Source: Tenuifilum sp. 4138str (lineage in GTDB: Bacteria; Bacteroidota; Bacteroidia; Bacteroidales; Tenuifilaceae). From it: a DNA stretch of 64,000 bases. A program made the position numbers and the translations under genes. The notes below the pieces were generated by a model. It was not told the origin of the DNA and ran no database searches. It worked only from the letters and a program-made list of their open reading frames with translations. Positions 1 through 64,000 of the stretch are shown piece after piece (within the stretch, counting starts at the first letter, position 1; the number at the start of each line of letters is the position of its first letter). The DNA lies in the NCBI RefSeq assembly GCF_041102575.1, contig NZ_JBGCUE010000008.1, positions 62,001-126,000 of the forward strand, in the 5' to 3' direction.

Positions 1-91
1 GAACATGAATAGAAGCACAAAGTTGCTAGTTTGCACGTCAACCCGCCTGACGCAAAACCCATGGTTACAGGCTGGCTTTCACTTTTTCTTG
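1..91. other. Gene-free left edge
   Basis: These 91 bases lie just downstream of the AT-rich gene and are clearly richer in GC than it. I see no gene. The contrast in composition suggests that the boundary between acquired and resident DNA, or a repeat at the end of a cassette, lies here, but the piece is too short to decide. Confidence 0.3.
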
Positions 92-2377
92 TCAAGTTGA
101 AAGAGGTTCCACATCGTTAATGTCATTTTGTATTCCTTGTTCTCTAAACTCCGAAGCAACATTGATTTGAATAATTTCTCTTTCTTTTTTCCAATATATG
201 ATGCATAGAAATGCAATAGTCAATTGAACTTTTAAATCTTCGTTATCAAGTTCGTTATTAAAATTCCATTTGTCCTTAATCGCCATATTCTCTTCTAAGT
301 TTATGTCAATTACTGAAGCATAAATTTTTAAATGTTCATTTATACATTTCAATTGTAATTCTTCGATTTCTTCTTCTTTAATGTCTCGATGTTCAATAGC
401 AGGCAAGTCATTTTTTCTTAAAACAAATAATGTGTCTTTTAAATCATATTCTGTTGATGGAATGTAAAGAATCGAATTTTTAAAATCACTATTGTCAAGA
501 ATTTCTTTGGTTTGGTATCCAAGCTGTACTCCAACAATGACTATATCATTGTTGTTGGCAATGATTTTTGATAAAGCATAAAGCAAATTTTCTTTATTTA
601 GCAAATAACGTTTAGTCCTTGCTATATGAAATGCAAGGGGGATGTATCGCTCAATTTTCTTTGTTGCTATTGTGTCTGCAAAAAAAGTATCATAATTTAA
701 AAGTGGAATATCTGAATCTGTAAATGCATACTTTGGCATTAAAATCTGTTCGCCATTAATTGTTAATTTAAGGTCACTTTTTAAGTGCTCTTCGCTTTTT
801 TCTATGAAGATAGGTTTATATAGTGAAAAAGAATTTGAAATTATTTCATTTGATTTAGAATAAAAATTCTCTATTTTTTCATCAGATAATTTTGCGTTTA
901 GTTTATGCTGTCCGATTTTGTTTTTTATATCATTCTTAAAATCATTAATAAAAGCAATAAAATTTGCCCTGTTTGATTCTACTAGTTTTTCAAATTCAAG
1001 TGCATCAATCAATTCTTTATTAGAAAGTAATTCATTTAAAGTTCTTTCAAAAAAAGATATACTATCAAGCCAGCTGTTAAGTTCCAATATATTATTAGGA
1101 AGATTTGGTAGATCAGTAAAGTTTTGATAAATGTAATATTGATGTAGAGTGTATTGTCTTAAGAATAGAATAGAGATGTAACTACAAATCCAATAATTAA
1201 CTTGACCTATGTTTCCTAAATTGTTAAGTTCGGGGAAGCCATATCTAAAACCTATTGGAATTTTGTGTTTAAATTCATTCCAAAAATATTCAAACCAATA
1301 AAATATTTCGGTTGTTGTCTCTGGGAGCAAAACATATTTGGGTGGTTTAGATTGTGAGTATTCAAATAAATACTTAAGTGTTTTATACTGTTTCTGGTAG
1401 AGCAATAATCCACCAAGTGCATAATGAAATTCAAGAAACCGTTTTCTTTCAGTTTCTCTTTTTTCAACTTGTTCCTGATTTGTAATTACAGGTTTTTCTT
1501 TTCCAAAATCATATTTAGGAAAAAAAGATTTTAAATTATATTTAAAATATTGACTTGAATTTGCCCAAAACATTTCCACCAAACGTGGATTGTCGTAAAT
1601 GGTATAAATGTTTCTCCAAAGCCAACTATATGTTTCATCTGAGATTGGAATATCTTCAAAATCTTTGCCTAACAGCCAGAATCCACTAACAGCACTATGT
1701 TCGATTGCTCTCAGTTTAGTTTTGTTTTCTGCTGCTATTTCATTGATCTTACTAACAAGAAAATACAAATCAATAGGGTAAACCAATGGTTTAGTTTTAT
1801 CGTGATTCTTTCGAATATTTGCAAATACGGTGTAATAAAATTCAAGTAAAGTTTCTTGAAGGTGTTCGTCTTGTTTTTCTATAGCGTAAAATGCAAGTTC
1901 GTTTATTGCTTTCAAATTATAACTCTGTAATTCTGTGCCTGCCTTTGACTTGTTGTATTTGCTAATTATGTGAGTTAAAAGAATCTTTGATTTTCCATTA
2001 TATAAAGCCACTTTCCCTAACCAAATGAAAAATTGTATAATAAGAAAAATTGTCAAGATGAGCACAATGAGTTTTGCTGAATTGTTTATTAACCAATTGT
2101 CCCAACCAAAGAGAGGTTCAAATTTGAAGATTAAAAAAATAAATGAAAAAAGTGTTGCATAGAGAGTCAAATTGAAAAATGAAATTCTGTATTCTTTGTT
2201 GTTAATTTTTATTATTATTTGTCTTTGAGGGATTTCATTATTAAAAATAACATGAATATATTCAGATGAGTATTTGTCGCCAATGTTTGAAATTTTGTCA
2301 ATGATAATTGGATAAGCAATACTCAAAATCGCAATATCAATCGCTACACATATTTCAATTATATATTCAGGGGTCAT
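92..2377 (-). CDS. AT-rich membrane protein of unknown function (761 aa)
   Basis: I do not recognise this protein. The N-terminal 130 residues hold three likely membrane segments (about residues 5-25, 66-86 and 102-124). A long soluble region rich in Lys, Glu, Asn and Ile follows, with no motif I can name. The gene is strikingly AT-rich and uses AT-ending codons, unlike the hydrogenase genes that follow, which suggests recent acquisition. It stands alone, divergent from the hydrogenase island. The reading frame is long and unbroken, so it is very probably a real gene. A membrane-anchored accessory or defence-type protein is possible, but nothing in the sequence proves it. Confidence 0.75.
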   Translation of the reverse strand: MTPEYIIEICVAIDIAILSIAYPIIIDKISNIGDKYSSEYIHVIFNNEIPQRQIIIKINNKEYRISFFNLTLYATLFSFIFLIFKFEPLFGWDNWLINNSAKLIVLILTIFLIIQFFIWLGKVALYNGKSKILLTHIISKYNKSKAGTELQSYNLKAINELAFYAIEKQDEHLQETLLEFYYTVFANIRKNHDKTKPLVYPIDLYFLVSKINEIAAENKTKLRAIEHSAVSGFWLLGKDFEDIPISDETYSWLWRNIYTIYDNPRLVEMFWANSSQYFKYNLKSFFPKYDFGKEKPVITNQEQVEKRETERKRFLEFHYALGGLLLYQKQYKTLKYLFEYSQSKPPKYVLLPETTTEIFYWFEYFWNEFKHKIPIGFRYGFPELNNLGNIGQVNYWICSYISILFLRQYTLHQYYIYQNFTDLPNLPNNILELNSWLDSISFFERTLNELLSNKELIDALEFEKLVESNRANFIAFINDFKNDIKNKIGQHKLNAKLSDEKIENFYSKSNEIISNSFSLYKPIFIEKSEEHLKSDLKLTINGEQILMPKYAFTDSDIPLLNYDTFFADTIATKKIERYIPLAFHIARTKRYLLNKENLLYALSKIIANNNDIVIVGVQLGYQTKEILDNSDFKNSILYIPSTEYDLKDTLFVLRKNDLPAIEHRDIKEEEIEELQLKCINEHLKIYASVIDINLEENMAIKDKWNFNNELDNEDLKVQLTIAFLCIIYWKKEREIIQINVASEFREQGIQNDINDVEPLST

Positions 2378-2680
2378 TGTCTATATCTTTTTTTAAGCTT
2401 GGCTGTAATTCATTTATATGTATGATAAAACCATACAATACACTCCATTTGGGTGGATATGTATGACAAGAGCCTTACTAAATTCAAATTTAAGATTTTT
2501 TAAAAATCATAGAATGGGCTTATTAATTTTTTGAACCATTTTACCTTACGAATGAAATTGTTCGTGAAGTATAATAGAACACAGATGACACTGATTTAGA
2601 GGATTTTCACTGTGAGTCTCTGTTTTGCCACCATGTACACACAGCATTACTTGTTGTAGAGCAATCAATTTAAGGTTGTA
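2378..2680. other. Intergenic region without a recognisable gene
   Basis: No open frame here looks coding. Around 2580-2625 the text has an ACACAGATGACACTGATT-like phrase followed by CACTGTGAGTCTCTGT. This resembles dispersed intergenic repeats seen in many environmental bacterial genomes, but I cannot confirm that from one copy. Confidence 0.3.
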
Positions 2681-2720
2681 GCCGTTTAACGGCTAACGTT
2701 TAACGGTTAACGGCTAACCA
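2681..2720. repeat. Tandem and inverted TTAACG-type repeat
   Basis: Four imperfect units of the type CGTTTAACGG / GGTTAACGGCTAAC are packed in 40 bases. The same word family recurs on both sides of the four-helix-bundle gene near 26.35 and 26.74 kb. It is therefore a dispersed intergenic repeat rather than a local accident. Confidence 0.6.
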
Positions 2721-2792
2721 AGTTCTTTTATTCCACTTTTTCAGCTAACTTGCACTGGCGGACGGGTTTTGATATTTTGTGTTCTTAAGCAT

Positions 2793-2810
2793 CTGTTATA
2801 AATGTAACAA
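2793..2810. promoter_or_regulatory. Possible weak Rex operator before the hydrogenase island
   Basis: The 18-mer CTGTTATAAATGTAACAA matches 11 of the 14 fixed positions of the Rex-type palindrome TTGTTAANNNNTTAACAA. It ends 16 bases before the -7 box at 2827, so it overlaps the region where the -33 element should be. It is much weaker than the site at 6736 and could be chance. Confidence 0.35.
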
Positions 2811-2826
2811 TGTTAGTAAAATAACG

Positions 2827-2834
2827 TATATTTG
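2827..2834 (+). promoter_or_regulatory. Bacteroidota -7 box (TATATTTG) for the signalling half of the island
   Basis: TATATTTG fits the Bacteroidota -7 consensus TAnnTTTG. It lies 52 bases before the first ATG of the island. There is no clear -33 TTTG at the usual spacing; the Rex-like palindrome occupies that place. Confidence 0.5.
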
Positions 2835-2885
2835 TAACGGAATTGCTATTGCAAGCATTTGGTGTAAACACAAAATACGGTTGGA

Positions 2886-3230
2886 ATGAAAATAGGGGAA
2901 TTAGCCCGGCTGGTTGATGGTAATGTGGTTTGCGGCCACGCTATGCTCGACAGGGAAATTGAGTATGCTTTTGCCTCGGACCTGATGAGCGATGTGCTTA
3001 CTGTCCGCGCTGACAAATTGTTGCTAATTACAGGTTTGGCCAACATGCAGGCGGTTAGAACCGCCGAGATGGCCGATATACCTGCAATTGTGTTTGTTCG
3101 CAATAAAACCATTAGCGAGGATATGATTCAGCTGGCCGAGGATAATGGCATTGTTCTTATCGAAAGCCCTTTCACCATGTTCAGGGCTGCCGGCATTCTT
3201 TACAGTAAGGGTGTAAAACCGGTTTATTAA
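2886..3230 (+). CDS. DRTGG-domain protein 1 of the hydrogenase island
   Basis: A 114-residue single-domain protein of the DRTGG type, a small alpha/beta fold found also in phosphotransacetylases and CBS proteins and thought to bind a ligand. Shared landmarks with the second copy at 5046 are the ASDLMSDVL stretch (about residues 30-38) and a hydrophobic PAIVFV strand (about 66-71). It has no signal peptide and should be cytosolic. It is the first gene of the island and ends six bases before the RsbW-like gene, so the two are surely co-transcribed. Such proteins recur beside bifurcating [FeFe] hydrogenases in Firmicutes and Thermotogae. Their exact role is unknown; a nucleotide- or signal-binding switch is an inference. 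Confidence 0.8.
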   Translation: MKIGELARLVDGNVVCGHAMLDREIEYAFASDLMSDVLTVRADKLLLITGLANMQAVRTAEMADIPAIVFVRNKTISEDMIQLAEDNGIVLIESPFTMFRAAGILYSKGVKPVY

Positions 3231-3236
3231 TAGCAT

Positions 3237-3653
3237 ATGCACTTTGAGTACAGGGTTCAGGGAGGCGATTTTGTTAGGGCTGGGCAAGCATCGAGCCAGG
3301 TGAAAAAGATTTTAAAGCAGCTCAATGTTTCCCCTAACATTATTAAAAGGGTGGTGGTTGCCCTGTACGAGGGGGAGGTTAACATTGTTGCTCATGCCTT
3401 TCAGGGTAAAATATATGTTGATATTGAGACCGATAAGATTCGTGTAGTGCTTGATGATGTTGGACCAGGAATCCCCGATATTGATTTGGCCATGAAACCC
3501 GGATACTCTACCGCATCGCCAATTGTAAGGGAAATGGGTTTTGGAGCAGGTATGGGACTTCCAAACATCAAAGAGAATACCGATAAAATGAAGATTGCTA
3601 GCGTTGTTGGCGTAGGAACACGGTTGGAGTTTGAGGTTAACCTTAAGGAGTAG
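3237..3653 (+). CDS. RsbW-like anti-sigma/serine kinase ATPase
   Basis: This 138-residue protein consists of one HATPase_c_2 domain of the RsbW/SpoIIAB type. The ATP-binding boxes are visible: N-box with EGEVN (about residues 45-50), G1 box DVGPGIPD (about 76-83) and G2 box GFGAGMGLPNIK (about 101-112). RsbW-type proteins phosphorylate STAS antagonists or sequester sigma factors. Here the gene is tightly packed between a DRTGG gene and the hydrogenase-like sensor, with 12 bases to the next start. It probably acts in signal output of that module. A STAS protein exists at 21.0 kb, but nothing in the sequence links the two. Confidence 0.82.
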   Translation: MHFEYRVQGGDFVRAGQASSQVKKILKQLNVSPNIIKRVVVALYEGEVNIVAHAFQGKIYVDIETDKIRVVLDDVGPGIPDIDLAMKPGYSTASPIVREMGFGAGMGLPNIKENTDKMKIASVVGVGTRLEFEVNLKE

Positions 3654-3665
3654 CGGAGGATAGCT

Positions 3666-5033
3666 GTGGCTGATTTGGAATTCTACCATGCGTTAAAAAT
3701 TCTTCCCGATGTGTGCATCGGCTGCTCGCACTGTATGAGAGCCTGCCCAACCGAGGCCTTGAGGGTTGTAAACGGAAAAGCCAAGCTAATTAACAACCGC
3801 TGTATCGACTGCGGTGAGTGTTACAGGGTTTGCCCAACCCATGCCATTACGGTTCAACAGGACGATTTCAGTAAAATTTTTTCGTATAAACACCGCATTG
3901 CCCTTATTCCTTCCGTTCTACTAGGGCAGTTTTCAAAGGAGATATCACACGATGATGTTGCGCAAGCCTTACTGAGCCTTGGCTTTACATCCATTGTTGA
4001 GGTGGAGGATTCCGTGGAATATTTAATTGGCAAGCTGAACAGCTACATTGCTTCAACCGAGGTTAAACCGGTAATATCATCATTTTGCCCGGCAATAGTC
4101 CGGCTAATTCAGGTTAAGTTTCCCTCGCTTGTTGAGAATATCGCTCTGGTCAGACCACCATTGGACCTTACCGCAACATATATAAAGACAAGCCTTTTGG
4201 AGCAAGGTGTTCCTGAAAAAGAAATTGGAATATTCTACATTACCCCTTGTGCTGCCAAAATTGTTGCTGTACGACATCCCGAGGGAGAAGAAAAGTCGGA
4301 GATAGATGGGATTATCAACATGGATTTTATCTATAACCGAATTCTGCGTGAGATAAAAGGTAAATTACCTGCGGGAAATGAGCCAAAAATCATTTCGGAG
4401 CTTAGCCCCCGGAGTTACTCTTGGGCATTAACCAACGGCGAAGCATCGTGTATCGATGGCCGATGCCTGGCTATTGATGGAATATGGAATGTTATTGAGT
4501 TTCTGGAGAAGGTGGAGAACGATGAAATTCAAGATGTGGATTACCTTGAGCTCCGCGCATGCGATGAGAGCTGTGCGGGAGGTATCCTTGCGCCGGGGAA
4601 TCGGTTTTTAGCCGCCGAGCTAATTCGCCAAAACGCAAGTAAGGTATCGGTTTGGAGTATCAATAAAACCAACGATAAGATAGTAAAATACGATGCTAGC
4701 ATTAGCGGAAGAACTACGCTGAGCCCGCTTAGCCCAAGGTCGATGCTAAAGCTCGATGAGGATATGGCAAAGGCCATGCTTAAGATGCAGCGTGTTAACC
4801 AGCTGATGTGCTTCCTACCCGGTATCGACTGCGGGGTTTGCGGCGCCCCTTCGTGCGTTGCGCTTGCCGAGGATGTTGCGCAGGGTAGCGCATCGGTTTC
4901 GCAATGCGTTTTCCTCCAAAAAATCATGGAGCAAAACAAGCTCGACCCTGAACACTCGTTCCGGATCATGAAAAGAATTTGGGGTGAGAACCGGTTCCGC
5001 AAGGATTGCGACAAACCCATCAGGAACAAGTAA
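3666..5033 (+). CDS. Sensory-type [FeFe] hydrogenase-like protein (HydS-like)
   Basis: 455 residues, starting at GTG behind a GGAGG ribosome site. Domains: two 4Fe-4S motifs (Cys17/20/23/27 and Cys46/49/52/56), an H-cluster domain, and a C-terminal RnfB-type 4Fe-4S motif (Cys389/392/397/414). The four cysteines expected to hold the H-cluster are kept: Cys141, Cys195, Cys299, Cys303. Key surrounding residues differ from catalytic enzymes. The proton-shuttle Cys of TSCCP is Phe140, the Met of MPC is Thr193, the Glu of PCxxKxxE is Ala201, and the Met of ExMAC is Arg297. This pattern, plus neighbours of DRTGG, PHP and GHKL type, fits the putative sensory [FeFe] hydrogenases (groups C/D) rather than an H2-producing enzyme. 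No PAS domain is present. H2 or redox sensing is inferred. Confidence 0.85.
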   Translation: MADLEFYHALKILPDVCIGCSHCMRACPTEALRVVNGKAKLINNRCIDCGECYRVCPTHAITVQQDDFSKIFSYKHRIALIPSVLLGQFSKEISHDDVAQALLSLGFTSIVEVEDSVEYLIGKLNSYIASTEVKPVISSFCPAIVRLIQVKFPSLVENIALVRPPLDLTATYIKTSLLEQGVPEKEIGIFYITPCAAKIVAVRHPEGEEKSEIDGIINMDFIYNRILREIKGKLPAGNEPKIISELSPRSYSWALTNGEASCIDGRCLAIDGIWNVIEFLEKVENDEIQDVDYLELRACDESCAGGILAPGNRFLAAELIRQNASKVSVWSINKTNDKIVKYDASISGRTTLSPLSPRSMLKLDEDMAKAMLKMQRVNQLMCFLPGIDCGVCGAPSCVALAEDVAQGSASVSQCVFLQKIMEQNKLDPEHSFRIMKRIWGENRFRKDCDKPIRNK

Positions 5034-5045
5034 AAATATCAATAT

Positions 5046-5384
5046 ATGACGGTAAAAGATATAGTTGATGCACTAAACCTGAAGGTTTACTCCGGTGAGG
5101 CCGGTTTAAACAAGGAGGTAGTTGGAGGGTATACATCCGATTTGCTGAGCGACGTTATGGGAAATGCCCCTGCCGGTTCCGTATGGATTACGCTTCAAAC
5201 TCATGTTAATGTAATGGCCGTTGCCACGCTTAAAGATATTTCGGCCGTTATTCTTGTCAAGGGTCTTAAGCCTGAGGCTAACACCATGGCACAGAGTAAC
5301 AACGAGGCTATTCCAGTCCTGGGAACCAACCTGCAAGCCTTTGAGATAAGCGGCCAGCTGTATAATCTTATCAACAAAAAATGA
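5046..5384 (+). CDS. DRTGG-domain protein 2 of the hydrogenase island
   Basis: A 112-residue paralogue of the protein at 2886. The two share the TSDLLSDVM / ASDLMSDVL signature (here about residues 30-38), the hydrophobic SAVILV strand (about 66-71) and overall length, but are otherwise diverged. The gene starts 12 bases after the HydS-like gene and its stop overlaps the ATG of the PHP gene, which shows translational coupling. Two different DRTGG proteins in one operon suggest a heteromer or two ligands. A role in signalling around the hydrogenase is inferred from position only. Confidence 0.78.
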   Translation: MTVKDIVDALNLKVYSGEAGLNKEVVGGYTSDLLSDVMGNAPAGSVWITLQTHVNVMAVATLKDISAVILVKGLKPEANTMAQSNNEAIPVLGTNLQAFEISGQLYNLINKK

Positions 5385-6121
5385 TAGTTAAGGCCGATTT
5401 ACATATTCACTCGGTTCTATCGCCATGTGCCGACCTGGAAATGAGCCCGGTGAATATTGTAATGCGAGCCGCTGAAATGGGGCTGAAACTTATTGCGGTT
5501 ACCGATCATAACAGCACCCTCCATGGCCCTCTAATACGAACCCTGGCTGAACAGCATGGCATTTACTGCCTATACGGTGCCGAGGTTAATACCCGTGAAG
5601 AAATACACTGCCTTTGCCTGGTCGATACTGAGGATCAGCGCCAGTCGCTGCAGGCATTCATAGAGCAAAACATAACCCGAATCCCTAACAACCCCGATAT
5701 TTTTGGCTATCAGGTAGTGGTAAATGAGCACGACGAAATAGTTCAGGAGATTGACTACCTCCTTCATGCAGCCCTGGTGAAAGGTATCGATGAGGTTGCC
5801 GGGTTTGTTCATGGGATAGGTGGGGTTTTTATTCCGGCACATGTTGATAGGCCTAAGTATAGTGTTACCAGCCAGCTTGGCTTTGTGCCGCCATCGCTAA
5901 GTTACGATGCACTTGAGATTTCAAGAAATACCACGGTGGATGCTTTCAAGCGAAACAACCCCATAAAACCCAACACGCAATTCATCCGAAATTCCGACTC
6001 GCATTTTCCTAACCAAATAGGAACTTCCTTTACAGAGTATAATCTGGAAAGTTTATCGTTTAAGTGTTTTAAGGATTCCATACTAAACACAGGCAGTTCA
6101 ACGGTATTGCCTGTGATATAG
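5381..6121 (+). CDS. PHP-domain phosphoesterase of the hydrogenase island
   Basis: 246 residues with the PHP metal-binding motifs. DLHIHSVLSPC lies near residues 5-15, the TDHN motif near 41-44 and GAEVNTREEIH near 66-76. Later come PAHVDRPK (about 152-159) and a NSDSH motif near residue 205. PHP proteins are metal-dependent phosphoesterases acting on nucleotides, histidinol phosphate or DNA ends. The substrate here is unknown. The ATG overlaps the stop of the preceding DRTGG gene by four bases. In this island it may remove a phosphate or hydrolyse a nucleotide signal made by the GHKL ATPases, but that is inference. Confidence 0.82.
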   Translation: MIVKADLHIHSVLSPCADLEMSPVNIVMRAAEMGLKLIAVTDHNSTLHGPLIRTLAEQHGIYCLYGAEVNTREEIHCLCLVDTEDQRQSLQAFIEQNITRIPNNPDIFGYQVVVNEHDEIVQEIDYLLHAALVKGIDEVAGFVHGIGGVFIPAHVDRPKYSVTSQLGFVPPSLSYDALEISRNTTVDAFKRNNPIKPNTQFIRNSDSHFPNQIGTSFTEYNLESLSFKCFKDSILNTGSSTVLPVI

Positions 6122-6165
6122 CTTTGACACTTTGTTTAAAATCGATATAAATTAACAATTGGAGA

Positions 6166-6720
6166 ATGAAGGACTTATCGCTTCACATCCTTGATATTGT
6201 TCAGAACTCGGTTGTTGCCGGCGCCAAAGTGATACAAATCATCATTGAAATTAACACCGCAAATGATTATATTGAGTTCACTGTCAAGGATAATGGCAAG
6301 GGTATGGAGCAAGAATTTTTGAAGCGGGTAGTAGACCCCTTTACCACAACCCGAACAACCCGTAAGGTGGGCTTAGGAATCCCATTGCTAAAGCAGAATG
6401 CTGAGCTTACCGGAGGAACATTCAGTATCGATTCAGAACCGGGAGTAGGCACTGCTCTTAAAGCGCGTTTCGTTAGGTCACACATCGATTGTTTACCTTT
6501 AGGCGATTTGGGCGGCACCATTGCGCTGCTCCTTTGTTCCTACCCTGATATTGAGTTCAAGGTAAGCGTGGTTGTTGATACAACCGAATTTTCGGTATCT
6601 ACATCGGAGTTACGCCAAGCGCTTGATGGGGTTCCGTTGAACGAGCCATCGGTTTACCCGCTGGTTAAGGAGTATATCTATTCGAATTTAGACGAATTAC
6701 AAATAACGAATTTAAGCTGA
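6166..6720 (+). CDS. Stand-alone GHKL ATPase (histidine-kinase-like)
   Basis: 184 residues containing only the catalytic ATP-binding domain of histidine kinases. The N-box is near ILDIVQNSVVAGA (residues 8-20), the G1 box is DNGKGM and the G2 box is KVGLGIPLLKQ, followed by PGVGT. There is no dimerisation/phosphoacceptor helix with its histidine, no sensor domain and no membrane segment. It therefore cannot be a classical autonomous kinase. After the ATPase core a tail of about 70 residues is unassigned. It is the last gene before the Rex-like operator and hydrogenase structural genes. It could use one of the neighbouring proteins as partner. Confidence 0.8.
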   Translation: MKDLSLHILDIVQNSVVAGAKVIQIIIEINTANDYIEFTVKDNGKGMEQEFLKRVVDPFTTTRTTRKVGLGIPLLKQNAELTGGTFSIDSEPGVGTALKARFVRSHIDCLPLGDLGGTIALLLCSYPDIEFKVSVVVDTTEFSVSTSELRQALDGVPLNEPSVYPLVKEYIYSNLDELQITNLS

Positions 6721-6735
6721 AAAACATATTTTCAA

Positions 6736-6753
6736 TTGTTAATTGCTTAACAA
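6736..6753. promoter_or_regulatory. Perfect Rex-type operator before the hydrogenase structural genes
   Basis: The 18-mer TTGTTAATTGCTTAACAA matches all 14 fixed positions of the Rex operator known from clostridia (TTGTTAANNNNTTAACAA). The symmetry extends to 12-base arms from 6731 to 6758. It sits directly upstream of the -7 box at 6761 and covers the expected -33 region, so a bound repressor would block transcription. Rex senses the NADH/NAD+ ratio and leaves DNA when NADH is high, which makes sense for an NADH-consuming hydrogenase. The regulator gene itself is not in the window. Confidence 0.75.
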
Positions 6754-6760
6754 TTGAATT

Positions 6761-6768
6761 TAATTTTG
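6761..6768 (+). promoter_or_regulatory. Bacteroidota -7 box (TAATTTTG) for hydBAC
   Basis: TAATTTTG matches TAnnTTTG and lies 60 bases before the ATG at 6828. TTG triplets inside the preceding palindrome (6736-6738 and 6743-6745) could serve as the -33 element, so operator and promoter are interleaved. Confidence 0.6.
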
Positions 6769-6827
6769 CAGAAAATTATTAGGTTAATATTACGAAACCA
6801 ACCAAATACACACAAGGAGAACAAGTT

Positions 6828-7226
6828 ATGACAAAAGTAAAGTCGCTTGCCGATCTGAAAAAGATGAAGGAGACCCTGCAAGCCAAAATCGACCTTAGGG
6901 AAAAGGGCGAAGCTGCAGAGAACCTTGTTCAGATTAAGGTTGCTATGGCTACCTGCGGTATTGCTTCGGGAGCAAAAAATGTAATGGATTTTCTGCTTGA
7001 GGAACTGGAAAAGCGTGGAATAAACGCTGTTGTAACACAAACCGGTTGCATGGGTTACTGCTATGCCGAACCTACCATTGAGGTAAAATTACCCAATGCC
7101 GACCCTGTTGTTTTCGGCTATGTTGACACCAAAAAAGCCGATGAGATTATTGAGAAATACATTAAGAACGGTGAACTGGTTGATGGTATTATTCCCGTTA
7201 ACTACGAGTCAATTGATAACAAATAA
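6828..7226 (+). CDS. Small thioredoxin-like 2Fe-2S ferredoxin of the hydrogenase operon
   Basis: 132 residues with the thioredoxin-like 2Fe-2S fold seen in NuoE tails. Cysteines that can bind the cluster are Cys43 and the pair Cys74/Cys78 (TGCMGYC). The usual fourth ligand, five residues after the first Cys, is Gly48 in the stretch TCGIASGA. Either the cluster has another ligand or the domain is structural. The N-terminal 35 residues are helical and charged. The start has a good AAGGAG site eight bases upstream. As first gene of the structural unit it likely forms a subunit or electron entry of the HydABC complex, as small ferredoxin-like proteins do in related clusters. Confidence 0.8.
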   Translation: MTKVKSLADLKKMKETLQAKIDLREKGEAAENLVQIKVAMATCGIASGAKNVMDFLLEELEKRGINAVVTQTGCMGYCYAEPTIEVKLPNADPVVFGYVDTKKADEIIEKYIKNGELVDGIIPVNYESIDNK

Positions 7227-7246
7227 CCAACTGGGAGGTAATAGTA

Positions 7247-9040
7247 ATGTCAAAGTATAAAATGCACCTGCTAATTTGTGGAGGCACAGGTTGTAAAGCT
7301 TCCTCAAGCGATGCAATAGCAGAGAAACTAAAACTAGAGCTGGCAGCCAATAACCTACAGGACGAAGTTCAGGTTATTATGACCGGTTGCTTTGGTTTTT
7401 GTGAGAAAGGTCCAATTGTAAAAGTATTGCCCGATAATACATTTTACACACAGGTTAACCCTGAAGATGCCACCGAAATTGTAAAGGAGCATGTAGTAAA
7501 GGGTCGTAAGGTGGAGCGTTTGCTCTATGTTGATCCCACCAAGAAGGCTACCATTGAGGATTCCAAGCATATGGGTTTTTACCGCAAGCAAATGCGTATT
7601 GCGCTTCGCAACTGCGGATTCATTAACCCTGAAAATATTGATGAATATATTGCTCGTGAGGGTTATCAAGCATTAGGTAAAGTGCTTACTGAATATACCC
7701 CACAGCAAACTATTGATATTATCAAAAAATCTGGCTTGCGTGGTCGTGGAGGCGGGGGATTCCCAACCGGTTTAAAGTGGGAAATTGCCAGCAAAAACCA
7801 TGCTGACCAAAAGTATGTAGTATGTAATGCCGACGAGGGCGACCCCGGTGCTTTCATGGACCGCTCAATTCTTGAAGGCGATCCACACTCAGTGCTGGAG
7901 GCCATGGCCATTTGCGGTTACTGTATTGGCGCCACAAAGGGTTTGATCTACATTCGTGCTGAATACCCACTTGCCATTAAACGCCTAAAGGTTGCCATCG
8001 ATCAGGCTCGTGAGTATGGGTTGCTGGGAAGCGAAATCTTTGGAACCAGTTTTAGCTTCGATATCGAATTACGCTACGGAGCCGGCGCTTTTGTTTGTGG
8101 CGAGGAAACTGCCCTTATCCACTCCATGGAGGGCTTACGTGGTGAACCAAGCAACAAACCCCCATTCCCTGCACAAAGTGGTTACATGGGCAAGCCAACC
8201 AACGTGAATAACGTTGAAACCTTTGCAAACGTACCACCCATTATTTTGAAGGGTGCCGACTGGTACTCATCAATTGGTACCGAAAAGAGCAAGGGTACTA
8301 AGGTATTTGCGCTTGCAGGTAAAATCAACAACGTAGGACTTATTGAGGTTCCAATGGGTATCACACTGCGCGAGGTAATTTTTGAGATTGGTGGTGGTAT
8401 CAAGAATGGAAAGAAGTTTAAGGCTGTTCAAACTGGTGGTCCTTCGGGCGGTTGCTTAACCGAGAAACACCTCGATACCCCAATTGATTTCGACAATCTG
8501 ATTGCTGCAGGCTCAATGATGGGTTCGGGCGGTATGATTGTTATGGACGAGGACGACTGTATGGTATCGGTTGCCAAGTTCTACCTCGATTTCACCGTTG
8601 AGGAAAGCTGCGGAAAATGTTCTCCCTGCCGTATTGGTAACAAGCGTCTGTACGAGCTACTGGAACGCATTACCAAGGGCGAGGGTACCATGGAGGACCT
8701 AGAGCGTTTACGCAACCTATCGCAAGTAATTAAGGATACCTCGCTTTGCGGTTTAGGACAAACTTCGCCAAACCCCGTTCTATCAACCCTGGATAACTTC
8801 TACGATGAGTATGTGGCTCACGTGGTTGATAAGAAATGTCCATCGGGTCAGTGCAAATCGCTCATGCAGTATGTTATTGATCCAGAAGCTTGCGTGGGAT
8901 GTACGGCTTGTGCCCGCAACTGCCCTGTAAATGCAATCAGTGGCGAACGCAAAAAACCACACGAGATTAACCAGTCAATCTGTATCAAGTGTGGTGCATG
9001 TATGGAGAAGTGTAAATTCGATGCTATCAGCATTAAATAA
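7247..9040 (+). CDS. hydB: HydB, NuoF-like NADH- and flavin-binding subunit of bifurcating hydrogenase
   Basis: 597 residues in the order typical of HydB of trimeric bifurcating hydrogenases. First comes a thioredoxin-like 2Fe-2S domain (Cys11, Cys16, Cys48, Cys52). The NuoF core follows with GLRGRGGGGFP for FMN/NADH and CNADEGDPGAF, then an SLBB segment and the 4Fe-4S motif ESCGKCSPC. The C-terminus carries two ferredoxin-type 4Fe-4S motifs (CVGCTACARNCP and CIKCGACMEKC). It should oxidise NADH and split electrons with ferredoxin, delivering them to HydA. The start follows GGGAGG at good spacing, and hydA begins 14 bases after its stop. Bifurcation itself is inferred from the family. Confidence 0.93.
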   Translation: MSKYKMHLLICGGTGCKASSSDAIAEKLKLELAANNLQDEVQVIMTGCFGFCEKGPIVKVLPDNTFYTQVNPEDATEIVKEHVVKGRKVERLLYVDPTKKATIEDSKHMGFYRKQMRIALRNCGFINPENIDEYIAREGYQALGKVLTEYTPQQTIDIIKKSGLRGRGGGGFPTGLKWEIASKNHADQKYVVCNADEGDPGAFMDRSILEGDPHSVLEAMAICGYCIGATKGLIYIRAEYPLAIKRLKVAIDQAREYGLLGSEIFGTSFSFDIELRYGAGAFVCGEETALIHSMEGLRGEPSNKPPFPAQSGYMGKPTNVNNVETFANVPPIILKGADWYSSIGTEKSKGTKVFALAGKINNVGLIEVPMGITLREVIFEIGGGIKNGKKFKAVQTGGPSGGCLTEKHLDTPIDFDNLIAAGSMMGSGGMIVMDEDDCMVSVAKFYLDFTVEESCGKCSPCRIGNKRLYELLERITKGEGTMEDLERLRNLSQVIKDTSLCGLGQTSPNPVLSTLDNFYDEYVAHVVDKKCPSGQCKSLMQYVIDPEACVGCTACARNCPVNAISGERKKPHEINQSICIKCGACMEKCKFDAISIK

Positions 9041-9054
9041 TTAGGGTGATAACA

Positions 9055-10830
9055 ATGGAAACAGTAAAACTTACAATAGATAACAAACAGGTTGAAGTAC
9101 CCAAGGGTACTACAATTTACAAGGCAGCCAGGAAGTTGGGTATTGATATTCCTGTTCTTTGCTACATGGAACTCCACGATTTGGGAGTTGAAAACAAGCC
9201 TGCCGGATGCCGTATTTGCGTGGTTGAGGTTGAAGGACGCAGAAACCTTGCTCCCAGCTGTGCAACTGAGTGCGCTGAGGGTATGGTTGTTAAAACCCAT
9301 ACCACCCGTGTTATTAACGCACGTCGCACTGTAATGGAGTTAATCCTTTCCGACCATCCAAAGGATTGTTTAACCTGTCCTAAGAGCGGTCGTTGCGACT
9401 TGCAGGATATGGCTATTAAACTAGGGATTCGCGAGATCCCCGGTCAGGAATACGCTGAGATGTCAACATACAAAAAGGACTTTTCTCCATCTATCATCCG
9501 TGATGTTGATAAGTGTATCATGTGCCGTCGCTGCGAGACCATGTGTAATGAGGTACAAACCGTTGGTGCGCTTAGCGCTGTAAACCGTGGTTTTATGGCT
9601 GTTGTTGCACCAGCTTTTGAGCAGGATTTGGAAAAATCGCCCTGTACCTACTGTGGTCAGTGCGTGGCGGTGTGCCCCACCGGCGCATTAACCGAGGTTG
9701 ACCATACCACAAAGGTTATTCGTGCTATTGCCGATCCTACAAAGACCGTACTTGTACAAACTGCACCTGCGGTTCGTGCGGCTCTAGGGGAGGAGTTTGG
9801 TATGAAGCCCGGAACCTTAGTTACTGGTAAGATGGTTGCCGCTTTACGCCAGATTGGTTTTGATTACGTTTTCGATACCGATTTTGCAGCCGACCTAACC
9901 ATTATGGAGGAAGGTACCGAACTACTCGACAGGCTAACCCGATTCCTGAACGGCGACAAGAATGTTAAGTTACCCATTCTAACCAGTTGCTGCCCGGGTT
10001 GGGTTAATTTCTTTGAACACAACTTTACCGATATGCTCGATGTACCATCGAGCGCTAAGTCACCACAGCAGATGTTTGGTGCAATTGCCAAATCATACTT
10101 TGCTGAGAAGTTGGGCAAAAAACGCGAAGAATTAGTTGTTGTATCGGTAATGCCCTGCTTGGCTAAGAAGTATGAGTGCCAACGCGATGAGTTTAAGGTT
10201 GATGGCAATCAGGATGTTGACTTCTCAATATCAACCCGTGAGTTAGCACACCTTATCAAGGAGTTTAACATCAACTTTGAGGAGTTGCCCGATGATGATT
10301 TTGACCGTCCGTTAGGAGAGTCAACTGGTGCTGCTGTAATATTTGGAGCAACAGGTGGTGTAATTGAAGCTGCTGTTCGTACAGCATATGAGGTTTATAC
10401 TGGCAAACCTCTGCCCAAGATCGATTTTACAGAACTCCGTGGTATGGAGGGGATCCGTTCAGCAACCATCGATTTCAATGGATTGCCAATAAACATTGGA
10501 ATTGCCCATGGATTGGGTAACGCCCGCAAGTTACTGGAGGATGTACGCTCGGGTAAGGCAAATTACCATGCCATTGAGGTAATGGCTTGCCCCGGTGGAT
10601 GTATTGGTGGAGGTGGTCAACCATTGCATCACGGTAACTCTGCCATTATCAAAGCTCGTATGGAGGCTATTTACCGTGAGGATGCTGGTAAACCAATTCG
10701 CAAATCGCATGAGAACCCCTACATAGTAAAACTTTATGAGGAGTTCCTGGGCAAGCCCATGAGCGAAAAGGCACACCACCTGCTACACACTCATTATTTC
10801 AGCAAGAAAAAGGATATCTACATTAAATAG
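9055..10830 (+). CDS. hydA: HydA, catalytic [FeFe] hydrogenase subunit
   Basis: 591 residues counted from the ATG at 9055; an in-frame GTG at 9046 is less likely because it lies in the ribosome-site region. The N-terminal 2Fe-2S domain has Cys36/52/55/69. Then come the His-Cys3 4Fe-4S site (His101, Cys105/108/114) and two 4Fe-4S sites (Cys154-164 and Cys197-207). The H-cluster motifs are complete: TSCCPGW (Cys312 shuttle, Cys313 ligand), MPCLAKKYE (Cys368) and EVMACPGGCIGGGGQP (Met510, Cys512, Cys516). It should make or oxidise H2 in the cytosol. It lacks the extra C-terminal 2Fe-2S domain of some bifurcating HydA proteins. Maturation genes hydE, hydF and hydG are not in the window. Confidence 0.96.
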   Translation: METVKLTIDNKQVEVPKGTTIYKAARKLGIDIPVLCYMELHDLGVENKPAGCRICVVEVEGRRNLAPSCATECAEGMVVKTHTTRVINARRTVMELILSDHPKDCLTCPKSGRCDLQDMAIKLGIREIPGQEYAEMSTYKKDFSPSIIRDVDKCIMCRRCETMCNEVQTVGALSAVNRGFMAVVAPAFEQDLEKSPCTYCGQCVAVCPTGALTEVDHTTKVIRAIADPTKTVLVQTAPAVRAALGEEFGMKPGTLVTGKMVAALRQIGFDYVFDTDFAADLTIMEEGTELLDRLTRFLNGDKNVKLPILTSCCPGWVNFFEHNFTDMLDVPSSAKSPQQMFGAIAKSYFAEKLGKKREELVVVSVMPCLAKKYECQRDEFKVDGNQDVDFSISTRELAHLIKEFNINFEELPDDDFDRPLGESTGAAVIFGATGGVIEAAVRTAYEVYTGKPLPKIDFTELRGMEGIRSATIDFNGLPINIGIAHGLGNARKLLEDVRSGKANYHAIEVMACPGGCIGGGGQPLHHGNSAIIKARMEAIYREDAGKPIRKSHENPYIVKLYEEFLGKPMSEKAHHLLHTHYFSKKKDIYIK

Positions 10831-10843
10831 GGAGGAAACACAA

Positions 10844-11332
10844 ATGTCACATATAAAGCTTGAGCTTAAACCCGAACAGGTAGCCAAGATTAAGGAAATA
10901 TGCAAGTCGTTTAACAACGACCCGGGCGAACTGATAAATGTATTACACAAGACCCAGGAAACCTTTGGTTACCTACCCGCTGAGGTTCAGGAAGTAGTTG
11001 CTGCCGAGTTAAACATTTCGGTTGCTAAGGTGTATGGTGTTGTAACGTTCTACTCGTTCTTCACCATGATACCTAAGGGTAAGCACCCGATTAGCATTTG
11101 TACAGGTACAGCATGCTACGTTCGTGGTGCCGAAAAGGTGCTCGATGAATTTAAACGGATACTTAACGTTAAGGTGGGTGAAACCACACCCGATGGCAAG
11201 TTTTCATTAAACTGCCTGCGCTGTGTTGGTGCTTGTGGACTTGCTCCAGTAGTGCTGATTGGTGAAAAGGTGTATGGCCGTGTTTCGCCCGATGGTGTAA
11301 AGGATATTATTAAGGAGTACGAAGAGCAATAA
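10844..11332 (+). CDS. hydC: HydC, NuoE-like 2Fe-2S subunit
   Basis: 162 residues, the normal NuoE/HydC length. A helical N-terminal domain (about 1-75) precedes the thioredoxin-like 2Fe-2S domain with Cys86, Cys91, Cys127 and Cys131 as ligands. An extra Cys124 lies nearby. It passes electrons between HydB flavin and HydA. The gene follows hydA by 13 bases with a GGGAGG ribosome site and is closed by a strong terminator, so it ends the operon. The gene order small ferredoxin, hydB, hydA, hydC differs from the ABC naming order but is common. Confidence 0.93.
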   Translation: MSHIKLELKPEQVAKIKEICKSFNNDPGELINVLHKTQETFGYLPAEVQEVVAAELNISVAKVYGVVTFYSFFTMIPKGKHPISICTGTACYVRGAEKVLDEFKRILNVKVGETTPDGKFSLNCLRCVGACGLAPVVLIGEKVYGRVSPDGVKDIIKEYEEQ

Positions 11333-11379
11333 ACAGCATAATGCCTGATTTCAGGTATTAGTTTAGGTTGGTTATGTTT

Positions 11380-11416
11380 AGGGGTTTACATTTTTTGTAA
11401 GCCCCTAACTTTTTTT
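11380..11416 (+). terminator. Terminator of the hydrogenase operon
   Basis: A ten-pair stem (AGGGGTTTAC with GTAAGCCCCT, one G-T pair) with a seven-base loop is followed by a run of seven T. Confidence 0.85.
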
Positions 11417-11493
11417 GTATTTCTTAACGCAAGTTTAATTAAACCTGTGTGTCATATCGGTGTTTAATTAATGTTGAATTTTAGGAATAAACT

Positions 11494-13995
11494 ATGATGA
11501 AAAAGATTTTACTGCTTTGGGTTATTGCAGCAGTTACAGTAACCTCCATGGCTCAGGATAGAATGCAGGGCCGTAGTGGACAGAGTTTTGACATGAGCAA
11601 CTTTAACGGGGTGATTACCGGAAAGGTTATCGACTCGCTAGATAGAAATGGTGTTGAGTTTGCAAACATTGCGCTCTATAAACAGAAGGATTCCTCACTT
11701 GTAACCGGAACCCTTACCGATGCATCAGGTAATTTTATGATGGAAAAGCTGATGCCCGGCCGGTACTATATTGACGTAAAATTTATAGGCTACCAGAGCA
11801 GAAGGATAAGCGGAATTATGGTTTCGCCACGTAGCCCAAAGGTCGATTTGGGAACTTTCTCAATACTGGCAGCCAGTGAGAATATCGAAGCGGTTGTTGT
11901 TACCGGCGAAAAGAAAATGCTGCTCCATAACCTTGATAAAAAGGTTTTCAATGTTGATAAGGATATTGCGGTTGAGGGAGGAACAGCGTCCGATGTACTA
12001 CAGAATATCCCATCGGTTGAGGTTGATACCGATGGTAATGTAAGTTTAAGGGGCAGCTCTAACGTCAATATTCTCATTGATGGCCGTCCATCCATGTTAA
12101 ACAGCATGGAAGAATTACCTGCTCAAATGATTGATAGGGTTGAGGTTATTACAAACCCATCGGCCAAGTACGATCCCGATGGAATAACCGGTATTATCAA
12201 CATAGTACTTAAAAAACGTAAGGAACCTGGTTATAATGGAATGGTAAGCTTAAATGCTGGAACCGGGAATAAGTATAACGCAACCGTAAACATGAATTGG
12301 CGTCAGGATAAGGTAAACGTGTTTGCCAATTATAGCTTTCGCAGGGGGCAAATGGATAGGTTTTCTATTGGCGATAGGGTAACCCTCTTTAACAGTGGTG
12401 CCGACTCCTCATTCCTTTCGCAAAACTCCGAGGGACAATCGAACATGTTTTTTCACAACATACGTGGCGGAGCCGATTATTTTATTGACTCCAGGACAAC
12501 CCTTTCGTTCACCGGAAACTTAAATTTCCGTACGTTCGACATGGATAATAATGTGTTATCGAATAGCTACTCTAACTTCAATAGTAACACCTTACAGAAT
12601 ACAAGAATTTCACTAAACTCCAACGATGGCCTTGGTCATGAGTACTCGCTCAACTTCAAGCGAACATACGATACTCCCGGTAAGGAGTGGACCGCCGATG
12701 CGTTCTTTTCGCGTAATGCTTATAACAACCTAAATAATATCAACCAGCAGGAGATTTTTAATACCGTACCCACTACTGCTCTTGAACGCGCCGAAACCGA
12801 CGGGTGGATGAACACCTTTACTTTTCAAACCGACTATGTTACACCATTTGGGAATGGAGGAAGGATAGAGACTGGAATAAAGGCGCAAATAAGACGAAGC
12901 GATGCCGACTACGTTTATAAAATCTTCAATTCATTAGGCAATACATGGGATTTTGACGCTAACCGCTCCAACCATTTTGTTTACAATGAGGAGATTTATT
13001 CCGCATATGGAATTTATTCAAACACCTTTGCTAACGGAAAGTTTAGCTACCAGTTAGGTTTGAGGGTTGAGGACCAACACTCAAAGTCAGACCAGAGAAC
13101 AACCAATGAGGTTGCTGATGTAAATAGGTTGAACCTGTTTCCCAGTGCGCATATCCGTTGGGAACCAAACTCCATTAACAGCCTTCAACTTTCATATAGC
13201 CGCAGGGTAAACAGACCAAACGCTAGGGTGTTAAACCCATTCCTAAATACTTCCGATAATTTTAACTGGTCGAAGGGAAACCCCTACCTTGAGCCTGAGT
13301 TTACCAGCTCAATTGATTTAAGCCACAACCTCAACTTCCCAAAGACAAAGATTACCACATCGGTTTACTACCGCGATACCCGAAATGGCTTCTCCAGACG
13401 AATGACTGTTATTGATACCGTGGCAACTCAACCAACACTCACTACCTTTATCAACCTATCGCACTATGAGAGCATAGGTGCCGAGGCTGTTGTAACACAG
13501 AATATTGCTAAATGGTGGAGAATTAACGCCAGCTATAGCTACTACTACTCTAAGCTGTTTGGCGATGTGGTTAGCGGAGCTAACGAGGGTAGTTCCTGGA
13601 ACGTTAAGTTGGCTTCGTTTTTTACCATTGGAAAGAATGTTGATATTCAGCTGACCGGAAACTACCGTGCACCATCAATTACTGTAGGCGGTTCAGGCCG
13701 AGGTTTCCATATGGTAGGTGGTGCGCAGGGTGAAACCAAGGAGATGTACTGGGTTGATTTAGGTGCACGCATCAATGTGCTAAATAAAAAGGGAACTATC
13801 ACAGTTAGGGTGAGCGATATTTTTAATACCCAAAAAATGAAGTATAGCTCATGGGATACAAACTTTTACTCGTATAACGAAAGCTGGCGCGAAAGCCGGG
13901 TAGTATTTGTTGGATTCTCTTACAGAATTAACAACTATAAGATGAGACCAGAGAGAAGGGTTGATTCCGATGATTCTTTTGATATGCTTGAATAG
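11494..13995 (+). CDS. TonB-receptor-like outer-membrane beta-barrel protein
   Basis: 833 residues. A signal peptide ends near MAQ at residue 20. A carboxypeptidase-regulatory-like beta-sandwich (about 38-125: GVITGKVIDSL through PGRYYIDVKFIGYQ) is followed by a plug-like domain with DVLQNIPSVEVD, SLRGSSNVNILIDGRP and VEVITNPSAKYDPDG. A long aromatic-rich barrel (about 250-833) follows. This is the Bacteroidota family of outer-membrane barrels related to TonB receptors (OMP_b-brl_3). No TonB box was identified, and no SusD partner lies next to it, so a polysaccharide-utilisation role is not indicated. The substrate is unknown. Two start Met codons are adjacent. Confidence 0.88.
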   Translation: MMKKILLLWVIAAVTVTSMAQDRMQGRSGQSFDMSNFNGVITGKVIDSLDRNGVEFANIALYKQKDSSLVTGTLTDASGNFMMEKLMPGRYYIDVKFIGYQSRRISGIMVSPRSPKVDLGTFSILAASENIEAVVVTGEKKMLLHNLDKKVFNVDKDIAVEGGTASDVLQNIPSVEVDTDGNVSLRGSSNVNILIDGRPSMLNSMEELPAQMIDRVEVITNPSAKYDPDGITGIINIVLKKRKEPGYNGMVSLNAGTGNKYNATVNMNWRQDKVNVFANYSFRRGQMDRFSIGDRVTLFNSGADSSFLSQNSEGQSNMFFHNIRGGADYFIDSRTTLSFTGNLNFRTFDMDNNVLSNSYSNFNSNTLQNTRISLNSNDGLGHEYSLNFKRTYDTPGKEWTADAFFSRNAYNNLNNINQQEIFNTVPTTALERAETDGWMNTFTFQTDYVTPFGNGGRIETGIKAQIRRSDADYVYKIFNSLGNTWDFDANRSNHFVYNEEIYSAYGIYSNTFANGKFSYQLGLRVEDQHSKSDQRTTNEVADVNRLNLFPSAHIRWEPNSINSLQLSYSRRVNRPNARVLNPFLNTSDNFNWSKGNPYLEPEFTSSIDLSHNLNFPKTKITTSVYYRDTRNGFSRRMTVIDTVATQPTLTTFINLSHYESIGAEAVVTQNIAKWWRINASYSYYYSKLFGDVVSGANEGSSWNVKLASFFTIGKNVDIQLTGNYRAPSITVGGSGRGFHMVGGAQGETKEMYWVDLGARINVLNKKGTITVRVSDIFNTQKMKYSSWDTNFYSYNESWRESRVVFVGFSYRINNYKMRPERRVDSDDSFDMLE

Positions 13996-14019
13996 TTTTT
14001 TCTGGTTTAGGTTGGATGA

Positions 14020-14049
14020 AGGCCGCTTGTTTTGAGCGGCTTTCCTTTT
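14020..14049 (+). terminator. Terminator after the outer-membrane barrel gene
   Basis: The GCCGCT stem (14022-14027) pairs with AGCGGC (14035-14040) and is followed by TTTCCTTTT. It lies between two convergent genes. Confidence 0.75.
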
Positions 14050-15376
14050 AGTTTAAACCACCTTTCCCTCGGTAAAGTTTTATTGGTTCATCAAAATCAA
14101 TCCTAACTACGGTCATCAAGCCGTCAGTTAGTTCCTTGGGAACATCAATGAAGATGAGCCCTGGAACCGGACACCATGAAATTTTTCCAACAACTTTATG
14201 AAGTAGTTCATGGTTTGTTCCCAAAACTGTTGCCTTTTTTATTGGGCTGTTAATTCCTTTCAGCATGATTTGGCCATAGGTTTTGGCCGGGAGGAATAGA
14301 AATAGCGATGTTGAATCCTTTGAAAGGGTAGTAGCGCCATAGAAGTGCCCCATAGGCAAACCCGGTAGTGTGCCATAAATTGCATAGGAATGTTTACCAA
14401 TCCAGTTCCCAATGGTGTTAAGGGTTTTAACCTGTTCTTCCGGGATTGAGCCATCGGCTTTTGGGGTGATATCAAGCAACAGGTTTCCACCCATGCTGAT
14501 GGCATCGGTAAGGATGCTTATTATTTCAAAGGGAGTTTTATAGATTGTATCGTTTACCCGGTATCCCCAGGAGCTATTCATGGTCATGCAAAGTTCCCAG
14601 TATTTCAGGTTAGGCCTTGTTACCGGAAAGTTTTGTTCTGGCGTATCGTAATCGCCATAACCCTGTAATCGGCCATTAATAATGGTGTTTGGGTTATGCC
14701 TATGAATAATTTCTCTAATTTTTTTGGCTTGCCACTCTTTGGCCGAGTGCTCCCAGTCGCCGTCGAACCAGATTAAATCAGGGGAGTAGAGCTGCATAAG
14801 CTCTTCAATTTGCCCGTGGCAAAAGTTTAGGTATTGTTGCCACCTTAAGGTGTCATCGGCTACATTGTAACGGTTCGAGTCTCTTGTAAATCCGGGGTAA
14901 TCGGGGTGTGTCCAATCAATTAACGAGAAGTAAATTCCAACCTTCAATCCTTGTTCCCGTAAAGCTTTAATAAATGGCGATAGAACATCGCGGGATGCTG
15001 GCGATTGCCTTGCCATGGAGAGGTTGCTGAGTTTGGTATCCCACACTGCAACTCCATCGTGATGCTTAGCTGTGATAACAACGTACCTTGCTCCCGACTG
15101 CTTAACTAGCCTTGCCCACTGGGCAGGATTGTAGCGCTCCGCGCTGAAAAGGTTTATTTGCGCCATATAGTCGGCATGCGATACCTGTTTGTTGTAAAAA
15201 GCCCAGGATTCAGATGTATTTCCCAACGAGTATATGCCCCAGTGTATGAAGATTCCAAATTTTGCATCGGAAAACCATTGCATACGATCTTCGCTCCCCT
15301 GGGGGTAGCAATTAATCGTAAAAATCAAAAGGAGTGGTAAGAAAAAGTTTCTTGCTGAATTTATCAATGATTTCAT
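14048..15376 (-). CDS. Secreted GH29 alpha-L-fucosidase
   Basis: 442 residues. A signal peptide covers about residues 1-26. The catalytic TIM-barrel of GH29 follows, with the early FGIFIHWGIYS motif (about 40-50), HHDG (about 105-108) and the nucleophile in LIWFDGDW (Asp205). It should release alpha-linked fucose from host or algal glycans in the periplasm or outside. The lone cysteine near residue 23 lies in a poor lipobox (TINC), so a lipoprotein is unlikely but possible. The gene is single, convergent with the barrel gene and divergent from nhaD. Substrate linkage cannot be read from sequence alone. Confidence 0.93.
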   Translation of the reverse strand: MKSLINSARNFFLPLLLIFTINCYPQGSEDRMQWFSDAKFGIFIHWGIYSLGNTSESWAFYNKQVSHADYMAQINLFSAERYNPAQWARLVKQSGARYVVITAKHHDGVAVWDTKLSNLSMARQSPASRDVLSPFIKALREQGLKVGIYFSLIDWTHPDYPGFTRDSNRYNVADDTLRWQQYLNFCHGQIEELMQLYSPDLIWFDGDWEHSAKEWQAKKIREIIHRHNPNTIINGRLQGYGDYDTPEQNFPVTRPNLKYWELCMTMNSSWGYRVNDTIYKTPFEIISILTDAISMGGNLLLDITPKADGSIPEEQVKTLNTIGNWIGKHSYAIYGTLPGLPMGHFYGATTLSKDSTSLFLFLPAKTYGQIMLKGINSPIKKATVLGTNHELLHKVVGKISWCPVPGLIFIDVPKELTDGLMTVVRIDFDEPIKLYRGKGGLN

Positions 15377-15569
15377 CCGTACAAAATATTTATATTATTA
15401 ATTACTAACTCGTTACTCTCTTGCTTTTAACAAACTTTATCGAGCGGATGGAACACCCATGGTTTGACTTCGTCGAGCTCGCAAAAAACGCTCGGTTGTT
15501 TATCTGTGTTTGTGCAAGCTGCCTTACATAGGTGTTTCATATTAAACGCTTTATGTGAAACGTTGCAAT
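15377..15569. other. Divergent intergenic region between fucosidase and nhaD
   Basis: No gene is seen. It must carry the promoters of both divergent genes. I found no strict TAnnTTTG box for either, although TATATTTT at 15603 on the + strand is close. Confidence 0.35.
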
Positions 15570-15587
15570 CTGTTAATCGATTAACAA
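15570..15587. promoter_or_regulatory. Rex-type palindrome before nhaD
   Basis: CTGTTAATCGATTAACAA matches 13 of 14 fixed positions of TTGTTAANNNNTTAACAA. The inner 16 bases (15571-15586) form a perfect palindrome. It lies 78 bases before the nhaD ATG and 15 bases before a TATATTTT candidate -7 box. A redox-controlled sodium/proton antiporter is suggested. Other regulators can use TTAATCGATTAA-like sites, so the assignment to Rex is tentative. Confidence 0.55.
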
Positions 15588-15664
15588 GTAAATAAAAGTA
15601 TCTATATTTTTCAATATGAAAATTCTTTTATTCATTTGCACCCAAATTTAAAAAGTATAATGCT

Positions 15665-17077
15665 ATGTTTTTGTTAATGGTAGTTCTTTTTGTTCTTGGC
15701 TATGCAGCTATTGCACTTGAGCATAATATCAAGGTAAACAAAACAGCATCGGCACTTTTTCTTGGTGTTGCCTTATGGGTTTTACTAATTCTAGATGCTG
15801 GTGGAATTTTAGGTACTGATATTGGTGGAAGGTTTGGGGAGTTTATTAACGGTCATCCCGATTTGGCATCGTTGCCAAAATGGGAACAGTATGTTAATTA
15901 TATTGCAGATAATCAGATTCTTGGGTTTTTAGGAGAGATCTCTGAGATTCTATTCTTCCTAATGGGAGCAATGACTATTGTTGAGATTGTTGACCAGCAT
16001 GGTGGATTTAAAATAATAACCAATAGGATTAAGACCCGCAATAAAGTTAAGCTCTTGTGGATAATATCGTTTGTTACCTTTTTCCTCTCGGCAGTTCTGG
16101 ATAATCTTACAACCTCAATTGTTATGGTGGCCTTGCTTCGCAAGCTTATTGATGGCAAGCACGATAGATGGCTGTACGCTGGAATGGTTATACTTGCTGC
16201 AAACGCAGGCGGGGCTTGGTCGCCTATTGGCGATGTAACAACCATAATGCTTTGGATAAAGGGTAATGTAACAACGGCTGGTATTGTTCCAAAGCTTTTC
16301 CTTGCTAGTTTAGTTAGCTTAATAGTCCCACTCGTAGCACTTTCATTTACCCTTAAAGGCGATTTTGCCCAGAGCCACGATTCTAGTTCAGAAAAGATTC
16401 ATTCGGTAACTCCTGCAACCCGTCGGGAGCGCCACTTAATCTTTATTCTGGGTGTTGGTGCTTTGCTGTTCACACCAGTATTTAAGGTGTTAACCCATTT
16501 GCCTCCATTCATGGGAATGCTTTTAGGTTTATCGGTTCTTTGGATATTCACTGAGGTGATGTATCACCGTAAGCATAACCTTGATGAAAAGGAGAAACGC
16601 ACAGTAGCTCGTGTTATTAAGAATGTAGATGTTCCTACCATACTATTCTTTTTGGGTATCCTTATGGCTGTTGACGCCTTACAAACGGCCGGGCATTTAA
16701 CCCTGCTCTCGCAATGGCTCGATAGGTCATTTACAAGTCCCTATCCACCAAACATTCTTATAGGTATTCTTTCATCGGTTGTAGATAATGTTCCACTTGT
16801 AGCTGCAGCCATGGGTATGCATCCTGCGGTTTCGCTAGATTTGGTAAACACTGCAATCGCAACAAGTTCAACCTATGTGATTGATGGTAATTTTTGGAGT
16901 CTTTTGGCTTATTGTGCTGGTACAGGAGGTAGCATTCTGATTATTGGTTCTGCCGCTGGTGTGGCTGTAATGGGACTTGAAAAAATCGATTTTATGTGGT
17001 ATTTAAAACACATCAGTTTACTAGCATTACTTGGGTACTTTGCTGGAATACTTACATATTTTTTGATGTTTGGGTAA
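15665..17077 (+). CDS. nhaD: NhaD-type sodium/proton antiporter
   Basis: 470 residues and about 12 hydrophobic membrane segments, starting from the first Met. Features of the NhaD branch of the ion-transporter superfamily are visible. FFLSAVLDNLTTSIVM (about 138-153) is followed by AANAGGAWSPIGDVTTIMLW (about 178-197), and SSVVDNVPLVAAAMGM (about 374-389) forms the mirrored second half. The conserved Asp and Asn residues of the two half-sites are present. It should export sodium in exchange for protons across the inner membrane. It is a single gene with its own terminator and a Rex-like palindrome upstream, which would tie sodium export to redox state. Confidence 0.93.
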   Translation: MFLLMVVLFVLGYAAIALEHNIKVNKTASALFLGVALWVLLILDAGGILGTDIGGRFGEFINGHPDLASLPKWEQYVNYIADNQILGFLGEISEILFFLMGAMTIVEIVDQHGGFKIITNRIKTRNKVKLLWIISFVTFFLSAVLDNLTTSIVMVALLRKLIDGKHDRWLYAGMVILAANAGGAWSPIGDVTTIMLWIKGNVTTAGIVPKLFLASLVSLIVPLVALSFTLKGDFAQSHDSSSEKIHSVTPATRRERHLIFILGVGALLFTPVFKVLTHLPPFMGMLLGLSVLWIFTEVMYHRKHNLDEKEKRTVARVIKNVDVPTILFFLGILMAVDALQTAGHLTLLSQWLDRSFTSPYPPNILIGILSSVVDNVPLVAAAMGMHPAVSLDLVNTAIATSSTYVIDGNFWSLLAYCAGTGGSILIIGSAAGVAVMGLEKIDFMWYLKHISLLALLGYFAGILTYFLMFG

Positions 17078-17100
17078 TACTGCGTATTGACTAAGCAAAG

Positions 17101-17133
17101 TCCGTAGTGAGAAATTTCACTGCGGATTTTTTT
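17101..17133 (+). terminator. Terminator of nhaD
   Basis: TCCGTAGTGA pairs with TCACTGCGGA (one wobble pair) around a six-base loop, followed by seven T. Confidence 0.8.
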
Positions 17134-17187
17134 GTTTATCACTCAAATAATTTTTAAAGTTGTGGTTTGTATCCTAAAATTACTTAA

Positions 17188-18312
17188 ATGGGCATTCAAA
17201 TAGTCAAGGTAGAGAACAAAACGGATCTCCGAAAATTCATTCACTTACCTGCAATAATCCATAAAGGACATAAGAATTGGGTACCTCCCATTTACTCCGA
17301 TGAGTGGGATTTTTACAATCCCAGGAAAAACAGAGCCATGTCGTATTCCGATACCGTGCTATACCTCGCTTTAAATGAGGGTAAGCCTGTAGGACGAATA
17401 ATGGGGATAATCAACAAGCGATATAACCAAATCCATAACGAAAAAACAGCCCGCTTTTTCAATCTGGAAACATTTCAGGATTACGATGTTGCACAGGCAC
17501 TTTTGGGAGAGGTTGAGAATTGGGCAAAGGAAAAAGGTATGGATAGGTTAATTGGCCCCATGGGTTTTTCCGATAAAGACCCTCAGGGTTTACTAGTTGA
17601 GGGTTTCCATGAACCAATTGTTCTGGCTTCGAACTGTAACTACCCCTACCTTGTTGAATTTGTTAACCGATATGGGTTTGAGAAGGACATTGATTTGGTG
17701 GTATACAAGGTTCCTGTTCCCCATGAACTACCCGACTTTTACCTTCACATACTTCAACGGGTTAAATCCCGAGCCAACGGCTTTAGAATGCTTAGCTTCT
17801 CCAAAAGAAGCGATATCAAACCATTCATTAAACCCGTTCTTTCACTGGTTAACGAAACCTTTGTTGATATCTATGGTTTTAACCCCATGGATTCCGATGA
17901 AATGGAGGAACTTGCTGCAAAATACCTTTCATTTATCGATCCCCGCTTTTTGAAGGTTATAACTAATGCCCACAATCAGCCATTGGCTTTCATTCTGGGT
18001 ATTCCCGATATATGTCCCGGTATTCAAAGGAGTAAGGGATACCTTTTTCCATTAGGGTTTATTCATATCTTAAGAGCAATGCGAACTTCAAAAACGCTAA
18101 GTCTTTTGCTTGGCGCCATTCATCCGCAGTATAGGAATTTAGGATTTGATACCTGGATGGGGGCCGAATTGCTACACGAGGCTCAGAAAGCAGGTATGAC
18201 TATTATTGATAGCCACCTTGAGCTAGAAACAAACCATAAGATGCGTGCCGAGATGGAAAAAATGGGCGGTGTTGTTTACAAACGCTATAGGATTTTCCAG
18301 AAAAAACTCTAA
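17188..18312 (+). CDS. GNAT-like acyltransferase family protein of unknown substrate
   Basis: 374 residues, soluble. It resembles large GNAT-fold proteins common in Bacteroidota. An N-terminal GNAT-like half carries the strand-rich VLYLALNEGKPVGRIMGIIN (about 63-82) and LIGPMGFSDKDPQGLLVEG (about 122-140). A second half carries KVITNAHNQPLAFILGIPD (about 256-274) and LLLGAIHPQYRNLGFDTWMG (about 308-327), where the acetyl-CoA loop of a classical GNAT would be. The donor and acceptor are unknown. It is monocistronic, closed by a hairpin terminator. Confidence 0.75.
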   Translation: MGIQIVKVENKTDLRKFIHLPAIIHKGHKNWVPPIYSDEWDFYNPRKNRAMSYSDTVLYLALNEGKPVGRIMGIINKRYNQIHNEKTARFFNLETFQDYDVAQALLGEVENWAKEKGMDRLIGPMGFSDKDPQGLLVEGFHEPIVLASNCNYPYLVEFVNRYGFEKDIDLVVYKVPVPHELPDFYLHILQRVKSRANGFRMLSFSKRSDIKPFIKPVLSLVNETFVDIYGFNPMDSDEMEELAAKYLSFIDPRFLKVITNAHNQPLAFILGIPDICPGIQRSKGYLFPLGFIHILRAMRTSKTLSLLLGAIHPQYRNLGFDTWMGAELLHEAQKAGMTIIDSHLELETNHKMRAEMEKMGGVVYKRYRIFQKKL

Positions 18313-18319
18313 AGAAAAT

Positions 18320-18350
18320 AAGGGGTTGCATTTTGCAACCCCTTGGCTAT
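18320..18350 (+). terminator. Terminator after the GNAT-like gene
   Basis: AGGGGTTGCA and TGCAACCCCT form a ten-pair stem with a three-base loop. The T-run after it is interrupted (TGGCTATTTT). Confidence 0.7.
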
Positions 18351-18351
18351 T

Positions 18352-20934
18352 TTACAAGATTGTGTTGAAAAGAATTTTATAGTTTGAAGGAACCGATGCC
18401 CTGAATATTGGGCTAAAACCAAGCAAAATTACTTGTCCTTTCCCTTTCCTGAGCCATATTGCTGCGGTCATGCCATCCATTAACTCCTCGCCTTTAAGGT
18501 AACCGCTTAGGAGTTTACTCTTCCCTTCAAAGTATCCAATTACTCTTCGATCCATGTCGAGCGAAGGAACTTGGGTTTCAAACAAGTAGCTATCGCGCAT
18601 GAAAATTCCCAACTCGTCAGCAAGTCCAAAAGTGAATGGGTAAACAGGTTTTATCTTTAATCTGACTAAAGAGCCGGGACAGGAAAAGCCTTGCTTTTGA
18701 ACTTCCTTTGCGTTATTCTTAAAGGGTAACATAAACTCCTCGGAAACATTACCCTGTTTGAGTGATAACGTTCCCTCAAACAGTTCAGTTGCCTGCTCCC
18801 AAGCTAAAACGGTTCCTCCATTTTGAATGAATTCGGTTAAGGCCTCAATCCCTTTCTGTCCCATTCCCTTGGTATAAATTTCGGGGTAAACCGGCGGAAT
18901 AACTTGCCCATTCCTTTTGAATTTGCCATCCTTGAGCAGGGTTGCGTTGGTGTTTGGAATAATAATCAGGTCGAATTTCGATAGTAGGTTGCCTTCGGCA
19001 ACCTGCGAAGGATTTATAACAGTGTATGGAATTTCGTAGGTGTCGAGGATATACTTAGTCCAACCTGCATCCATGCTTTGAACCTGCGATTCAAGTAAAC
19101 CTATCCGACGTATCTTGCTGATGCTGGTATTGTTGGGTTTAACATCTGAAGTCATTATACTAAAATTCGCATCGTTAAGTATTTGTCTGGTTTTTTCATT
19201 CAGGGGAATGCAGAAACTTCCTGCTGGTAATTCAATGCCATCGAACACAGTATGTTCGTTAGTTCGCTCCACCTGAACGCCACTCTTTAGGCATTTAACT
19301 GCCAATTTATAGGACTGGTTTACTGTTGAAGGAAGTAATGCAAAGCCTTTTTCGGGTAACGTTTTTTGGTTTAGCGTGAAGCTTGATTGTATGGGTTCAA
19401 TAATGCTGTTGTCAATAGCGTTGTTATTTATGGTAAAACAGGTTAAACCCTTATGCAATGGTAACGACCAACTGGTTATATCGTATGGTTCCAATACTTT
19501 TCCACCCTCCTCTAACCGCCGTTCAGGGAACTCCTGGGGTTCCATCACCTCTTTGATAAACATCCGGAAGGGCTGTGCAAGTGGAACAACAATATCGCCA
19601 GAAAGGAAATTTTGATTCTGTATAGTGATGCTTTGCTTTAACCGGTAAACATTTACGCCGTGCTCTTTGAGCAAGTTTACTAACGAAACAAGCTCGCTTG
19701 GATCCTGCTGATTGGCTGGAAGTATATAATGGTAGGGAGCGATTGTTTTACCCAGGCTTACCTGTTTTTTGCAGATATCGTTTCTGAACCTTAGAATTCG
19801 TTCCTTATACTTGCTGGCAGTTTGTAGCATTGAGATGGTTGACTCAACTTCAAGCGCAACAATGTCCGATAAATGCCACCAGCCGCCAGGCCATGGTAAA
19901 AGCATGTTTACACCTTTTTTATACTCAGCCAACCCTTTCGAGGTGCCGGTTAGCTCAGTTGGTTCAATATATACGGGAGTGGCAACTCTGGCACTGGCTG
20001 CCTCAGTTAACATGCTTATTACATTTTTCCACAAACAGGTTTCAGTTGAGCCCGGCCAGTAGTTGTCAAAAAGATTTTGTTGGCTAACGCCCTGCAAACC
20101 CTTGGAGGTAAGGTCGTTTAGCATGTTTTGCCCAAAAAGGTTCGACCAAGTGTAAAGTTCTGCATCAACATTTTGGGCTATTGGGTCGTGGTAGGGCGGT
20201 ACAAAGTACCGGGGACCCGTTAGTCCCATCTGGTGCTTCTCAACCATAACTTGAGGGAACCATTCCTGGCTGGTTAGCCTGGATATGGCTTTTGTTTCCG
20301 GTTGGGTTAGGGTAATAAAATCGCGGTTATTATCGTGACCAACATATTTTTGGTAAAGGAAAGGCATGGGGCCACCCTCGTATTTTGTTCCTTTGAATTG
20401 GTTATAGTAATCAACAACCATGTCCATCCCGTCGGGGTTGTGGCAAATAACTGCCATGTAAACAACGTTGTTAAGAGTATTGCTGAACGTATTTCCAGAA
20501 ATCAACCTGTAAATTATTGTTGGAAGAGCCTGGGTAGGCCCAACCTCAGTGGAATGCATGGAGAGGGTAGCCATCACAAAAACCCTGCCTAGATCTACCA
20601 TTTGTTCCCTTTCAGCATTGTTTAGGGAATAGTTAATGGCTAACTGTTTGTTAATCTCCTTAAGCCTATCAAGGTTAGCGATATTCTCTTTACTGCTTAC
20701 AAATACCGCATAAAGAGTTTTTCCCATAGCTGTTTGACCAATTGGTGTTAGCTTAACCATTGGACTTTGGGTTTCAACCTTTCTAAGGTACTCAACAACT
20801 TGATCGTACTTGAAAAGCATACGATCGGCTCCGGGCGTGAAACCGAAATGCTCTTCCGGCGATGTTATTACCTGTGCATGTGAAAACAATATCCAAATAG
20901 TAAAGGATAAAAGCAATGTGATTGCACGTTTCAT
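18352..20934 (-). CDS. Secreted M14-family zinc carboxypeptidase
   Basis: 860 residues with a signal peptide (about 1-20, ending SHAQ). The M14 zinc signature HSTE (His127, Glu130) and the downstream CHNPDGMD and NRDF motifs place the catalytic domain in the first 400 residues. Such domains remove C-terminal residues or cleave peptidoglycan side chains using zinc in the periplasm or outside. The C-terminal half (about 400-860) has no clear catalytic motif and includes a class-I-glutamine-amidotransferase-like stretch (FDLIIIPNTNATLL, GGTVLAWEQA) seen in many Bacteroidota M14 proteins. It is monocistronic. The natural substrate is unknown. Confidence 0.87.
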   Translation of the reverse strand: MKRAITLLLSFTIWILFSHAQVITSPEEHFGFTPGADRMLFKYDQVVEYLRKVETQSPMVKLTPIGQTAMGKTLYAVFVSSKENIANLDRLKEINKQLAINYSLNNAEREQMVDLGRVFVMATLSMHSTEVGPTQALPTIIYRLISGNTFSNTLNNVVYMAVICHNPDGMDMVVDYYNQFKGTKYEGGPMPFLYQKYVGHDNNRDFITLTQPETKAISRLTSQEWFPQVMVEKHQMGLTGPRYFVPPYHDPIAQNVDAELYTWSNLFGQNMLNDLTSKGLQGVSQQNLFDNYWPGSTETCLWKNVISMLTEAASARVATPVYIEPTELTGTSKGLAEYKKGVNMLLPWPGGWWHLSDIVALEVESTISMLQTASKYKERILRFRNDICKKQVSLGKTIAPYHYILPANQQDPSELVSLVNLLKEHGVNVYRLKQSITIQNQNFLSGDIVVPLAQPFRMFIKEVMEPQEFPERRLEEGGKVLEPYDITSWSLPLHKGLTCFTINNNAIDNSIIEPIQSSFTLNQKTLPEKGFALLPSTVNQSYKLAVKCLKSGVQVERTNEHTVFDGIELPAGSFCIPLNEKTRQILNDANFSIMTSDVKPNNTSISKIRRIGLLESQVQSMDAGWTKYILDTYEIPYTVINPSQVAEGNLLSKFDLIIIPNTNATLLKDGKFKRNGQVIPPVYPEIYTKGMGQKGIEALTEFIQNGGTVLAWEQATELFEGTLSLKQGNVSEEFMLPFKNNAKEVQKQGFSCPGSLVRLKIKPVYPFTFGLADELGIFMRDSYLFETQVPSLDMDRRVIGYFEGKSKLLSGYLKGEELMDGMTAAIWLRKGKGQVILLGFSPIFRASVPSNYKILFNTIL

Positions 20935-20998
20935 ACTATTTTGATTTAGGTTGGTTACTTCCCTTTGACTATTTGGTTTTCAAATGGTTTACAAGTAA

Positions 20999-21027
20999 AA
21001 AAGCCACGAGTTTTATCGTGGCTTTTA
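20999..21027 (-). terminator. Terminator of the Hpt-STAS pair
   Basis: The 11-pair perfect stem AAAAGCCACGA / TCGTGGCTTTT has a six-base loop. On the minus strand it follows the STAS stop and runs into T. Confidence 0.8.
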
Positions 21028-21044
21028 AAGTATGATGCTTTCGA

Positions 21045-21377
21045 TTAAAAACTCTTAATACAATCGTCAACGCTTTCCCTTATATCGAACACGGTTTGAA
21101 GTTGTAACAACTTGATGAGTTCCATTACTTCAGGGCTGATGTTGCATAGCTTTAAGGTGGCGTTTGAATTTTTACAATGACGGAGTATTGATAGCAACAT
21201 GCCAAAACCTGTGCTATCGATATAGCTAACACCGCTTAGGTTTAATGCTACCTTTGCATTTGGAGTAATCACTTTTATAACTTCAGTTTTAATCTTTTGT
21301 GTAACGGTTACATTCAGCTTGCTATTTTCGCTGAACGAGATCACCAATACATCGTTAATTTTTTCAACATCAATCAT
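21045..21377 (-). CDS. STAS-domain protein (anti-sigma-factor antagonist type)
   Basis: 110 residues forming a single STAS domain. The phosphorylatable serine sits in the usual YIDSTGFGML motif (Ser near residue 54). STAS antagonists bind RsbW-like kinases in their unphosphorylated form. The gene follows the Hpt gene by 25 bases and shares its terminator. The most obvious partner type in this window is the RsbW-like ATPase at 3.2 kb, but they are 17 kb apart, so a link is only a guess. Cytosolic. Confidence 0.85.
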   Translation of the reverse strand: MIDVEKINDVLVISFSENSKLNVTVTQKIKTEVIKVITPNAKVALNLSGVSYIDSTGFGMLLSILRHCKNSNATLKLCNISPEVMELIKLLQLQTVFDIRESVDDCIKSF

Positions 21378-21402
21378 ATATGTAAGTTTTTAGAGTTTAT
21401 AC

Positions 21403-21765
21403 TTATAACGATTCAAGAATATGTTGTAGTTCAACAGAAGCCTCGCCTGATATTTTTTTAAACCTTTCCACGTAAACCTTTACAGTGTCATCGTTGGGTT
21501 TGCTGGTGCAAATGTTTTCAAGTTTTTTCATATCGGATGTAAGCTCATCAATTCCCATCATGGCCACCGAGTTCTTAATTTTATGGGCCAGTTTTGCCAG
21601 GGTGCAGTAATCCTGATTTTTAAGGTAGATTTCCATTTGCTCAGAGAAGGTGGGTACCTGGGTAATGAAAAGGTTAATCAAATCGCGCATCAAATCGGTA
21701 CTCCCTTCCGAAATCTCTTTCAGAAAATCGAGGTTTACATGGTGGGTTGCCTGATCGGTAGCCAT
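21403..21765 (-). CDS. Histidine phosphotransfer (Hpt) domain protein
   Basis: 120 residues, four-helix Hpt type. The phospho-accepting histidine is in LAHKIKNSVAMMG (His near residue 60). It has no kinase or receiver domain of its own, so it should shuttle phosphate between a hybrid histidine kinase and a response regulator encoded elsewhere. It forms a two-gene operon with the STAS gene, preceded by a good -7 box. Joining Hpt and STAS in one operon hints at crosstalk between phosphorelay and partner-switching signalling. Confidence 0.85.
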   Translation of the reverse strand: MATDQATHHVNLDFLKEISEGSTDLMRDLINLFITQVPTFSEQMEIYLKNQDYCTLAKLAHKIKNSVAMMGIDELTSDMKKLENICTSKPNDDTVKVYVERFKKISGEASVELQHILESL

Positions 21766-21796
21766 CTTTAAAAAAGATTGAGAATACTACTACTTT

Positions 21797-21804
21797 CAAA
21801 TTTA
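21797..21804 (-). promoter_or_regulatory. -7 box (TAAATTTG) for the Hpt-STAS operon
   Basis: The minus-strand reading TAAATTTG matches TAnnTTTG and lies 32 bases before the Hpt ATG. Confidence 0.55.
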
Positions 21805-21889
21805 CTAAAAAAATGTGATATGTTGAAAAACATAAGCATAAAAGTTTACATCGAAATCGGTTTAAATAACAAGAAACAAATAAAAATCA

Positions 21890-21897
21890 TAGATTTG
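21890..21897 (+). promoter_or_regulatory. -7 box (TAGATTTG) for gcvT
   Basis: It matches TAnnTTTG and lies 28 bases before the gcvT ATG. I see no glycine riboswitch in the short leader. Confidence 0.55.
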
Positions 21898-21925
21898 TGG
21901 TACTTTAAATAAACACATAAAACCA

Positions 21926-23035
21926 ATGAAAAATACACCATTTACAAAGTACCATATAGAGCTTGGAGCCCGTATGGCACCATTTGCCGGCTATAATATG
22001 CCCATTGAGTATTCTGGTATTAACGACGAGCACATAACTGTTCGTGAGAAAGTTGGTGTTTTTGATGTTTCGCACATGGGCGAAATTTGGGTTAAAGGCC
22101 CTAAAGCGCTCGATTTTCTCCAAACCGTTACCAGTAACGATGTTTCAGCATTATTCGACGGTAAAGTTCAGTATAGCTGTTTCCCGAATGATAAGGGCGG
22201 AATAGTTGACGACCTTTTAGTTTACAGGGTTAATGCTGAAACCTACCTTTTGGTGGTGAATGCTGCTAATATTGAAAAGGACTGGAACTGGCTTTGCGAG
22301 CAGGGTAAAAAGTTTGGTTTAACTCCCGGTAAGGAGCTATATAATGCTTCCGACGAATTTGCGCAGCTTGCCATTCAGGGTCCTTTAGCCTTGAAGGCCA
22401 TGCAAAAGTTAACTACAGAGAATGTGGTTGATATGGAATACTACACCTTTAAGAAAATCCCATTTGCAGGGATTAAGGAGGTAATATTCTCTACTACAGG
22501 TTACACCGGCGCTGGTGGATGCGAAATATACTGCGCCAACGAGGATGCCGATAAACTATGGAAGGCTGTTTTTGAGGCAGGTGCTGAGTATGGCATTAAG
22601 CCAATTGGATTAGGCGCCCGCGATACGCTCCGTCTGGAAGCTGGATTCTGCTTGTATGGAAACGATATTAACGATTCTACTTCGGCCATTGAGGCAGGCT
22701 TAGGCTGGATAACCAAGTTTGTCCCCGGCAAGAACTTCATTAGCCGCGATGTATGGGAAAAGCATAAAAACGAGGGAACCGATCGCCGCCTGAAGGGCTT
22801 TGTGATGATTGATCGCGGAATACCCCGCCAACACTACTTGATTTACGATGCTCAAGGTAACGAAATTGGCGAGGTTACCTCAGGAACCATGTCGCCTATG
22901 AGTAAGCAGGGTATTGGCATGGGGTATATCAAGAAAGGCCACTGGAACGATGGCAATGAGATTTATATTGGTATTCGCGATAAGAAATTAAAGGCTAAAA
23001 TTGTTAAGCCTCCCTTTCACTTAGCAAAAGTATAA
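21926..23035 (+). CDS. gcvT: Aminomethyltransferase, T protein of the glycine cleavage system
   Basis: 369 residues, the normal GcvT length. It transfers the aminomethyl group of lipoyl-H protein to tetrahydrofolate and releases ammonia. Typical motifs are [12 protein letters not shown] (about 12-23), FDVSHMGEI (about 46-54), the folate-site aspartate region DDLLVYRV (about 97-104), [12 protein letters not shown] (about 191-202) and [13 protein letters not shown] (about 228-240). The gene is single with its own promoter and terminator; gcvH and gcvP are not in the window. It is cytosolic. Confidence 0.96.
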
Positions 23036-23040
23036 ACCGT

Positions 23041-23067
23041 AAAAGGGGGCACAGCCCCCTTTTTTTA
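23041..23067 (+). terminator. Terminator of gcvT
   Basis: AAAAGGGGGC and GCCCCCTTTT pair around a three-base loop, followed by a T-run. Confidence 0.88.
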
Positions 23068-23081
23068 AATCAAACTATACC

Positions 23082-23795
23082 ATGCCAAGGATTGAAGTTG
23101 CATTTTCGCCTACCATCTTTCAGCACTTTGATAAAGACGGTAAAATAGTTGTGGTGGTTGATATCCTCAGGGCAACCTCAGTAATTTGCACCATGTTTCA
23201 CAATGGGGTTAAGGAGATAATTCCTGTGCGCAGCATTGAGGAGGCTCATGAATATAAACGCAATGGCTATCTTGTGGTTGCTGAACGCAATGGCCAAAAG
23301 CTCGACTTTGCCGATTTTGGAAACTCTCCATTTTACTTTACCCCTGAAACTGTTAACGGGAAAACTATTGTATATAGCACCACCAACGGAACAAATGCAA
23401 TTACTTTAGGACGTGATGCCCAGGAGGTGGTTATAGCCTCGTTTTTAAATATCTCTGCCGTTGAAAGTTACCTTAACGCCCGCTCAAGCGATATACTTAT
23501 CATGTGTGCCGGTTGGAAAGGCAAGTTCTGTCTTGAGGATGCCATTTTTGCAGGAGCATTGGCGCAAAGGCTTTTAACCACTGGCCGTTTCGAGACCATA
23601 TGCGATTCAACCAACGCTGCTATTGATCTTTGGAATGTGGCTAAAGTAGATTTAACCAGCTACGTTGAAAAAGTAGCTCAGCGGCATCGCCTTAAAAAGT
23701 TAGGCTTGGATGATGTTATTGGTTACTGCTTTACCTCCGATGTTACCGATACAATTCCAGTTCTCAAAGAGGATAAGTTAGTGCCTTTAATTTAG
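23082..23795 (+). CDS. comB: ComB-family phosphatase (2-phosphosulfolactate phosphatase family)
   Basis: 237 residues of the ComB family. Conserved stretches are VDILRATSVICTMF (about 27-40), YSTTNGTNA (about 101-109) and CAGWKGKFCLEDAIFAG (about 147-163). In methanogens ComB makes sulfolactate for coenzyme M. Bacteroidota do not make coenzyme M, so the substrate here may be another phosphate ester or a step toward sulfonate lipids. The gene lies between gcvT and serC, 131 bases before serC, with no terminator in between. ComA is not in the window. Confidence 0.82.
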   Translation: MPRIEVAFSPTIFQHFDKDGKIVVVVDILRATSVICTMFHNGVKEIIPVRSIEEAHEYKRNGYLVVAERNGQKLDFADFGNSPFYFTPETVNGKTIVYSTTNGTNAITLGRDAQEVVIASFLNISAVESYLNARSSDILIMCAGWKGKFCLEDAIFAGALAQRLLTTGRFETICDSTNAAIDLWNVAKVDLTSYVEKVAQRHRLKKLGLDDVIGYCFTSDVTDTIPVLKEDKLVPLI

Positions 23796-23884
23796 CATTG
23801 CAAACGATTGTTAAAAAACGGTTCAAACTTCCTGTTTGATAACATTTATTTAGGAAATTTGAAAAAAATCTTTGAAATTTGACC

Positions 23885-23892
23885 TATTCTTG
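23885..23892 (+). promoter_or_regulatory. Weak candidate -7 box (TATTCTTG) before serC
   Basis: It differs from TAnnTTTG at one position and lies 34 bases before the serC ATG. A TTTG at 23858 is 23 bases upstream. Low certainty. Confidence 0.3.
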
Positions 23893-23926
23893 CAATAACA
23901 GTTGAAAACTTAAACCATTTAACGCC

Positions 23927-24997
23927 ATGAAAAAACATAATTTCAATGCAGGTCCCTGTATCCTGCCCGAAGTAGCACTTGAAAACACTGCCAAAGCAGT
24001 TCTCGACCTCGATGGTATTGGCATGTCAATCCTGACCATCTCGCACCGTTCAAAGGAGTTTGAGGCAATTATGGAGGAAACCAAAGCACTCTGGCGTGAA
24101 TTGCTTCACATTCCAGAAAACTACCATATTCTTTTCCTGGGAGGCGGTGCAAGCTTACAGTTCTGCATGGTTCCATACAACCTACTCCAAAGCAAAGCTG
24201 CCTACCTTGATACTGGGGTATGGGCTAACAAGGCTCTGAAAGAAGCCAAACTTTTTGGTGAGGTTGTTACCGTTGCTTCCTCATCCGATAAGAATTACAC
24301 ATATATTCCAAAAGGGTTTACCATTCCAACCGATGTGGATTACTTCCATATTACCACCAACAACACAATATACGGAACTGAGATTAAGTATGATATGGAT
24401 TCGCCGGTAACCCTGGTTGCCGATATGAGTTCCGATATCATGAGCCGTCCGGTTGATATTAAAAAGTATGGGTTGATTTACGGTGGCGCTCAAAAGAATG
24501 TTGGCCCTGCCGGCGTTACCTTTGTTATTATCCGTGAGGATATCCTGGGCAAAGTTGAGCGCAAGATTCCTACAATGCTCGACTACAGCACCCACATTAA
24601 AAATGGATCAATGTTTAATACACCTCCTTGCGGTGCAATATACACCATGCGCGAAACCCTTAAATGGCTTAAGGGAATTGGAGGCGTTGAAAAAATCAAC
24701 GAGCTAAACAAGAAGAAGGCTCAACTACTCTACGATGCTATTGACAATAGCAAAATGTTTGTTGGAACTGCCGAAAAGGATTCGCGTTCTATTATGAACA
24801 TTTGCTTTGTTATGAAACCTGAGTATAAGGATAAAGAGGAAGCTTTCATGGACTTTGCAAAGAAGGCCGGAATGGTTGGTATTAAAGGTCACCGCTCTGT
24901 GGGCGGCTTCCGCGCTTCAACCTACAACGCTTTGCCTATTGAAAGTGTTCAGGCTCTGGTTGACTGCATGAAGGAGTTTGAGAAGCAAAATGCTTAA
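23927..24997 (+). CDS. serC: Phosphoserine aminotransferase
   Basis: 356 residues, fold-type I PLP enzyme of the SerC family. It converts 3-phosphohydroxypyruvate and glutamate to phosphoserine, the second step of serine synthesis, and may also act in pyridoxine synthesis. Visible features are [10 protein letters not shown] at the start (4-13), [10 protein letters not shown] (about 71-80), the PLP lysine in [12 protein letters not shown] (about 184-195) and the phosphate-binding [17 protein letters not shown] near 325-341. It is followed by a terminator-like hairpin and then serA 412 bases on. A SerB phosphatase is not in the window. Confidence 0.96.
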
Positions 24998-25007
24998 TTT
25001 AATATAA

Positions 25008-25048
25008 ATGGGTTGAATGGGTTCATTCCTGTTCAGCCCATTTTTTTA
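25008..25048 (+). terminator. Terminator after serC
   Basis: ATGGGTTGAA (25008-25017) pairs with TTCAGCCCAT (25032-25041), followed by seven T. Confidence 0.75.
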
Positions 25049-25409
25049 GAATTAAGGTTTCATCATTTTCTCTCTTTAAGTATTTTTCAAATTAATAAGC
25101 CATTTTCCATGAGCCTTCATCAAACTTTGCTAGAAGGAATTGTGAAAAATGGATTTTGGAACAAAAGGTACCCAGGTATCTATAGGGCTCTATCGCAAAA
25201 TGCTAGGATATTTCGGTTTTTTTATAGATGGGTTTAGGTTGGATAGGTGCAGTTCAGTGTATAACTTGAAGAAAGCAAAATGCTTGATTCATCTAAAAAG
25301 TCGACACGAAACCGAAGTAACCTAAAGAATTAAGGAGATTCATGAGTTTAATATCCTAATTCTGATTTCTGACCAATGAACCAATAAAGTAACTCAAAAC
25401 TTAAAATCT
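25049..25409. other. Intergenic region between serC and serA
   Basis: These 361 bases contain no gene I can support. The short open frame around 25013-25237 overlaps the serC terminator and resembles no protein. No strict -7 box for serA was found. Confidence 0.4.
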
Positions 25410-26333
25410 ATGACAAAAGTACTAGTGGCCACTGAGAAACCTTTTGCAAAGGTTGCTGTGGAAGGAATACGAAAAATTGTTGAGGATGCCGGGTTTGAAT
25501 TGGTTTTGCTTGAAAAGTACACCGATCCTAACGATTTGGTTAAGGCTGTAGCCGATGTTGATGCACTTATCGTACGCAGCGATAAGGTTACCAAGGAAGT
25601 TGTTGATGCAGGTAAGAACCTGAAGATAGTGGTTCGTGCCGGTGCAGGTTACGACAACCTCGATTTGGCTGCTTGCACTGCTAAGGGAGTTGTGGCAATG
25701 AATACTCCTGGTCAAAACTCAAATGCAGTTGCTGAGCTAGCTATTGGCATGATGATCTATATGGCCCGTAACCTTTTCCAGCCCGGAACAGGCTCTGAGA
25801 TTGCTGGTAAAAAATTAGGTATTCACGCCTATGGCAACGTGGGCAAACTGGTTGCCAAGTACGGAAAGGGATTTGGCATGGAGGTTTATGCCTTTGATCC
25901 TTTTGTTGATAAGGCAGTAATGGAAAAAGACGGTATTAAAGTGGTTGATAGCATCGAGATGCTTTACTCCTCGTGCGACTACGTTTCGCTTCACATTCCG
26001 GCCAACGATAAAACAAAAAAATCAATTGGTTACGACTTGCTGAGCAAAATGCCCAAGGGTGCCACCCTTGTGAACACTGCCCGTAAGGAGGTGATAGACG
26101 AGGAGGGCCTCAAAAAGGTTCTTGCCGAGCGTACCGATTTAAAGTATGCCACTGATATCATGGCCGACTGCCATGCTGAGCTGGTTGAGAAGTTCCCGGG
26201 CAGGGTATTTGCCACACCCAAGAAGATGGGTGCTGAAACCGCCGAGGCAAACATTAACGCAGGCTTAGCTGCTGCCCGTCAAATTGTGGCATTCATCAAG
26301 AATGGCGATAAAAATTTTCAGGTAAATAAGTAG
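25410..26333 (+). CDS. serA: D-3-phosphoglycerate dehydrogenase, short type III
   Basis: 307 residues, short PGDH without ACT or ASB regulatory domains. It oxidises 3-phosphoglycerate with NAD to start serine synthesis. The nucleotide fold is marked by GIHAYGNVGKLVAKYGKGFG (about 138-157), and the catalytic Arg lies in VNTARKE (Arg225). The usual catalytic His of TPHI is replaced by lysine (ATPKKMGAE, Lys271). That change defines the type III enzymes known from Bacteroidota and Entamoeba. The short form suggests no feedback inhibition by serine through an ACT domain. It is part of the serC-serA-DUF1015 neighbourhood. Confidence 0.92.
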   Translation: MTKVLVATEKPFAKVAVEGIRKIVEDAGFELVLLEKYTDPNDLVKAVADVDALIVRSDKVTKEVVDAGKNLKIVVRAGAGYDNLDLAACTAKGVVAMNTPGQNSNAVAELAIGMMIYMARNLFQPGTGSEIAGKKLGIHAYGNVGKLVAKYGKGFGMEVYAFDPFVDKAVMEKDGIKVVDSIEMLYSSCDYVSLHIPANDKTKKSIGYDLLSKMPKGATLVNTARKEVIDEEGLKKVLAERTDLKYATDIMADCHAELVEKFPGRVFATPKKMGAETAEANINAGLAAARQIVAFIKNGDKNFQVNK

Positions 26334-26335
26334 TT

Positions 26336-26369
26336 GATACGTTAGGCGTTAAACGTTAAACGTTATCCG
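26336..26369. repeat. Left CGTTAAA repeat flanking the four-helix-bundle gene
   Basis: It contains GTTAAACGTTAAACGTTA (26348-26365). It is inverted relative to the repeat after the gene and starts directly behind the serA stop. Confidence 0.7.
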
Positions 26370-26382
26370 AATTAATTTAGGG

Positions 26383-26730
26383 ATGGACCATAAGGAATTA
26401 GATGCTTGGAAAGTTGCCGTTGATTTATCAGTTGAGATATATTCCTTAACTCAGAGTTTTCCGAAAGAGGAAAATTTTGGGTTGGTCCAACAGATAAGAC
26501 GTTCAACTATCTCGATACCATCTAATATCGCCGAGGGATGCGCTAGGGGTAGTTCAAAGGAAACCATAAATTTCCTTTATGTCTCTCTTGGCTCATTGGC
26601 TGAATTGGAAACGCAAATAATAATTGCTTCAAAATTGGGCTTTGTTAATGGAATCGATGAGCTTTTAAAAAAGTTGAACAAATTAAAGCAAGTTATTTTA
26701 GGATTAATTCGATATTTGAAAACCGTTTAA
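26383..26730 (+). CDS. Four-helix-bundle protein (23S rRNA-intervening-sequence type)
   Basis: 115 residues of the small four-helix-bundle family (also called S23/IVS proteins, related to the Avd proteins of diversity-generating retroelements). Typical features are ELDAWKVAVDLSVEIY (about 4-19), FPKEENFGLVQQIRRS (about 25-40), ISIPSNIAEGCARGSS (about 43-58) and a helix with FLYVSLGSLAELETQI (about 64-79). The function is unclear; the charged surface suggests nucleic-acid binding. It sits alone between serA and the DUF1015 gene, bounded on both sides by inverted CGTTTAAC repeats. Its stop codon lies inside the right repeat. This looks like an inserted cassette. No reverse transcriptase is nearby. 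Confidence 0.88.
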   Translation: MDHKELDAWKVAVDLSVEIYSLTQSFPKEENFGLVQQIRRSTISIPSNIAEGCARGSSKETINFLYVSLGSLAELETQIIIASKLGFVNGIDELLKKLNKLKQVILGLIRYLKTV

Positions 26731-26759
26731 CGTCTCACGTTTAACATTTAACGTTTAAA
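26722..26759. repeat. Right CGTTTAA repeat flanking the four-helix-bundle gene
   Basis: Units CGTTTAACG, ACGTTTAACATTT and AACGTTTAAA follow each other. The arrangement is the inverted counterpart of the left repeat. The TAA stop of the gene (26728-26730) is part of it. Confidence 0.7.
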
Positions 26760-26761
26760 TT

Positions 26762-28003
26762 ATGGTAAAAATTAAAGCATTTAAGGGTATTCGTCCACCA
26801 AGGGAGATTGCAAAGGAGGTGGCTGCACGTCCGTACGACGTGCTTAATTCACAGGAAGCAAAAGCTGAAGCAGGGGAAAAATCGTTATTGCATATCACTA
26901 AACCCGAAATCGATTTTGATCCTATAATCGATGAGCACACCCAACAGGCTTACGATAAGGCGGTGGAGAACTTCCGCAAATGGAAGGAACGTGGCTGGTT
27001 GGTTCAGGACCCCAAGGATATGTACTACGTGTATGCCCAAACCATGGATGGTAGAACTCAGTATGGCCTGGTAGCTGCCTGCCATTTTGAGGATTACATG
27101 GAGGGACGTATCAAAAAGCACGAGTTAACTCGTCCAGACAAGGAAGAGGATAGAATGATTCACATCCGCATCCAAAACGCCAACATTGAGCCCGTTTTCT
27201 TTGCTTACCCCGCTCATAAGGAGATGGACGAGATTGTAACAAACGTAGTGACAAGCAAAAAACCGGAATACGATTTTGTTGCCGACGATGGCTTTGGCCA
27301 CCATTTCTGGGTAATTGACGATGAGGCAACCATTAAGCGTATCACTGAAATATTTGCATCAATCCCTGCCCTTTACGTTGCCGATGGTCACCACCGTACT
27401 GCTGCTGCGGCTCGTGTGGGACTTGAGAAAAAGAATGCCAATCCTAACCACCGTGGCGACGAGGAGTATAATTACTTCCTTGCCGTAATATTCCCCGATA
27501 ATCAGCTTAAGATTATTGACTATAACCGTGTAGTTAAGGATTTGAATGGTCTTACTCCAGAACAGTTCCTTCAAAAACTTAACGAAGGTTTTGTGGTTGA
27601 GGAAAAAGGCTCAGTGATTTACAAGCCGCAGCAACTACACAATTTCAGCATGTACCTGGAAGGTAAGTGGTATTCCCTAACCGCTAAACCTGGCACCTAC
27701 AACGATAACGATCCCATTGGCGTTCTGGATGTTACTATCCTGTCGAACCTTGTGCTCGATCCTATCCTCGATATCAAGGATCTAAGAACCTCAAAGCGTA
27801 TCGATTTTGTTGGCGGCATCCGTGGTTTAGGTGAGCTTAAAAAGAGGGTGGATAGCGGTGAGATGAAAGTGGCTTTTGCGCTTTACCCTGTTTCCATGAA
27901 GCAACTTATTGATATTGCCGATACAGGTAATATCATGCCTCCAAAAACCACCTGGTTTGAGCCTAAGCTTCGTAGCGGCTTGGTAATCCACGCCTTGGAA
28001 TAG
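26762..28003 (+). CDS. DUF1015 family protein next to serine genes
   Basis: 413 residues, DUF1015 family, cytosolic. The family signature is visible: FKGIRPPREIAKEVAARPYDVL (residues about 5-26; key residues Arg10, Arg22, Pro23, Asp25) and YVADGHHRTAAAARV (about 205-219). The DGHHR motif is shared with ParB/sulfiredoxin-like and serine-kinase folds. A serine kinase role was shown for a distant ParB-like SerK in archaea, so a link to serine metabolism is possible but unproven here. The same neighbourhood of serC, serA and DUF1015 is common in Bacteroidota. A terminator follows. Confidence 0.88.
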   Translation: MVKIKAFKGIRPPREIAKEVAARPYDVLNSQEAKAEAGEKSLLHITKPEIDFDPIIDEHTQQAYDKAVENFRKWKERGWLVQDPKDMYYVYAQTMDGRTQYGLVAACHFEDYMEGRIKKHELTRPDKEEDRMIHIRIQNANIEPVFFAYPAHKEMDEIVTNVVTSKKPEYDFVADDGFGHHFWVIDDEATIKRITEIFASIPALYVADGHHRTAAAARVGLEKKNANPNHRGDEEYNYFLAVIFPDNQLKIIDYNRVVKDLNGLTPEQFLQKLNEGFVVEEKGSVIYKPQQLHNFSMYLEGKWYSLTAKPGTYNDNDPIGVLDVTILSNLVLDPILDIKDLRTSKRIDFVGGIRGLGELKKRVDSGEMKVAFALYPVSMKQLIDIADTGNIMPPKTTWFEPKLRSGLVIHALE

Positions 28004-28022
28004 TGTAAAATGAAATTTTAAC

Positions 28023-28050
28023 AGACTCAGCATTTGCTGAGTCTTTTTTT
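28023..28050 (+). terminator. Terminator of the DUF1015 gene
   Basis: AGACTCAGC and GCTGAGTCT form a nine-pair stem with a four-base loop and a T-run. Confidence 0.88.
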
Positions 28051-28116
28051 ATCGCCATAGTTCAACAATCGTTTTCAAAATGGTGTAGCCTGTAGTGGAG
28101 CTAAGCCAAAAGTGTT

Positions 28117-28124
28117 TATTTTTG
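28117..28124 (+). promoter_or_regulatory. -7 box (TATTTTTG) for yggS
   Basis: It matches TAnnTTTG and lies 19 bases before the ATG. Confidence 0.55.
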
Positions 28125-28143
28125 CATTAAACACTATGTAATC

Positions 28144-28815
28144 ATGAGCATTCCTGAGCAACTAGAAAAAATCAAGAATGAATTACCACAGCATGTTAAG
28201 CTGATTGCTGTAAGTAAAACTCACCCCGTGAGTGTGATTATGGAGGCGTATAATGTCGGGCATAAAACTTTTGGCGAAAACAGGGTGCAGGAACTTATTT
28301 CAAAGTATGATGAAATGCCAAAAGATATTGAGTGGCATTTAATTGGGCACCTACAAACCAATAAGGTAAAATACATTGCTCCATTTGTGTCGCTTATTCA
28401 TTCAGTCGATAGCTTAAAGTTGCTATCTGTAATTGATAAGGAAGCGCAAAAGTGCAATAGGGTTATTGACTGCTTGTTACAGGTTTACATTGCATCGGAA
28501 GAGACAAAGTTTGGCCTATCGGCCGATGAACTCCATGAACTACTTCAAAATCCGGAGTTTAAGCAGTTACAAAATGTTAGGGTATGCGGCCTTATGGGAA
28601 TGGCAACATTTACTGACAATATGGAACAGGTTCGAATGGAGTTTAGGTTTCTTAAGAAGCTGTTCAACGAGGTTAAACAAACCTACTTCCAGAATCAACC
28701 CTGGTTTAAAGAGCTATCCATGGGTATGTCCAGCGATTACCGCATTGCAATTGAGGAGGGCAGCACCATGGTACGAATAGGAAGTAATATTTTTGGACAC
28801 CGAAGCTATACCTAA
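28144..28815 (+). CDS. yggS: YggS-type PLP homeostasis protein
   Basis: 223 residues forming a single fold-type III PLP barrel. The PLP lysine is in LIAVSKTHP (Lys near residue 25). Other signatures are FGENRVQEL (about 43-51), WHLIGHLQTNK (about 62-72), GLMGMATF (about 149-156) and LSMGMSSDY (about 196-204) with the phosphate-binding GSTMVRIG near 211-218. Members bind pyridoxal phosphate and balance vitamin B6 and amino acid pools; no enzyme activity is established. It has its own promoter. The PyrD-like gene follows by 44 bases. Confidence 0.93.
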   Translation: MSIPEQLEKIKNELPQHVKLIAVSKTHPVSVIMEAYNVGHKTFGENRVQELISKYDEMPKDIEWHLIGHLQTNKVKYIAPFVSLIHSVDSLKLLSVIDKEAQKCNRVIDCLLQVYIASEETKFGLSADELHELLQNPEFKQLQNVRVCGLMGMATFTDNMEQVRMEFRFLKKLFNEVKQTYFQNQPWFKELSMGMSSDYRIAIEEGSTMVRIGSNIFGHRSYT

Positions 28816-28859
28816 ACTAAATTTTTGTAAATTTCAATCGTATTCAAAAACCTTTAACC

Positions 28860-29837
28860 ATGGCTAAACTAGAAACATCCTACTTGGGGCTATCGCTACG
28901 TTCACCGTTAATTGTCAGTAGTTCCGGGTTAAACTCATCGGTCGATCGCATTAAAAAATACCAAGAATTTGGTGCTGGTGCTATAGTGCTTAAGTCGTTA
29001 TTTGAGGAGCAAATCCTCCATGAGGTAAATCACCTGGAAAAGTATTCCGATTATACCGAAGCAACCGATTACCTGAAGCACTATGTATCGGCCAACAATG
29101 TTCAGGAGTATATAAACCTAATCAAAAATGCAAAGCAATCGGTTGATATCCCAGTAATTGCTAGTATAAACTGCCTGAGCGATAACCAATGGCTATCGTT
29201 TGCCTCACGTATTCAGGAGGCTGGAGCCGATGCGCTTGAAGTAAATATTTACTACTTGCCGCTCGACCCTAAGCGTAAGGCTGAGGAGTATGAGCAAGTT
29301 TACAATAGCATTGCAGAGAAACTGCAAAAGGTTATAACTATCCCTGTTGCATATAAGTTAGGATCGCACTTTACCAATCCCTTAAATGTGGTTGAGCACC
29401 TTCGCTACCGGGGAGCCAAAGGGGTTGTACTTTTTAATCGGTTCTTTGAGCCCGATATCGACATTCATGCAATGAAGGTGGTGCCCGCCGACATTTTCAG
29501 CAATCCATCGGATTTGCGATATACCCTAAGGTGGGTAGCCATAGCCAGCCATTTGATTCCTGAAATTGACATATCGGCTTCAACAGGTGTTCACGATGGC
29601 GAGGCCTTAGTAAAGATGCTACTAGCAGGTGCCAAGTCGGTTCAAGTTTGCTCTGCTATTTACCGAAACGGGCCTAAGCATATAGAAGTTATGCTCAATA
29701 CCCTTACAGAATGGATGAACCAGAAAGGCTTTAAAACGATATCCGATTTCAGGGGTAAGCTTAATGTTGGCTCCATTGCCGACCCAACGCAGTACGAGCG
29801 AAGCCAGTTTATGAAGTATTTTTCAAACTACGAATAA
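28860..29837 (+). CDS. Dihydroorotate-dehydrogenase-like flavoprotein
   Basis: 325 residues, FMN-dependent TIM barrel of the PyrD family (class-1-like, no membrane anchor). Features are SPLIVSSSGLNSS near the N-terminus (about 14-26), IPVIASINC (about 97-105), EAGADALEVNIYYLP (about 119-133), VAYKLGSHFTNP (about 161-172) and ISASTGVHDGEALVKMLLAGA (about 239-258). It differs enough from true PyrD that the substrate is uncertain. Bacteroidota genomes commonly carry such a second PyrD-like protein besides the real pyrimidine enzyme. Cytosolic. Confidence 0.85.
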   Translation: MAKLETSYLGLSLRSPLIVSSSGLNSSVDRIKKYQEFGAGAIVLKSLFEEQILHEVNHLEKYSDYTEATDYLKHYVSANNVQEYINLIKNAKQSVDIPVIASINCLSDNQWLSFASRIQEAGADALEVNIYYLPLDPKRKAEEYEQVYNSIAEKLQKVITIPVAYKLGSHFTNPLNVVEHLRYRGAKGVVLFNRFFEPDIDIHAMKVVPADIFSNPSDLRYTLRWVAIASHLIPEIDISASTGVHDGEALVKMLLAGAKSVQVCSAIYRNGPKHIEVMLNTLTEWMNQKGFKTISDFRGKLNVGSIADPTQYERSQFMKYFSNYE

Positions 29838-29842
29838 AAATG

Positions 29843-29873
29843 AAAGAACCGCCAACTGGCGGTTCTTTTTTTA
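29843..29873. terminator. Bidirectional terminator
   Basis: A perfect stem of 12 pairs (AAAGAACCGCCA / TGGCGGTTCTTT) lies between convergent genes, with T-runs on the + side and shorter T-rich sequence on the - side. Confidence 0.85.
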
Positions 29874-30377
29874 TAGTTCATCCAGTAATTTCACCAACTC
29901 TTCAATTAGGGGTTTAGTTTCAGCGTTATCCCCTTTGACGGATTTGATTTTGGCTTTCAAATCGTTAAGTTGCTCTCCGTTCAAATTCTCGGTCATGTTT
30001 TCAATCACGGTAAAAGCCTCGAGGCAAGCCTGGTAATTGCCGTGTTCCATTATGTCGATAAAAGTATCGACGTAAGGAGTAAAGTCCAGGCGGCTTTGCC
30101 AGCAAACCGAAACCAACAGGTGAATATCTTTCGACCTCTTGTTTTGCCTTATTGCCTCAACTATTGTATCAATACTCGATTTGTTTTTTAGGTCAACCAG
30201 GAAGTTTACAACCTCGTTCTTCAACTTTTCCGAACGCGTGCTGAAAAGCAAGCTAAGTATTGTTGGAAGCATATAGTCCTCACCGGTTTCCCTCAATTCA
30301 GTAAGCAAACCAATAATTGCCTCGTCGGAACTCGCTTCGATAGTCTTTTGGAACTGTTCTGCCTTGTTGGGCTGCAT
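29871..30377 (-). CDS. Helical-repeat protein of unknown function
   Basis: 168 residues, predicted all-helical and cytosolic. Helix pairs such as DEAIIGLLTELRE, MLPTILSLLFSTR, LKNEVVNFLVDLK and SIDTIVEAIRQNK suggest HEAT/ARM-like repeats. No catalytic motif is seen. Such small repeat proteins usually serve as binding platforms. It has its own promoter and shares a terminator with the PyrD-like gene. I do not recognise a named family. Confidence 0.65.
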   Translation of the reverse strand: MQPNKAEQFQKTIEASSDEAIIGLLTELRETGEDYMLPTILSLLFSTRSEKLKNEVVNFLVDLKNKSSIDTIVEAIRQNKRSKDIHLLVSVCWQSRLDFTPYVDTFIDIMEHGNYQACLEAFTVIENMTENLNGEQLNDLKAKIKSVKGDNAETKPLIEELVKLLDEL

Positions 30378-30395
30378 AGGGTTTAAAATTTTTTA

Positions 30396-30403
30396 CAAAG
30401 GTA
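30396..30403 (-). promoter_or_regulatory. -7 box (TACCTTTG) for the helical-repeat gene
   Basis: The minus-strand reading matches TAnnTTTG and lies 19 bases before the ATG. Confidence 0.55.
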
Positions 30404-30533
30404 TTGCTTTTGGTTTTACTTTGGTTTTAAAATCATTTGTTTACCTAAAAAATTGAGACTGGATATTGATTTTGATAAAATTATAGTATATTTACTTGTC
30501 GATTGTTGAAAATTTAAACCCAAAGGTTCCATT

Positions 30534-31451
30534 ATGCATAAAGGATCGAAAAGAATACTTCTCCTATCGGCTATGGCTGCTATGGCCGTGCTTGCCATTT
30601 CGTGTAAATGCAATAGGGAATCGGAGCAGATGCTCCAGGTATCCGAAGAGCAGGGTGCTGCCGATAGCGCTTTGGTTAGTAGCATTGAATCGGTTAAACA
30701 GATTTTTTACTCGTTGCCATCGCCGCTGGAAACTGCAATGATACTTAAGCGCTCAGGGGCAACATACAATGAGGAGTTGCTCAATCCCATAGAGAACGCA
30801 TCAAAATACAATACTACCAAGAGCATGGCGCTTAACCTGGGCATTTATAGCACCGATTTGAGCTATGCAAGCCTTTTTGACCAAACCCAGGCCACCATTA
30901 AGTATATGACCGTTTCAAAGAAAATGGCAGAGGGTTTAGGAATTTTAAATGCAATTGACAATTCGGTAATTGAGAAGCTGGAGGAGAATATCAATAACCG
31001 CGATGTTATCCTAGAGACCATATCGGAAACATTCCTCAACACCAACTCCATCCTGGAGGAGGACGATAGGGTAGCTGTCGGTTCTATTATTCTTGTTGGT
31101 GGATGGATTGAGGGCCTTTACATTGCCACCTCGCTGGTTGAGGATATCAATAAGGTTGATAACGAAATGGTCGATCGCATTATCGATCAGAAGTTATCGC
31201 TACAAACCGTTCTTAAACTTCTGGAGCAAAGCAATAGCAATGCCGATGTTAGGGAGCTGTATTCCGATATGCTTGAACTTGAAAAGGTATACAACGATGT
31301 AAAAATCACAGTATCGGATGTAAAAGTTATACAGGATGGAAAATCGAAGGTTGCTACACTGAAATCGAAGAATGTTACAACCGTAAGCCCTGAAGCTTTT
31401 AAAAAGCTTAAAACAAAAGTGATTGAATTGCGTAATAAATACACAGCATAA
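30534..31451 (+). CDS. Predicted lipoprotein of unknown function
   Basis: 305 residues. The N-terminus has basic residues, a hydrophobic stretch (about 8-22) and a lipobox-like LAISC with Cys near residue 24, so a lipid-anchored envelope protein is likely. The mature part is strongly helical (for example KMAEGLGILNAID, NSVIEKLEENINNRD). I do not recognise the family. The next gene starts two bases after its stop, so both are co-transcribed and perhaps work together in the envelope. Confidence 0.7.
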   Translation: MHKGSKRILLLSAMAAMAVLAISCKCNRESEQMLQVSEEQGAADSALVSSIESVKQIFYSLPSPLETAMILKRSGATYNEELLNPIENASKYNTTKSMALNLGIYSTDLSYASLFDQTQATIKYMTVSKKMAEGLGILNAIDNSVIEKLEENINNRDVILETISETFLNTNSILEEDDRVAVGSIILVGGWIEGLYIATSLVEDINKVDNEMVDRIIDQKLSLQTVLKLLEQSNSNADVRELYSDMLELEKVYNDVKITVSDVKVIQDGKSKVATLKSKNVTTVSPEAFKKLKTKVIELRNKYTA

Positions 31452-31452
31452 A

Positions 31453-31905
31453 ATGGTTCGTATGAGATCATCGATTTATATACTTGTTTCGGCAGTTGTT
31501 CTATTTCTTGCACTCCCTTCGTCGTCCAATGCTCAGTGTAAGAACTTTGCCAAAAAGATATGTAGGCTTGAACTTTCGCCCTATGTTCACGATGGTAACT
31601 ACAATGCAGCAATACTAACCGAGGGTGAAGATGCTGAACTTTTCAAGACCTTCTATGCTGGTCAGCAGTATCGCATATCCGTTTGCGGCTCTGAAACTCT
31701 TAGTAAGATTGAGTTTATGGTAATGGATGTTGACCGTAAGGTGTTATACACAAATGCTAAAAACAATTTTGCCACCTCATGGGATTTCAAGGTTGAAAAT
31801 ACCCAACAGCTCATAATCCTTGTTAAGGTGCCTGTATCATCAGGTAAAAATGAGGAGTTGAAGAGTGGGTGTGTGGCTATTATGTTTGGCCTTAAAACTG
31901 ACTAA
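31453..31905 (+). CDS. Small secreted protein of unknown function
   Basis: 150 residues from the ATG at 31453; an in-frame ATG at 31423 would overlap the previous gene and is less likely. A clear signal peptide (about 1-27, ending SNAQ) leads into a mature part of about 120 residues rich in beta-strand pattern (QQYRISVCGSETLSKIEFMV, KVLYT, LIILVKVP), with four cysteines. It follows the lipoprotein gene by one base. Periplasmic or outer-membrane associated; role unknown. Confidence 0.65.
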   Translation: MVRMRSSIYILVSAVVLFLALPSSSNAQCKNFAKKICRLELSPYVHDGNYNAAILTEGEDAELFKTFYAGQQYRISVCGSETLSKIEFMVMDVDRKVLYTNAKNNFATSWDFKVENTQQLIILVKVPVSSGKNEELKSGCVAIMFGLKTD

Positions 31906-31917
31906 TCAATTACGGCT

Positions 31918-31937
31918 TAATAGACATTTTTCAGGCT
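31918..31937 (-). repeat. Inverted copy 1 of a 20-base repeat
   Basis: TAATAGACATTTTTCAGGCT is the reverse complement, with one difference, of the copy at 32233. Together they bound a gene-free segment. Confidence 0.7.
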
Positions 31938-32232
31938 GGCATAGTGTTTAACTCCAATAAATATCGAACTTTGGAGAATTTGAAAGCCTTGAATGGAAGA
32001 TTTGCTTTTTTTGCTAAGTGTCAAGCTGAAAAAAAACTATTAAATGAGTTTTCGAAGGCATCTGCTCTTGGAATTGTCAATAAATAAAGGCTGACGAGTG
32101 TCAGCCTTTATGACCATTCCAGTCGGTCAGGATATTCCTGACAGGTTGCTCTCCAGCAGAGCCTGTTTCTGCTTACCTGACATACAAATCTATTAATACT
32201 ATTTGCTTCTTTCGAAAAACATTAAAATAAAA
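31938..32232. other. Gene-free segment between inverted repeats, possible MITE or IS remnant
   Basis: There is no supported gene. An open frame without ATG runs from about 31944 to 32087 (48 codons if the GTG is used) and may be a decayed fragment. A perfect 12-pair hairpin stands at 32084-32111 and a smaller palindrome GTCAGGA-TAT-TCCTGAC at 32126-32142. Bounded by inverted 20-base repeats, this looks like a short non-autonomous element or a decayed insertion. Confidence 0.5.
32084..32111. repeat. Strong hairpin in the gene-free segment
   Basis: ATAAAGGCTGAC and GTCAGCCTTTAT are perfect 12-base arms around a four-base loop. There is no long T-run after it, so it is a weak terminator candidate. 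Confidence 0.65.
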
Positions 32233-32252
32233 AGCCTGAAAAATGTCCATTA
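32233..32252 (+). repeat. Copy 2 of the 20-base repeat
   Basis: AGCCTGAAAAATGTCCATTA, inverted relative to copy 1 and direct relative to copy 3. Confidence 0.7.
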
Positions 32253-32272
32253 GAACAAACTACCTAAAAAAT

Positions 32273-32292
32273 AGCCTGAATTTTGTCCATTA
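32273..32292 (+). repeat. Copy 3 of the 20-base repeat
   Basis: AGCCTGAATTTTGTCCATTA differs from copy 2 at three positions in the middle. The outer pair copy 1/copy 3 extends with a few more inverted matches (AATT...GGC). Confidence 0.65.
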
Positions 32293-32317
32293 CGCCTCAA
32301 TTACTTACATAAATAAT

Positions 32318-32345
32318 AAAAGCCGCTTTAGGCGGCTTTTTTGTT
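32318..32345 (-). terminator. Terminator of uvrA
   Basis: AAAAGCCGC pairs with GCGGCTTTT around TTTAG. On the minus strand it directly follows the uvrA stop. Confidence 0.82.
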
Positions 32346-32352
32346 GCTATAC

Positions 32353-35148
32353 CTAATGGTTAAGCTTAGCAGAGAGGAACTTACCCGTGTAGGAGTTATC
32401 CATCAAGGCAAGTTGTTCTGGCGTGCCTGAAAAAATTAAGTGTCCACCATTATCGCCACCCTCTGGACCTAAATCAATAATCCAGTCGGCGCACTTAATA
32501 ACCTCAAGGTTGTGTTCCACCAGAACAATGCTATGTCCCTTTGCAATTAGGGCATCAAAGGCACTTAACAGCTTTTTAATATCGTTAAAATGCAGGCCAG
32601 TGGTAGGCTCGTCAAAAATGAAAAGGATAGGTTTATCGGTATTCTCTTTGAGCAGGAACGATGCTAGCTTAACCCTTTGGCTCTCGCCACCGCTAAGGGT
32701 GCTCGACGATTGCCCTAGTTTGATGTAGCCTAAACCTACATCCTGCAGAGGCTTTAGCTTTTCAACGATTTTCTTTTCAAGGCTTCCTTTGCCTTTCTCA
32801 AAGAACTCTATGGCCTGGTTAACAGTCATTTCCAGTAAGTCATACACATTGGCATTCCTATACCTTACCTCAAGGATGTCGTCCTTAAAACGTTTACCGT
32901 GGCAGCTCTCGCAGGTTAGGGTTAGGTCGGCCATGAACTGCATCTCCACGTGAATAACCCCTTCGCCCTGGCACTCCTCGCAACGGCCACCATCAATGTT
33001 AAAGGAGAAATGCGATGGGCCGTAACCGTTACTTTTGGAATAGGGCTGTTCTGAAAGCAGCTTGCGGATTTCGTCCCACGCTTTGAGGTAGGTAACAGGG
33101 TTGCTGCGCGATGATTTGCCTATGGGGTTTTGGTCAACCATTTCCACACCGGAAATAAGACGAATATCGCCAGCTATGCAGTCGTGCTGGCCTGCCCGCT
33201 CGCCACTCCCAGTAATTTCCTTGAGTAGGGCAGGGTATAGTATTCCCTTAACCAAGCTCGATTTGCCCGAACCGCTCACCCCTGTAACCACTGTGAGGGT
33301 GTTTAACGGAAACTTTACATCAATATTCTTCAGGTTATTCTCGCGTGCCCCTTTTACCTCAATATAGCTATTCCACTTGCGACGCTTAAACGGAACTTCA
33401 ATTTTTTCGGTTCCGTTCAGGTATTTAGCGGTAAGACTAGTGGATGCAGAGTTGATTAGGCTTGGCTCTCCGGCAAAAACCACCTCACCTCCAAGTAGGC
33501 CTGCATGCGGCCCAATATCGATAATGTAATCGGCATTGCGCATTATGTCCTCATCGTGCTCTACCACTAGCACAGTATTTCCCAGATCACGCAGATTTTT
33601 AAGAACATCGATAAGTAGATGGGTGTCGCGGGGATGCAGACCAATACTAGGCTCATCAAGTATATAGAGCGACCCCACTAAACTGCTGCCAAGCGATGTG
33701 GCAAGGTTAATGCGTTGCGACTCACCCCCGGAAAGGGTAGCGGACAAACGGTTAAGGGTTAAATAACCTAACCCAACATTAACCATGTATCCTAAACGGT
33801 TTCGAATCTCTGTTAACAAACGTTTTGCCACTGTGACATCGTGCTCATCCAACTCGATGTTCATAAAGAACTCGTAAAGCTCTTCAATCTGGATGTTAAC
33901 TAACTCCTGAATGGTGTAACCAGCCACCTTTACATACGATGCTTCAGGTCTAAGACGTCCACCCTTACAAACCGGGCATGTGGTTTTGCCCATGTAGCGT
34001 GAGAGTAAAACTCGGTATTGTATTTTGTATCGTTTTTCCTCAAGCTCCGCGAAGAAATCGTAAATACCCTTGAAGTGCCTTGTGCCATTCCAAAGCAATG
34101 CTTTCTGCTCCTCAGTTAATTTGTGGTATGGGGTGTGGATAGGTAGGTTATACGCCGATGCATACTCAATTACTCTGTCCTTATACCAACCCATTGACTC
34201 GCCTCGCCAGCACGCAATAGCATCCTCGTAAATGGAAAGGCTTTTGTTGGGGACTACCAAATCCTCGTCTATGCCAATTACCTTGCCGTAACCCTCGCAT
34301 TTTGGGCAAGCACCAAGTGGATTGTTGAAGTTGAAAAGATGCTCGGTGGGCTGTTCGAATTTTATCCCATCGAGTTCATATAGGTTCGAGAATTGCTCCT
34401 CCCGTATTCCTTCGTCGGTTTCGATAGAAAGAATGCAAAAACCATTTCCTTCTGCGTAAGCGGTTTGAACCGAATCGGCTATCCGGCTAATAAAATCTTC
34501 ATCTACCGAAACGGCAAATCTATCTATTATCAACCTTGTGTTGGCAGCAGCCAAATCGACAAGTTCACGGTTTTGAGCATCATCAATCCTAATCACTTTA
34601 CCGTTAATATCAATTCGGGTAAACCCTTCGCGGTTTAGTTCCTCAAGCTTCAGCTTGATATTGCCGTTAACGGCAATAGGTGCTAAAAGGGTCATGCGTG
34701 TTCCCTGCTGATGGGCACTGATAAAGTTTACAACATCGGTAACCGAGTGACGCTTAACCTCGCGGCCCGAAATGGGAGAGTATGTTTTTCCGATACGGGC
34801 GTAAAGTAACTTAAGGTAATCGTAAATCTCAGTGGATGTGCCTACGGTAGAGCGGGGATTTCGGGTGTTAACTTTTTGCTCAATGGCAATGGCCGGCGGA
34901 ATACCGCTAATAAGGTCAACCTCAGGCTTACTCATCCTACCAAGGAATTGACGGGCGTAAGCCGATAGGCTCTCAACGTATCGCCTTTGCCCTTCGGCAT
35001 AAATGGTATCGAATGCTAACGATGATTTTCCGGAACCCGATACACCCGTAATAACTACCAGCTTGTTACGGGGAATATCTACATTGATATTCTTAAGATT
35101 ATGAACCCTTGCGCCTTTTACCGATATTACCTTTTCGTGCTTTTGCAT
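32353..35148 (-). CDS. uvrA: UvrA, DNA damage recognition ATPase of nucleotide excision repair
   Basis: 931 residues, full UvrA length. There are two ABC ATPase modules: Walker A motifs [13 protein letters not shown] near residue 35 and [13 protein letters not shown] near 630, and signature motifs LSGGESQR near 476 and 815. Zinc-binding CxxC pairs are visible (CPKCEGYG and CPVCKGG in the first half, CEECQGEG and CESCHGKR in the second). It finds bulky DNA lesions and loads UvrB. The gene is single with its own promoter and terminator; uvrB and uvrC are elsewhere. Confidence 0.98.
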
Positions 35149-35403
35149 TGATGAAATGGAAAAATGTAACCTACAAAGGTATTACTTCAAAACCATTTTT
35201 TTATGATGCTTGTTCAAATTCTCTGAAATTATAGTTTCCTTCACAAGTCTCCTTGTTTTGAATATCTCTGCCAACCCTTTCATCATAACTTTGAAAAATG
35301 GTGTAACTAAATGGAAATCTAATTTATGTCTTTTTATCCTATAACCTCAAACCTTTAACCTCAAGCCTTGAACTTTTATTCCCGCTAATGCGGAACAGGC
35401 TCT
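35149..35403. other. Intergenic region upstream of uvrA
   Basis: No gene is seen. It holds the uvrA promoter and, near 35340-35425, a T- and C-rich stretch with short repeats of TTTATCC and ACCTCAAACCTTT-like words. These may be low-complexity intergenic repeats. Confidence 0.4.
35174..35181 (-). promoter_or_regulatory. -7 box (TACCTTTG) for uvrA
   Basis: The minus-strand reading matches TAnnTTTG and lies 26 bases before the ATG. I saw no SOS-box-like palindrome in the leader. Confidence 0.55.
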
Positions 35404-36045
35404 TTATCCTTTATCCTTTATCCTTAATATCTCTCTTGCCATTAGCCCCTCGTTAAAGAGTAAGTCAATAATGCTGAGGTTGGGAGTAAACCCAAAGCGA
35501 TGTTCAAAAACCTGAAAGTATGGTAGGGTAGCGTGCAAGCTGGTTTCAGGCATTTTAGCCTTTGGGCTAATTGCGTAACGTAAATCCAATACTCCTTCGG
35601 GTTCAACTTTATGAAAGGTACTTGTAAAATTGATATTAACGGGTAGCTCAAGGAAGTCCAAAATTGCCTTTAGGAGTTCATTGTTGAACTCCCACAGGGT
35701 ATTGAAAGGGTTGCTGTAAAAGGGCTTTAGTACATCGGCAATAAATTCGAAATATGCGGAAGTTCGGTAAGCCGATTCGATGGCACGCCAATGATTCCTG
35801 TTCCAACCGGTAGAGTAATCAATAATAACTTCGGTTATACCGGTATGATTGCCCTTTGGTTTTATTACAGGGATTACAAGGGGTAATGGACCGTTTGCGC
35901 TGAGTATTACGCATCGGTTACGGTAGGTTTGTTTAAGGTAAGTTTCATGTGCCTCAATAATAATTCTATCGGCACTAAGTAAGGCGGACATGTAATGAAC
36001 CGGCGGTAAATACGCTGTGCTAAGTAGTATGGTTTTACTGGACAT
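35404..36045 (-). CDS. WbqC-family protein
   Basis: 213 residues, WbqC family. Recognisable parts are LSTAYLPPVHYMSALLSAD near the N-terminus (about 8-26), YLKQTYRNRCVILSANGPLPLVIP (about 36-59; key residues Arg42, Arg44, Asn50, Pro53) and a LDLRYAISPK stretch (about 152-161). WbqC proteins occur in surface-polysaccharide clusters and are thought to be aminotransferase-independent amidation or glycine-transfer enzymes; the activity is not settled. Here it follows lepB and dapB on the same strand, separated from lepB by a terminator. No sugar-biosynthesis genes are adjacent. Confidence 0.85.
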   Translation of the reverse strand: MSSKTILLSTAYLPPVHYMSALLSADRIIIEAHETYLKQTYRNRCVILSANGPLPLVIPVIKPKGNHTGITEVIIDYSTGWNRNHWRAIESAYRTSAYFEFIADVLKPFYSNPFNTLWEFNNELLKAILDFLELPVNINFTSTFHKVEPEGVLDLRYAISPKAKMPETSLHATLPYFQVFEHRFGFTPNLSIIDLLFNEGLMAREILRIKDKG

Positions 36046-36065
36046 TGTACGCTTTTATTGAACTA

Positions 36066-36107
36066 AAAAACCTGTTGCGGGTGCCATTCCCCTCCAACAG
36101 GTTTTTA
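36066..36107 (-). terminator. Terminator of the dapB-lepB operon
   Basis: AAAAACCTGTTG and CAACAGGTTTTT are perfect 12-base arms with a 17-base loop. On the minus strand it follows lepB and precedes the WbqC-family gene. Confidence 0.78.
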
Positions 36108-36124
36108 TGTAGCCATTGTTTAGC

Positions 36125-37462
36125 CTATTTAATGGTTGTAAACATACGCTTAAAGCGAATATTGGCAGGAAAACGTTTATCCTTATCGAGCGATAGCCAA
36201 ATAAACGAAGCTTTTCCTACCACATGGTCTTCGGGTACAAATCCCCAAAAACGGCTGTCGGCCGAGTTATGTCGGTTATCGCCCATCATGAAATAGTAAT
36301 CCATCTTAAATGTATAAGAGTTTGCTGGTTCACCATTAATATAAATAGTGCCATTTTCAACCCTCAGGTCGTTGTTCTCGTAAACATCAATAATGCGTTG
36401 GTAGAGTGGCAGGTTATCGGTGGTGAGGGTAACGGTTGCACCTTTTTTGGGTATCCATAGGGGCCCAAAGTTATCCTCGTTCCATTTATAGCGGGGATCG
36501 TGGGGGAAAATTAACTTCCACATTACTGTGGAGTCAGTATTCTCGTTTCGGGTTATTTCAGTTATATTGCTAAAGGTTTTAAAACGTTCCAGCATTTCCT
36601 CGGTTAACGGAAGGATGTAAACCGATTCCTGCGCATTGTAGTTGATATCGGAACGGGCAATACCCATTTCTTCAAACCGTATTGGGTTAATGGTAGAGCC
36701 ATTAGTTCTTATCTGGTAGTTATACTGTCTTTTACCAATCTTTGCCTGCTCTTTGCCATTAACAAAAAGGCTACCATGGATAACCTGAATGGTGTCGCCG
36801 GGAATGCCAACGCAACGCTTGATATAGTTCTCGCGTTTATCAACAGGGCGGTAAATAATATCATAGTTTTGACGGATGTAGTCGCGTCCATAAATTCTTG
36901 CCAGGGTGTAGTAACTTGAATTCTGATCCTGCAGGCAGACCGTATCGCCTTCGGGGAAGTTGAATACAACCACATCGTTGCGTTTTATCTGACCAAAACC
37001 AGCAATACGCTTATAAGGCCAACGGGGCCACTCAATGAACGACTTGGTGTATTTTGTAAAAGGCAGGGTGTGATGAACAAATGGGAATGAAATTGGCGTG
37101 TTGGGTAGTTTAGGCCCGTAGGCAACCTTACTCACAAATAGGTAGTCGCCCACCAGCAACGATTTCTCCATCGATGATGTTGGTATGGTGTATGCCTCAA
37201 TAAAAAACATTCGGATTAGGGTTGCCGCAACAACTGCAAATATTATGGCATCAACCCATTCAATCAGAACGGTCTTCTTTTGTCCGCGCTTCTTCCAGAA
37301 TGTCCAGTTTACTTTTTGGGTGATGTAGAAGTCGAAAATGATAGGTAATCCAAGAAGCAGCCAGTAGTTGCCAATCCATACTACCCAGAGTATAAAAATT
37401 ATGGCTGCAAATGTAAATCGGAAATACTTGTTTTTTAGGAAATCTTTTACTTTTTGAAACAT
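36125..37462 (-). CDS. lepB: Signal peptidase I, large Bacteroidota form
   Basis: 445 residues. One or two N-terminal membrane segments (about 12-48) are followed by another near 67-87. The catalytic serine lies in TIPTSSMEKSLLVGDYLFV (Ser near residue 97) and the catalytic lysine in YIKRCVGIPGDTI (Lys near 215). The late box MMGDNRHNSADSRFWGFVP (about 391-409) is present. It removes signal peptides of exported proteins at the outer face of the inner membrane. It is longer than the enterobacterial enzyme because of an insertion between the catalytic boxes, as is usual in this phylum. It follows dapB by 11 bases. Confidence 0.96.
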   Translation of the reverse strand: MFQKVKDFLKNKYFRFTFAAIIFILWVVWIGNYWLLLGLPIIFDFYITQKVNWTFWKKRGQKKTVLIEWVDAIIFAVVAATLIRMFFIEAYTIPTSSMEKSLLVGDYLFVSKVAYGPKLPNTPISFPFVHHTLPFTKYTKSFIEWPRWPYKRIAGFGQIKRNDVVVFNFPEGDTVCLQDQNSSYYTLARIYGRDYIRQNYDIIYRPVDKRENYIKRCVGIPGDTIQVIHGSLFVNGKEQAKIGKRQYNYQIRTNGSTINPIRFEEMGIARSDINYNAQESVYILPLTEEMLERFKTFSNITEITRNENTDSTVMWKLIFPHDPRYKWNEDNFGPLWIPKKGATVTLTTDNLPLYQRIIDVYENNDLRVENGTIYINGEPANSYTFKMDYYFMMGDNRHNSADSRFWGFVPEDHVVGKASFIWLSLDKDKRFPANIRFKRMFTTIK

Positions 37463-37473
37463 GGTATTGTGGT

Positions 37474-38196
37474 TTAGTCAAGTTTAAGCAAATCGTCCAT
37501 GCTGTAAAATCCCTTGCGGGAGCTGAGAAACTCAGCGGCTAATACCGCTCCAAGTGCAAATCCTCTGCGACTCTTAGCCTCGTGCTTTAGAGTGATGATA
37601 TCCTGTTCGGATGTAAAGGTCACAATGTGAGTACCGGGAACTTGACCCTCTCGAATTGCCTCAATTGGGATTTTTCTCTCTGCACTATCGGGGATTAAGC
37701 TCCAGCCTTCGTATGCCTTCATTTGGTTGCACAGTGTATTGGCAATGGTTATGGCAGTACCGCTTGGAGCATCAAGCTTTTGGGTGTGGTGTATTTCGGT
37801 TATTGATGGTTGATACATTCCTATCCTGTCAAGTATGGAAGCAATGTAATTATTCAGCTTGAAAAAGATGTTAACACCAATGCTATAGTTTGATGCGTAA
37901 AACAACGTTCCCTCGCCATTGCGGGCCTTGTTAACCATGATTTCAAGTTGGTTGTTCCAGCCGGTTGTTCCTGATACCACAGGAATTCCAGCATCGAAAC
38001 AGGCTTGAATGTTTTGCATGGCTGTGCTCGGCGAGGTGAATTCAATGGCTACATCGGAATTTTTTAGGTTTTCAGTGTTAAGGTCATTGATGTTATCCTT
38101 GTCAATTCTCAGGACAATGGTATGCCCACGCTCAAGGGCAATAGCCTCAACCTCATGCCCCATTTTACCGTAGCCAATTAATGCAATTCTTAGCAT
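37474..38196 (-). CDS. dapB: 4-hydroxy-tetrahydrodipicolinate reductase
   Basis: 240 residues from the ATG at 38196, which gives the typical N-terminus MLRIALIGYGKMG; a GTG 12 bases further out is possible. It reduces the dipicolinate precursor with NAD(P)H in lysine and peptidoglycan-precursor synthesis. Visible are the Rossmann glycine motif (GYGKMG), the EFTSPS and VSGTTGW motifs and the catalytic EIHHTQKLDAPSGTA with the His-His and Lys residues. It forms an operon with lepB. Confidence 0.96.
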   Translation of the reverse strand: MLRIALIGYGKMGHEVEAIALERGHTIVLRIDKDNINDLNTENLKNSDVAIEFTSPSTAMQNIQACFDAGIPVVSGTTGWNNQLEIMVNKARNGEGTLFYASNYSIGVNIFFKLNNYIASILDRIGMYQPSITEIHHTQKLDAPSGTAITIANTLCNQMKAYEGWSLIPDSAERKIPIEAIREGQVPGTHIVTFTSEQDIITLKHEAKSRRGFALGAVLAAEFLSSRKGFYSMDDLLKLD

Positions 38197-38281
38197 TTTG
38201 TTTAACACCTTATTTTTGCCTGCAATTTATTAAAAGATGACGAGAAATGATATAAACAGCAGCAAGTTAATCAAAATTAAC

Positions 38282-38308
38282 AAAAAAAGGGGCATTTAGC
38301 CCCTTTAA
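38282..38308 (-). terminator. Terminator of the thrS-infC-rpmI-rplT operon
   Basis: AAAGGGGC and GCCCCTTT pair around ATTTA. On the minus strand a run of seven T follows. Confidence 0.85.
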
Positions 38309-38327
38309 CCTTATTCTGTTTTACTGG

Positions 38328-38672
38328 TTACTTTACAGAATCAACAATAGCTTTAAAAGCCTCAGGGTGGTTCATGGCCAAATCAGCCAAAACCTTGCGG
38401 TTAATAGCAATCCCTTTCTGGTTGATTTTGCCCATGAATTCGGAGTAGGTCATACCATACTCACGAACTGCAGCGTTAATACGCTGAATCCATAGGGCAC
38501 GGAATTCAATCTTTTTCTTCTTACGGTCGCGGTAAGCATAGGTCAAACCTTTTTCCAAGGTGTTCTTTGCAACCGTCCAAACATTACGACGCGCAAGGAA
38601 ATTTCCCTTCGTCTGTTTAAGAATTTTTTTTCTGCGCTTGCGCGATGCTACTGCATTTACTGAACGTGGCAT
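38328..38672 (-). CDS. rplT: 50S ribosomal protein L20
   Basis: 114 residues, normal L20 length, very basic. The N-terminus [19 protein letters not shown] is typical, as are [31 protein letters not shown] and the C-terminal NRKVLADLA motif. It binds 23S rRNA early in assembly of the large subunit. It is the last gene of the thrS operon. In other bacteria L20 represses its own operon by binding the mRNA; the 111-base gap before it could hold such a site, but I cannot show it. Confidence 0.98.
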
Positions 38673-38783
38673 TTTTTTACGATTTTTGAATGATTAGCGG
38701 TTCAACGTTTTTGAACTCTTAGTGGCTAATTCATTCTGTTAAACATTAAAGTAAACTAACACACAAACTAAAAGAAAACAAAA

Positions 38784-38981
38784 CTACTTCAAGCCAAGCA
38801 TTGCCTTAACATGCCCTTCATCGGCCTTGTCAACCAAAGCAACGTGAGTTAAATTCCTCTTTTGCTTGGTTTCCTTTTTAGTCAAAATGTGACTCTTGTA
38901 GGCGTGTTTTCTTTTAATCTTACCTGTTCCGGTTAAAGCAAAACGCTTTTTTGAACCAGAATGAGTCTTTGTTTTTGGCAT
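38784..38981 (-). CDS. rpmI: 50S ribosomal protein L35
   Basis: 65 residues, very basic, complete L35. [20 protein letters not shown] at the N-terminus and the [14 protein letters not shown] stretch are typical. It sits in the classical order infC, rpmI, rplT, 34 bases after infC. Confidence 0.98.
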
Positions 38982-39015
38982 TCTACACTGTATTTATTTG
39001 ATTACTAATGGTTTA

Positions 39016-39567
39016 TTATTTCTTCTTTGTGCTTTTTGGGGATACTATCATAATCATTCGTTTCCCCTCAAGCTGGGGCAACTGCTCTACTTTGCCATAC
39101 TCCTCAAGGTCTTGGGCAAAACGCAAAAGTAGTATTTCGCCTTGCTCCTTGAAAAGAATGGAACGTCCCTTAAAGAACACGTAGGCTTTCACCTTAGCAC
39201 CTTCCTGAAGGAAATTGATGGCATGCTTCAACTTGAAGTTGTAATCGTGATCATCGGTATTGGGCCCAAACCTAATTTCCTTAACCACAATTTTTTGAGC
39301 GTTAGCCTTAATTTCCTTTTGCTTCTTCTTGAGCTGGTAAAGGAACTTCTGATAGTCCAGTATTTTACAAACCGGGGGATCGGCCTTATCAGAAATCATT
39401 ACCAAGTCTAACTCCATCTCCTCGGCCATTTGACGTGCCTGGCTAATGGGGTAAATGCCCGGATTCTCAATGTTTTCGCCAACCAGTCGAACGGTCTTAG
39501 CCCGAATTTCTTCGTTTATCGGGTAAGTGTCGATATCCGACTTTTTGTTGATATTAGGTGCTGCTAT
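39016..39567 (-). CDS. infC: Translation initiation factor IF-3 with non-canonical AUA start
   Basis: IF-3 binds the 30S subunit, keeps subunits apart and rejects wrong start codons. Reading upstream of the first in-frame ATG (39429) gives a full IF-3 N-domain ([20 protein letters not shown]), which must be part of the protein. That frame has no ATG, GTG or TTG before a TAG stop. An ATA at 39567 stands eight bases after a perfect AGGAGG site (39576-39581). This gives 183 residues, the normal length. E. coli infC also uses a rare start (AUU) so that IF-3 limits its own translation; the same logic is likely here. The codon choice is read directly, use in vivo is inferred. Confidence 0.9.
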
Positions 39568-39575
39568 AGTTTTGC

Positions 39576-39581
39576 CCTCCT
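39576..39581 (-). promoter_or_regulatory. Shine-Dalgarno site that fixes the AUA start of infC
   Basis: AGGAGG on the minus strand, eight bases before ATA, is one of the few strong ribosome sites in this stretch and supports the rare start codon. An in-frame TAG overlaps its 5' end and closes the frame upstream. Confidence 0.75.
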
Positions 39582-39596
39582 AACGTTTAGTTAATA

Positions 39597-41537
39597 CTAA
39601 ATTTCCTTAAGCTGATTATCAATTTCAGCCTTTATATGGTTTACAAACTCTTCAAGTTTCATTTGGCCTTTATCGCCTTCGCCTTGAACACGAACAGCAA
39701 CAAGGTTGGCTTCCTGTTCCTTTTCGCCAACAATTAAAAGGTAAGGGATTCGGCGTAACTCGTTGTCCCTTATCTTTTTACCTATCTTCTCGTTGCGGTC
39801 GTCAACCAGGCTGCGAATATCGTAATTATTTAGGAATTTTGAAACACTTTTTGCATAATCGTTAAATTTTTCGCTAATGGGTAGCACTACAACCTGGTCG
39901 GGTGTTAGCCATAGCGGGAATTTACCGCCTGTATGCTCAATAAGTACGGCAACAAAGCGTTCCATCGACCCAAAGGGAGCGCGGTGTATCATAATGGGGC
40001 GGTAACGCTTATCATCAGCGCCAATGTACTCCAGCTGGAAGCGCTCGGGCAGGTTGTAGTCAACCTGGATGGTGCCCAACTGCCACTTGCGGCCAATAGC
40101 ATCGCGAACCATGAAGTCGAGTTTTGGGCCATAGAATGCAGCCTCACCAAGTTCGGTTACGGTTTTTAGGCCTCGTTCTGCTGCCGCCTCAACTATAGCC
40201 TTTTCAGCCTTTTCCCAATTCTCGTCAGAGCCTATGTATTTTTCTTTATTATTCGGGTCGCGTAGCGATATCTGTGCGGTGTAATCTTTAAAATCGAGAG
40301 TTTTAAAGATATATAGAACAATATCGATAACCTTTACAAACTCTTCCTTGAGCTGGTCGGGCCTACAGAAGATATGTGCATCGTCCTGGGTAAATCCACG
40401 AACACGGGTTAAGCCGTGCAATTCACCGCTTTGTTCGTAACGGTAAACAGTTCCGAACTCAGCTAGCCTGAGCGGAAGATCTTTGTATGAACGCGGTTTG
40501 GATTTGTAAATTTCACAGTGATGGGGGCAGTTCATGGGTTTAAGAAGGAATTCCTCGCCTTCCTGTGGAGTAGTTATGGGACGGAAACTATCCTTCCCAT
40601 ATTTTGCCCAGTGGCCCGATGTTTCGTAAAGCTCTTTTTGGCCAATGTGCGGGGTAATTACCTGCTCATACCCGTATTTCTTTTGAACGCGTTTAAGGAA
40701 CATCTCTAAGCGCTCGCGAAGTTGAGCACCCTTGGGTAACCATAATGGTAAACCAGGGCCAACACTGGGCGAGAACATAAATAGTTCTAAATCCTTGCCA
40801 ATTTTACGGTGGTCGCGTTTTTTTGCTTCCTCAAGCAGGGTCAGGTATTCGTCGAGCTGTTTCTTTTGGGGGAAGGTGATACCGTAAATGCGGGTAAGCA
40901 TTTTATTTTTTTCATCGCCACGCCAGTATGCGCCTGCAATGCTGAGCAACTTTATGGCTTTAATGTAGCCCGTATTCGGAAGGTGTGGTCCACGGCAAAG
41001 ATCAGTAAATTCGCCCTGGGTGTAGAACGATATGGTTCCATCCTGTAGATCCGATATAAGTTCCACCTTGTAAGGATCGCCCTTTTCCTGGTAGGTCTTA
41101 AGCGCTTCGGCTTTTGAAATCTCACTGCGAACGATGGGTTGCTTTTGCTGGGCAAACTCCATCATTTTTTGCTCAATCTTAGGTAAATCCTCTTCCGATA
41201 TGGTGTGTCCGTTAAAATCGATATCATAGTAAAACCCATTCTCAATGCTTGGGCCTATTCCCAGCTTAACGCCGGGGTAAAGCGCTTCAACGGCCTGGGC
41301 CATAAGGTGTGCCGATGAGTGCCAAAAGGCATGTTTTCCCTCTGGGTCGTCCCACTTGTGTAGCTTAACGGTGGCATCAGTTTCAATGCCACGGGTAAGG
41401 TCCCACACTTCACCATTAACCGATACCGATAAAACATCGGCTGCTAAACGTTCCGAAATGCTTTTGGCTATTTCAAGTCCGGTAACACCTTTGGGGTATT
41501 CCCGCACGTTCCCATCAGGAAAAGTTATTTTAATCAT
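39597..41537 (-). CDS. thrS: Threonyl-tRNA synthetase
   Basis: 646 residues, full length. The domains are an N-terminal TGS domain (about 1-62), the editing domain with [11 protein letters not shown] and the [10 protein letters not shown] zinc-site motif (about 65-225), the class II catalytic core with [33 protein letters not shown] (key Arg residues near 365 and 375) and [15 protein letters not shown], and the C-terminal anticodon-binding domain with [13 protein letters not shown]-like [16 protein letters not shown]. It charges tRNA-Thr. It heads the operon with infC, rpmI and rplT. No T-box leader is seen. Confidence 0.98.
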
Positions 41538-41567
41538 AACAGTAGAATATCAATTCAAAATGACTTG

Positions 41568-41575
41568 CAAAATTA
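41568..41575 (-). promoter_or_regulatory. -7 box (TAATTTTG) for the thrS operon
   Basis: The minus-strand reading matches TAnnTTTG and lies 31 bases before the thrS ATG. Confidence 0.6.
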
Positions 41576-41639
41576 TAAAAATATTTCATACCACATTCAT
41601 GCGTGGTTGGGCTTGTTTAATAAAACAACAATTGTTGAG

Positions 41640-42299
41640 TTATTGTTTGGGGTTAACCTGATTGGTTTTACCCTTTTTCTTTAATGAAAACTTTGATTCT
41701 TCGCCTTTTACCAGACGCTCGATATTCTTTTGATGGGTGAATAGCATTAGGATTGCCAGTATAAAGGCAAAAGTAATAAGCGATGGGTTAGTGGTGCGGT
41801 AAACAAAAATCAGAACCAGTGGGAACGAAAATCCTGCAATCATGGAGCTCAACGAAACGTATCGGGTGATTAGCACCGATACTATCCAAATTCCAAATAC
41901 TATCAAAGTGGCGTAGGGGTGAAGGGCAAAAACAACACCCGATAGCACTGCCACACCCTTTCCCCCACGGAACTGAGCAAAAATGGGGAATATATGGCCA
42001 AGCAAAGCTGCAATTCCCAAAAACAACTGAAAGTTTATAAACATTCCTGTTTTAGGGATATAGAAATCGGTTAGGTATAGCAGACGAACTGCAAGGTAAC
42101 CTTTAAGCACATCGACTATAAAGACCGATATTCCAGGAATAAGACCAAGCACCCTGATGGTGTTTGTTGCACCGGCATTACCACTGCCATGCTCCCTAAC
42201 ATCGATTCCGTAAAAAATTTTTCCTACCCAAACCGATGTAGGTATAGAGCCTAAAAGATATGCCGCAAGTATTACGGCAATTTTGAGCATAGTTTCCAT
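41640..42299 (-). CDS. plsY: Acyl-phosphate glycerol-3-phosphate acyltransferase
   Basis: 219 residues from the ATG at 42299 (METMLK); a start at the next Met (42290) is also possible, and an upstream Met lies inside the promoter. It moves an acyl group from acyl-phosphate to glycerol-3-phosphate, the first step of phospholipid synthesis, in the inner membrane. Signature motifs are LLGSIPTSVWVGK near the start, REHGSGNAGATNTIRVLG and FRGGKGVAVLSG. About five to seven membrane segments are visible. It is single. Confidence 0.95.
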   Translation of the reverse strand: METMLKIAVILAAYLLGSIPTSVWVGKIFYGIDVREHGSGNAGATNTIRVLGLIPGISVFIVDVLKGYLAVRLLYLTDFYIPKTGMFINFQLFLGIAALLGHIFPIFAQFRGGKGVAVLSGVVFALHPYATLIVFGIWIVSVLITRYVSLSSMIAGFSFPLVLIFVYRTTNPSLITFAFILAILMLFTHQKNIERLVKGEESKFSLKKKGKTNQVNPKQ

Positions 42300-42303
42300 G
42301 CTG

Positions 42304-42311
42304 CAAAGATA
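42304..42311 (-). promoter_or_regulatory. -7 box (TATCTTTG) almost touching the plsY start
   Basis: The minus-strand reading matches TAnnTTTG but lies only four bases before the ATG at 42299. Transcription would start at or next to the start codon, so the mRNA could be leaderless or begin at the second Met. Confidence 0.5.
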
Positions 42312-42473
42312 CAAACTTTGATGGCGAAAGAATATCTATTTATATCGATTTTTAAATTTCAAATTCTGTAAATGATTGATTAATAGTTGATAATAATATA
42401 TGCTTTAGGTTGTGATTAATATTTTTTAACCGCAATGCAGGTTGATTTAAATAATTTGGGTAGGGACATTTCC

Positions 42474-45359
42474 CTACTCAACAAGGCTAATAAGCTGCTC
42501 CTTGTTAAGGAGTATCATCGGATTATTGGAGTTGACAAATTCGTGGGCAAGGTTTTCCTTGTGGGCTTGCAGCTTTACAATTTTCTCCTCCACCGTGTTT
42601 CGTGTAATAAAACGGTAAACAAACACACTCTTGGTTTGCCCTATTCGATGCGCGCGCGATGCTGCCTGCATCTCGGCGGCAGGATTCCACCATGGGTCAA
42701 GAATAAAAATGTAATCTGCTGCGGTTAGGTTTAGTCCAACACCGCCGGCTTTAAGCGAAATCAAAAAGATTTTCTTTTCAGGATTGTTCTGGAACCCTTC
42801 CACTACATCGCTTCTATCGGTTGTTGAACCGGTTAGCATTTCGTAACCTATACCGTTGTTTTGTAAGTAGGTTTCAACCTGTGCCAGATGTTTAACAAAC
42901 GATGAGAATATGAGTATCTTATGGTTTTCAGCAATTACGCTTTCAATCATTTGCGTAACCTCCTCAAATTTACCCGACGACAGGTTTGAGTATTCATCGA
43001 GCATGGCCGGGTGGTTGGCCAGCTGACGCAAACGGGTGAGCGCTGAAAGAACATTGATGGTTGACGATTCAGGTTTACTCTGTTCCAGGGAGTCAAGTAT
43101 CAACCTGCGGGCTTTTGATTTCTCCGCCTCATAGGCTTTGCCCTGCTCGTCGGTCATCTCACAGTAGATGATTTGCTCGGTAAGGGGTGGTAACTCCTTG
43201 GCAACTTGCTCCTTGGTGCGGCGCATTACCAGGGGTTCAATGAGCTTTTTTAGCTGTTTCTGCTTTTCGGCGTCATTCTTGCGCTCAATGGGAATGGCAA
43301 ATTCCTCACGGAATACCTTAAGGCCGCCGAGCATCCCACGGTTTAGGAAGTTCATTTGCGACCATAGGTCAAATAGGTTATTCTCAATAGGTGTTCCGCT
43401 AAGGCACAAGCTCTTCTTTGTCTTAAGCAACAGAACGCATCTGTATATTTTAGATGCAGGGTTTTTAATGGTTTGGCTCTCGTCCAACACCACGTAGCGG
43501 AATGCAAAGTCCTTGAAAAGGTCAATGTCGTTCCGTATGGTGCCGTAAGAAGTTATCACAACATGGTTTTGCTGAAATATTTTGTGGCTCTTGTCGCGTT
43601 GGGTTCCATGGTGAATGCCAACTTTAACCTGTGGCGCAAACTTTTCGAACTCTTTTTGCCAGTTGTAAATTATTGACGTGGGAGCAACAACCAGCGAACA
43701 GTGTTCCTGTCCGGTTTTAAAATCGTTGGCCTCAAGTTCCGATAGTAAAAGTGTTATGGTTTGTAATGTTTTTCCAAGGCCCATGTCGTCGGCAAGACAG
43801 CCATTCAAGCCGTTTTCAACCAATGTTTTTAGCCAGGCAAAACCAAGAGTTTGGTATTCGCGTAGTTTTGCCTGAAGGCCATGGGGTAGGGTTACCCCTT
43901 TGGCGTTAATATTTTTTAGTTTTTCTGCGAAACTTGAAATACTCTGGGTTTCTAGGCTACTGCCTGCAATAATTGCTGCCGATGCTTTAGACAGCTTAAT
44001 GCTTTCGCCTTCCTCCTTGCCAAGCATAAGAATGGTTCTGTACTTGGCAAACCACTCATCGGGTAAAATGAAAACCTGACCGTTGGGGAGGGTGAACTCG
44101 CGAATGTTCTTAACTATATGCTTGCGAAAGTAAACAAAGGGGATTTCAAATTCGCCAATACGAACCATGCCGTAAAGGTCGAACCAATCGATACTTTCGG
44201 TAAGCCTCAAATTAAGGTCAAAGCCACTTAAGTAATAATTTGTTTGCCTAAACTTTTGATGAATCTCAAAACCTTCGTCCTGTAACAGCTTATAGTTGGT
44301 ATTCAGCCATTCTATCACCTGGTAATGGTCAAACTCGCCATTTTCGGGTTTACCTGGAAAGTACTCGTTTTCTCCCACCTTTGTTAGGCGCCAGGTTTTA
44401 ATAAGCTGTTGTTTAATTTTTTCTTCCTTCTCGGGGTTGCGGGTAAGCCGGGTAAACGTGTATGAGTTATTACGGAACGATAGCTTTACCTCATTAACAG
44501 CAGGCGTATTTGCCGAAATAACCTTATTCCTATACTGAAAGCTAAGGGTGAGACAGGCTCCGCCTGATAGGCGCTCATCGAGCGTGAGTATGGGTTTAGG
44601 CCTGTTTTTTTGTTCGTTGATTTCAAATCCCACGGCTTCCACCTGGTTGCTTCTAACAGCATTCAGCACAAAGGTTTCCATATACTTTTGTACCGATTGC
44701 TGGGGTATTGTAATAAACTGCTTGGTCATGTAGGGTACAAACTTTCGGCCATCAATACCTTCAACCTTATATATGCCATTTGCAACCCGAATTAAGCATG
44801 GTTCAACCGTAAGTAATTCAAACACACCGGGCAATAAAGTTAAAATGGAAGATTGATGTTGAATCTTCAGGGAATACTTCATGCCAAGCTCATCAAGCTC
44901 GAACCTGAATATGGGCGATGCAACATCGGTATGGTAGGTTAATTGCTTTTCCTTGTAAATGTTATTGGCGTTACGCTCTCTGATGTATATCGGGATATTG
45001 GCCGATGCAGCTTTTTCAACGGCCTTACATACTCTTCGGTCAATGTAGTTCCTGATGTAGCTGTTTAGGTTTTCGTCGCTTTGAACTTTTTGTAGAAGTT
45101 CGTTGAATGTTTTTGCATCGCGTCCAAATAGCTTCATGAGACTTTTTTCGGATATTTCCTGAATGCTACGTATTATTTCCGATTGGTCGGTTGTAATCCT
45201 GTCGGAATGAATAACTGCTGAATCGACAATAACATTCTTTTCAATTTTATAGGTATCATCGCTGATTGGATTGATAAGATAGGCTCCTGCCACCAAACCC
45301 AACTCCCTGTGCCTATGCAAAGCAATCGCAAAGATGTATTGTGTATCAGTTGAATCCAT
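42474..45359 (-). CDS. SNF2-family helicase/ATPase
   Basis: 961 residues. The first half (about 1-490) has no motif I can name, apart from being common to bacterial SNF2 proteins. The ATPase half has Walker A in ADDMGLGKTLQTI (about 523-535), a DESQ box in VVLDESQTIKNP, the SLCLSGTPIENNLFDLWSQM motif and a C-terminal helicase lobe ending in DPWWNPAAEMQAASRAHRIG. SNF2 proteins translocate on double-stranded DNA and remodel protein-DNA contacts, including stalled RNA polymerase (RapA). There are no nuclease or methylase genes next to it, so a defence role is not suggested. It is monocistronic, with a promoter back-to-back with that of the LysM gene. Confidence 0.93.
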   Translation of the reverse strand: MDSTDTQYIFAIALHRHRELGLVAGAYLINPISDDTYKIEKNVIVDSAVIHSDRITTDQSEIIRSIQEISEKSLMKLFGRDAKTFNELLQKVQSDENLNSYIRNYIDRRVCKAVEKAASANIPIYIRERNANNIYKEKQLTYHTDVASPIFRFELDELGMKYSLKIQHQSSILTLLPGVFELLTVEPCLIRVANGIYKVEGIDGRKFVPYMTKQFITIPQQSVQKYMETFVLNAVRSNQVEAVGFEINEQKNRPKPILTLDERLSGGACLTLSFQYRNKVISANTPAVNEVKLSFRNNSYTFTRLTRNPEKEEKIKQQLIKTWRLTKVGENEYFPGKPENGEFDHYQVIEWLNTNYKLLQDEGFEIHQKFRQTNYYLSGFDLNLRLTESIDWFDLYGMVRIGEFEIPFVYFRKHIVKNIREFTLPNGQVFILPDEWFAKYRTILMLGKEEGESIKLSKASAAIIAGSSLETQSISSFAEKLKNINAKGVTLPHGLQAKLREYQTLGFAWLKTLVENGLNGCLADDMGLGKTLQTITLLLSELEANDFKTGQEHCSLVVAPTSIIYNWQKEFEKFAPQVKVGIHHGTQRDKSHKIFQQNHVVITSYGTIRNDIDLFKDFAFRYVVLDESQTIKNPASKIYRCVLLLKTKKSLCLSGTPIENNLFDLWSQMNFLNRGMLGGLKVFREEFAIPIERKNDAEKQKQLKKLIEPLVMRRTKEQVAKELPPLTEQIIYCEMTDEQGKAYEAEKSKARRLILDSLEQSKPESSTINVLSALTRLRQLANHPAMLDEYSNLSSGKFEEVTQMIESVIAENHKILIFSSFVKHLAQVETYLQNNGIGYEMLTGSTTDRSDVVEGFQNNPEKKIFLISLKAGGVGLNLTAADYIFILDPWWNPAAEMQAASRAHRIGQTKSVFVYRFITRNTVEEKIVKLQAHKENLAHEFVNSNNPMILLNKEQLISLVE

Positions 45360-45384
45360 TTAGGCTATTTTACTGCAATTTTAA

Positions 45385-45392
45385 CAAAAATA
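45385..45392 (-). promoter_or_regulatory. -7 box (TATTTTTG) for the SNF2 gene
   Basis: The minus-strand reading matches TAnnTTTG and lies 26 bases before the ATG. Confidence 0.55.
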
Positions 45393-45481
45393 TGCGTAGC
45401 TTAATGTTTTTTATGTGTCAATTTTTACTTTCTTCGTTTTAAAACAGCATTAGGCATAGGGTTTGAATTGATTGATTTGTG

Positions 45482-45489
45482 TATTTTTG
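45482..45489 (+). promoter_or_regulatory. -7 box (TATTTTTG) with -33 TTTG for the LysM gene
   Basis: TATTTTTG matches the consensus. TTTG at 45462-45465 stands 16 bases upstream, a reasonable -33 element. Confidence 0.6.
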
Positions 45490-45541
45490 TAGTTTGTATT
45501 CGGACCCATTTCGGAATAACATTTTCATAAAACTACTTGCA

Positions 45542-47392
45542 ATGATTAAAAGAATACTTGCACTCCTAACTCTGGTATCATTTTCCTACATTTTGTTTTC
45601 GCAGGAAGTAGAGGTAAAAATATCAAAGGATAAGGTACGTGTCGATGGGAAAACGTACTTTGTTCATATAGTCCAGCAGGGTGAAACGCTATACTCTATC
45701 AGTAAGGCTTATGGCGTAAGCCAGTCAGACATTGCGATAAACAACCCCGATATATACGCAGGGTTAAAGGTGGGACAAGCTCTAAAAATACCGGCTAAAG
45801 TGAAGAAAACCCAAACCGACGAGGATTATATCTACCACATTGTTAAACGCAAGGAAACCCTTTTTGGCATTTCAAGAATGTACAATGTGAGTATGGATGA
45901 TATACTACAGTTGAACCCTGAAGCAAGGGAAGGGTTAAAGATAAGTCAAACCCTTCGCATTCCCAAAAAGCAGATAAGCGATATTGAGCAGCAACCCGCT
46001 GTTGATTCGGTAGAATTTATTTTGCACGAGGTGCAACCCCGCGAAGGCTTATTCGCAATTTCCAGGAAATACGGTGTTTCACCCAAAGAGATTGAGTATT
46101 ACAACTACGACTTAATCAAGGATGGCTTAAAGCTTGGGACGACCCTTCGGATACCCAAACCCAAATTGGTACCTGTTCCTGAGGCTGTTGAGGCCAAAGT
46201 TAATACCGATGGGCTGGAGAAAGCATCGCCCTGCAGTAATAGCTACACCTACGATGGTCATCCGTATAATGTCGCATTGCTATTGCCCTTTACTCAAACC
46301 AGCAGCCAAACCCAGGTTGAGGTTGATGATGTTGACCCAAAAGATGTTCAGGACCCCACAGGGCAGTTAACTCAAATAACACAGGTTTCGCTTGAATTCT
46401 ACGAGGGGTTCCTGTTAGCCCTTGATACCTTAAAAAAGTTGGGCATTTCGGTAAACCTAAACGTGCGCGACACAAAGCGCTCGCCACAGGAGGTTGCTAA
46501 AATTCTGAATAGCACTGATATTGCACAATCTGAATTAGTGGTTGGGCCTTATATGTTCGATGAGGTTAAGCCTGTTGCTCAATTTGCCGCTAATAATAAT
46601 ATCAACTTTGTATCGCCCATTTACAGCAATAAAGAGGGGTTGGCTGATAAGCAGAATATTATTTCGGTTAGCCAAACCCTTCAAAACCAGTTAGAAATAT
46701 TTGTGAAGAACTTGAAGGTTGATTCCAGTAAGAACTACCTGGTGATTTATGACTCAACCGTCTGGTACTCGCCCAGTTTGAAGCATTTCGATTCGCTTCT
46801 AACCCAAAACTTTACAAGCAATGGTATAACTTTCTCCCGGTACTACCATAAAACTGCTGCTTACAAATCGGTTGATGTTCAGGAAAGGTTGCTGAAGATG
46901 CTAAAACGCGATACCGTAAACGTTGTGATTGTGCCTTCCGACGATGAACCGTTTGTAGCCGAAATACTTGGCAGTTTATATGCTGTAAAATCGTACTATA
47001 ACCTCAACACTGAGGTATATGGCCCTTCGCGTTGGCGTAAGTTTAAAAACCTTCCGCCCGATTACCTTTTTGCATTGAATACTCATGTATTCTCGCCATT
47101 CTTTGTCGACTACTCTCAAAGTGATGTGAAAACTTTTGTTGAGAAATACAGGGTGGAATTCCGGTCGGAGCCAACACAGTTCTCTTTTTTAGGTTACGAT
47201 GTGGCCTTTTACTTTATTAATGCACTCAAAGAGTTTGGTCCTGGTTTCACTCCCTGTCTCTCAGATTACAGGTTAAGAACGCTTCAAACTAACTTCAAGC
47301 TCAATACGAGTAAAGAGGGGTTTACGCTTAATTCAAATCAGTTCATAGTAAGGTATGCCCCCGATTTTACAATCACATGCAGCTGCTATTAA
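45542..47392 (+). CDS. Periplasmic protein with three LysM repeats and a receptor-type binding domain
   Basis: 616 residues from the ATG at 45542, chosen because it gives a clean signal peptide (about 1-20, ending LFSQ); an upstream in-frame Met would lack one. Three LysM repeats follow (about 32-80, 92-140 and 154-202), each with a GETLYSIS / KETLFGIS / EGLFAIS core and ending KIP or RIP. They should bind peptidoglycan. The rest (about 230-616) resembles type I periplasmic ligand-binding folds (ANF/LivJ-like), with YNVALLLPFTQ, a GFLLALDTLKKLG helix and ELVVGPYMFDEVKPVA. The ligand is unknown. The combination is typical for Bacteroidota. Confidence 0.85.
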   Translation: MIKRILALLTLVSFSYILFSQEVEVKISKDKVRVDGKTYFVHIVQQGETLYSISKAYGVSQSDIAINNPDIYAGLKVGQALKIPAKVKKTQTDEDYIYHIVKRKETLFGISRMYNVSMDDILQLNPEAREGLKISQTLRIPKKQISDIEQQPAVDSVEFILHEVQPREGLFAISRKYGVSPKEIEYYNYDLIKDGLKLGTTLRIPKPKLVPVPEAVEAKVNTDGLEKASPCSNSYTYDGHPYNVALLLPFTQTSSQTQVEVDDVDPKDVQDPTGQLTQITQVSLEFYEGFLLALDTLKKLGISVNLNVRDTKRSPQEVAKILNSTDIAQSELVVGPYMFDEVKPVAQFAANNNINFVSPIYSNKEGLADKQNIISVSQTLQNQLEIFVKNLKVDSSKNYLVIYDSTVWYSPSLKHFDSLLTQNFTSNGITFSRYYHKTAAYKSVDVQERLLKMLKRDTVNVVIVPSDDEPFVAEILGSLYAVKSYYNLNTEVYGPSRWRKFKNLPPDYLFALNTHVFSPFFVDYSQSDVKTFVEKYRVEFRSEPTQFSFLGYDVAFYFINALKEFGPGFTPCLSDYRLRTLQTNFKLNTSKEGFTLNSNQFIVRYAPDFTITCSCY

Positions 47393-47415
47393 TGGATTTA
47401 CATTAAAATTTTATC

Positions 47416-48318
47416 ATGAATTATCGGTTTAATTCCGGAAATACCCGCCTGGTTAATTTTGAGGGTTGGCTCTCTATATTAATCAACACTTTGCTTTTTG
47501 TACTAAAGTACTGGGCTGGAGTGGTTACAGGATCGTTAGCGCTTATTGCCGATGCCTGGCATACCCTTTCCGATTCAATCAGTTCAATTGTTTTGCTGCT
47601 TGGCATAAAATATTCGCAAAAGCCTGCCGATAAGGATCATCCTTTTGGGCATGGACGTTCGGAGCTAGTGGTTTCTTTGCTTATTGGTGCACTGCTTGCC
47701 TTTGTGGCCTTTTACTTTGCCATGGAAGGTGTTGCAAAAATCAGGGATAGGGTGAGTACTAGCTATGGAACTCTGGCAATTGTAGCAACTGTGGTATCAA
47801 TAGTTGCAAAGGAAGGACTTGCCCAGGCAGCTTTCATAATAGGTAAACGCACAGGCTCAATTTCAGTTACAGCCGATGGTTGGCATCACCGCAGCGATGC
47901 CCTTTCATCGGTCATTGTGCTTGTGGGTATTTTTGTAGGCAAGTACTTTTGGTGGATCGACGGAGTTTTGAGTATCATTGTTGCTCTGCTCATTCTTTAC
48001 TCAGGCATTAAGGTGATTACCGATAGCGCAGTGGTAATTCTTGGCGAGGTACCATCCGATGATCTTGTTCAAAAAGTAATGGAGATTGTCTCGAGGCAGG
48101 GCTACGATAGAATGGAGCCCCATCACTTCCATATCCATAACTATGTAATGCATCAAGAGCTTACCTTTCATGTTAGGCTGCCCAATCAAATGACCATAGA
48201 ACAGGCTCATAGAATTATTTCATTAATTGAAGATGCCATACACTTGGAGCTTGGCATTGATGCCACTATACATATAGAACCTCAAACTACCGATAAGCAT
48301 TGCAAGCATATCGATTAA
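47416..48318 (+). CDS. Cation diffusion facilitator family transporter
   Basis: 300 residues with six membrane segments in the first 210 residues. The metal-site motifs are ALIADAWHTLSDS (Asp near 46 and 53) and SVTADGWHHRSDALSS (Asp near 153, His and Asp near 157-161), typical of the HDxxD-like transport site. A His-rich cytosolic tail (HHFHIHNYVMH) follows. CDF proteins export zinc, iron, manganese or cobalt in exchange for protons. The metal cannot be fixed from sequence. It follows the LysM gene by 23 bases and may be co-transcribed. Confidence 0.92.
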   Translation: MNYRFNSGNTRLVNFEGWLSILINTLLFVLKYWAGVVTGSLALIADAWHTLSDSISSIVLLLGIKYSQKPADKDHPFGHGRSELVVSLLIGALLAFVAFYFAMEGVAKIRDRVSTSYGTLAIVATVVSIVAKEGLAQAAFIIGKRTGSISVTADGWHHRSDALSSVIVLVGIFVGKYFWWIDGVLSIIVALLILYSGIKVITDSAVVILGEVPSDDLVQKVMEIVSRQGYDRMEPHHFHIHNYVMHQELTFHVRLPNQMTIEQAHRIISLIEDAIHLELGIDATIHIEPQTTDKHCKHID

Positions 48319-48425
48319 TCATTTTGGGGATTTAATAGGTGTACGATTATCTACATTATTTCCCTTAAAAGTAACAATATGATACAAAACATGCTGAAAA
48401 AATCGTTTGCATAAACTAAAATATT

Positions 48426-48433
48426 TACATTTG
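48426..48433 (+). promoter_or_regulatory. -7 box (TACATTTG) with -33 TTTG for pckA
   Basis: TACATTTG matches the consensus; TTTG at 48406-48409 is 16 bases upstream. Both elements are 40-70 bases before the start. Confidence 0.6.
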
Positions 48434-48473
48434 CTTATAATTCTCAATTATTTATTCTTAAAAAATTGTGGAA

Positions 48474-50084
48474 ATGATTGACTTATCGCAGTACGGTATT
48501 GATTCCGTTAGGGAGTTGTACTATAATCCATCGTACGATTTACTTTATGAGCACGAAACCGACCCAAATCTTGAGGGTTATGAGCGAGGTATTGTAACCA
48601 AACTTGGAGCAGTAAATGTTGACACTGGCATATTTACAGGCCGTTCACCCAAAGATAAGTATGTGGTTCGAGAGCCAAATACCGAAAATGACGTTTGGTG
48701 GGCCGAGCCTGGCAAAAAGGGTTCCGATAATAAACCCATATCGCAAGAGGTATGGGAAAAGCTCAAGGATGTAAGCGTTAAGCAGCTTAATGGCAAAAAG
48801 CTATACGTGGTTGATGCTTACGCTGGGGCTAATGAGGATACCCGACTGAGCGTTCGCTTTATCATGGAGGTTGCCTGGCAGGCACATTTTGTTAAAAATA
48901 TGTTTATTCGGCCTTCCGATGAGGAACTCAAAAACTTTAACCCCGACTTTGTTGTGCTTGTTGCATCCAAAACCACCAATCCATACTGGAAGGAGCAAAA
49001 CCTAAACAGCGAGGTATATGTGGCTTTTCATCTTACTGAGCGAATGGCCCTGATTGGCGGCACATGGTATGGTGGAGAGATGAAAAAGGGTATCTTTTCC
49101 GTAATGAACTTTTACCTACCCCTTAAGGGTATTGCATCGATGCATTGCAGCGCCAATGTTGGCAAGTCTGGCGATGTGGCAATTTTCTTTGGGCTGTCAG
49201 GCACAGGTAAAACTACCCTTTCGGCTGACCCTAATCGAGCCCTTATAGGCGACGATGAGCATGGCTGGGACGATTCGGGTGTATTTAACTTTGAGGGAGG
49301 TTGCTACGCCAAGTGCATTGACCTTGACCCACAAAAAGAACCCGATATCTTTGCAGCCATCCGGCGCGATGCTCTTCTTGAGAACCTCGATGTGGATGCC
49401 GAAGGCAATATCGATTTCCATTCAAAACGTAAAACAGAGAATACGCGAGTATCATACCCAATTTACCATATTAAGAATATTGTTAAACCAATTTCGCGTG
49501 CTGGACATGCAAAGAATGTAATATTCCTAACCGCCGATGCGTTTGGTGTTTTACCCCCGGTTTCAAAGCTAACTCCTAACCAAACCCAGTACCACTTTTT
49601 AAGTGGCTTTACTGCAAAACTGGCAGGAACTGAGAGGGGAGTGCTTGAGCCACAGCCAACCTTTAGTAGCTGTTTTGGGCAGGCCTTTTTGATGTTACAC
49701 CCTACGGTTTATGCTCGGGAGCTTGTTAAAAAAATGCAGCAACACAACTCTAAGGCTTACCTTGTAAACACCGGCTGGATTGGTGGGGCTTATGGTGTTG
49801 GGCGTAGAATTGATTTGCCCTCAACCCGTGCCATTATCAACGCAATTCTGGATGGTAGCCTCGATAACGCTGAGTTCGATGTTCTTCCAATTTTTAACCT
49901 TCAAATACCTAAGGCATTGCCTGGTGTCGATTCCAAGCTTTTAAACCCACGTAACCACTGGTCGAATCCTGAGGATTGGGATGCAGCAGCCCGGAGTCTT
50001 GCCCAAAAATTTATCGAAAACTTTAAGACCTTTACTGATAACGAGTGGGGTCAACGATTGGTTGCTGCTGGGCCTATGCTGTAA
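48474..50084 (+). CDS. pckA: ATP-dependent phosphoenolpyruvate carboxykinase
   Basis: 536 residues from the ATG at 48474; a GTG two codons earlier is possible. It interconverts oxaloacetate plus ATP with PEP, CO2 and ADP. In fermentative Bacteroidota it usually runs toward oxaloacetate to make succinate and ATP. Visible motifs are [10 protein letters not shown] (about 53-62), the PEPCK-specific MHCSANVG (about 222-229), the kinase-1a loop [12 protein letters not shown] (about 238-249), the metal site GDDEHGWDD and the R-V-S-Y stretch near 325. It is single, with its own promoter and terminator. Confidence 0.97.
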
Positions 50085-50123
50085 CTGTTCTCCGAGAAAA
50101 TCAAAACCAAAGATTACTATACA

Positions 50124-50152
50124 AGAATGGCTACCATTATGGTAGCCATTCT
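50124..50152. terminator. Bidirectional terminator between pckA and purC
   Basis: AGAATGGCTACC and GGTAGCCATTCT are perfect 12-base arms with a five-base loop; T-rich sequence lies on both sides. Confidence 0.82.
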
Positions 50153-50167
50153 TATTCTTGTTCAATA

Positions 50168-51115
50168 CTACATGCTTTGTAAGAAAGCCTTAACGTTTTT
50201 CTCAATCCTATTCAGAATATCCTCGTCGCTGTGAGCCTTTTGGAACCTGTCGCCTGTAATTTTCTCGTACAGCTCAATGTAGCGGTTTGATACCTGCTCA
50301 ATAAATTCAGGGGTCATTTCGGGTACGGTTTGCCCCTCCTTACCTTGGAAACCATTGGCCATGAGCCATTCACGGACAAATTCCTTTGAGAGTTGACGTT
50401 GCTCCTCGCCCTTCTCAAACCGTTCATTGTAACCATCAAGGTAAAAGTACCGCGATGAGTCAGGAGTATGGATTTCATCAATCAGGTATATTTTCCCATC
50501 CTTTTTGCCAAACTCATACTTGGTGTCAACCAAAATAAGACCCATTTTCTCAGCAATCTGGGTTCCCCGCTCGAACAATGCTAGTGTATATTTTTCTAGA
50601 AGGTTGTAATCGGCTTCGCTTACTAAGCCTTTAGCAATTATCTCTTCACGTGAAATGTCCTCATCGTGCCCCTCTTCGGCTTTGGTGGTGGGAGTGATAA
50701 TTGGTTTCGGGAATTTTTGATGCTCCTTCATGCTTTCGGGAAGGGGAACGCCGCAAAGTGAGCGCTTGCCTGATTTGTACTCACGCCAAGCATGACCTGT
50801 CAGGTAGCCGCGCACCACCATTTCAACCTTGAAGGGTTCGCAATAGTGTCCAACTGTTACCATTGGATCGGGCGAGGCTATTTTCCAGTTAGGAACAATA
50901 TCGGCAGTTGCGTCAAGAAACTTGTTGGCAATCTGGTTGAGGACTTGACCCTTGAATGGTATCCCTTTGGGAAGGATTACATCAAAGGCCGAGATCCTGT
51001 CAGTTACCACCATCACAAGAAACTGGTTGTTGATGTTGTACACATCGCGTACTTTCCCATGGTACACTGAAACCTGTCCGGGGAACTTGAAATCGGTGCG
51101 GGTGATTGCTTTCAT
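50168..51115 (-). CDS. purC: Phosphoribosylaminoimidazole-succinocarboxamide synthase
   Basis: 315 residues from the ATG at 51115. A longer frame would overlap phoH and adds an unlikely basic tail, so I reject it. It joins CAIR and aspartate with ATP in purine synthesis. Typical parts are [12 protein letters not shown] (about 15-26), [21 protein letters not shown] (key Asp near 39 and 44), [19 protein letters not shown] and the late [16 protein letters not shown]. It lies 10 bases after the phoH stop on the same strand and is probably co-transcribed. Confidence 0.96.
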
Positions 51116-51125
51116 CTTTTTTGTT

Positions 51126-52127
51126 TTATTTGGTTTGATTATCATCACTTTTCGCATCGGTTTGAATATCGGTTTTGCCCTTGGCCTCCTCAAATGCGTT
51201 TACTATGTATTTTACCAGCTTATGGCGAATGATGTCGCGGGTATCAAAGTATATTATTGCAATATCTTTTATTCCCTCCAGGAGTTTGATTGCTTTAACT
51301 AAGCCTGAGTCATCCTTGTTTGGCAGGTCAATTTGTGTAATATCGCCTGTTACAATGAACTTTGCGTTGCTTCCCATACGGGTAAGAAACATTTTCAGTT
51401 GGCTGAGAGTGGTGTTTTGGGCTTCGTCAAGTATTACAAAGGCATTGTCGAGCGTACGGCCGCGCATGTAGGCAAGTGGGGCAATCTGAACAGTACCATC
51501 TTCCATAAACTCCTGGAGTTTCTTTGGGGGAATCATATCGTGTAGGGCATCGTAAAGGGGTTGCAGGTATGGGTCAAGCTTTTCTTTCATATCGCCAGGT
51601 AAAAAGCCCAAGCGTTCCCCAGCTTCAACGGCTGGGCGGGTCAATATTATGCGTTTTACCTCCTTGTTGCGTAGCGCCCTTACCGCAAGGGCAATGGCTG
51701 TATATGTTTTCCCTGATCCAGCCGGACCAATGGCAAAAATCAGGTCGTTACTTTCATACATCTCTACCAGCTTGCGCTGATTTACTGTTCGAGCCTTTAC
51801 GATTTTACCATGGTTGCCGTAAACCAGCACATCGGTTATGTCCTCTTCTGCCTTTTCAATGGATTCAGGGTTGTTTTGCAGGATATCTTTGATATTGGTT
51901 TCACTTAAGTACCCATACTTGATGTGAAAGTCAACCATGGCATGAACTTTCTGATCCAAGTCCTCTATAAGTTGCTCATCGCCAACAGCCTTAATAGTAT
52001 TCCCTCTTCCGATGATTTTTAGCTTTGGGTAGTGCTTGGTTATTAAGTCGAAGCGGGTATTGTTAACCCCATAAAGCACCAAGGGGTCAATCCCTTCAAT
52101 AATGATAGTTCTCTCGCCTGCTGCCAT
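51126..52127 (-). CDS. phoH: PhoH-family ATPase
   Basis: 333 residues. An N-terminal KH-like part (about 25-75, [18 protein letters not shown]) precedes the P-loop ATPase domain with [17 protein letters not shown] (about 133-149), the [10 protein letters not shown] Walker B (about 232-241) and the [20 protein letters not shown] motif (about 252-271). PhoH proteins are RNA- or phosphate-related ATPases of uncertain role, often tied to ribosome or RNA quality control near ybeY. ybeY is not adjacent here. It heads a two-gene operon with purC. Confidence 0.93.
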
Positions 52128-52150
52128 TAATACCTGTTGGGTTATGTATG

Positions 52151-52158
52151 CAAAGATA
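52151..52158 (-). promoter_or_regulatory. -7 box (TATCTTTG) for phoH-purC
   Basis: The minus-strand reading matches TAnnTTTG and lies 24 bases before the ATG. Confidence 0.6.
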
Positions 52159-52272
52159 ATCTAAAACCAGTCAAATTTTTGTGTTTGTAACCGTAAGATA
52201 TCAAAAAATACTAACAGCTAAATGGTTAGTAAGTTTAGCAGGCTAAATTCTGAAATTATTAATTTTCTGGTT

Positions 52273-52280
52273 TACTTTTG
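52273..52280 (+). promoter_or_regulatory. -7 box (TACTTTTG) for the DUF62-mazG operon
   Basis: It matches TAnnTTTG and lies 22 bases before the ATG. Confidence 0.6.
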
Positions 52281-52301
52281 TATTGATTTTTGGTCTCTTA
52301 A

Positions 52302-53105
52302 ATGGAAGCAACCAATACCCGTTTTGTAACTCTTACCACCGATTGGGGCAACCAGGATTACTACCTTGGGATGCTCTGCGGGAAACTTTATTCCATTTCG
52401 CCCAACTTGAAGGTTGTGGAGTTAAGCCATAAAGTACCTACGTATAATTACATGCATGCTGCATTTCTGATAAAGCATTCCTTTAGCCATTTCCCTAAAG
52501 GGTCAATTCATATTTGCATGGTGAATAGCGATACCTCGGACAACATGCGCATGCTTTTTTTTGAATACCAGGGCCATTACTTCATTACACCTGATAACGG
52601 GACCATATCGTTAATTGCTGATGTTTTGCCCGAAGTGGTCCATGCAATTCCTGTTGATGACACCCGTAGTTTTGGTTCAATGGATTCGGTAATACTGGCT
52701 TTGGAGGTACTACTTTCCGAAAATGGCCAAACCGATTTCGCCATTGAAGCATCGGGTATTAAAAGGTTTACGCCTATTCTGCCAATCCCTGAAAACGATG
52801 CGATTACTGGAAGCGTTATATATATCGATTCCTACTTTAATGCAATAACCAACATCACTCGCGACGATTTCGAAGCTATTCGGAAGTCCAGAAAGTACTC
52901 CATATATGTTCATCGGTTCTCGCATGGAATAAGCAAGCTAAGTAATTCATACAAGGATGTAGAAAAGGGCGATTTGCTTGCGCTTTTCAACTCCTTGGGT
53001 TTGCTTGAGATAGCTGTCCGCGAAGGTTTTGCCGCTCAAATGTACAACCTCTCAGTTGGCTCAAATATAATGGTTCGTTTTTACGACGATAAAATTTTAC
53101 GGTGA
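52302..53105 (+). CDS. SAM hydroxide adenosyltransferase family protein (DUF62)
   Basis: 267 residues. It has the two-domain fold of SAM-dependent fluorinase/chlorinase relatives. The N-terminal substrate site TLTTDWGNQDYYLGMLCGKL (residues about 11-30; Asp14) is followed by SHKVPTYNYMHAAFLIKHS, the GHYFITPDNGTIS motif (about 101-113) and a C-terminal beta domain with DSYFNAITNI. Common bacterial members hydrolyse S-adenosylmethionine to adenosine and methionine; halogenation is not expected. Its stop overlaps the mazG start (TGATG). Confidence 0.9.
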   Translation: MEATNTRFVTLTTDWGNQDYYLGMLCGKLYSISPNLKVVELSHKVPTYNYMHAAFLIKHSFSHFPKGSIHICMVNSDTSDNMRMLFFEYQGHYFITPDNGTISLIADVLPEVVHAIPVDDTRSFGSMDSVILALEVLLSENGQTDFAIEASGIKRFTPILPIPENDAITGSVIYIDSYFNAITNITRDDFEAIRKSRKYSIYVHRFSHGISKLSNSYKDVEKGDLLALFNSLGLLEIAVREGFAAQMYNLSVGSNIMVRFYDDKILR

Positions 53106-53899
53106 TGAATGATAGCGATAGAAAACAACGTGCAAGCGAAGCTTTTCAAAGATTAATCGGAATCATGGACGACTTGCGCGCCAAATGTCCCTGGGATAGG
53201 GAACAAACATTTGAATCAATCCGCCCATTAACCATTGAGGAAACCTATGAACTTTCCGAGGGAATTCTGGGAAAGGATTACAATCTAATCCGCAAGGAAC
53301 TTGGCGATTTGCTGCTGCATATTGTTTTCTACTCGAAAATTGCAGAGGAGGATAACCGGTTTGATATTGTTGATGTTATAAACTCGCTGTGCGACAAGCT
53401 TATATATCGTCATCCTCATATTTACGGCAATGTTAAGGTTAACGATGCGAGTCAGGTTGTTGAGAACTGGGAGCAGCTTAAAATTAAGGAGAAGGATGGC
53501 AATAAAACTGTTCTTTCAGGGGTTCCAACGGCTTTACCTGCACTCATAAAGGCCAATCGAATTCAGGAAAAAGTACGGGCCGTTGGGTTCGATTGGGATG
53601 AACGTTCCCAGGTTTGGGATAAGGTTCAGGAAGAACTCAATGAGCTTAGGCATGAGGTTGAGGTAACCAATTCCACCGATGACATTGAGAAAGAATTTGG
53701 CGATTTACTTTTCTCCGTGGTGAATGCCGCTAGGCTTTATGGGGTTGACCCCGAAACCGCGCTGGAACGAACAAACCGAAAGTTTATGAAAAGATTCACC
53801 TACCTGGAACAACAAACCATCCAGATGGGACGCTCACTTAAGGATATGACCCTTGATGAGATGAACGAGATTTGGGAAGAGGCTAAAAGGTTCGATTAA
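53105..53899 (+). CDS. mazG: MazG nucleoside triphosphate pyrophosphohydrolase
   Basis: 264 residues from the ATG at 53105, whose first base is the last base of the preceding stop. There are two tandem MazG domains. The first carries CPWDREQTFESIRPLTIEETYE (key Glu residues about 45-48) and ELGDLLLHIVFYSKIAEED; the second has EELNELRHEVE and EFGDLLFSVVNAARLYGVDP. It hydrolyses (d)NTPs to monophosphates and diphosphate, cleaning up damaged nucleotides and in E. coli lowering ppGpp. It ends an operon with the DUF62 gene and is followed by a permease gene after 12 bases. Confidence 0.96.
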   Translation: MNDSDRKQRASEAFQRLIGIMDDLRAKCPWDREQTFESIRPLTIEETYELSEGILGKDYNLIRKELGDLLLHIVFYSKIAEEDNRFDIVDVINSLCDKLIYRHPHIYGNVKVNDASQVVENWEQLKIKEKDGNKTVLSGVPTALPALIKANRIQEKVRAVGFDWDERSQVWDKVQEELNELRHEVEVTNSTDDIEKEFGDLLFSVVNAARLYGVDPETALERTNRKFMKRFTYLEQQTIQMGRSLKDMTLDEMNEIWEEAKRFD

Positions 53900-53911
53900 C
53901 ATTTAAAGTAA

Positions 53912-54994
53912 ATGTTCCTATACCTTGTTCGAAAATTGTTTTACACGTTTCTGGTGATTTTTGGCGTTGCCAGTCTGGTTTTCATTCTTTTTAACCTTAT
54001 TCCTGGCGATCCCGCTCGCATGGTTCTTGGCCAACGAACCGATTCGCTATCCGTAAAGGCAGCACGTACCGATTTAGGCCTCGACCTACCGGTTTGGAAG
54101 CAGTACTTGAAGTATTTAAACGACATTTCGCCACTATCGGTGCATAATCCAAGTAATGGTAAAAGTTCCATTTACCTCGATACACTTATTTATGGGAAAC
54201 CCTTAGTGCTTGGGAAAATGGCATCGAATAGGGTATTGGTAGCAAAACAGCCATACCTTCGTCGTTCATACCAAAGTCGTCAACCTGTTTCCACAGTTGT
54301 TATGTCAACTCTGCCCAACACATTCTATCTTGCACTGGTGGCAATACTCTTTGCAACAATTGTTGGAATTGCAATGGGGATAACTGCCGCAATTTACAAG
54401 GATAGCGTTTGGGATAGGTTGCTGCTTGTTAACTCTGCGCTAGGTATGGCTTTGCCATCATTCTTTGCTGCCATACTCATAGGTTGGCTTTTTGCCATAG
54501 TGCTTGGCAAGTATACAGGACTTAACCTTACCGGTAATCTTTGGGAAGTTGATGATTTAGGGGAAGGGATTCATCTTAAATGGCAAAACATCATTTTGCC
54601 TGCATTAACTCTTGGCTTACGTCCACTTGGCATAATCACCCAGCTAATGCGAAGCTCATTGCTGGAAACATTAAGCCAGGACTATATCAGAACAGCTAAA
54701 GCAAAGGGATTGCCTTATAGGAAGGTGATCTTTAAACATGCTCTCCGTAATTCCCTGAACCCTGTTGTAACATCCATTTCGGGTTGGTTTGCCTCAATGA
54801 TGGCTGGTGTTGTATTTGTTGAGTATATCTTTAGCTGGAAAGGACTTGGTTATGTTATGGTAAACGCGCTTAATAGTTACGATGTGCCCCTTGTTATTGG
54901 CTGCGTTCTTACGGTTGCTGTAATTTTTAGCATAGTAAACCTGTTGGTCGATATACTATATGGTATTCTTGACCCGAGGGTCAGAATCGGCTGA
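53912..54994 (+). CDS. Oligopeptide-type ABC transporter permease without visible partners
   Basis: 360 residues, DppB/OppB family. The first membrane segment (about 9-28) is followed by LIPGDPARMVLGQR, a periplasmic domain (about 40-135) and five more membrane segments. The coupling loop is clear (YIRTAKAKGLPYRKVIFKHAL, key Ala and Gly residues near 264-269). Such permeases import peptides or nickel together with a second permease, two ATPases and a binding protein. None of these is next to it, so it works with products encoded elsewhere. It follows mazG by 12 bases. Confidence 0.9.
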   Translation: MFLYLVRKLFYTFLVIFGVASLVFILFNLIPGDPARMVLGQRTDSLSVKAARTDLGLDLPVWKQYLKYLNDISPLSVHNPSNGKSSIYLDTLIYGKPLVLGKMASNRVLVAKQPYLRRSYQSRQPVSTVVMSTLPNTFYLALVAILFATIVGIAMGITAAIYKDSVWDRLLLVNSALGMALPSFFAAILIGWLFAIVLGKYTGLNLTGNLWEVDDLGEGIHLKWQNIILPALTLGLRPLGIITQLMRSSLLETLSQDYIRTAKAKGLPYRKVIFKHALRNSLNPVVTSISGWFASMMAGVVFVEYIFSWKGLGYVMVNALNSYDVPLVIGCVLTVAVIFSIVNLLVDILYGILDPRVRIG

Positions 54995-55012
54995 TGTATC
55001 GGAATTTTGTTG

Positions 55013-55020
55013 TAAATTTG
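55013..55020 (+). promoter_or_regulatory. -7 box (TAAATTTG) for tpiA
   Basis: It matches TAnnTTTG and lies 55 bases before the ATG. Confidence 0.5.
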
Positions 55021-55075
55021 ATAGCAAAAGGTTAATTAATGCTTGAATGATTATACTTAATTTAAATCGATTGCG

Positions 55076-55831
55076 ATGAGAAGAAAAATTGTTGCTGGGA
55101 ACTGGAAGATGAATACATTGCCTTCCGAAGGTTTGGCTCTTGCCAAGGATGTTATAGCAAAATCAGCTGAGGTTTCAAGCGGTGTTGAGTTGGTAGTAAT
55201 CCCACCATTCACTCACCTGAACGAGGTAACAAAACTAGCCAGCGGAACCCGTGTTGCAGTGGGAGCCCAGAATTGTGCACGCTGGCAATCGGGTGCTTAC
55301 ACCGGCGAGGTGTCAGCTGCCATGCTTGGCGCTATGGGAGTTGAGTATGTAATTATCGGACATTCCGAGAGGCGCGAATACTTTGGTGAAACCAATTCCC
55401 AGCTTTACGATAAGATTCAGCAAGCCCTTTCAAGCAATCTGATGCCCATTTTTTGCTGTGGCGAAAAACTGGATGAACGCGAAGCCAATCAACATTTTCA
55501 GGTTGTTAAGCAACAGGTTGAGGAATCGCTATTTGCGCTCGATGAGCAAAGCATTAAGCAGGTTGTTATTGCTTACGAACCCGTTTGGGCAATTGGCACT
55601 GGTAGAACTGCCACTACCGAACAGGCACAGGAAATGCATGCCTACATCCGTAATCTGATTGCTGGCAAGTATGGCTCTCAAATTGCTGACTCTATTAGCA
55701 TCCTTTACGGAGGTAGCTGTAAACCGTCCAATGCCGCTGAAATTTTTGCTAAACCCGATGTTGATGGCGGATTAATTGGTGGCGCCTCATTGGTTGCAGC
55801 TGACTTTATTGCTATTGCAAAATCGTTCTAG
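55076..55831 (+). CDS. tpiA: Triosephosphate isomerase
   Basis: 251 residues, complete TIM. It interconverts glyceraldehyde-3-phosphate and dihydroxyacetone phosphate. The catalytic residues are visible: Asn and Lys in VAGNWKMN (about 5-12), His in IIGHSERREYFGE (about 93-105), Glu in VVIAYEPVWAIGTG (about 163-176) and the phosphate loop LYGGSCKPSNA plus GLIGGASL. The next gene, prmA, starts one base after its stop, so the two are coupled. Confidence 0.98.
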   Translation: MRRKIVAGNWKMNTLPSEGLALAKDVIAKSAEVSSGVELVVIPPFTHLNEVTKLASGTRVAVGAQNCARWQSGAYTGEVSAAMLGAMGVEYVIIGHSERREYFGETNSQLYDKIQQALSSNLMPIFCCGEKLDEREANQHFQVVKQQVEESLFALDEQSIKQVVIAYEPVWAIGTGRTATTEQAQEMHAYIRNLIAGKYGSQIADSISILYGGSCKPSNAAEIFAKPDVDGGLIGGASLVAADFIAIAKSF

Positions 55832-55832
55832 G

Positions 55833-56669
55833 ATGGGTTACACCGAACTCAAAATAAGGATCAAACCATACACAGCCGAAACAGCTGAAATTCTCATTGC
55901 CCAACTTGCCGAGTTGGGCTTTGAGAGTTTCATGGAAAATGAACCCGAACTACTGGCGTACATTAATACTGCAACTCTAAAAAAATTACCTGCCAATTTT
56001 ATTGGACTTATTGAGTTGCCTGAGGGTGTTAGAATTGATTATGAGCTGAACAGTATTGCCGACAAGAATTGGAACGAGGTGTGGGAGTCGAATTTTGAGC
56101 CAATCATTGTCGATAACAGATGTTTGGTAAAGGCATCGTTCCATACCGATACCCCAAAAACCGATTACGAGATATTAATCGACCCAAAGATGTCGTTTGG
56201 AACGGGTCACCATCAAACCACACACATGATGATTGAGGCGCTTCTCAACCATCAGGTTGAGGGGCTTACCGTTCTCGACATGGGTTGTGGAACCGGTGTG
56301 CTTGCCATTCTTGCCGAAATGCGCGGTGCGCAAAACGTTGTGGCTATCGATAACGATGAATGGGCTTACCGCAACACGCTGGAAAACATTGACAATAATG
56401 GCTGCAAACGCATCACGGCCTATTTAGGCGATGCAGAGCTGCTTAAAGGAAGATCATTCGATTTGATTCTTGCCAATATCAACCTTAATATCCTTTTAGC
56501 CGATATGGCTGCATACGTTAACAGCCTTAAAAGTGGTGGAAGTATTTTCATGAGTGGCATTTTAAGGGATGATGTTGAAACGCTCAGGAATGCTGCCGAA
56601 AGGTTAGGCCTATCGTTTAGTGAGGTTAATTATAGGGATAATTGGGCTATGGTTGCTTTCCGTAAGTAG
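55833..56669 (+). CDS. prmA: Ribosomal protein L11 methyltransferase
   Basis: 278 residues from the ATG at 55833; a longer frame would run inside tpiA and is rejected. The N-terminal substrate domain (about 1-85) is followed by the SAM-dependent methyltransferase domain with MSFGTGHHQTTHMM (about 127-140), the SAM motif VLDMGCGTGVLAILA (about 149-163) and the ANINLNILLADM motif IV (about 212-223). It trimethylates L11 of the large ribosomal subunit. It is coupled to tpiA. Confidence 0.95.
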   Translation: MGYTELKIRIKPYTAETAEILIAQLAELGFESFMENEPELLAYINTATLKKLPANFIGLIELPEGVRIDYELNSIADKNWNEVWESNFEPIIVDNRCLVKASFHTDTPKTDYEILIDPKMSFGTGHHQTTHMMIEALLNHQVEGLTVLDMGCGTGVLAILAEMRGAQNVVAIDNDEWAYRNTLENIDNNGCKRITAYLGDAELLKGRSFDLILANINLNILLADMAAYVNSLKSGGSIFMSGILRDDVETLRNAAERLGLSFSEVNYRDNWAMVAFRK

Positions 56670-56693
56670 TTTCTATTATGTATCGGCTTTCAT

Positions 56694-59600
56694 ATGGCTA
56701 AATCTTATGTGTATAGAAGAATATTGATAATTGCGCTGCTGCTTACCGCATTTAGCCTTCTGTATGCTGTGTTCAATAGCCAGGATAAGAAGTTTTCCGG
56801 CCAGGTACCCCTTTTCCCTGCGGAACTTAATTCGCTTGTAAGCGATAAAGTGAAGGAGCAGGAAGAGGTTTTTTTAAAGGGATTCCCGGCATTTTGGCTT
56901 TCCGATACTATCGAAATATCAAAAAAAGAGGCAATTATTGGTACGGCCAATCAGATTCTCGAGGTTTTGCCCGACGATAAGTCTTATATACTAAGCTATG
57001 TAAAACTCATAGCAGATTTTTACCGCAACCAGTATGCAAAAAATCAGTTCGAAACATGGTTCAGTTACTTAAACAAGGCATTGGCTGATGGATTTATTAA
57101 ATCCGATAATCTCCGAACATTGATTCGTTTTTCTGGTTCTCTTATCGATAGTTCATTTATTTCCATAAATACTTCCCACACATGGAAGGTTTTACCAGCA
57201 AATTCGTATACCCTCACCTTAAAAAATAACGATTTGCTGGTTAACTTCCAGAATATCAACCTGATTTGCAGGAACAATCGCACCGATAGTATTTTTATAA
57301 GAGGAACATCGGGTAATCTGGATATAATTAAGCAGTCGTGGGAGGGGAAAAACGGTAAGGTTACATGGATTCGTTCAAAATTCGACGAATCAAAAATTTT
57401 TGTGGCACTCAATAGGTACAGAATTGAGCTAAGGCAAAGTGAATATACAGCCGATTCTGTATTGCTAAATTATCCTGAGTACTTCAAAAAACCTATTCTT
57501 GGCAGAATTGTGGATAAGGTTACGCCAATATACCAGTCGGGAATAGTTGATTACCCTGAGTTTAACCCCTACCAGAAATGGTTTGAGGTTAAGAATATCT
57601 TTAAGGATGTTGACTATTCAGGAAATTTCAGTATTACAGGTTCCAAGTTAGTTGGAATTGGCCCCGATGGTGGTTTGGCCAAGGTAACAGTTCACCGAAA
57701 GGGAAAACCCTTTATGGTGGCCGAGGGGCGAATGGTTTTAATTGAGCAGTCGCGCTTAAGCTCGGATAAAGCCAAGGTTGTTTTTTACATTGATAAAGAC
57801 TCAATATACCATAACGGTTTATCGTTTGCATACCATAATCCTACAAGAACTGTAATGGTAAACCCTACCGATAGGTTAACCACTCAAAGTCCTTTCTACA
57901 GTTCATACCACAAAATCAACCTTTGGTCAAACCAGCTAACATGGAGTATTGAAAAGGATGAAATTACCTTTGGTAGCAGCTTAGGCGCTTCAATATCAAA
58001 GGCTGAGTTTGAGTCGGAGAACTTTTTCAATCAAGACCTGTTCGATAGCATGATGGATGCCAGTGAGTTCCATCCTGTGCTTACCGTTTGGAACTATACT
58101 CGTAGGATTAAAAGTAACACTTTTTTAGCATCCGATTTGGCTGTACATGTGCGCAGAGCGCCTGAGGAAGTTAAAATAGCCATGATGCGCTTAGCCAAGT
58201 TAGGGTATGTGCTTTACAATTTTGAAACCGACGAGGTTACCATCACCGATAAGTTAAAGTATAATGTAATGGCCCGTTTTGGCCGAACCGATTTTGATGT
58301 CATCAGGTTTCAATCCACTACTCCCGGTACACAGCCCAATGCTCGCCTCGATTTAAATAACTTAAATCTTGCCATTGAGGGGGTAAACTATATTTCTGTG
58401 AGCGATTCGCAAAACGTATTTATTTCCCCATACAAGAAAAGTATTACCTTCCAGAAAAACAGGAATTTTGAGTTTGGAGGTAGCGTTAGGGCTGGTTTAT
58501 TTACCTTTTACGGTAAAGCATTCAGGTTTGACTATTCGCAGTTTAAGGTTGAGTTGAATAAAGTTGATTCGCTGATTATTGATTACCAAACCGATTACCG
58601 CGATAACTACGGTCGAAGGATATTGCAGGGGGTAGCCAATGCACTTCACATAATCTCAGGCGATATACTTATTGATAAACCCTACAATAAGTCGGGTAGG
58701 GAGTACAACCCGCAGTACCCCATATTCAACTGTACCAGCAAGTCTTACGTTTACTACGATGCATCTTACATATACGGGGGCGTTTATAAACGCGACTCCT
58801 TTTACTTTGAAATTCAGCCTTTTGTTTACCAAAACATGGACAACTTTGAAAAGGCTGACATGAATTTCAAGGGAATTCTGTACTCCGGTAATATTCTCGC
58901 CCCCATTGAGGAAACGCTCCGTATTCGTCCCGATAACTCCCTTGGTTTTATCACTACTACTCCTTCCGAGGGCATGGCTGTCTATAAAGGTAAGGGGTGG
59001 GTTTTTAATAAAATCGACCTGAGCAATCAGGGGCTTTTTGTTGATGGTAGTATCGATTATATTACATCAACTACACAGTCCGATAGAATGATGCTTTTCC
59101 CCGATTCAATGGTTACTGTATCTACGGGCTTTCATATTGCAAAAAGGGAGACTGGCATTGAGTTTCCAAATGTTAAAGGCAATAAACATAGCATCAAATG
59201 GCTCCCTAAGGCTGATAGGATGTTTATATCCAAAGGTGAAAAACCCTTTGTGCTTTACGATAGCTTGGCAACTTTTAGCGGGGACCTACAGCTTCAGCCC
59301 TTGGGCTTGACCGGAGCTGGTTTACTGAATGTGCCCAATGGCAAACTCTCGTCATCGCTATTCGAGTACTCCTCAAATGCGCTAGCCACTAACGAGTCAA
59401 CACTAACTATTTTTAAAACTAATACCGATAGCGTTGCCCTTGAAACTGCACAGGTCAAGGCGACTATTAACTTTGCAAACATGCTTGGCGAGGTCAGCCG
59501 AGTTGGCAAAAGCATTTTTGCTTCGCTCGATGCTTTAAGGTATAGTACTTACCACGACCGTTTTAAATGGGACCTCAAAGGGTATAAGGTTTACTTTGAA

Positions 59601-61280
59601 ACATTAATGGTTCAGGAAGATGTTTTGGCCGGAAAGTTTAGGGTTAGCAACATGGTTGATAGGGACAGCATACCCCGTGGAAATCTGTTTTTCAGTACCA
59701 AGCCGGCCGAGGACTCACTATACTTCTTCGCACCAAGGGCAGTTTACAATACCGATAGAATACATTTGGTTGCCGATAGTGTTAAGTATATTATAACTGC
59801 CGATGCTACGGTTTTTCCAAAAAACAAAAAGGTTGAGGTGGATGCTACCAAACGTATGTATAAGTTCACCAATGCCAAGGTTAGGGCTAACAATGCAACG
59901 GCGTACCATGTTTTGCATGACGCTGAGATTAAGATTAACGGACGGAAAAGCTACGGTGGTTCGGCATACTACGATTACGTTGATGAACGCGATTCAATAC
60001 AAACCATCTACTTTCCAAAGGTTTACTCTGATAACAATATGAATACCTATGCCGAGGGTACGATAACTGAGCCCGATAGTTTTAGGTTAAGCCCAAATTT
60101 TGCTTACATTGGTAGCGTTAGCCTCAGTGCCCCTGAAAAGTTCCTTTCCTTTAAGGGTGGGGCAAAGCCAATTTACAACTGCCCAGGAACCATTGGTCAG
60201 TGGGTTCGATTTGAATCGTCAATCAATCCCAAGCGGGTTTTAATCCCAATTGGCCCTGATCCTCGCAACATGAACCTCCATCGCTTAATTAGCGGAACAG
60301 CCATTGCCGAGGATTCTTTAAAATTGTATGGTGGTCTTTTGCGCAGTCGCAAGTTCTGGGAGGATTCATCGCTGGTAACAGCTACAGGATACATGGAGTT
60401 CAACAATAAAAACCGCCGTTTTACCATTGCTCCCCTATACAAGTTAGATAACCCCGATTCATCAGGGAATAGCGTTAGCCTCCAAAAGGACTACTGCTGG
60501 GCTTTTGGTGAGGGCAACGTGCGATTACCCATAAAGTTAGGCCATGTTACCTCGCAGGTTTACGGTAGCGTAATCCATAAACTGGAGAAAAACGACGTAA
60601 CCATTGATGCAATCGTCCGTTTGAACTTTCATTTCAACCAAAAAGCCCTTGAGGCTATAGCCGCCCAGCTAAGCGGTTCCATCACTCTCGATAAGGTTGA
60701 CTTAAGCCGTAAGCTTTACCGTAAAATGCTATACGATTGGCTTGATCCCAAGGAGTTGCCCGAAGCGTTAAGTCAACTTTCCCTTTTTGGTTCATTTACA
60801 CAGATGCCCAAAAGCCTGGAGAGTACCATTATGCTTTCCGATGTTAAATTGAGGTGGGATCCTCAGAATAAATCGTTTGTTTCAGTTGGGAAAATTGGTG
60901 TGGGTACAATTGGTAATATTCAGGTAAACCGTTTTGTGAATGGGTTCATTGAGTACTACAAAGGACGCTTTAACGATAGGTTAATCCTTTACATCCATCT
61001 TGGCGACAACGAGTATTACTCGTTTTACTATGCCAATGGGGTAATGTTTGTCAGTGCCACCAATCCTGAATTTTATAATCCCATTGCCTCCCAAAAATCA
61101 AGAGAGCGAAAGGTAAAACCTTCAAAAGGAATGATGGGTTATAAGTATATGATTGGATCAAAACGTGAGCTAAACATAGCTCAGCGCCGCTATAAGGAGT
61201 TAGCCTTTGGCATTAAGTCCGATATTCCGGTTGAATCCGATGACGAAAACCCAAATAAGGAGAGGAATGAAGATGATTAA
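56694..61280 (+). CDS. Giant envelope protein of unknown function (1528 aa)
   Basis: 1528 residues, one of the largest proteins here. An N-terminal membrane segment (about 8-26, IALLLTAFSLLYA) acts as signal anchor or signal peptide, so most of the protein lies in the periplasm. The rest is rich in beta-type patterns with many Tyr, Asp and Ser, reminiscent of AsmA/YdbH-like or repeat-rich envelope proteins, but no named motif is visible. Residues about 1490-1528 are charged. The gene follows prmA by 24 bases and its stop overlaps that of the convergent phosphodiesterase gene. Large size and intact frame argue for a real, maintained function, perhaps in envelope maintenance or gliding-type export. 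I do not recognise it. Confidence 0.75.
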   Translation: MAKSYVYRRILIIALLLTAFSLLYAVFNSQDKKFSGQVPLFPAELNSLVSDKVKEQEEVFLKGFPAFWLSDTIEISKKEAIIGTANQILEVLPDDKSYILSYVKLIADFYRNQYAKNQFETWFSYLNKALADGFIKSDNLRTLIRFSGSLIDSSFISINTSHTWKVLPANSYTLTLKNNDLLVNFQNINLICRNNRTDSIFIRGTSGNLDIIKQSWEGKNGKVTWIRSKFDESKIFVALNRYRIELRQSEYTADSVLLNYPEYFKKPILGRIVDKVTPIYQSGIVDYPEFNPYQKWFEVKNIFKDVDYSGNFSITGSKLVGIGPDGGLAKVTVHRKGKPFMVAEGRMVLIEQSRLSSDKAKVVFYIDKDSIYHNGLSFAYHNPTRTVMVNPTDRLTTQSPFYSSYHKINLWSNQLTWSIEKDEITFGSSLGASISKAEFESENFFNQDLFDSMMDASEFHPVLTVWNYTRRIKSNTFLASDLAVHVRRAPEEVKIAMMRLAKLGYVLYNFETDEVTITDKLKYNVMARFGRTDFDVIRFQSTTPGTQPNARLDLNNLNLAIEGVNYISVSDSQNVFISPYKKSITFQKNRNFEFGGSVRAGLFTFYGKAFRFDYSQFKVELNKVDSLIIDYQTDYRDNYGRRILQGVANALHIISGDILIDKPYNKSGREYNPQYPIFNCTSKSYVYYDASYIYGGVYKRDSFYFEIQPFVYQNMDNFEKADMNFKGILYSGNILAPIEETLRIRPDNSLGFITTTPSEGMAVYKGKGWVFNKIDLSNQGLFVDGSIDYITSTTQSDRMMLFPDSMVTVSTGFHIAKRETGIEFPNVKGNKHSIKWLPKADRMFISKGEKPFVLYDSLATFSGDLQLQPLGLTGAGLLNVPNGKLSSSLFEYSSNALATNESTLTIFKTNTDSVALETAQVKATINFANMLGEVSRVGKSIFASLDALRYSTYHDRFKWDLKGYKVYFETLMVQEDVLAGKFRVSNMVDRDSIPRGNLFFSTKPAEDSLYFFAPRAVYNTDRIHLVADSVKYIITADATVFPKNKKVEVDATKRMYKFTNAKVRANNATAYHVLHDAEIKINGRKSYGGSAYYDYVDERDSIQTIYFPKVYSDNNMNTYAEGTITEPDSFRLSPNFAYIGSVSLSAPEKFLSFKGGAKPIYNCPGTIGQWVRFESSINPKRVLIPIGPDPRNMNLHRLISGTAIAEDSLKLYGGLLRSRKFWEDSSLVTATGYMEFNNKNRRFTIAPLYKLDNPDSSGNSVSLQKDYCWAFGEGNVRLPIKLGHVTSQVYGSVIHKLEKNDVTIDAIVRLNFHFNQKALEAIAAQLSGSITLDKVDLSRKLYRKMLYDWLDPKELPEALSQLSLFGSFTQMPKSLESTIMLSDVKLRWDPQNKSFVSVGKIGVGTIGNIQVNRFVNGFIEYYKGRFNDRLILYIHLGDNEYYSFYYANGVMFVSATNPEFYNPIASQKSRERKVKPSKGMMGYKYMIGSKRELNIAQRRYKELAFGIKSDIPVESDDENPNKERNEDD

Positions 61281-61774
61281 ATGCCCCTCTTTTTTTCCCA
61301 AACCTCTAGTTCAAAAATATTAGAACCATCAATTTTTAGCCTAATTGCTGTTTTTACCTGATGGAAACCGCTGTTACCCGCTGCTCCCGGATTTACGTAT
61401 AGCATATCCCAATGCTTATCGTACTTTACACGCAGTATATGGCTGTGTCCACACACTAAGATATTTACCCTTTTCTCCTTAAGGATTTCCCTAACTTTTT
61501 GATCGTAATGTCCTGGGGTACCCGCTATATGGGTAATCAGTACATTTACGTTTTCTGTTGTAAACAGCTGTGTTTCGGGATAAACCAGTCGGGTTTTGTA
61601 GTCGTCAATATTGCCATGAACGGCACGCAAGGGTTTAAACTTAGCCAAATTATCGGCCAACTCAAGCGATCCAATATCACCTGCATGCCAAATCACATCG
61701 CATGTTTCAAAAAATTCGGTAAGCCCTTTGTCCCAAAATCCGTGCGTATCCGATAGGATGCCAATTGCTTTCAT
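61277..61774 (-). CDS. YfcE/MJ0936-type metallophosphoesterase
   Basis: 165 residues forming one calcineurin-like domain. Metal ligands are visible in GILSDTHGFWD (Asp and His near 9-11), IWHAGDIGS (about 29-37), VHGNIDD (Asn near 55), ITHIAGTPG (about 80-88) and VCGHSHILR (about 111-119). YfcE-type enzymes are manganese-dependent phosphodiesterases with unknown natural substrate. Its TAA stop overlaps the TAA of the convergent 1528-residue gene at 61277-61280. Cytosolic, monocistronic. Confidence 0.92.
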   Translation of the reverse strand: MKAIGILSDTHGFWDKGLTEFFETCDVIWHAGDIGSLELADNLAKFKPLRAVHGNIDDYKTRLVYPETQLFTTENVNVLITHIAGTPGHYDQKVREILKEKRVNILVCGHSHILRVKYDKHWDMLYVNPGAAGNSGFHQVKTAIRLKIDGSNIFELEVWEKKRGI

Positions 61775-61799
61775 CTTTTTATTCTGAAATTTGCCAACT

Positions 61800-61807
61800 C
61801 AAAGTTA
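61800..61807 (-). promoter_or_regulatory. -7 box (TAACTTTG) for the phosphodiesterase gene
   Basis: The minus-strand reading matches TAnnTTTG and lies 26 bases before the ATG. Confidence 0.55.
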
Positions 61808-62005
61808 AAAACTTCGGTCGAAATTGTAAATTTGCATCAATGCTGGTTAAGTATTGCTCCTGAGCTAATATTGTATTTCTAATCAATCTGTTCAACTATA
61901 GCAGGAAAAATTGAACTACTGAATGACCAACGAGGTATTGCGCTATGTTTAGCTTGACAAAAAATAATCACGGTATTACAATTTAAACCTTGAATCGCTA
62001 TTCCC

Positions 62006-62713
62006 ATGCAGATATTTTATGCCCCACAAATTGAAGGCGATGAGTATAGGCTACCTGAGGACGAGTCCAAGCATTGCATTCGGGTGCTACGGATGCAGTT
62101 AGGCGATGAGCTTTTCCTTACCGATGGTCGTGGAAATCTGCATAAAGCCCGTATTGCCGATGACAACCCCAAACGCTGTTTAGTTCAAATTGTTTCAACC
62201 CAGCATGAGTTCGGTAAAAGGCCTTTTAATCTGCATATTGCCATTGCGCCTACAAAAAACATAGAAAGGTTTGAATGGTTTTTGGAAAAGGCTACCGAGA
62301 TTGGTGTTGATACCATTACCCCTCTGCTTTGCGATAGGTCGGAGCGTAAAGATATTAAGGTTGATAGGCTGCAAAAGATTTTGATTTCAGCCATGAAGCA
62401 ATCGGTAAAGGCATACCTGCCAACTATTAATGCAATTCAACCATTTAAAAATTTCATAAAATCAACCCATCAGGCCGATTTTAAAACAATAGCTCATTGT
62501 AATAGCTGGGATTTACCTCCTTTTCAGCAGGTTATCCAGAGGGGTGGGAGTGTACTGGTTCTCATTGGCCCCGAAGGCGATTTCACTCCAGCCGAAGTAA
62601 ACCTTGCGCTAAATAGTGGTTTCAGGGAGGTTAGCCTAAGCACATCGAGGTTACGGACCGAAACGGCTGGCGTTGTAGCCTGCCATACCGCAAACCTGAT
62701 CAATGGCGTATAA
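62006..62713 (+). CDS. rsmE: 16S rRNA (uracil-1498-N3)-methyltransferase
   Basis: 235 residues, SPOUT family. A PUA-like N-terminal domain (about 1-70, with KHCIRVLRMQLGDELFLTDG) is followed by the knotted methyltransferase domain with FEWFLEKATEIGVDTITPLLCDRS (key Lys and Glu near 91-94), VLIGPEGDFTPAE (about 190-202) and the LRTETAGVVA knot (about 217-226). It methylates U1498 in the 16S rRNA decoding region. It is single. A TAAATTTG at 61827 could be its promoter, although it is 170 bases upstream. Confidence 0.96.
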   Translation: MQIFYAPQIEGDEYRLPEDESKHCIRVLRMQLGDELFLTDGRGNLHKARIADDNPKRCLVQIVSTQHEFGKRPFNLHIAIAPTKNIERFEWFLEKATEIGVDTITPLLCDRSERKDIKVDRLQKILISAMKQSVKAYLPTINAIQPFKNFIKSTHQADFKTIAHCNSWDLPPFQQVIQRGGSVLVLIGPEGDFTPAEVNLALNSGFREVSLSTSRLRTETAGVVACHTANLINGV

Positions 62714-63060
62714 CCTTATGCCTCAAGTAAATCGAGCACATTTAGTGCTTTACACATCGCAAACTGAAAAAAAATACGTGTATTTGTAGCTGCACAAGTA
62801 AAGGGTGGTAAATTTTCGATTCTGAATGTTAAAACCAACTTAATCGTTAGGAGACAATTTTTACCAAGCTACATTATGTATTTGGTTTAATAGCGATTTT
62901 GTGTTTTTAAAGATGTTTTGAAAAAATACAAATCTTAATCGATTACGCTTTGTAAAACGCATAATTCGGATTAAAAAGCTTAGCGCCAGTATTACCAGCC
63001 ATTAAAGCTTGACCCTTCACAAAGTCTCCACAGCCTCATTTTGGGCATGTTTACTTGGCT
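62714..63060. other. Gene-free AT-rich region after rsmE
   Basis: These 347 bases contain no gene I can support, no tRNA and no strong terminator hairpin. Nothing notable was seen apart from low GC. Confidence 0.45.
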
Positions 63061-63261
63061 CTAACCCTCTTGGTTTTCATCGCTTTGATTTCCCTTCTCC
63101 TTTAACCTGGATTTTTTAAGCCTTCCGGCTTTCCTGAGTGCTTGGTCAATAATCCATTCTATTTGCCCATTGGTGCTACGAAATTCGTCTGCTGCCCATT
63201 TTTCCAGGGCAGCAAACTTTTCGTGATCGATTCGTAACACAAATGTTTTCTTTTTACTCAT
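63061..63261 (-). CDS. Small ribbon-helix-helix (Arc-like) DNA-binding protein
   Basis: 66 residues. The strand-helix-helix pattern KTFVLRIDHEKFAALEKWAADE, then NGQIEWIIDQALRKAG, fits Arc/MetJ-type RHH proteins that bind DNA as dimers. The tail is charged. It starts six bases after the SPFH gene stop and is therefore co-transcribed with it. Small RHH proteins next to SPFH genes recur in many bacteria. It could regulate the operon or be a membrane-complex partner. Confidence 0.78.
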   Translation of the reverse strand: MSKKKTFVLRIDHEKFAALEKWAADEFRSTNGQIEWIIDQALRKAGRLKKSRLKEKGNQSDENQEG

Positions 63262-63267
63262 GGATGA

Positions 63268-64000
63268 CTACTGGTGAAGTGTTCCGGCATTTACAATTGG
63301 CCTTGCCGATTCATCGGAGCATAGCACAACCATCAAGTTGCTAACCATTGCCGCCTTCTTCTCCTCGTCAAGGTCAACAATTTGTTTCTGCGATAGCTGG
63401 TCGAGCGCCATTTGAACCATTCCAACAGCACCCTCCACAATTTTGCTTCGGGCAGCCACTACTGCCGTTGCCTGCTGTCGGCGAAGCATTGCCCCCGCAA
63501 TCTCCGATGCGTAAGCAATATAGTTGATTCTGGCCTCAATCACCTGTATACCTGCTATGGTTAACCTTTCTATTAGCTCGTTTTCGAGCTTATGGTTAAC
63601 AACTTCGCCGCCTGCTCGTAGGGTAATTTCTTCCTCCTCGTGTTCAAAGTTGTCGTATGGGAACATTCCTGCCAGTTTCCGGAGTGCAGCATCGCTTTGC
63701 ACCACCACAAAGTGTTCATATTCATCAACCTCAAATGATGCCTTGTAGGTATCCTTTACGCGCCAAACAAGCACCAACCCAATCATTATGGGATTACCAA
63801 CTTTGTCATTAACCTTAATGGGCTCGCTGTTAAAGTTGCGTGCCCTAAGCGATATTCGCTTTTTTAGGTAGAATGGGTTTGTCCAGAAAAAACCGTTGCG
63901 CTTTATGGTGCCCATGTACTTTCCAAAAAGTATCAGCACTGCCGATTCGTTTGGGTTTACCACTATAAACCCTGGCATAATCAGCACTATTGGTAAAAAG
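63268..64000 (-). CDS. SPFH/band-7 (stomatin-like) protein, 5' end outside the window
   Basis: At least 243 residues are visible; the frame is open to the window edge (reading FLPIVLIMPGF...), so an N-terminal membrane segment lies at or beyond the edge and the gene is partial here. An in-frame GTG at 63987 is probably not the real start. The SPFH domain shows NPNESAVLILFGKYMGTI, GFFWTNPF, NDKVGNPIMIGLVLVWRV and the helical stalk with AGAMLRRQQATAVVAARS. SPFH proteins form ring-like membrane scaffolds (flotillin, HflKC). It is followed by the RHH gene. Confidence 0.88.
   Translation of the reverse strand, partial: FLPIVLIMPGFIVVNPNESAVLILFGKYMGTIKRNGFFWTNPFYLKKRISLRARNFNSEPIKVNDKVGNPIMIGLVLVWRVKDTYKASFEVDEYEHFVVVQSDAALRKLAGMFPYDNFEHEEEEITLRAGGEVVNHKLENELIERLTIAGIQVIEARINYIAYASEIAGAMLRRQQATAVVAARSKIVEGAVGMVQMALDQLSQKQIVDLDEEKKAAMVSNLMVVLCSDESARPIVNAGTLHQ

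Follow-up and report, generated by a model that had tools for sequence, protein, structure and literature searches.

Group D (M2e) comprises [FeFe]-hydrogenases that are putative sensors and lack a PAS domain. As reported by Land et al. (2020, PMC8163306), their typical traits comprise two N-terminal clusters, a C-terminal Cx2Cx4Cx16C motif, the absence of PAS, the loss of the shuttle cysteine and the replacement of Met353 by Ser or Thr; the Cx2Cx4Cx16C spacing is reported there for groups C and D. For TamHydS from Thermoanaerobacter mathranii a group D proton path, E252-E289-S249-D265, has been proposed by Cabotaje et al. (2023, PMC10407848), in which E252 is the relay adjoining the azadithiolate amine. 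According to the same paper, changes at E252 and E289 lower the activity, and the usual replacement of the shuttle cysteine in group D is Ala. Schumann et al. (PMC13104023) describe that H2 reduces one N-terminal cluster of TamHydS, alters its secondary structure and leaves the C-terminal cluster unreduced, and they regard a redox change of the C-terminal cluster as an unlikely signal route. How group D hydrogenases relay their signal is a question raised by Land et al. (PMC8163306). Further marks of the group, namely slow reversible H2 turnover, raised H2 affinity and CO tolerance, are properties of the matured protein. Among the group C sensors, HydS from Ruminococcus albus is described as PAS-bearing and is stated to be needed for growth at high H2 (PMC11837493).

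The window analysed here, a stretch of 64,000 nucleotides from Tenuifilum sp. 4138str, carries a gene, hydS (Table 1), whose predicted product fits this known class. HydS contains two N-terminal [4Fe-4S] motifs, an H-domain (Fe_hyd_lg_C in Pfam, 81 bits) and the C-terminal RnfB-type iron-sulphur motif announced in a preliminary description of the locus (PF04060, 46 bits, residues 384-416), the cysteines of which (C389, C392, C397 and C414) show the Cx2Cx4Cx16C spacing. A residue read-out finds the H-cluster ligands Cys141, Cys195, Cys299 and Cys303 at the numbers given in that description, together with Phe140, Thr193, Ala201 and Arg297 at the other signature places. The corresponding motifs are SSFCP (F140-C141), T193-P-C195, PCAAKIVA (A201) and R297-A-C299-DES-C303. 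Two of the typical group D exchanges are thereby present, with T193 at the Met353 place and F140 at the place of the shuttle Cys299. An AlphaFold model of HydS, built from an 18-row alignment and without cofactor, has a pLDDT of 80.6 and a pTM of 0.81, and its best fold matches in the PDB are [FeFe]-hydrogenases, with 17-20% identity among the 50 matches listed. No PAS domain is matched by Pfam in HydS. By itself this negative is weak, because Pfam likewise gives no PAS match in the R. albus HydS; a PAS domain has no room in the window protein, however, since only 41 residues follow the last cluster cysteine (Cys414). The earlier remark that the protein lacks PAS, unlike group C sensors, is therefore correct as to the domain, but the absence is a mark of group D, a class that the remark did not name.

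Table 1. Features of the hydS locus, with positions numbered from the first letter of the window
Feature	Position	Strand	Details
DRTGG-domain protein 1, 114 aa	2886..3230	+	PF07085 25.7 bits (cut-off 25.2); PF07905 31.4 bits, below cut-off
SpoIIAB/RsbW-like ATPase, 138 aa	3237..3653	+	PF13581, PF02518; TIGR01925 53.6 bits (cut-off 135)
hydS, group D (M2e) putative sensory [FeFe]-hydrogenase	3666..5033	+	GTG start, 455 aa
Phe140-Cys141 codons (group A shuttle-Cys place and H-cluster ligand)	4083..4088	+	computed from residue numbers
Glu259 codon, TamHydS E252 counterpart	4440..4442	+	alignment; mapping inferred without the TamHydS sequence
Glu295 (TamHydS E289 counterpart), Leu296 and Arg297 (loop-3 Met place) codons	4548..4556	+	alignment
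DRTGG-domain protein 2, 112 aa	5046..5384	+	PF07085 22.9 bits, just below cut-off; PF02603 25.1 bits (cut-off 24)
PHP-domain protein, likely phosphoesterase, 246 aa	5381..6121	+	PF02811
HATPase_c protein, 184 aa	6166..6720	+	PF02518 57.9 bits; no HisKA match
2Fe-2S ferredoxin-like protein	6828..7226	+	NF041612 35.6 bits, below cut-off
hydB, NADH/FMN subunit of bifurcating hydrogenase	7247..9040	+	PF01512, PF10589
hydA, group A6 catalytic [FeFe] subunit	9046..10830	+	NF040763 915 bits (cut-off 765); TSCCPGW intact
hydC, thioredoxin-like 2Fe-2S subunit	10844..11332	+	PF01257

A phylogenetic comparison with the hydrogenase groups, as proposed in the preliminary description, unites the window protein with every D-labelled row on a single branch (100/100), distinct from the group A rows (100/99), in an H-domain tree of 59 rows (58 different) with no characterised group D sequence among them. 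L124, from a Subdoligranulum record, is the only D-labelled row of this tree whose record is named as Firmicutes. The group C rows stand apart from the D branch, while the single group B row sits on a long branch and its place is unsure. Membership of catalytic group A is rejected by the position in the tree and by the score of 72 bits against the 406-bit cut-off of the group A model; in addition, the group A signature of Cys299, Met353, the loop-2 Glu and Met497, with its own proton path, is replaced by F140, T193, A201 and R297. Group B1 is likewise rejected, with 87 bits against a cut-off of 450 bits. Group C does not fit either, given the missing PAS match, the lack of room after Cys414 and signature residues that differ from those of 25 C-labelled rows. 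In these rows, which were labelled by length (L003 as a partial gene) and of which only some were domain-scanned, position 259 is Leu, Ile or Met in 25 of 25 and thus never Glu, position 201 is Glu or Asp in all, and Arg297 is found in none. Judged from its residues, HydS does not appear to be a fast catalytic enzyme, and the expected poor H2 turnover and the preference for an H2 or redox sensor agree with its fit to group D, a class of putative sensors.

The suggestion that the protein loses its proton path holds for the group A path, but not for that of group D. By motif and spacing, and without recourse to the TamHydS sequence, E252, E289, S249 and D265 of TamHydS correspond to Glu259, Glu295, Thr256 and Asp271 of the window protein, so that counterparts of the whole group D path are present by alignment and a complete loss is ruled out. 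The acidic pair E259/E295 is a further feature of HydS that had gone without mention. Conservation was assessed in a close set of 92 group D rows, including the window, which were picked by similarity to the window protein and show a median pairwise identity of 50%; L084 is in this set, and L003 (a partial group C row) and L006 (a second copy of the window gene) are left out. The four H-cluster cysteines are invariant in the close set. E259, D271 and E295 are found in all 92 rows. At position 256, 89 rows have Thr and 3 have Ser; at position 140, 86 have Phe and 6 have Tyr. Arg297, which from its motif position would lie near the cofactor, had been singled out as a notable change; the residue is real, but 92 of 92 rows carry it, and it is therefore a trait of the lineage rather than a one-off change of the window gene. 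Outside the close set lie four outlying D rows, L124 and the rows L009, L010 and L011 discussed below. L124 has Ala140 and Asp297, and its relays are kept.

What is new at this locus is its context, a regulatory gene set on which the preliminary description did not remark. Ten genes on the forward strand, with a longest gap of 107 bp, form a run in which HydS is part of a six-gene cassette (DRTGG, SpoIIAB/RsbW-like ATPase, HydS, DRTGG, PHP, HATPase) leading a bifurcating HydABC operon (2Fe-2S protein, HydB, HydA, HydC), in keeping with the linkage to a bifurcating group A hydrogenase that is reported as frequent for group D. Neighbours were counted in the best 80 of 168 relatives (named loci, the closest ones), the denominators being the loci in which the gene was found or had room. 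Upstream of hydS the first DRTGG gene is present in 75 of 76 loci and the SpoIIAB-like ATPase in 79 of 80. Downstream follow the second DRTGG gene (75/78), PHP (76/78), HATPase (66/72), the 2Fe-2S protein (62/70), HydB (62/69), HydA (58/65) and HydC (55/61). Residues E45, N49, D74, G103, G105 and G107 of the SpoIIAB-like ATPase are at least 90% conserved, and its ATP-binding motifs are presumably kept. The His/Asp/Glu pattern of the PHP protein is also conserved and presumably preserves the likely metal ligands. No description of the cassette, or of its [NiFe]-linked form presented below, was found in the open-access literature searched, which is not proof of absence.

The cassette also occurs in a cultured relative, Alkalitalea saponilacus (L030). 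Several variants of this arrangement were observed. In L080 the first DRTGG gene and the ATPase gene lie approximately 6 kb upstream of hydS, and in L082 approximately 1 kb upstream, with the second DRTGG gene well downstream. The cassette of L128 (Parabacteroides distasonis) has no adjoining HydABC, and in L017, L018, L037 and others HydC-HydB-HydA matches are found upstream of the cassette on the same strand. In the window itself, a 761-aa open reading frame on the opposite strand (92-2377, -) separates upstream hydB-like and hydA genes from the cassette. A hydA gene (L226:3993-5819) ends approximately 180 bases before window position 1; its product has TSCSPGW with the shuttle cysteine kept, and the second cysteine of TSCCPGW, here replaced by Ser, is what we take to be a ligand of the H-cluster cubane. 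TSCSPGW also occurs in L131, L132, L133, L141, L143, L184, L185, L190 and L191.

These observations are best accommodated by a reading in which HydS is a slow group D [FeFe]-hydrogenase homologue serving as a sensor, with the cassette tuning the HydABC hydrogenase encoded downstream, to which a probability of roughly 75% is assigned. The strong association of hydS with HydABC, and with a NiFe/HydBC operon in three genomes, would also suit a subunit that assembles the HydABC complex or is accessory to it. Such a role is very improbable, as hydS occurs with the whole or a partial cassette but without HydABC close downstream in L020, L055, L069, L080, L082, L088, L094 and L128. In addition, the NiFe-HydABCSL complex purified from Acetomicrobium mobile is said to consist of five subunits, with no such protein in the account given (PMC8880783).

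The host genome encodes six H-domain proteins. Three HydA-type proteins exceed the cut-off of the group A model, two of them also that of A6, while the third falls under the A6 cut-off. The others, two group C-like proteins and the HydS of the window, are of the sensor type. One group C-like sensor is fused to a histidine kinase (L225:8124-10151) and is followed by an open reading frame named by eye as response-regulator-like (stretch 8124-11713, +); the other (L225:1545-3431) lies beside a SpoIIE-like phosphatase (stretch L225:351-3431, -). Matches over the cut-off are also present for HydE, HydF and HydG, so that the host can presumably build an H-cluster. A hydrogenase that is slow but truly catalytic, serving H2 uptake or release instead of signalling, would agree with the H-cluster ligands and group D relays of HydS and with the description of TamHydS as a reversible catalyst (PMC8163306). 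This alternative is improbable in view of the low activity given for TamHydS, of the order of 0.1 umol H2 per mg per min (PMC10407848), and of the three other HydA-type subunits over the group A cut-off in the same genome. Moreover, the genes linked to hydS encode ATPase, PHP and DRTGG proteins rather than electron carriers dedicated to it.

By best match, group D proteins occur in 25 of the 27 genomes of the host family, one of the 25 being a fragment. No group D match was found in the remaining two, G417 and G407, the latter of which is 92% complete and is called the same species as the host, so that its lack of a match counts against the sensor reading. Among 395 genomes of the phylum, group D is found in five at E 1e-30, and three more were matched through group C-like proteins. 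Other sensor types were also encountered. In L220:1261-3612 an H-domain is fused to a methyl-accepting chemotaxis domain according to Pfam, and L221, L222 and L223, which group with it in the tree, are probably similar; chemotaxis-type group C hydrogenases are known. A 1349-aa hybrid sensor encoded by L219:5925-9971 (-) combines an H-domain with PAS, a histidine kinase, two receiver stretches and Hpt.

In three genomes of the same phylum (G172, G337 and G180, 98-99% complete) the cassette leads an Hdr/Mvh-like [NiFe] hydrogenase operon, whose [NiFe] large subunit (PF00374) is encoded on the strand of hydS, approximately 7.6-8.7 kb further downstream. The order is HdrC, HdrB, HdrA-like, DRTGG1, ATPase, HydS, DRTGG2, PHP and HATPase, continuing with HydC, 2Fe-2S, HydB, an FeS subunit without an H-domain, MvhD-like, NiFe small and NiFe large; the Hdr and Mvh names, and that of the NiFe small subunit, are provisional assignments from general features of these families. 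Three proteins of G172, namely HydS, the HdrA-like protein and the FeS subunit, were scanned with Pfam; for G337 and G180 the remaining proteins were assigned through BLAST matches to G172. The G172 operon has an additional malate-dehydrogenase-like gene. Identity to G172 is 63% (G337) and 40% (G180) for HydS, 80-81% for HydB and 71-83% for the [NiFe] large subunit. HydS is the sole H-domain protein of G172 and G337, and G180 has one more, which is HydA-like with TSCSPGW. No HydE, HydF or HydG over the cut-off was found in the three genomes, for HydG also by protein search.

The [NiFe]-linked HydS proteins keep all four H-cluster cysteines, and one N-terminal cluster cysteine is changed (Cys20 to H/R/D). 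Three of the four group D relays are lost, T256 being replaced by V/L/I, E259 by Q/Q/L and D271 by G/A/S. These losses are not explained by distance alone, because L124, with 35% identity to the window HydS, is nearly as distant as the [NiFe]-linked rows (28-33%) yet keeps all four relays. As the [NiFe]-linked rows (L009, L010 and L011) form one branch (98/94), the losses may represent a single event.

In the light of the [NiFe]-linked relatives, for which no maturases were detected, H2 itself need not be the essential input, and the cassette may work by redox sensing without H2 chemistry. In its full form this becomes a second account of the locus, according to which HydS is an H2-independent iron-sulphur redox sensor, its H-domain serving as a scaffold for [4Fe-4S] clusters only, and the cassette reports the ferredoxin/NADH redox state to the hydrogenase operon. 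The cassette before a [NiFe] operon, the altered relays beside conserved cysteines and the lack of HydEFG over the cut-off in G172, G337 and G180 all speak for it. We nevertheless consider it unlikely for the window protein, whose genome does contain HydEFG and whose E259, D271 and E295 are found in 92 of 92 close rows, a conservation that would hardly be expected unless H-cluster chemistry were under selection; moreover, the three supporting genomes belong to one branch and may reflect one event. A broader proposal is held tentatively and at somewhat less than even odds: the cassette may control bifurcating hydrogenases in general, whether [FeFe] or [NiFe], and its [NiFe] branch would have given up the diiron site so that HydS signals via its iron-sulphur clusters alone, while the window HydS represents the H2-competent form.

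Genome G347 (L217/L218/L224) argues against a simple link between the relays and maturation, and also against the H2-independent account. Its HydS relays are kept, but no HydE, HydF or HydG over the cut-off was found, which breaks the rule that relays are lost where HydEFG is lost; the genome encodes two other [FeFe] H-domain proteins (A-type and B1-type) and one [NiFe] hydrogenase protein. Absence of HydG alone is weak evidence, because it is common here and often occurs beside an intact TSCCPGW HydA. Of the 55 phylum genomes with an H-domain match, 24 gave no HydG over the cut-off, a count compared by eye with at most four candidates scored per genome. In 14 of these HydG-negative genomes, those whose HydA was read, the motif is intact TSCCPGW in 9 and TSCSPGW in 5. 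L227 of G124 and L229 of G224 show a similar gene order, with HydG beside a HydE-like gene in G224 only, and the absence of HydG looks real in G124, a single-contig genome with an intact TSCCPGW HydA. A search of the DNA with a degenerate pattern of the radical-SAM motif of HydG missed the HMM-found HydG of G224 and G432, and was left out as evidence.

For the preferred reading of HydS as a sensor, the following course of events is proposed. The host HydEFG would load the H-cluster of HydS, and either H2 or a low cellular redox potential would then reduce the H-cluster and one N-terminal [4Fe-4S] cluster, provided that the matured protein behaves like TamHydS. The resulting shape change might be passed to the co-encoded SpoIIAB-like ATPase and the HATPase protein, which gene order points to as partners, while the PHP protein and the two DRTGG proteins could serve as counter-enzyme and adaptors. 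The output of the ATPases, acting on targets of their own, would finally adjust the bifurcating HydABC just downstream, whose role as target is likewise suggested by gene order. No STAS, sigma-factor or transcription-factor partner for the SpoIIAB-like ATPase was noticed. As F140 and R297 differ from the residues of TamHydS, the kinetics of the latter may not carry over to the window protein. The conserved six-gene cassette names candidate signalling partners, above all the SpoIIAB-like ATPase directly upstream, and its naturally occurring [NiFe]-linked variants could serve to tell the sensing of H2 apart from that of redox state.

The locus shares features with several known systems. The NiFe-HydABCSL operon of A. 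mobile, compared by its description rather than by operon sequence, resembles the [NiFe]-linked loci in that HydBC-type subunits are joined to a [NiFe] module and a HisK gene is reported; its "HydS", however, is the NiFe small subunit (PMC8880783). The group C sensors, including TmHydS, the R. albus HydS and the two host proteins of L225, have in common with the window HydS two N-terminal cluster motifs, an altered H-domain and a C-terminal FeS motif, but they are separate in the tree, and the C-labelled rows lack Arg297 and have Leu, Ile or Met at position 259 and Glu or Asp at position 201. TamHydS, as described in PMC8163306, PMC10407848 and PMC13104023, resembles the window protein in domain plan, absence of PAS, Cx2Cx4Cx16C motif, a hydroxyl residue at the Met353 place and the acidic relay pair. 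Its gene is also located upstream of a bifurcating group A hydrogenase and beside a histidine-kinase-like ATPase (Land et al., PMC8163306). The differences concern the residue before the last C-terminal cysteine, which is Gln in the window protein and Asp403 in TamHydS, and the H-cluster pocket, where Phe140 and Arg297 replace Ala137 and the Leu at the Met497 place of TamHydS. With the invariant Arg297 and Phe/Tyr140 of the close set, this pocket would add another group D type to the one known from TamHydS, with its Ala and Leu.
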